Positions 1-21,654 of a stretch of 21,654 nucleotides of DNA are shown here, piece after piece; the stretch's first letter is position 1, and each line of letters opens with the position of its first letter. Source of the DNA: a virus; the IMG/VR virus record IMGVR_UViG_3300017593_000032, positions 1 through 21,654 of that record. One strand, given 5' to 3'. The notes under the pieces were generated by a model, which saw only the letters and a program-made list of their open reading frames with translations, searched no databases and was not told where the DNA came from. The translations under genes were made by a program, and so were the position numbers.

Positions 1-264
1 ATAGGAGAAATACCTGTTAGAGCTTACTCAGTTGATGCTCAACCATCATTAGAGTTTGGTAGTGGTAATGGTTTTCAAGATGCTATTAAGAATGGGGATA
101 ATTATACTGGTGGAACTACTGGAGTTTCTTTATTCACAACTAGAACTTATAATGATTTAGCAGCAACTATTCCATCTGATACAGTGCAAACTAAACAGAG
201 TTTTAAGGCTACTGGTGATAGACTTATTAAGTTTACCGGTACTTTAACTAAAGAGGGTGGGTGA
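1..264 (+). CDS. C-terminal fragment of an unidentified virion or tail protein (partial)
   Basis: The first reading frame is open from base 1 to a TGA at 262-264 and gives 87 residues with no start codon in view, so the gene begins upstream of the window. The fragment is rich in Gly, Thr, Ser and Asn (for example GNGFQDAIKNGDNYTGGTTG) and ends in FTGTLTKEGG, a composition typical of beta-rich phage tail or fibre proteins. The stop overlaps the ATG of the next gene (TGATG), which points to co-transcription and translational coupling. I do not recognise the family. Position next to tail fibre genes suggests a tail or adsorption role, but this is inference. Confidence is for the frame being coding, not for a function. 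Confidence 0.7.
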   Translation: MGEIPVRAYSVDAQPSLEFGSGNGFQDAIKNGDNYTGGTTGVSLFTTRTYNDLAATIPSDTVQTKQSFKATGDRLIKFTGTLTKEGG

Positions 265-494
265 TGAATCAGAAAGAAACTATGCTTAATATGCTTAGTG
301 TATTATTCATAACATTGATTGTTGCTTTTACTGTATTTACTGCTGTAGGGTGTAGCTTCATCACGATTACTACACAACAGTCAACTAAACTGGCTGGTAT
401 AAAAGAAAGTGAAGTATCTTTAAGCAGAGGTCACGATGTTGATACTCACTTAGAGAAAGATAATATAAACTTAGAAATACCATTTTTAAAATAA
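264..494 (+). CDS. Small putative lipoprotein with signal peptide
   Basis: A 76-residue product. I take ATG 264 rather than the in-frame GTG at 261, because GAGGG at 253-257 sits six bases before the ATG and because the ATG overlaps the upstream TGA. Residues about 8-29 form a hydrophobic segment (MLNMLSVLFITLIVAFTVF), followed by TAVGC, an imperfect lipobox with Cys at about residue 30. The remaining roughly 46 residues are polar and charged. Such a protein would be exported, lipidated and anchored in a membrane of the infected cell. Phage proteins of this form include outer-membrane spanins (Rz1 type) and superinfection-exclusion lipoproteins. No partner inner-membrane spanin, holin or endolysin is visible nearby, so the function is unassigned. 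A cleaved or uncleaved single-pass membrane protein is the alternative. Confidence 0.65.
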   Translation: MNQKETMLNMLSVLFITLIVAFTVFTAVGCSFITITTQQSTKLAGIKESEVSLSRGHDVDTHLEKDNINLEIPFLK

Positions 495-504
495 AGGAAA
501 TAAT

Positions 505-2592
505 ATGGCTGAATTTACAGACCCAAAAGATTTTTCATTAATCTTATATACCAAAGATGAAATAGATGCTACACTGAGTGCAAGGTCAGTTGTTGTAAAT
601 GATGAGCTGTCTAAGAAGAGTGATAAAGTAGATGAAGGTGTAGGAATTGCTACATTGGTTCATACTACAAACAGTGAAGGTACTCAAAGGTATCAACACA
701 CTCCATTAGAGATACCTATAGCAACAGTTGCAGAATCGTTAGATGAAACTGTAAGTGATAAGGTTATGAGTCCCCAGAGAGTGTATGAAGTAATAGAATC
801 AGGTGGATATGTATCTAAAGTGCAAGCTGATGCAGACTATGGTAATCTTGAGAGTGATGGCTCTAAAGAAATGGATGGTAATTATAATCCTCAAAATGCT
901 AAAGATATAGCAACAGTTGAATATGTACAAGCAACAGCTTCAGGAGCTTCACATAGTTTTGTAGTTGATACTCTAGCCCAAATGTATTTACTTGTTGATG
1001 TTAAAGTTGGAGATACTTGTTTCGTTACAGGTGAAGTTAATCCAGATGATAATGGAGAATTTCTAGCTAATATAGATGACCCCGTTGATGCTAGTGGTTG
1101 GACTGAAAGGATAGCTAAATTAGCTTGGGGTGCAATCATTGGTACCCTTAGTGACCAAACAGATTTAGAGAATAGACTTGTAACAGATGAAGATGCTATA
1201 GCTCTTAATACAGCTAAAGAAACAAATGTAAGTACTAACCTTGGAGTTACTTATAGTGCTACTGAAGTAGGGATTACATCTTCTGACGGTGATAATATTA
1301 TTATTGACTCTGCAGATACACTTGATGCTGGTGTAATGACTGCAGCAGATAAAGCAATATTAAATGCACTTAATGCACCGCAGACTTCATTAGAAGCTAC
1401 AGGACATATCCCAGCAGTCGTACTTAATGTAGAGGATGGTGGAGTAGCAAGTACAGTAGAGACTACATACAACAATGGTACTACTACGCATGCTGTATCA
1501 ACTATGCAATGGGTAGCTAACACAAACGAAGCTGATTGGACTTTAAGTGATAAAGATACTGGTGTAACCGAAACTATGCTTAGAATCATCAAGGGTGGTA
1601 AAGCTACTATTGGTACATCACTGGTGCAATCTGAGATAATGACGTTAGATACACAGATAGATAGTAGAAAGTTTAATGATATGACTGGTAATGAGCCAAC
1701 ACCTACAGCTGGACAGATATACTATGCAGATAATACTCTTAATCTAAATACTAGTTATGGTACTACTCTTAATATTGGTAAAGAACTTACTGATGAAGTA
1801 TATAATAATACTGGAGCTACTATCCACAATGGTAGGCCTGTTATAGTCACTGGCTTAGCTAACGGATTACCTTCTATTGAATTAGCGCAAGCTAATACAT
1901 TTGCTGGATGTGATGGAGTTATAGTTGCTACTATGGATATTCCAGCTGGTACCTCAGGCGCAGTAACTACATATGGTAAAGTAAATGGCTTAGATTTATC
2001 AGGTTTTAATGTAGGTGATAAGTTATATGTAAGTGAAGCTACTGCGGGAGTATACACAACTACCCCACCTGATATAGCTACTTATGTAGGAAAGGTATAT
2101 AGTAATGATGCTATAACTGGTTCATTATATGTTAAGCCAAGAACTCATGTTAATTTACCTACTGTGTTGGCTTACATGAATGATGGTGCTTTAGATACAA
2201 CTGCGATTACAGCTGCATATCAGAGAGTATCTGCATATACAACTTATGGTAATGTAGCAATGGATTATGATCCAAGCCCAGGTAATGGTACCATTACCGT
2301 ACCATCAACAGGTGTATATACTTTATCTATCAACTTGGGTTTTACATTTGATGCAGTTGGTAATGCTGAAGAGTCATTCAACCTTAGATTAGTTGGTTCA
2401 ATAAATGGTAATAAAGATATACCAGTTACTGTTGGTAGAAATGGTGGGTCAGCTTCAGCTTACCCTAATATAAGCTTTAGTGCTACTGCTAATGAGGTGT
2501 TTCACTTAGAACTTGGTGGAGCTACTGATGACTTAACTAATCTAAATGAGCAGTTAATGTCATTTGAGATTACTAGTAAGCATATAAGATAA
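505..2592 (+). CDS. Modular tail fibre protein
   Basis: A 695-residue virion protein, probably a trimeric fibre that contacts the host surface. The start is supported by AAGGA six bases upstream. The N-terminal 150 residues (MAEFTDPKDFSLILYTKDEI) likely bind the virion. Residues about 152-225 contain FVVDTLAQMYLL, GDTCFVTGE and then WGAIIGTLSDQTDLENRL, a linker found in many phage fibres. Residues about 428-550 form another widespread fibre module, with EVYNNTGATIHNGRPVIVTG followed by LDLSGFNVGDKLYVSEATAG. Residues about 553-695 look like a C1q/TNF-like beta-sandwich head (VPSTGVYTLSINLGF), a likely receptor-binding tip. The protein lies between a lipoprotein-like ORF and a small baseplate-type protein. 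The modules are recognised by pattern; the receptor is unknown. I see no catalytic depolymerase motif. Confidence 0.85.
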   Translation: MAEFTDPKDFSLILYTKDEIDATLSARSVVVNDELSKKSDKVDEGVGIATLVHTTNSEGTQRYQHTPLEIPIATVAESLDETVSDKVMSPQRVYEVIESGGYVSKVQADADYGNLESDGSKEMDGNYNPQNAKDIATVEYVQATASGASHSFVVDTLAQMYLLVDVKVGDTCFVTGEVNPDDNGEFLANIDDPVDASGWTERIAKLAWGAIIGTLSDQTDLENRLVTDEDAIALNTAKETNVSTNLGVTYSATEVGITSSDGDNIIIDSADTLDAGVMTAADKAILNALNAPQTSLEATGHIPAVVLNVEDGGVASTVETTYNNGTTTHAVSTMQWVANTNEADWTLSDKDTGVTETMLRIIKGGKATIGTSLVQSEIMTLDTQIDSRKFNDMTGNEPTPTAGQIYYADNTLNLNTSYGTTLNIGKELTDEVYNNTGATIHNGRPVIVTGLANGLPSIELAQANTFAGCDGVIVATMDIPAGTSGAVTTYGKVNGLDLSGFNVGDKLYVSEATAGVYTTTPPDIATYVGKVYSNDAITGSLYVKPRTHVNLPTVLAYMNDGALDTTAITAAYQRVSAYTTYGNVAMDYDPSPGNGTITVPSTGVYTLSINLGFTFDAVGNAEESFNLRLVGSINGNKDIPVTVGRNGGSASAYPNISFSATANEVFHLELGGATDDLTNLNEQLMSFEITSKHIR

Positions 2593-2594
2593 CT

Positions 2595-2603
2595 TGGTAT
2601 AAT
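2595..2603 (+). promoter_or_regulatory. Extended -10 promoter TGGTATAAT upstream of the 2624 gene
   Basis: TGGTATAAT begins three bases after the tail fibre stop codon and 21 bases before the next ATG. No TTGACA-like -35 hexamer is seen at the normal spacing, as expected for an extended -10 element. The box and its downstream stretch (GTTAAAATAAAAGGA) closely resemble the region before the gene at 14521. It is probably a host sigma-70-type late promoter, in line with N4, whose late genes use host RNA polymerase. Confidence 0.55.
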
Positions 2604-2623
2604 GTTAAAATAAAAGGATTAAT

Positions 2624-3001
2624 ATGGCTAAATTTACTATTCCACAAGGTAGAGAGTTTGAAGGTATCTTTGTAATTAAAGAGCCTAACTCTGGTACACC
2701 TTTAGACCTTACTGGAGCATCTGGTACATTTACACTTAGTAGTATAGGTGTAGCTGGATGTGTAGTAATAGATAAAAAAGCTATGGGTATATTTGATGCT
2801 ATTAATGGTAAATTTAAAATTACTCTAACAGCAGATGAAACAGCTGATCTAGAAACTAGTTTAGGTTTACAAGAAGACGGTTATCCTTTATCTGCTACGT
2901 ATAAAGCTTTATTAGATATAGATGCGTCTGTAGGTAAAGTATACGTACGTGTACCTCAAATTTATGTAGAATCAGTAGGTGATTCATGTCCTGTGAGCTA
3001 A
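2624..3001 (+). CDS. Small beta-rich tail/baseplate protein
   Basis: A 125-residue protein with a good ribosome site (AAAAGGA, five-base spacer). The opening MAKFTIPQGREFEGIFVIK followed by LDLTGASGTFTL matches the general pattern of the N-terminal beta-sandwich of upper-baseplate/fibre-adaptor proteins (BppU-N-like: charged strand, then 'dLTGa...tf.l'). The middle part DAINGKFKITLTADETADLE and the late KVYVRVPQIYVE also fit that fold. This fold usually acts as an adaptor that attaches fibres to a tail. Its last 16 bases overlap the start of the long tip protein at 2986, so the two are probably made together and may interact. The family assignment is by pattern only; a general tail structural role is well supported by context. 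Confidence 0.65.
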   Translation: MAKFTIPQGREFEGIFVIKEPNSGTPLDLTGASGTFTLSSIGVAGCVVIDKKAMGIFDAINGKFKITLTADETADLETSLGLQEDGYPLSATYKALLDIDASVGKVYVRVPQIYVESVGDSCPVS

Positions 3002-5763
3002 TAGCTGATTCATCCGAATATGTTGGTACTACTGAAGCTGTTATAGAAGTTTCTACAACAAACAGTGTAGTAAACACTACTGTAGAAAATTCTATAGTTG
3101 CTGAAGCACAAATACAAGAATGGACTATCTGTTCAGATGATATCTACCTAGTTGAGTATGGAACTAATCCTCCTGGTTGGTTAGAAGATATGATAGAAAA
3201 TACTATTATTGATATGAACATACCACAAAGTATAGCTGATTTAGATGATCTAACTGCGAACCTAGAAGAAGGCTACCATGAGTTTGCGTATGAGTATGAA
3301 ATAGATAAGACACAGTATGTAGCTCACTTTGATTACCTATATGTTGAAAACTATAGTAATAAAGCTGCTATAACTGATTTAGAAGTTGTATGGGCTGATG
3401 AAGTTTCTTCTGGTGCAAACTGGAGTAGGAATATTGCTGCTTGGGAAACTGGTCGTGGTGGAGCTTGGTTTAATAATAGTGTATCTGTTATATCCAATGT
3501 AGCTTATTCTGCAGCTAAAAGTGCTTCATCTATTACTGCTTCTATGATAGTTCAATCTGATAGATTAGACGCTTTACAAGGTGATATAGATATATTAGAG
3601 AAGCAAGCTGATGGTAAGATAGAAACTTTCTTCGTACCTAACTCTGAAGTAACTCCTGGGATTAATTACTCTATAACTGGACCAATACATGGTGATGGTT
3701 CACTTAGAGTAGATGAGTATCCTTATGCTGATTGGTTGGCTGCTGGTACAGTTGCAGAGCATACTGGTGACCAATACATTTGGTATGAGCAAATAGGTGA
3801 TGAGAAGACTATTCTACTTACTTTACAGTTTGGTAGAGATGGTTCAATAGATACTTCTGCTGTATATAATTGGTTCGTATTTACTGACCATGCTGCACAG
3901 TTAGCATTTGAAGCTGCATTAGCTGCTCAAGAAACTGCTGACGGTAAAATCAATTCATATTATCAACCAGATCCACCTACACTACTATCTACTAACAATA
4001 GTTTAGGTTGTGGAGATTTATGGACTGATAGTGATGGTTCTGGTACTAAAGGTACAAGTAGTTATGCTGCAGAAAATACTCTATATAGATATCAACCTAC
4101 TACTGGTAAATGTGAAGCAACTACAACTGATGCTGATTGTTCATGGATTAGAATTGAAAGTGTTGAAATACAAGCATCTGTTAAACGGTTAGATGAAGCT
4201 ACCGTAACCGTAGACGGTAAAGCTGTTGCTAGAAGTTCATTACTTGTAACAGCTGATGCTGCTATTGGTGGTATGATAATATCTGCTGAAGACTCTCTTA
4301 CCGGAGCACCTAGTTCAACTGTAGAGTTTTTAGCTGATACTTTTATGGTTACTGATCCTGGTGGAGCGGGTAGAGGTAACCCATTTAGAATAGAGAATGG
4401 TAACATATACTTTAATGGTTTAGTAGAGTTTACTAACCTTGAAGGTGTAGTACAGAATAGCGCTAATATACATAATGCTATGTACTCTCACTTTACAGAT
4501 AAATCTACTCCATTGTTTTTTACAGCAGGTACAAGTGTTGTTAATATAAATGCTGATGATGCAGCAAGAGGTGGAAAAAGTCTTACTATCTACAATAGAA
4601 ATACTGGAGATGGTTATGTATATCTTGGTTTATCTGCTACTGATTACAATATTAAGCTAGAGAAATTTAGTAAGTTTAGAGTTAGCTTTTGGGTAGCTTC
4701 TGCTGAGAATATGAATACTCACGTTTACCTTAGAAATTCAAGTGGTACTCACTATCAATCTACAGTATCTGTTACTGGAAATACACAAAGAGTATCTTGT
4801 GTTGTAGATTGTAGTACATCTCCATCTTCTGATTATATACTTAGAATAGATAATGATGGTTCATACAACAATTATATGAGAGTTCAAGATATTATGATTG
4901 AGAAGATTACTAATGATGATATAACTGAACCAAGTCTATATGTATTACCATTGTTTCAAGATTGGCAAACCAATGTAGCAGCTAATTATAATAAGACTAC
5001 TATAGATGGTGGTAAGATAACTACTAATACTTTGAGTGCTAATAAGATTATGACTACTGAAGCTTGGATAGATGGCTGGATACAATCAACTAATTATAAT
5101 TGGAATGGTACAAGTGGTATGACTCCTCAAGGATTTATACTTACAGGAGATACTACTAAAGCCCATGGTTATAATATCGTTGGTGGTAAGATATATGGTG
5201 CTCAGATAGATGCCGTAACAATGAATACCGCTACTCTCAATGCAACTACATTGAATAGCCCTAATATAAACTTCTTAAATAACTGGGGTAAAACATTTAA
5301 ACAGTTCAGAATTGAAAGAAAGAACGGTTACTCTAGTAATATGTATGCAGGCTGGAATAACTACAACCTTGGAGTATGGGGGCAGAACTCATCTAACGGA
5401 GTAATAGGAAATTCTTATGATATAGAGATATCTACTGTAAAATATGATGACTCTGCAACAATAGCAACTATACAGTATGTTAAATTTGGTGAGGAGATTA
5501 TATATGCAGCTCCTGCTGTGCATAATCCTGGCTCAGTAACTTATGCTTCAAATTTGAGTGTAACTGTTGGTGCTATTCTAAGACACTGTAACGATCAATC
5601 AGAAGATTGCCCTGATAGTGACAAACCTTATATGGTAGGTGGTTATGGAGAAGGTCCGACAATGATAAACATATCAGGAACAAGATATATGAGTGGGGAG
5701 TTAGTAGTTGTTGCGTTGGGTACAACAGCTAATATAGCAGTAACAGTCCATAGTGGGCAATAA
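2986..5763 (+). CDS. Tail tip / receptor-binding fibre with lambda J-like C-terminal modules
   Basis: A 925-residue modular protein whose ATG lies inside the end of the previous gene. Two copies of the tip-protein motif 'DGKI..fy.p' occur at about residues 209 (DGKIETFFVPN) and 319 (DGKINSYYQPDPPT); the second is followed by GDLWTDSDG and LYRYQPTTG. Residues about 400-485 (KAVARSSLLVTADAAIGGMI, STVEFLADTFMVTDPGG, PFRIENGNIYFNG) resemble the C-terminal region of lambda J-type host-specificity proteins (DUF1983-like). Residues about 496-647 look like a carbohydrate-binding beta-sandwich of the CBM4/9 type, with paired 'sltiyNrn' and 'frvsFWvasae' strands. The tail (TTIDGGKITTNTLSANKI) is again J-like, and the last 150 residues are probably the variable receptor-binding end. 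It likely sits at the tail tip and binds a surface glycan or protein. Modules are inferred by pattern. Confidence 0.8.
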   Translation: MSCELIADSSEYVGTTEAVIEVSTTNSVVNTTVENSIVAEAQIQEWTICSDDIYLVEYGTNPPGWLEDMIENTIIDMNIPQSIADLDDLTANLEEGYHEFAYEYEIDKTQYVAHFDYLYVENYSNKAAITDLEVVWADEVSSGANWSRNIAAWETGRGGAWFNNSVSVISNVAYSAAKSASSITASMIVQSDRLDALQGDIDILEKQADGKIETFFVPNSEVTPGINYSITGPIHGDGSLRVDEYPYADWLAAGTVAEHTGDQYIWYEQIGDEKTILLTLQFGRDGSIDTSAVYNWFVFTDHAAQLAFEAALAAQETADGKINSYYQPDPPTLLSTNNSLGCGDLWTDSDGSGTKGTSSYAAENTLYRYQPTTGKCEATTTDADCSWIRIESVEIQASVKRLDEATVTVDGKAVARSSLLVTADAAIGGMIISAEDSLTGAPSSTVEFLADTFMVTDPGGAGRGNPFRIENGNIYFNGLVEFTNLEGVVQNSANIHNAMYSHFTDKSTPLFFTAGTSVVNINADDAARGGKSLTIYNRNTGDGYVYLGLSATDYNIKLEKFSKFRVSFWVASAENMNTHVYLRNSSGTHYQSTVSVTGNTQRVSCVVDCSTSPSSDYILRIDNDGSYNNYMRVQDIMIEKITNDDITEPSLYVLPLFQDWQTNVAANYNKTTIDGGKITTNTLSANKIMTTEAWIDGWIQSTNYNWNGTSGMTPQGFILTGDTTKAHGYNIVGGKIYGAQIDAVTMNTATLNATTLNSPNINFLNNWGKTFKQFRIERKNGYSSNMYAGWNNYNLGVWGQNSSNGVIGNSYDIEISTVKYDDSATIATIQYVKFGEEIIYAAPAVHNPGSVTYASNLSVTVGAILRHCNDQSEDCPDSDKPYMVGGYGEGPTMINISGTRYMSGELVVVALGTTANIAVTVHSGQ

Positions 5764-5781
5764 AATATACGGAGGTGTGAT

Positions 5782-6621
5782 GTGAGTAGTTGTGGAGTAG
5801 TGATAGATGGTTTTCAAAGAGAAGTTGGTGATTTAGACGTATCAAGTAAATATACTAAATTAATGCAGGATTCATTATCTGAAGATAGTTTGTATATGAG
5901 AGCTAAAGATACTTTTTCAGTTATATTTAATGACTTACAATTAACAGAGAAAGAGAAAGCACAATTAGTTAGTGAGCATGTAGCTAGTATGACAGCTAGT
6001 TTAAGTGGAGCTGCTATGCAGACTGCTTTAACTTGGGCAAAAGAAGAAAGAGATGGTGAGTATACTTTAGCTAAAGTTAAGGCTGAAACTGAAATTGCTT
6101 TAGCAGAGAAAGAGAAAGTAGCTGAAGAGATTTGTCAATTACAAAAACAAACAGAGTTAACTTGTGCACAAATACTTGAAACAGTGTCTGGATCATTTAG
6201 AGAAAATGGTAGACCATCTCTTTATGAACTTGATGGTTGTACGCCTATAGCTTTAGAAGATGAGGGATTAAAGTATGAGCAAACTAAACTAGCTCAAGCA
6301 ACCACTTATCAAACTCATGCAGATGCGTTTAGAAAAAGTGGTGTTGTAACTGTAGGGCTTGATGCTAATGATAATGTAGTTAAAGGTAGGACTGGAGATA
6401 GTGATGGTTATACACATCAACAATCACTTAATGCTGAAAGACAAAGACAAGCATATGAAGATAGTAAGATTAATCATTTATTAAATGCTGTTGGTGTTGT
6501 TACTGGGCAAATGATGAGTGCTGAAGTTAATCCTGATCCTGAAATTTTATCTTATATGAAAGATGGTATGGAAAAACTCCTTACTCCAAATAGTGAGACA
6601 CCTACACCGTTTGGTCCATAA
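5782..6621 (+). CDS. Alpha-helical virion protein with coiled coil, GTG start
   Basis: A 279-residue protein. The start is GTG 5782, with GGAGG at 5771-5775 six bases upstream; the overlapping ATG at 5780 is followed at once by a stop. The product is mainly helical. Residues about 40-130 are rich in Lys, Glu and Ala (LTEKEKAQLVSEHVASMTAS, then DGEYTLAKVKAETEIALAEK) and predict a long coiled coil. CysGln pairs occur in EEICQLQKQTELTCAQILE. Residues about 145-200 are less regular, and the C-terminus is Pro/Thr-rich and flexible. It lies between the tip protein and a membrane-helix virion protein in the direction of the portal, which suggests a tail or tail-connector component. I recognise no named domain. 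It ends at TAA 6619-6621, in the same frame as the next gene. Confidence 0.7.
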   Translation: MSSCGVVIDGFQREVGDLDVSSKYTKLMQDSLSEDSLYMRAKDTFSVIFNDLQLTEKEKAQLVSEHVASMTASLSGAAMQTALTWAKEERDGEYTLAKVKAETEIALAEKEKVAEEICQLQKQTELTCAQILETVSGSFRENGRPSLYELDGCTPIALEDEGLKYEQTKLAQATTYQTHADAFRKSGVVTVGLDANDNVVKGRTGDSDGYTHQQSLNAERQRQAYEDSKINHLLNAVGVVTGQMMSAEVNPDPEILSYMKDGMEKLLTPNSETPTPFGP

Positions 6622-6633
6622 GGATTTATTATC
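6620..6633 (+). promoter_or_regulatory. Ribosome binding site followed by a probable ATC start codon
   Basis: AAGGA (6620-6624) is followed by six bases (TTTATT) and then ATC at 6631-6633. This is the same AGGA-N6-start geometry as the ATG starts at 505, 8662, 10704, 14521 and 15892. From ATC the frame reads ISFLYLDGSIVPR and runs into the ATG at 6670, which has no purine-rich site upstream. Either translation starts at the non-standard ATC, or an ATG has mutated or been misread. Confidence 0.55.
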
Positions 6634-6669
6634 AGTTTTTTATACTTAGATGGTTCTATTGTACCACGA

Positions 6670-8625
6670 ATGGAGTTAGCACAAGCACAAGCTATATTTA
6701 GTAAATTTGATAGAGCTTGGCCTAAAGCAATGATAGGTGATGTAGAAGTATACGCACCTTCATTGTTAATGTACTATGGTGGCCATTTTAGAGTAGATGA
6801 AGTATTTAAGAGATTTATTGGTGCTATGGGTATGAACTATGAAGAGTTTATAAAACAAGATGTAGATGAAGATATAGAGAATATGTGGTTTACTATGGGG
6901 CCTTATTTTTGGTACTCTGGTAAAAGAGCTTATGATACAGATGTTGATCCTACAGATGGTTTAACACGACCTACACGTGCTGATATAGCTGATGCTTTAA
7001 ACGCACAACTTAGTGTTGGTGAAACTATAGATGTAACTATTAGTTATGGTGGATCTGTTAAAAGATATCTAAATGAACATGATCTTGGATGGGAAGCTAC
7101 TGGTTTAGAAATAAAAACTACTCCATTAAATACCGCAGAAATTCGTACTGTATTAGCTTCTAACCCTTGGTATTTTTACGCTAACAGTAGACACATACCT
7201 TATACTAAAGGTAGTTATCCATTTCAACTATATGATGGCAGTGGTACAGGTGTAACTACACAAGGTAGGTTTACACCTCAAAATACAGCTATATGTGATG
7301 TAGCTACTACCACTGGCCCACTCGGTATTATGGCACTACTAGACACTAATGATAGTTTTGAGCCTGTGTTGAATGATGATGGTTCTCCTTATATAGTTAG
7401 TGAAAATATGACTACACGTAGTGATGTTCCTGGTACTACTTCAAAATATGATATAGACGTAGCTGAAGACAATAGTTTAAGCTATAAAGAAACAGGTAAA
7501 GAGAATAGGTTAGAAGGCTCTGGTGAGATAACTAGATACGATTATGTATTACGATTTACTTATAATGGTGTAACAGAAAATTCTAGTATTGTACATGACT
7601 TATATGAATGGTATGACTACTATTATCAAGATACTAGTAAAATACCTATAAAGTTTTACACTACTGATAGAAAGCGAGAAATACTAGTTACATCTACTAT
7701 AGATACTAAAATTAAAAAAGAATTAATTAAATTGATGACAGCAGAAGAAACTAATAGTTTATATTATGGTGGTTACTTAAGAGTTGATGCTGCTACTAAA
7801 ATGAAAAAGCGTGAATTTAGAAAAATGATAGGTAGTTGTATTGGTACAGATTTCTCTGTAAAGAAAGCTTCTGCCTGGGAAAAAGTAGTTGCATATTTAT
7901 TAGTTCTTATTGCAATAATAATAACTGTGATGTCTTTTGGTGGTGGTTGGCCTGCAATAGCAACTGCATTAGCGTACGCATCAGCTATATTAACTATTGG
8001 TTCTATGATATTATCTCAAGCTGGTGGATTATCTGCACAAGGTTTAGTTAAGCAGCTAGGTAATTTTGCTACCATATTAGGTATAGCAGGTATAATAGCT
8101 GGTTTATGGACTGCAATACAAAACTACGCAGTTTCTGGTGTATTAGCTGAGTCTGCTGGTCAAGGTGTATCTATATCCGCTGAGATGGCTGGTGCTACTG
8201 TACAAGAAATGGGTATAGGTGAAGTTATAAGCTATGCTATTGATGGTGTTATTAAATCTATTAAAAGTGTATTAACTGGTTTAGTAAATACAATAACTGG
8301 TCAAGGTGCAGGTTTAGGTGCTAGTGCTATTAATGATACTTTAGAAACTATAGTTAAAGTATATGAATATCAGATGGATAAAGAGAAAGCTAAACTAGAT
8401 CAAGAATATGAAAATTTACAAGCAGCAGATGCGGTATCAGAAGAAGACTATCAGAATAGACAATATATGCATGCACCTGGTGTTTTAATGCATGTTCATG
8501 AGCAATCATCTACGCCTGATGCTTTACAATCATTAGCAGCAGATATACAAAGTAGAATAGGTAGAGATAAGATTTATAGTAGATGGGAAGCTGATGTTAA
8601 CCATGGTGCTACTGGAATGTCGTGA
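6670..8625 (+). CDS. Virion protein with several hydrophobic helices (true start probably 6631)
   Basis: 651 residues from the first ATG, or 664 if it starts at ATC 6631 as the ribosome site suggests. The N-terminal 390 residues are a soluble mixed domain (AQAIFSKFDRAWPKAMIG, GPYFWYSGKRAYD, TRPTRADIADALNAQL, KRYLNEHDLGWEATG). Residues about 403-492 contain three strongly hydrophobic stretches: VVAYLLVLIAIIITVMSF, IATALAYASAILTIGSMIL and FATILGIAGIIAGLW. A weaker amphipathic or hydrophobic run follows near 510-545. The C-terminal 90 residues are charged and helical (YQMDKEKAKLDQEYENLQ). A virion protein that can enter membranes suits a role in DNA ejection or formation of the injection channel, but this is inference. 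A tail-tube or lysis role is less likely given the size and position. No family is recognised with certainty. Confidence 0.75.
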   Translation: MELAQAQAIFSKFDRAWPKAMIGDVEVYAPSLLMYYGGHFRVDEVFKRFIGAMGMNYEEFIKQDVDEDIENMWFTMGPYFWYSGKRAYDTDVDPTDGLTRPTRADIADALNAQLSVGETIDVTISYGGSVKRYLNEHDLGWEATGLEIKTTPLNTAEIRTVLASNPWYFYANSRHIPYTKGSYPFQLYDGSGTGVTTQGRFTPQNTAICDVATTTGPLGIMALLDTNDSFEPVLNDDGSPYIVSENMTTRSDVPGTTSKYDIDVAEDNSLSYKETGKENRLEGSGEITRYDYVLRFTYNGVTENSSIVHDLYEWYDYYYQDTSKIPIKFYTTDRKREILVTSTIDTKIKKELIKLMTAEETNSLYYGGYLRVDAATKMKKREFRKMIGSCIGTDFSVKKASAWEKVVAYLLVLIAIIITVMSFGGGWPAIATALAYASAILTIGSMILSQAGGLSAQGLVKQLGNFATILGIAGIIAGLWTAIQNYAVSGVLAESAGQGVSISAEMAGATVQEMGIGEVISYAIDGVIKSIKSVLTGLVNTITGQGAGLGASAINDTLETIVKVYEYQMDKEKAKLDQEYENLQAADAVSEEDYQNRQYMHAPGVLMHVHEQSSTPDALQSLAADIQSRIGRDKIYSRWEADVNHGATGMS

Positions 8626-8634
8626 TCTTTACGA

Positions 8635-8640
8635 TATAAT
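8635..8640 (+). promoter_or_regulatory. Putative -10 box TATAAT upstream of the portal gene
   Basis: TATAAT lies nine bases after the previous stop codon and 21 bases before the portal ATG. The upstream bases are ACGA, so the TG of an extended -10 is missing, and no clear -35 is seen. Its position matches that of the other intergenic boxes in the window. TATAAT alone is common in this A+T-rich DNA, so support is moderate. Confidence 0.4.
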
Positions 8641-8661
8641 TACAACAATAAAGGAACTAAT

Positions 8662-10620
8662 ATGTTAGAAGCAGAAAACCCTACTGAATTATTACAGAGC
8701 CTTAAAGCTGATAAACAAGCTGCTGATAATACAAAAAGTAAATGGGATAGTTTTAGAGAAGTCTGGATTATGGAAAGTAATGGTGAGGCTTATGGAAATG
8801 AAGTTAAAGGTAAGTCATCTATAGTTACAAGAGATATTAAGAAGACTGAAGTATGGCAGCATGCAACTATTATAGATCCATTTGTATCTAATGTAGACAT
8901 AGTTAGAGCTGGTCCTGTTAGTGGTGATGATGATCCATTGGCTGATCAAAGTGAAACTTTATTGAATCATTTCTTTTGTGGTAAATTTGATAGATATAAT
9001 TTTGTATCTGAAAGTTTTAAAATATTTCAACGAGAAGGTACAGTAGTAGCTAGATCTGGTTGGGAATTTGCTGAAGAAGAAGTAGAGGTAGAAGTACCTA
9101 TACAGCGAATGGTACAAGTTATGGGTCCACAAGGTCCTATGATGCAACCACAAGTAGTTGGTTATAGAACTGAGATGCAAATGAAAACAGTTTTAAATCA
9201 ACCTACTGCAGCTACACGTGATAATAAAACTTTATGGATTGATCCTACAGAAAAGCAAAATATATCTAAAAGCCAATTTTGTGTAGAACATTTCAAAACA
9301 AGTATGTCTCAACTAAAGCAAGAAGGTATCTATGAAAACTTAGATCAAATAGTTATAGCTACTAGTGATTCTGATGTAGATGACGATGAGACTTATAGAG
9401 ATAGTGATGATGATGACTTTAAGTTTGCTGATGATCCTAGAGCTGAACTAGATGCGTATGAGTATTGGGGTAACTATGATATAGATGGTGATGGTATAGC
9501 TGAACCTATAGTTTGTACGTGGATTGGTGATGTTATCATTAGATTAGAAGAAAATCCATATCCTGATCAAGAATTACCTTATGTGTCTTGTGCTAATGAT
9601 CCTGAACCATTTAGTATTAATGGTAGACCTAATGCTGATTTACAAAGTGCTGATCAAAAGATTACTACATCTATAACTAGAAGTATGATGGATACATTAG
9701 ATAGTTCAACTAATGGACAAAGAGGTTTTAAAGAAGGTACACTAGATCCTGCTAATGAACGTAAGTTTAAAGCAAAGAAAGACTTTAAGTTTCAAGGTGA
9801 GTCTCCTGTTATTTGGGAAGGCAAGTATGCAGATTTTAACCCAGCTGTAATTAACTTCTTAGAGATGACTAGAAATAACCAAGCTGAATTAACTGGTATA
9901 AGACCATTCGCTGGTAATACAGGTAAGTTAGGTAGTGCTACACAAGCTAATATGGCTATGGGTGCTGTAGCTAAAAAAGAGGTAGATATATCTAGGAACT
10001 TTGCTGAGAACTTTATTATTCCATTATTACGTAAATGGTTATCTATGATTAATGAGTTTATGGAACCTGAAGAGATAGAAAGAATTACTGGTAAACCTTA
10101 TGTTAAACCTGATCCATACGACATGGGTGGTTTTGTAGACATTAGATTAGAAGTAGCTACTGCTGAGACTGATGCTAAGAAAGCTCAGGATATTAACTTT
10201 ATGTTACAGACTAATGGTCCATCATTAGATTTTGATATGAGAAAACTATTAATGATAGAGCAGGCTGAATTACAGAAGATGCCAGGACTTGCTGCTAAGC
10301 TAGAAGCATTAGAACCACCTCCACCAGATCCGTTAGAACAACAAATGAAAATGTTAGAGATAGAAAAACTTAAATCTGAGATAGCTGAAAGACAATCTAG
10401 AGCAGAAGAGAATAAAGTTGATATGAAGTTAAAAGAAGCTAATACTATTCTTGCACAAGCTAAAACTAGAGAGTTACATAGTAAAGCAGACACTGCTGAT
10501 CTTGATTACACTAGAACTGCTACAGGGCAATCACAGCAAGATGCTTTAGAAATGGAGAATAGAAAGACTCGTAATAAAATGTTAGAAGAGCGTGATAAGC
10601 CACAAAAACCTACTAACTAG
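8662..10620 (+). CDS. Portal protein (N4 gp59-like)
   Basis: 652 residues with a clear AAGGA site six bases before the ATG. Portal proteins form the dodecameric ring at the capsid vertex through which DNA is packaged and ejected, and they nucleate head assembly. Typical portal features are visible: an N-terminal helical region (KWDSFREVWIMESNGEAYGN); a wing region with VRAGPVSGDDDPLADQSETL; an acidic insert near residues 235-255 (DSDVDDDETYRDSDDDDF) leading to LDAYEYWGNYDIDGDGIAEP; and the clip/crown stretch AELTGIRPFAGNTGKLGSAT followed by a long helix ending in AENFIIPLLRKWLSMINEF. The last 110 residues are a charged helical tail (LEQQMKMLEIEKLKSEIAER). Length is near the N4 portal (about 760) and P22-type portals. 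Gene order, with scaffold-like and capsid genes downstream, supports the call. Confidence 0.9.
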   Translation: MLEAENPTELLQSLKADKQAADNTKSKWDSFREVWIMESNGEAYGNEVKGKSSIVTRDIKKTEVWQHATIIDPFVSNVDIVRAGPVSGDDDPLADQSETLLNHFFCGKFDRYNFVSESFKIFQREGTVVARSGWEFAEEEVEVEVPIQRMVQVMGPQGPMMQPQVVGYRTEMQMKTVLNQPTAATRDNKTLWIDPTEKQNISKSQFCVEHFKTSMSQLKQEGIYENLDQIVIATSDSDVDDDETYRDSDDDDFKFADDPRAELDAYEYWGNYDIDGDGIAEPIVCTWIGDVIIRLEENPYPDQELPYVSCANDPEPFSINGRPNADLQSADQKITTSITRSMMDTLDSSTNGQRGFKEGTLDPANERKFKAKKDFKFQGESPVIWEGKYADFNPAVINFLEMTRNNQAELTGIRPFAGNTGKLGSATQANMAMGAVAKKEVDISRNFAENFIIPLLRKWLSMINEFMEPEEIERITGKPYVKPDPYDMGGFVDIRLEVATAETDAKKAQDINFMLQTNGPSLDFDMRKLLMIEQAELQKMPGLAAKLEALEPPPPDPLEQQMKMLEIEKLKSEIAERQSRAEENKVDMKLKEANTILAQAKTRELHSKADTADLDYTRTATGQSQQDALEMENRKTRNKMLEERDKPQKPTN

Positions 10621-10626
10621 GAATTG

Positions 10627-10635
10627 TGGTATAAT
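10627..10635 (+). promoter_or_regulatory. Extended -10 promoter TGGTATAAT upstream of the 10704 gene
   Basis: TGGTATAAT begins seven bases after the portal stop. The following leader of about 60 bases before the ATG at 10704 is the longest in this part of the window. No -35 hexamer is evident. It would drive the small protein, the scaffold-like protein and probably the capsid gene. Confidence 0.5.
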
Positions 10636-10703
10636 TTCATAAGAGCAATAAGTTAATCTCTTTAAAAGAACCTGAAAATTTCCCAAGCATAGAAGGAAAA
10701 CTA

Positions 10704-11021
10704 ATGAACGAAGAAACAGCACTTATTCAGGCTACACTGAAACAACTAGAGGTTAAAGTAGAGAAAGCGAATAAATGGGAAGCATTAATTGCTAATCCTT
10801 TATTTGATGAGTTAATTACTAAAGATTATCTAGGTGATGATGCAGTTAGATTAACTATGAATTTTAAGCCAAAGTCTGAAGACAATGAGATTGTAAGTAA
10901 TCTATTGATAGCGAAAGCTATGTTAAGTAGGTTTGTTGCTAATGTTATTGCGGAAGGTGAGCAAGCTAAATTAAGTATTGATGAAAATCAAGCCTTACAA
11001 GACGAAATTGATAGTGAATAG
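10704..11021 (+). CDS. Small helical protein between portal and scaffold
   Basis: 105 residues, with AAGGA six bases before the ATG. The sequence is almost entirely alpha-helical: an N-terminal helix (TALIQATLKQLEVKVEKANK), then EALIANPLFDELITKDYLGDDAVRLTM, then a charged loop and a C-terminal helix (NLLIAKAMLSRFVANVIAEG). The pattern 'NPlFdelI...yl.ddAvRL' recurs in small proteins encoded next to portal and scaffold genes of many podoviruses; in N4 order it takes the gp58 place. Its function is not known. It could be a head-assembly cofactor or part of the virion. Its stop is two bases before the next ATG, so the two genes are translationally coupled. Confidence 0.7.
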   Translation: MNEETALIQATLKQLEVKVEKANKWEALIANPLFDELITKDYLGDDAVRLTMNFKPKSEDNEIVSNLLIAKAMLSRFVANVIAEGEQAKLSIDENQALQDEIDSE

Positions 11022-11023
11022 TT

Positions 11024-12151
11024 ATGGCTGAGATGACTGATGAACAGATTCATGATTTAGATGATGAAGCTTTTGAAGAAGCATCAGCTAATTTTAATGA
11101 AGCTGCAGAAATGAATAGCATAGAAGGAGAGCCGGACGTTAGTGAAGGTTCTAATGAAATAGTTGAAGACGTTATTGTTGAAGAAACTAGTGAGCACGCT
11201 GAGGCTACAAAAGAGGAAGAAGAAGTAATCGAACCAGAGTACGACGGTTCTGCTGACGATGAAACTGAAACTGATGATGTAGAAGATGAACCTCACAATG
11301 GTCAAGAACCACAACCAGAAAATGAAGATACAATACAGCCGAGCGAAGAAGCTGATTTAGATTATAGATCTATGTATGAAGATATAATGGGACCAGTTAA
11401 AGTTGGTGGTAAAGAGTTTAGAGTAAAAAGTATCGATGATGCTAAAAAGTTATTAGGTATGGGATTCTCATTTTCTGAGAATATGCAAGGTGTAAAACCT
11501 TTACGAGCAGTAGGTAAAACTTTAGAAGCTGCTGGTATCATAACTAATGGTGTAGTAGATGAAGCTGCCTTAATGCGTTTAGTAGATATACAAAATGGTG
11601 ATAAGAATGCTTTAGCTCAATTAATGAGTGAAAAGGAAATCGATCCATTAGATGTAGAAACTGAAGATATTAACTATGTTCCTACTCAATCTATGGTTAC
11701 AGAGCAATCTGTAGATGTAGATATTATAGAGCAAGAACTAGTTAGACGTGGTAATGTAGATACTGTTATACAAGCTTTAGATGGTATGGACAGTAGATCA
11801 AAAGAGTTCTTTAATAGTTCTCCTGAGAATTTACTTAAACTAGATGAAGACATTACAAGTGGTATGTATGAACAAATCATGGGTAGTGTTAAGTATGAAA
11901 GATCGTTAGGTAGACTAGGCTCAATGAGTGATATGGAAGCATACATTCAATTAGCAAGTTCTCAAGCTGCACCAGAGCAATCTGAACAGCCTAAAGCACA
12001 AACTAATACAAAACCAAGCACATCCAAACGAAAGGCTGCAGGGATTACTAAAAGATCTCCTGCTAACAAGAACAAACCCGCAAAAGTAGACTTAGTAAAT
12101 ATGTCTGATGAAGACTTTGAACAGTTTGCACAAATGGGTCACGTTATATAA
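11024..12151 (+). CDS. Scaffolding-like head assembly protein (N4 gp57-like)
   Basis: 375 residues. The ATG follows the previous stop by two bases and has no strong ribosome site of its own, so it probably depends on coupling. The first about 113 residues are extremely acidic and low in complexity (for example TKEEEEVIEPEYDGSADDET). The core from about 114 (DYRSMYEDIMGPVKVGGKEF, then VKSIDDAKKLLGMGFSFSEN and NMQGVKPLRAVGKTLEAAGI) matches a family found beside capsid genes of podoviruses: 'f..I..PikvgGkei.v.s.eea..ll..G..y..kM...kp'. Residues about 325-355 are basic (STSKRKAAGITKRSPANKNK), and the end is acidic again (MSDEDFEQFAQM). Acidic, helical proteins just upstream of the capsid gene usually act as internal scaffolds that are lost during maturation. 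Some relatives are annotated as tape-measure-like, which I consider less likely here. Confidence 0.8.
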   Translation: MAEMTDEQIHDLDDEAFEEASANFNEAAEMNSIEGEPDVSEGSNEIVEDVIVEETSEHAEATKEEEEVIEPEYDGSADDETETDDVEDEPHNGQEPQPENEDTIQPSEEADLDYRSMYEDIMGPVKVGGKEFRVKSIDDAKKLLGMGFSFSENMQGVKPLRAVGKTLEAAGIITNGVVDEAALMRLVDIQNGDKNALAQLMSEKEIDPLDVETEDINYVPTQSMVTEQSVDVDIIEQELVRRGNVDTVIQALDGMDSRSKEFFNSSPENLLKLDEDITSGMYEQIMGSVKYERSLGRLGSMSDMEAYIQLASSQAAPEQSEQPKAQTNTKPSTSKRKAAGITKRSPANKNKPAKVDLVNMSDEDFEQFAQMGHVI

Positions 12152-12152
12152 T
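12147..12152 (+). promoter_or_regulatory. Putative -10 box overlapping the stop codon, upstream of the capsid gene
   Basis: TATAAT overlaps the TAA stop (12149-12151) of the scaffold-like gene and lies about 30 bases before the capsid ATG. There is no TG extension and no clear -35. Placement is like the box at 14479, which also overlaps a stop codon. The capsid gene would benefit from extra transcription, but the evidence is only the hexamer and its position. Confidence 0.35.
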
Positions 12153-12182
12153 AAGTCCTAATTAAAGGCAAAGGTACAAAAA

Positions 12183-13469
12183 ATGGCAGGCGAAAATAAT
12201 CCTCAAATGTATAATTCAGGAACTGTTGCAGATCCTTCGAGTATTGATAAACAAGTAGATCAGGCACAATTAAATCCGTTTTACTATGACAGACAAGCAA
12301 TCGTTGAAGCTAATAAGAAAGCATATATTGGTCAACTATCTGGAACTCGTAACCAACCTAAAAATGCTGGTAAAGAAATTAAGAAACATATAATTATTCC
12401 TGTATTAGATGATAGAAATATCAATGATCAAGGTATTGATGCTGCTGGTGTAGTTATGGATTCAACTCTATGGACTTCAATTACAGCTGCTGGTGTAGTT
12501 GCTTATGATAATGCTGATGAAGCTGCTGCAATCACTGCTGCGGGTGTTGATGGTACTGTTAAACAAACTTCAGGTAACCTTTATGGTTCATCTAAAGATA
12601 TTGCAACTGTATCTGCTTTAACTCCTGTTATCTCTGAAACTGGTGGTCGTGTAAATAGAATTGGTTTCTCTCGTGAAATTATTACTTCTACTTTAGAAAA
12701 CTATGGTTTCTTCTATGAGTTCACTAAAGATGATCTTAACTTTGATTCTGATGCTAAACTTAAATCACACCTATATCGTGAAAGTGGTAAAGCTGCTGGT
12801 GAAATGACTGAGAAATCTTTAATGGTTGACCTTATTAATGGTGCTGGTATTGAAATCTTTTCAGGAAGTAAATCTTCTGTAGCTACTATTGCTGCTGGTG
12901 ATTACCCAACTCTAGCTGAATTACGTGCTATGACTAAAGTTCTTAATGCTAATCAGTGTCCTACTGATACTGCAATGATTACTGGTTCACGTAATATTGA
13001 TACTAAAGTTGTTGGTAATGCACGTTACGCGTATACTTCAGATGATATGATTATTATCCTTCAAGATACTATGAATGCTACAACTAGTAAACACGCTTGG
13101 GCTTACGTTGAAGAATATGCTGATGGTGCGAAATTTGCTAAATCAAATATTGCTAAAGGTGAAGTTGGTAAAATAGAGAAAGTTCGTTTTATTGAGCATC
13201 CAGAAATGCTAATCCAAGAAAATAAAGGTGCTGCAAACATTGATGTTCACCCAATCCTTTATATCGGTTCAGGTTCTTTCACACAAGTTGGTTTCCAATC
13301 AAATGGTGGAAAAGGTAAATTCGAGATTATCACGAAAATGCCAGGTAAAGAAATTGCTAATAGAGACAATCCTTATGGTAAAGTTGGATTCAGTTCTAAC
13401 AACTATTTCTACGGGATTCTGATTGAGAGACCAGATTGGTTAGGTGTACTATACGGATCCGTAGCGTAA
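12183..13469 (+). CDS. Major capsid protein (N4 gp56-like)
   Basis: A 428-residue HK97-fold capsid subunit that forms the icosahedral head. It is the clearest family assignment in the window. Signatures of N4-type capsid proteins appear in order: AYIGQLSGT near residue 47; IIIPVLDDRNINDQGIDAAG near 70-90; NLYGSSKDIATVSALTPVIS near 131-150; GGRVNRIGFSREIITSTLEN; then YEFTKDDLNFDSDAKLKSHL, CPTDTAMITGSRNIDTKVV, VDKF-equivalent NIDVHPILYIGSGSFTQVGF, KMPGKEIANRDNPYGKVGF and finally NNYFYGILIERPDWL. The length is close to that of N4 gp56 (about 400). The ribosome site is AAGG with an eight-base spacer. More C-ending and CGT/GGT codons occur than in neighbouring genes, which fits high expression. 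There is no sign of truncation. Confidence 0.96.
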   Translation: MAGENNPQMYNSGTVADPSSIDKQVDQAQLNPFYYDRQAIVEANKKAYIGQLSGTRNQPKNAGKEIKKHIIIPVLDDRNINDQGIDAAGVVMDSTLWTSITAAGVVAYDNADEAAAITAAGVDGTVKQTSGNLYGSSKDIATVSALTPVISETGGRVNRIGFSREIITSTLENYGFFYEFTKDDLNFDSDAKLKSHLYRESGKAAGEMTEKSLMVDLINGAGIEIFSGSKSSVATIAAGDYPTLAELRAMTKVLNANQCPTDTAMITGSRNIDTKVVGNARYAYTSDDMIIILQDTMNATTSKHAWAYVEEYADGAKFAKSNIAKGEVGKIEKVRFIEHPEMLIQENKGAANIDVHPILYIGSGSFTQVGFQSNGGKGKFEIITKMPGKEIANRDNPYGKVGFSSNNYFYGILIERPDWLGVLYGSVA

Positions 13470-13509
13470 TTAGCCTACCTATCTAATCAAGCTTTAAAGT
13501 AGAATACCA

Positions 13510-13515
13510 TATAAT
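13510..13515 (+). promoter_or_regulatory. Putative -10 box inside the 5' arm of the endonuclease leader hairpin
   Basis: TATAAT lies 33 bases before the endonuclease ATG. A start about seven bases downstream (near A13522) would fall inside the left arm of the hairpin at 13511-13549, so the resulting RNA could not form that stem. There is no TG extension or good -35, so promoter strength is uncertain. Confidence 0.4.
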
Positions 13516-13549
13516 ACTCCTATGAAATTAAAAACATAGGAGCTATTAT
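13511..13549 (+). promoter_or_regulatory. Hairpin sequestering the RBS and start codon of the homing endonuclease
   Basis: CTCCTATG (13517-13524) and CATAGGAG (13535-13542) form a perfect 8-bp stem around a ten-base A/T loop. Beyond a single bulged C at 13543 the stem continues with six further pairs, 13511-13516 with 13544-13549, giving 14 pairs in all. The right arm contains the whole Shine-Dalgarno AGGAG and the A and T of the ATG. In long transcripts coming from the capsid gene the site would be closed. A T4 I-TevI-like mechanism is inferred. Confidence 0.75.
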
Positions 13550-14483
13550 GAGTTCATTAAAAGAAAAAATTGGTTGTATTTACATCCACACAAATATAAT
13601 CTCAGGTAAATCATACATAGGTTTAACAACTCAAGGTATTAAGAGACGCTGGAATGCCCATACTGCACACGCTGCAATGGGTACACAAACGTATTTTTAT
13701 AATGCTATATGTAAGTATGGTAAAGACACTTGGGTATCCGCTATTTTAGAAGACCATATAAAGCAGTCTGAGTTAAATAATAGGGAAGTCTATTGGATAG
13801 CTAAATATGGTACCTATGGTAAAGGGTATAACTCAACACCTGGTGGTGATAGCTCAGCTACTACACATTGTAGAAAGCCTTGGTCTGATGAGCGTAGAAA
13901 AGTACAAATGCGCGCTATTGCAGATAGAGGGTACGTCCCTATGCCTGATGAGCAAAAGCAAAAGCTTAGAGAAGCCAACTTAGGTAAAACTGCTTCTGAT
14001 GAGACTAAAACTAAAATGTCTTCAGCTCAAATAGGGACTAAAGGCTCGAGCTTCAAACCTTGGTGGTACATGACACCTACTGGTGAGTTTATTGAAGTTA
14101 ATGATGTTACACAGAAAGAATTTTGTATAGCTCAAGGTTTTAGCTATAAAGCTTTTAGTGGTTTAAATCATGGAAAAATGGTAGAACAAGGCCCTATGAA
14201 AGGTTGGAGTTTTGGTGTAGGCACGTTAGATAAGTTAGAATACGTTTCTAACGTTAACAAGTCTAAACGTAAAAGCCCAACCACTAAAGGTAAGCCTCGG
14301 GATACGAGTTTTAATAATAAAGCTGTAGGTCAGTATGATAAAGATACTAATATGCTTATTCGAACTTTTGCTTCTGGTAAAGAGGCTTCAGCGGTAACTG
14401 GCATAAACTATAACTCTATTATTCGGTGTGTAAATGGCGGTAGACGTTTAGCATCAGGTTTCGTATGGAAGTCTATGGTATAA
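13548..14483 (+). CDS. Free-standing GIY-YIG homing endonuclease with NUMOD modules
   Basis: A 311-residue DNA endonuclease, probably a selfish element that copies itself into related phages by cutting endonuclease-free alleles. The GIY-YIG domain occupies residues about 8-95: GCIYIHTN (Tyr12) and KSYIGLT (Tyr23), the basic IKRRW (Arg33/Arg34) and LNNREVYWI (Glu80, the metal-binding Glu). Residues about 135-165 contain NUMOD3-type repeats (KLREANLGKTASDETKTKMS). A DNA-binding segment WWYMTPTGEFIEVNDVTQKE follows. Residues about 257-309 form a NUMOD1/IENR1-like end (AVGQYDKDTNMLIRTFASGK, then SIIRCVNGGRRLASGFVWKS). All expected catalytic residues are present, so it should be active. It interrupts the capsid to gp55 gene order as an intergenic insertion; no intron is apparent because both flanking genes are whole. 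AGGAG lies five bases before the ATG but within a hairpin. Confidence 0.93.
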   Translation: MSSLKEKIGCIYIHTNIISGKSYIGLTTQGIKRRWNAHTAHAAMGTQTYFYNAICKYGKDTWVSAILEDHIKQSELNNREVYWIAKYGTYGKGYNSTPGGDSSATTHCRKPWSDERRKVQMRAIADRGYVPMPDEQKQKLREANLGKTASDETKTKMSSAQIGTKGSSFKPWWYMTPTGEFIEVNDVTQKEFCIAQGFSYKAFSGLNHGKMVEQGPMKGWSFGVGTLDKLEYVSNVNKSKRKSPTTKGKPRDTSFNNKAVGQYDKDTNMLIRTFASGKEASAVTGINYNSIIRCVNGGRRLASGFVWKSMV

Positions 14484-14484
14484 T
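14476..14484 (+). promoter_or_regulatory. Extended -10 promoter TGGTATAAT overlapping the endonuclease stop codon
   Basis: TGGTATAAT includes the TAA stop codon (14481-14483) of the endonuclease and is 36 bases before the ATG at 14521. The downstream bases GTTTAAGATAAAA resemble the leader at 2604-2617. It would restore expression of gp55-like and later genes downstream of the inserted endonuclease. Confidence 0.5.
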
Positions 14485-14491
14485 GTTTAAG

Positions 14492-14512
14492 ATAAAATAA
14501 AATAAAATAAAG
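14492..14512 (+). repeat. Short ATAAA tandem repeat in the leader of the gp55-like gene
   Basis: Four consecutive ATAAA units lie between the -10 box and the AAGGA ribosome site. The equivalent leader before the gene at 2624 has only about one unit, so the tract may have grown by slippage. An unstructured A-rich leader could help ribosome loading. No direct evidence for a function. Confidence 0.6.
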
Positions 14513-14520
14513 GAAGTTAT

Positions 14521-15201
14521 ATGAGTTTAGCACTTTTAACAGGCGTGAACCTTGATGATCCTGCTTCTATAACAGATGGAGAATACTATGTAGAGAGCTC
14601 TGAAGGTTTACCTAGGGGTCAATCTGTTGGTATTTTTAGCCAAATTTCTCGTGCAGATACAAATGTAACTGTTTATGCAGCATCCCTATTTGTAGATAAT
14701 AGAGATAGTGGTTCAGTAGAAAATGGTGCACTTAAATTTGGTTTTAATGGTAACCTTAAAATTCAAGGTGAAGATACTCTTACTGTTACTTTTGATGATG
14801 TAGTTGGTGATAGAACATTTACATGGGATGCATCAACTGAACGTTATGTGTTAACTGAAGTTGCTGGACGTGAAGTTCGTGATCAAATGAGACTTAAACT
14901 TACTAATAGCTATGGCTACACTATTACTGGTCACGGTAGTTTTACTATGACAGTAGGCACAGACATATCTAATATAGGTTTTAGTGCATCTGGTTATGGT
15001 GAAGCGCCTACTACAGGTATAGATGGTCAAGAATACCCTGTAATGTTAGTACAAGAGTTTAAAGGTCTTTTAGCTTATGGTGATAAAGAACTTAGTACTT
15101 ATGAACGTTTCATATTTCCTAAGGAAGCTGTAATTGGATTAAATGCGCGGTCTTTCACTTGGTTTAGACGACGTCCTTTTACATATCTTCGTGATAAGTA
15201 A
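14521..15201 (+). CDS. Conserved N4-like virion protein (gp55-like position)
   Basis: A 226-residue, mainly beta-strand protein with AAGGA six bases before the ATG. Segments include LLTGVNLDDPASITDGEYYV, the repeated strand pattern DTLTVTFDDVVGDRTFTWDA, LKLTNSYGYTITGHGSFTMT and the C-terminal ARSFTWFRRRPFTYLRDK, which is strongly basic and aromatic. It occupies the place of N4 gp55, directly after the capsid gene once the endonuclease is discounted. It is probably a head or connector component, but the exact role is not known to me. A head decoration protein is an alternative because of the beta-sandwich-like composition. Separation from the capsid gene by the endonuclease is compensated by its own upstream -10 box. 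Confidence 0.7.
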   Translation: MSLALLTGVNLDDPASITDGEYYVESSEGLPRGQSVGIFSQISRADTNVTVYAASLFVDNRDSGSVENGALKFGFNGNLKIQGEDTLTVTFDDVVGDRTFTWDASTERYVLTEVAGREVRDQMRLKLTNSYGYTITGHGSFTMTVGTDISNIGFSASGYGEAPTTGIDGQEYPVMLVQEFKGLLAYGDKELSTYERFIFPKEAVIGLNARSFTWFRRRPFTYLRDK

Positions 15202-15295
15202 AAGAAGGTTTTCAGTATTTAGGCGCTCGTAAGAGCTTACAATATGAGGGTGAAAGCCCTCACTCAACAGAGAATAAAAATTAAGGTAATAAAAA
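15202..15295 (+). other. Structured intergenic region with small tetraloop hairpins
   Basis: This 94-base gap holds two compact stem-loops on the + strand: GCTC-GTAA-GAGC (15225-15236), a 4-bp stem with a GNRA loop, and TGAGGG/CCCTCA (15245-15250 with 15257-15262), extended by a T-G pair closing a GAAA loop. A weaker CTC-AACA-GAG (15263-15272) follows. No T-run comes after them, so they are not a standard terminator. They could protect or define an RNA end. No tRNA cloverleaf or ORF is seen. Confidence 0.5.
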
Positions 15296-15829
15296 ATGAA
15301 TGCATATATAGATAAATCGATACAAGAATTACGTGGTATAGCTGAAGATCTTGGTATAGAGTTTGCTAAGAACATAGGTAAGAATAAACTAGTAGGTTTA
15401 CTAATAGCTGATGATGATGCTGCAGAAGGTACAACTAAAGTAGAGGGTGTTAAAGTAACTAAAGAAGCTACTCCTGCTGAGATTAGAAAGTCTATGGATA
15501 AGTTAATCCGCTGTAAAGTATCTAGCTCAGACCCAATGTATAAAGGCCGTAATGGTGTTACAATGCAAGTAGGAAACAAATTAAAAGTTGTAGGTAAATT
15601 TATTCCTTTTAACACTATTTGGCACATGCAACAACCAGTGTATGAATCACTAAGTCGTAAGCAGTGGAGAGAAACTAAGTTTGTAACAGACAAAGTAACA
15701 GGCAATAAGATTGCTAAAACAACTATGCATCCATCTTTTGTTATAGAAATACTTCCTCAGTTAACAGAAAAAGAATTAAAGAATCTAGCTAAAGATCAAT
15801 CAGCTAGAGGTTCAATAGATAACGATTAA
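15296..15829 (+). CDS. Conserved N4-like protein with HeH/Rho-N-like N-terminus (gp54-like position)
   Basis: 177 residues; the ribosome site is AAGG with an eight-base spacer. Residues about 7-36 (SIQELRGIAEDLGIEFAKNI, then GKNKLVGLL) match the helix-extended-helix pattern of Rho N-terminal/SAP-like domains, which often bind nucleic acid or act as small packing modules. Residues about 60-145 contain LIRCKVSSSDPMYKGRNGV, LKVVGKFIPFN and TIWHMQQPVYESL. The 'iRCkV...p...g......v.G.....ipFn..WH.p' pattern recurs in small proteins of the head gene clusters of N4- and T7-like phages, whose role I do not know. The C-terminus is acidic and probably disordered. It is probably a virion or head-assembly protein by context. 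Confidence 0.7.
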   Translation: MNAYIDKSIQELRGIAEDLGIEFAKNIGKNKLVGLLIADDDAAEGTTKVEGVKVTKEATPAEIRKSMDKLIRCKVSSSDPMYKGRNGVTMQVGNKLKVVGKFIPFNTIWHMQQPVYESLSRKQWRETKFVTDKVTGNKIAKTTMHPSFVIEILPQLTEKELKNLAKDQSARGSIDND

Positions 15830-15836
15830 GTATATA

Positions 15837-15864
15837 GTGCTCATGGACTCCTTCTCATGGGCAC
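15837..15864 (+). promoter_or_regulatory. Stem-loop presenting an anti-Shine-Dalgarno-like loop
   Basis: GTGCTCATG (15837-15845) pairs with CATGGGCAC (15856-15864): nine pairs, one of them T-G. The ten-base loop GACTCCTTCT contains TCCTT (15849-15853), complementary to the AAGGA ribosome site (15881-15885) of the next gene. There is no T-run, so it is not a canonical terminator. It may regulate translation of the gene at 15892 or stabilise an RNA end. Confidence 0.5.
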
Positions 15865-15891
15865 ACTTATATTTAAACTAAAGGATAAATT

Positions 15892-16578
15892 ATGGTAGAT
15901 AAAAATAAAGACCCACGAGCCCCTACTTACGACAGCAGATTTGAAGGTAGCGGATATGGTGGTATTGGGGAAGGTATAGATTGGGACTTGTCTCATTTTA
16001 CACCACAGTCAATAGCTAATCCTACTGGTTTATCTTCAGGTAATTTTGCAGCTAATTCTGCTTTAGGTCAAACACAGCCAGTACAATCTGCTATGTATGG
16101 TGGTGTTAGTTTACCTATGTTAAACATTGATACTGCAGCAAATAGCATAGATTTTAGTAGTATTCCAGGAAGTGCTACAGCTAGTCCTGCCACTAAATCT
16201 AGTTTTAGTGCTGGAGCTAGTGCTAATACTGGCGGGCTATTTTCTGATAACTATAATGATAATAGAGTAAACATTTTAGATAGTAATCAACAAAATCTGC
16301 CTTATACACAAGCACAAATAGCTGGAGCAGAATCTCCTACAATAGCTAATGAAATGACACAAGCTAATAATATGACTAACACAACTAATCAAGCAGGGCA
16401 GTTTGATTATACTGGTGCTATTAACACTGGGTTATCTGCATTTAATACATATAACAACTATAAGTTACAGAATGAGAAAATGGATTTATATAGAACAGAT
16501 TTAAGTATGAAATGGGCAGATCAAGCTAGAAGAAATAATACGCGTGATGCATGGTCGTCCGCTTTTAAAAACGCTTAA
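15892..16578 (+). CDS. Low-complexity virion protein (gp53-like position)
   Basis: 228 residues with AAGGA six bases before the ATG. The first about 170 residues are low in complexity and rich in Ser, Thr, Asn, Gln, Gly and Ala (SRFEGSGYGGIGEGIDWDLS, then TASPATKSSFSAGASANTGG), with little regular structure expected. Residues about 175-228 form a helical, charged end (NYKLQNEKMDLYRTDLSMKW, then ARRNNTRDAWSSAFKN). It sits six genes' worth into the N4-like order, just before the gp52-like protein, and its stop is ten bases before that gene's ATG. An internal or ejected virion protein is plausible because the C-terminal helix is like those of internal head proteins. No named family is recognised. 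Confidence 0.65.
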   Translation: MVDKNKDPRAPTYDSRFEGSGYGGIGEGIDWDLSHFTPQSIANPTGLSSGNFAANSALGQTQPVQSAMYGGVSLPMLNIDTAANSIDFSSIPGSATASPATKSSFSAGASANTGGLFSDNYNDNRVNILDSNQQNLPYTQAQIAGAESPTIANEMTQANNMTNTTNQAGQFDYTGAINTGLSAFNTYNNYKLQNEKMDLYRTDLSMKWADQARRNNTRDAWSSAFKNA

Positions 16579-16588
16579 GGAGAACTAG

Positions 16589-18931
16589 ATGGGATTAGGT
16601 GAAGGATTTAGAGTAACAGCAGCAGCACCACAAATTAGTGATTTTACTAGAGGTTTGAGAGATACCCTTACCGCTAATAGAAATTTTGGTTTACAACAAC
16701 AAGATCGTGCTGCACAAGCAGTAAAAGATTTTGCACCTTTAGCTGAGAAACAAACTATACGAGATACGTTAGGTAACATTAATGAGCGAGATGGTGTACA
16801 ACTAGGTTTAGCGACTCAACAAGCTGCTAACGCAAAGTATACAGCTATTAATAATGACTATGAGCAAGATATGGTTAAACTAAAAGAGCTAGGTTATCAA
16901 GCTAATAAACAACCTACCTATTATGATGACAATGGGGTACCTTTAGTTGATCCTAAAATGGAAGGTATACAAAGAGCAGGTGCTGACTTAACTAAGATGC
17001 ACGCTGAACGTGTTAACGCTTTAAATACAGATATCCAAACTAGACATGCTGCTGATCAAGATATGTTTAATACTTTAACAAATCCTAAAGATGCAGAAAA
17101 AAGGTTAGCTGATGCGCTAATGGCTAAAGGTATAGGTGCGGATACATCTAGACTACAAGCTAGAAATGAGATGAAACAATATGATACTCCTGATTTAACA
17201 GAGATAGGAAAAGCTAGATTAAAATCTATTACTGATAGAAGAGAATTTATAAAAGATACTCCAGCAGTAGATCAATCTGTAACTAATCAGAACTACGCTA
17301 AAGGTTATTCATCATCTAACAAATCTTCATCAAAAAGTGGTACGTATACCCCATCTCATGATTATTTTACTAAAGTAGGTATGGATCAAGATTGGTCTGG
17401 TACTACTCAAGAAGAAATGAATAGTTATTTTATTAACGGAAGTAACGGTAATTACTCAGATAAACAAATTATTAAAGCTTTAGATAGAGCTAAGGGTTCT
17501 AACTTTGTAGGCGCAGGTAAAATAGACGAAGACATTTTTATGAAGGAACTATCTGAAATGGTTCCTACAGGATCTACTAGAGGTAATGGTAATGGAACAC
17601 AAGGTTTAGCTGTAACTAAGAGAACTAAAGGTTTTAGTGACGAACAACGTAAAGCTTTAAGGCAATTAGACGCTGAAGAAAAATCTATACTTGGTGGTAG
17701 TAAACGTAAGACTGTTAAAGATGTATTAGGTGATTTCGGTAGTATAAATGATAAACGTTATACTGATACAGGCCCAGCTACAGTAACTAAACCTAAAACT
17801 AAGGGATCTAAAGATACAACTAAACCTACAGTATTTGGCAATAAGGCTACACCTATAGTTAATAAACAAATGGCTAACCCTAAGAAAGGTAGTTTAGCTG
17901 CTGCTATATCTAAGTCACCTGAAGCTGCTAATGCATTCTGGGACGAGTACGGTAAACTAAGTAAGACTAAACAATCTAAAATAGATGAAGTACTTAATTC
18001 TAATGAAAGTGCTGCTAAGGTTAATAAGTGGGGTACAGACACAGCAAAAACTGCTGAAACGGTTACTCCAGCTAAAGTAAAAAATAAAACAGAGTTTGAG
18101 AAACAAGTAGATAGTAGTAACTCTTTAAGTGACGCACAAAAAGATTTAATAAAATTAGATGGAGTTGCTGAAGATATAGTTAGTAAATTTGGTGATTTAA
18201 CTATGGATGGTATAGCAGGCATTCTAAACCTAGTTACTGGTGATAGTAAACCTGATTACTTTACTTCTAAAGATGAAAAGAATGGGCGTAATGGTAAAGA
18301 GAAAATGTTTACAAGAGAAGGTGTAAGAGCCAGACTTACTGAATTAACTGATAATGCAACTTCAAATTCACTTATAAATTTAAATGAACAGTCTATTCCA
18401 AAGCTAGATACTAAAAGTGTGCAGAGTATATTTGATAGAAATAATCAATTAGCTGCAGATAAATTTCAAGCTGCGCAAGCACAAAGAGTAGTGAATAAAA
18501 CAAAAAGGCAAAAAGTAGGTAATAAGCTACCTCCAAGACCTAGAATTGAAAAGCCTGTTAGTGCACTTAAACAAGGCCTTGTTGATCATGCAAACTTCAT
18601 GAGAACAGACGAAGGTCAAACACAGACTATTAATGATGCTATTAATATGGTAAGTGGTAGTGCTAGTAGTAAATTAATTAATTCTACTGGTAGTAAATTA
18701 GCTAAAGCAATAAGCACAGAGAGTAAGGGGGCTAAAATAGCTCATGCTATGAAAAAAGGCCAAGCTGCGAATGAAAAAACTATAGATGTACTTCAACGTT
18801 ATATTAAAAAAGATGGATCACTAGTAGGTAAGGATTATACTGATGTGATAAATCCTGCTAAAGAAGCCGCTAGAGAAGCTGGACTCACACTAATTCAGTA
18901 TATTAGAACTTTAGGCGCACGTAGTTTATGA
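16589..18931 (+). CDS. Large internal/ejected virion protein (N4 gp52-like)
   Basis: 780 residues; AAGGAG is seven bases before the ATG and overlaps the upstream stop. It takes the place of N4 gp52, a roughly 78-kDa virion protein injected with the polymerase. The N-terminus is helical and Gln/Ala-rich (LTANRNFGLQQQDRAAQAVK, GLATQQAANAKYTAINNDYE). Residues about 230-260 are Ser/Lys-rich linker (SSSNKSSSKSGTYTPS). Basic, Lys/Thr-rich linkers recur near 395-420 (TKPKTKGSKDTTKPTVFG). Residues about 640-680 are again basic (QRVVNKTKRQKVGNKLPPRP), and the C-terminus is helical. The alternation of helices and basic flexible linkers fits a protein that threads through the portal and contacts DNA. 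No lytic transglycosylase or peptidase motif is seen. The function is by context. Confidence 0.72.
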   Translation: MGLGEGFRVTAAAPQISDFTRGLRDTLTANRNFGLQQQDRAAQAVKDFAPLAEKQTIRDTLGNINERDGVQLGLATQQAANAKYTAINNDYEQDMVKLKELGYQANKQPTYYDDNGVPLVDPKMEGIQRAGADLTKMHAERVNALNTDIQTRHAADQDMFNTLTNPKDAEKRLADALMAKGIGADTSRLQARNEMKQYDTPDLTEIGKARLKSITDRREFIKDTPAVDQSVTNQNYAKGYSSSNKSSSKSGTYTPSHDYFTKVGMDQDWSGTTQEEMNSYFINGSNGNYSDKQIIKALDRAKGSNFVGAGKIDEDIFMKELSEMVPTGSTRGNGNGTQGLAVTKRTKGFSDEQRKALRQLDAEEKSILGGSKRKTVKDVLGDFGSINDKRYTDTGPATVTKPKTKGSKDTTKPTVFGNKATPIVNKQMANPKKGSLAAAISKSPEAANAFWDEYGKLSKTKQSKIDEVLNSNESAAKVNKWGTDTAKTAETVTPAKVKNKTEFEKQVDSSNSLSDAQKDLIKLDGVAEDIVSKFGDLTMDGIAGILNLVTGDSKPDYFTSKDEKNGRNGKEKMFTREGVRARLTELTDNATSNSLINLNEQSIPKLDTKSVQSIFDRNNQLAADKFQAAQAQRVVNKTKRQKVGNKLPPRPRIEKPVSALKQGLVDHANFMRTDEGQTQTINDAINMVSGSASSKLINSTGSKLAKAISTESKGAKIAHAMKKGQAANEKTIDVLQRYIKKDGSLVGKDYTDVINPAKEAAREAGLTLIQYIRTLGARSL

Positions 18932-18937
18932 TATAAT
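18929..18937 (+). promoter_or_regulatory. Extended -10 promoter TGATATAAT upstream of the giant virion protein gene
   Basis: TGATATAAT begins at the TGA stop codon of the gp52-like gene and ends 28 bases before the ATG at 18966. The bases GATATAATATC also form a short palindrome. No -35 is clear. It would give the last large gene of the operon its own start of transcription. Confidence 0.45.
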
Positions 18938-18965
18938 ATCTTATATAAAACTATAAGGTATTTTC

Positions 18966-21654
18966 ATGAGCATACAATCATCTTTCATAGAAACCCCCAC
19001 GGTAGACGACACATACATAGATATAGCGCCTAAACAAACTAAACTAGAGCAGAAACAAACTCAAGTTATAAGTAAAACAGCACAAAAGGCTGACAGTACA
19101 GGTTGGGCTAAAGCGAATTTACAAAGCTTCAATGATGCTGATGGACCACAATTCACTGGTGTAACTGGTGGTGCTGGTAGAGGAGCAGACCTTACAGGGC
19201 AAGCTTCTGAAGATAGGTTACTAGGTTATGACGCCTATGAAACTAAAGGCTCACCTAAAGATTTAACTAAACAAAAACTACGTTACGCTTCTCAATTCAA
19301 TGTACCTATTGCAGACGTTACTACTGATATGATCAATATTGAAGGTGAAAAAGAACGCCTACAAGGATTATATGAGTTAACTAAAGCTCCTGGTGATGCC
19401 GATTGGACGCCTGGACCTATAGATTTAAACAATAGACCTGAACTAGGTTCTGAGAAATATCCAATAAACTATGAAGTAGATCGCCAAGATAGTGGAAATG
19501 TTGGGCATTTTGGTAGACCATTAACTAATGTAAGAAATCCTGATAACAAGCAGAATTTACGTGGTGCATTAGGTTATGGGGATAGTGATCCATCTACAGC
19601 TAAAGGTAGATTAGCTAAATTACGTGAAGGTTTAAGTGGTGGCCAAAACTTTAATATTAATCCATTTGATACAGCTAAACGTGCTGCAGTAGAAATCCTA
19701 GGGTTTGTACCTGAGACTGCTGCTGTAGTTGCAGATTTTGGTATGTGGATGGCAGATGAGCTTCGTGGAGCTGAAGGTAAAGATAGAATACAGTTTGATG
19801 CTACAGACTTAGTTAAGGCTACTAAAGAAGCTACATTAAATGCATTAGATTATAATGATAAACCTAGACAAGCTGCATTACAAGATTTTCAAAATGAAGC
19901 TGCTGAAATATGGTTTGATGAGAGTAAAAGTACATCAGACAAAGCATTAGCGTTAGGTAAGCTATTAGTTAGTAATGCTAAATTAGCACCTGATCTAGTT
20001 GTAGATTCTTATATATTTGTAAGTCAAATGAGAAAAGGTATTATGCCTAAAGGCTTTGGCGGAGCTAAAGTAGAGCAGTTTGCTAATAAAATTGGTGGAA
20101 ATATTTCTGGTGTTAAAGGCGCAGTAGTTAGAGACGTTGCTAAAGGTGCTGGTATGCGTAAAGCAGCTATAGATACATCTGAAGCTGTTGAAGATTGGGA
20201 AACTAATAATGAAGGTGAACTTGCTACAGCTGCTACGGTATTACGTTTAGGTGCTGGTAAGTACGCTGAGAATAAACTAGATCAAGTAATCGACACCATG
20301 ACTTTAGGTATGAGTAAACCTGGTAAACAAATGTATAATGTGTTAGGTAAACTACTTAATAAAACTAAAGTAGCACCATCTGATATAGATGGATTTAAAG
20401 GTGCAATAGCTGGATTAGCTAACCTATCAGCTAAAGCAGCGGTTAATGTTGGTGGTAAAGTAGCATCTGGTACAGCTGTAGAGTTTGGTACAGAAGCTTT
20501 ACAAGAAGCAATGAATATCGCTAATACTAGATATGGAACTAGTTTATATGGAGATAAAGAATTCCTCGGTATGCTAGATCAAGATGTACGTGAAGAACTA
20601 GTTAAAGCTGGAGCTGCTGGAGCACTTGGTGGTTTAGGCCAATCTGCTATTGGTACAACTAAAGGTTTGTTAGAGACTAGATTTGATTCACAAAATGTTA
20701 ATGATAATGAGGCAATTGCTAGTGCTAGTAGATTAGCTGATTTAATTAATGATGAAGATAATCCTACTGAAGTAACTGAACTAGTTAGAGATATTACTGG
20801 ATTAGATAAAGATGGCAAAGAAAAAGGTAGCTCATTCATAGATGATTTTAATCGTATGAACTCATCTGAAGCTAAATTAGAAGCTATAGAAGAAGTTATG
20901 GAAGCTATAGAAGATAATAAAGAGTTAAAGCGATCTCTTAAGTCACAGATAGTTCCAGGTGAAGATATTTCATATTATGATGCACTTAATAAACATTATA
21001 CTGAAGCTCAAGATGCAGAGGAAATACGTATTGAAGCTGAAGATCAAGCAATGTATGACGAAGATGAAGATATAGATGAAGATATAGATAATACACCTAA
21101 AGAGAAAAAGAAGAAACGTAAAAAGTTTACAAGCACAGATAAAGGTAAAAAAGTTGTAGAAGAGGTAATTACTAAAGTAGATAAAGAAGTAGCATCAGAG
21201 TTACATAAGATGTCAGTAGATGAATTTGGTGAAGACTTATTTAATGCAGGTGAATCAAAGTCTGCGCATGAAAAAGCAGTAGAAGTTTTAGCAAAAGAAA
21301 CTGGTAGAACTGTTGAAGATATTCAAAATGAGCTAAATGAAATAGACGCACAAGATGCAGCTGATGCTAAAGAAGCTCAAGAACTTGAAGCTCAAGCCCA
21401 AGCTGCTCGTAAGAAATTAGATGATCCTAATTTAGACTCTAAAACTAGATCTGGTCTTGAAGCTGCATTAAAAGAATATGATGAGATTAATTTACACGCT
21501 GGTGATATAAATGAAGCTTTGCCTGAAGGTGTGCAAGCTGTAGTAGATACTAAACGAACTAATAAGTTCGGTAAAGTAGATGCTAAAAGCAGAACTAACA
21601 CTAAAGAGAAAGTGCTATCTACAGAAGCTATGCAAGCAACATCTGATGATAATA
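18966..21654 (+). CDS. N-terminal part of the giant virion protein, probably virion RNA polymerase (N4 gp50-like; partial)
   Basis: The frame opens at ATG 18966 (AAGG, seven-base spacer) and stays open for 896 codons to the edge of the window. In N4 the gene after gp52/gp51 is gp50, a roughly 3500-residue, T7-like single-subunit RNA polymerase packaged in the head and injected to transcribe early genes. Its catalytic part begins near residue 1000, so it would lie outside this window; no polymerase motif can be seen here. What is visible: a polar N-terminus (about 1-230) with VTGGAGRGADLTGQASEDRL; helical regions with hydrophobic stretches (EILGFVPETAAVVADFGMWM near 243, KLAPDLVVDSYIFVSQM near 340); then Ala/Gly-rich helices; from about 570 a very acidic, coiled-coil-like region with a lysine cluster (KEKKKKRKKF near 713). 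The call rests on synteny and openness. A giant polyvalent ejected protein with other enzyme domains is the alternative. Confidence 0.72.
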   Translation, partial: MSIQSSFIETPTVDDTYIDIAPKQTKLEQKQTQVISKTAQKADSTGWAKANLQSFNDADGPQFTGVTGGAGRGADLTGQASEDRLLGYDAYETKGSPKDLTKQKLRYASQFNVPIADVTTDMINIEGEKERLQGLYELTKAPGDADWTPGPIDLNNRPELGSEKYPINYEVDRQDSGNVGHFGRPLTNVRNPDNKQNLRGALGYGDSDPSTAKGRLAKLREGLSGGQNFNINPFDTAKRAAVEILGFVPETAAVVADFGMWMADELRGAEGKDRIQFDATDLVKATKEATLNALDYNDKPRQAALQDFQNEAAEIWFDESKSTSDKALALGKLLVSNAKLAPDLVVDSYIFVSQMRKGIMPKGFGGAKVEQFANKIGGNISGVKGAVVRDVAKGAGMRKAAIDTSEAVEDWETNNEGELATAATVLRLGAGKYAENKLDQVIDTMTLGMSKPGKQMYNVLGKLLNKTKVAPSDIDGFKGAIAGLANLSAKAAVNVGGKVASGTAVEFGTEALQEAMNIANTRYGTSLYGDKEFLGMLDQDVREELVKAGAAGALGGLGQSAIGTTKGLLETRFDSQNVNDNEAIASASRLADLINDEDNPTEVTELVRDITGLDKDGKEKGSSFIDDFNRMNSSEAKLEAIEEVMEAIEDNKELKRSLKSQIVPGEDISYYDALNKHYTEAQDAEEIRIEAEDQAMYDEDEDIDEDIDNTPKEKKKKRKKFTSTDKGKKVVEEVITKVDKEVASELHKMSVDEFGEDLFNAGESKSAHEKAVEVLAKETGRTVEDIQNELNEIDAQDAADAKEAQELEAQAQAARKKLDDPNLDSKTRSGLEAALKEYDEINLHAGDINEALPEGVQAVVDTKRTNKFGKVDAKSRTNTKEKVLSTEAMQATSDDN

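Follow-up and report, generated by a model that had tools for sequence, protein, structure and literature searches.

The closest described system is the control of I-TevI, the homing endonuclease of the T4 td intron. An RNA hairpin hides the Shine-Dalgarno (SD) sequence and start codon of its gene, and the gene's own promoter lies on the left arm of that hairpin, its transcript being unable to form the structure (PMC2988022). A free-standing endonuclease gene, mobE of Aeromonas phage Aeh1, likewise has a hairpin that was shown to sequester its ribosome site (PMC2988022, PMC3014915), and in T4 genes e (lysozyme) and soc the SD sequence is hidden by a hairpin whose left arm contains a late promoter (PMC3014915). 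In phage N4, late genes are read by the host σ70 polymerase together with N4SSB (PMC4496689).

We analysed a 21.7-kb piece of an uncultured virus (hereafter the window), which is N4-like by its capsid, portal and gene order. Its capsid protein is ~40% identical to Schitoviridae capsids, and membership of this group is further indicated by a virion RNA polymerase gene, which is cut by the contig end. The features around the capsid gene are as follows.

12183-13469, + strand: major capsid protein gene, N4-like (PHROG 1357 major head protein, E 1.3e-87)
13510-13515, + strand: TATAAT, candidate -10 box in the left arm of the hairpin (sequence; clade enrichment), with a predicted RNA start at ~13522
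13510-13524, + strand: left arm of the hairpin (fold)
13517-13521, + strand: CTCCT anti-SD, between the -10 box and the predicted start site (sequence)
13535-13550, + strand: right arm with the ribosome site and start codon, bulged C13543 (fold)
13538-13542, + strand: AGGAG SD sequence, inside the right arm (sequence)
13548-14483, + strand: GIY-YIG homing endonuclease gene with a NUMOD1 domain, 311 aa (Pfam GIY-YIG, PF01541, 6.9e-10; NUMOD1, 9e-5)
14479-14484, + strand: TGG-TATAAT, extended -10, candidate promoter of gene 14521, overlapping the endonuclease stop codon
14521-15201, + strand: gene downstream of the endonuclease; its homologue in relative L003, directly behind the capsid gene, gives the endonuclease-free comparison
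15245-15262, + strand: stem-loop comparable to the one 3' of the capsid gene in relatives L002-L005

The catalytic domain, with its core residues conserved in alignment, and the NUMOD1 domain predict that the product of 13548-14483 is a GIY-YIG homing endonuclease. The gene is missing from the four nearest relatives (L002-L005, capsids 77-81% identical), so gene and leader look like an insertion; L003 has a 40-nt gap between its capsid gene and the homologue of gene 14521. Such an empty site in close relatives is what a mobile gene, here of predicted activity, leaves. No GIY-YIG gene was found in 49 N4-like contigs, no close relative of the endonuclease turned up in a scan, and the leader used as a DNA query against phage records gave weak matches alone (E 2 or worse). 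Since the TGG-TATAAT overlaps the endonuclease stop codon, gene 14521 may be transcribed from a promoter provided by the inserted gene. In L003, which is without the insertion, there is no TATAAT at the corresponding place. The gene behind the capsid gene also differs in length, 103 aa in L003 (4301-4612) versus 226 aa in the window (14521-15201), the ends matching as if the middle had been gained or lost.

The original prediction described a stem of 14 base pairs with one bulged C, enclosing the AGGAG and most of the ATG of the endonuclease. RNA folding of 13490-13570 gave this very stem, with 15 pairs when the terminal U13510-G13550 is counted, a 10-nt loop and both AGGAG and ATG (13548-13550) in the right arm. 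Its minimum free energy was -15.4 kcal/mol (z -4.2), and none of 200 shuffles was as stable; with larger samples, 27 of 20,000 shuffles of the 81-nt segment folded as well as the native one, and 0 of 20,000 dinucleotide shuffles of the hairpin proper (13510-13550) matched it. The computed cost of opening AGGAG and ATG was ~13 kcal/mol (12-13.5) in read-through RNA and 3.9 kcal/mol for an RNA with its 5' end at 13522; it dropped steeply past a 5' end at 13516 and stayed at 3.9-4.0 kcal/mol from 13521 onward. When the upstream region (13470-13534) was shuffled and the right arm held fixed, 57 of 5000 sequences (~1%) reached the observed occlusion, which makes this one case, taken by itself, less than overwhelming. 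The capsid stop codon lies 40 nt 5' of the stem, and terminating capsid ribosomes should therefore not open the hairpin. An RNA begun at 13522 would open with an AUG and a five-codon frame, MKLKT (13522-13539), whose stop overlaps the AGGAG of the endonuclease.

In silico, then, the leader has the hairpin of the I-TevI type, which pairs both the SD sequence and the start codon, and in the same pipeline the two are of nearly the same strength: 13.0 kcal/mol for I-TevI and 13.3 kcal/mol here. Both enzymes have a catalytic GIY-YIG domain. I-TevI, however, is encoded in a group I intron and has a gp55-dependent late promoter within early/middle RNA, whereas the window has a TATAAT box, a free-standing gene and an upstream RNA that is probably late. 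The mobE gene of Aeh1 resembles the window gene in being a free-standing endonuclease gene with a hairpin over its ribosome site, but encodes an HNH and not a GIY-YIG enzyme, belongs to a T4-type phage and has ribonucleotide reductase genes, not a capsid gene, as neighbours. T4 e and soc differ in being ordinary phage genes with T4 late promoters.

A TATAAT on the left arm at 13510-13515 is indeed present, as had been claimed. It has neither a credible -35 element (TCAAGC at 17-nt spacing) nor a TGn extension, and a promoter scan did not call it. TATAAT also arose in 21% of shuffles of 13470-13534, and the box by itself is thus not surprising. Across the clade, TATAAT within 60 nt upstream of genes is 3-6 times over-represented: it precedes 5 of the 17 predicted genes in the window (1.0 expected from its density), 7 of 31 in relative G001 (2.7 expected) and 6 of 23 in sister phage G003 (1.1 expected), and several of the clade boxes are preceded by TGG. 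These boxes are the apparent promoters of the clade, and we infer that the one at 13510-13515 is a weak late promoter. The setting resembles that of the N4 late promoters, which serve late structural genes, as TATAAT boxes stand upstream of such genes in the window's clade; in contrast to N4, the promoters here are predicted from sequence, and they would presumably depend on an N4SSB homologue.

The box does not belong to the T4-late type (TATAAATA, gp55), as the sequence here is TATAATACTCC and not TATAAATACTCC. We do not claim that the leader derives from a T4-type cassette (TATAAATACTCC minus one A), because the proteins are only ~24-33% identical. The early hairpin promoters of N4, read by the virion polymerase, have a short stem and a 3-nt loop, and on these features we rejected an element of that kind.

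Opening costs were computed for 63 gene starts across three genomes: the window, G001 and G003. The four most occluded were those of the window endonuclease (13.5 kcal/mol), the virion RNA polymerase of G001 (12.9) and of the window (12.0), and an HNH endonuclease of G003 (11.6); the fifth reached 8.8. All four have TATAAT inside the hairpin, that is 4 of 20 starts with the box versus 0 of 43 without it (Fisher p 0.008, indicative only, because the threshold was chosen after seeing the values). Two of the four, the polymerase leaders, are homologous. Among seven TATAAT-preceded genes of the window, the difference between long and short RNA was 9.5 kcal/mol for the endonuclease, 7.1 for the virion RNA polymerase and at most 2.3 for the others. 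The second leader comprises:

18921-18975, + strand: virion RNA polymerase leader hairpin (z -4.05, 0 of 200 shuffles; gene start 18966, AAGG 18955-18958)
18932-18937, + strand: TATAAT inside this second ribosome-site-hiding hairpin

The polymerase hairpin is common to the window and G001, whose protein matches virion RNA polymerase phrog_2206 (E 2e-253), with one compensatory change from A-U to G-C among ten pairs. Among 18 further N4-like contigs no virion RNA polymerase leader showed a clear layout of this kind, and it is missing before the split polymerase gene of G003; in the leader of phage N4 itself, a TATAGT box can pair with the start region. The virion RNA polymerase region of G003 (19635-29347) lies in two open frames (990 and 2246 aa) versus a single 3141-aa frame in G001.

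The HNH endonuclease of G003 (174 aa; L221 14222-14746, - strand) lies between nrdA and nrdB, the position that mobE has in T4. Its leader has a near-consensus σ70 promoter, TTGACT-18-TATAAT, with the box in the loop of the start-site hairpin. Within the ribonucleotide reductase pair, and on the strand opposite the late genes, the timing logic of the original prediction could apply to this gene. In a further N4-like phage, G027, an HNH gene is preceded by TTGACA-17-TATAAT and then a ten-pair hairpin, and its opening cost falls from 12.7 to 2.5 kcal/mol. The starts of most other HNH genes in N4-like contigs were not occluded; the layout is thus recurrent, not universal.

Beyond these phages, the pattern TATAAATACTCCT...AGGAG...ATG, a T4 late promoter with a hairpin, occurred in 60 viral stretches, with 37 non-redundant proteins behind it, ~19 of them GIY-YIG or HNH endonucleases (translations inspected; Pfam counts) and two of them Soc. 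The pattern TATAATACTCCT with a tail AGGAG...ATG gave 33 stretches and 22 non-redundant proteins, which included two endonucleases (L192 and L189) and recurrently the uvsX/RecA family. The L192 gene, of the HNH/endonuclease VII type, lies directly 3' of a major head protein gene, and its opening cost falls from 16.8 to 2.7 kcal/mol; in structure this locus closely resembles that of the window, although the phage is unrelated. L224 (crAss-like phage cr115_1) is, besides L192, another unrelated phage with an endonuclease gene directly behind a major head protein gene. The TATAATACTCCT start-site hairpin precedes uvsX/RecA-type genes in L185, L200, L201, L205 and L214, with TTGAAA 17 nt upstream in those inspected, and GH19-type endolysin genes (L087, L089, L093, L096, L099, L105 and others) have a T4-late-like CTAAATA box with a CTCCTATG/CATAGGAG hairpin, as T4 gene e does.

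The CTCCT geometry of the window leader was met in the viral pattern scans and in a bacterial scan alike. A consensus σ70 promoter with CTCCT in the discriminator also precedes ordinary bacterial genes, among them rplM, rpmH, clpB and grpE (translations inspected), at a rate in bacterial genomes that we judged compatible with chance; the promoter/CTCCT geometry alone is therefore not specific. Unselected GIY-YIG relatives showed no general excess of occluded starts (p 0.15).

Several other explanations of the leader have to be weighed. The hairpin could simply hold down translation of the endonuclease on every RNA, with no internal promoter and with the TATAAT as a by-product of an AT-rich stem. 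The missing -35 and TGn elements, and the ease with which the box arises in shuffles of the upstream region, fit this reading. We consider it unlikely, however, given the over-representation of TATAAT upstream of clade genes, the presence of the box in the hairpins of all four most occluded starts and in none of comparable occlusion among the 43 starts that lack it, and the two sister HNH genes (G003 and G027), in which a near-consensus or consensus promoter occupies the corresponding position. That the leader is a functionless palindrome, arisen by chance in an AT-rich intergenic region, would agree with its occurrence in one genome only and with the accessibility p of ~0.01 when the right arm is fixed; it is very unlikely in view of the hairpin shuffles, the exactness with which SD and ATG are covered, and the reappearance of the layout before other N4-like phage endonucleases.

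The inverted repeat might also act as DNA, as an operator over the promoter for the endonuclease itself or another dimeric protein, in the manner of I-TevI autorepression. GIY-YIG homing enzymes with NUMOD domains, however, should recognise long sites without symmetry. Start-site occlusion accounts directly for where the arms lie, and an operator at this locus seems to us highly improbable, even though operators lie over the promoters of I-TevI and, putatively, of I-TevII and I-TevIII (PMC2988022). A stem-loop that stabilises or terminates the 3' end of the capsid message would lie where this hairpin does, just behind the capsid gene, and relatives have a stem-loop there. Yet the hairpin has no U-run and drew no call in the terminator scan, and the window retains the counterpart of the relatives' stem-loop at 15245-15262, before the next conserved gene; the endonuclease hairpin is thus not that element displaced, which leaves this role extremely improbable.

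We consider it likely that the endonuclease leader is a translation lock with its promoter inside the hairpin. Read-through RNA from the capsid gene would contain both arms, fold, and close the SD sequence and AUG. Host-type RNA polymerase would start at the TATAAT box to give an RNA with its 5' end near 13522, and this transcript, being without the CTCCT arm, would be open to ribosomes. Synthesis of the endonuclease would thus depend entirely on its own weak promoter and would not reach the level set by capsid mRNA. Computation shows that the arms pair, how strongly they do so, that the pairing is lost once the 5' end reaches 13521, and that the layout recurs. Promoter activity, the start site, the difference in translation and the benefit are inferred; the benefit may be that the dose of a DNA-cutting enzyme is controlled although its gene shares an abundant late message.

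By analogy, the logic of the leader is that of I-TevI, I-TevII, I-TevIII, segB, mobE, e and soc in T4-type phages (PMC2988022, PMC3014915). The proposal of I-TevI-like control is partly supported, by geometry, predicted energetics, the clade's TATAAT boxes and recurrence, and does not extend to a T4-late promoter or a role in timing. The limitation of the enzyme to late time is not carried over, because capsid read-through RNA is itself expected to be late in an N4-type programme (PMC4496689). Since the upstream RNA too is probably late, a limit on dose is a more likely role for the hairpin than one on time, and dose control or insulation fits better than restriction to late time.

The control scheme is a known one; its candidate promoter here is σ70-like and not T4-late, and its recurrence in N4-like phages is a useful addition. 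We tentatively suggest that N4-like phages may regularly embed host-type TATAAT promoters in ribosome-site-hiding hairpins as insulation, before their own virion RNA polymerase and, independently, before several unrelated homing endonucleases, so that each of these proteins would come from dedicated transcripts alone. In T4, control of the intron endonucleases had been tied to the phage's late sigma factor. If the layout works with a plain -10 box in another phage family, before selfish as well as essential genes, it would be a general and easily evolved logic, one that, if true, separates a gene's output from that of its operon.
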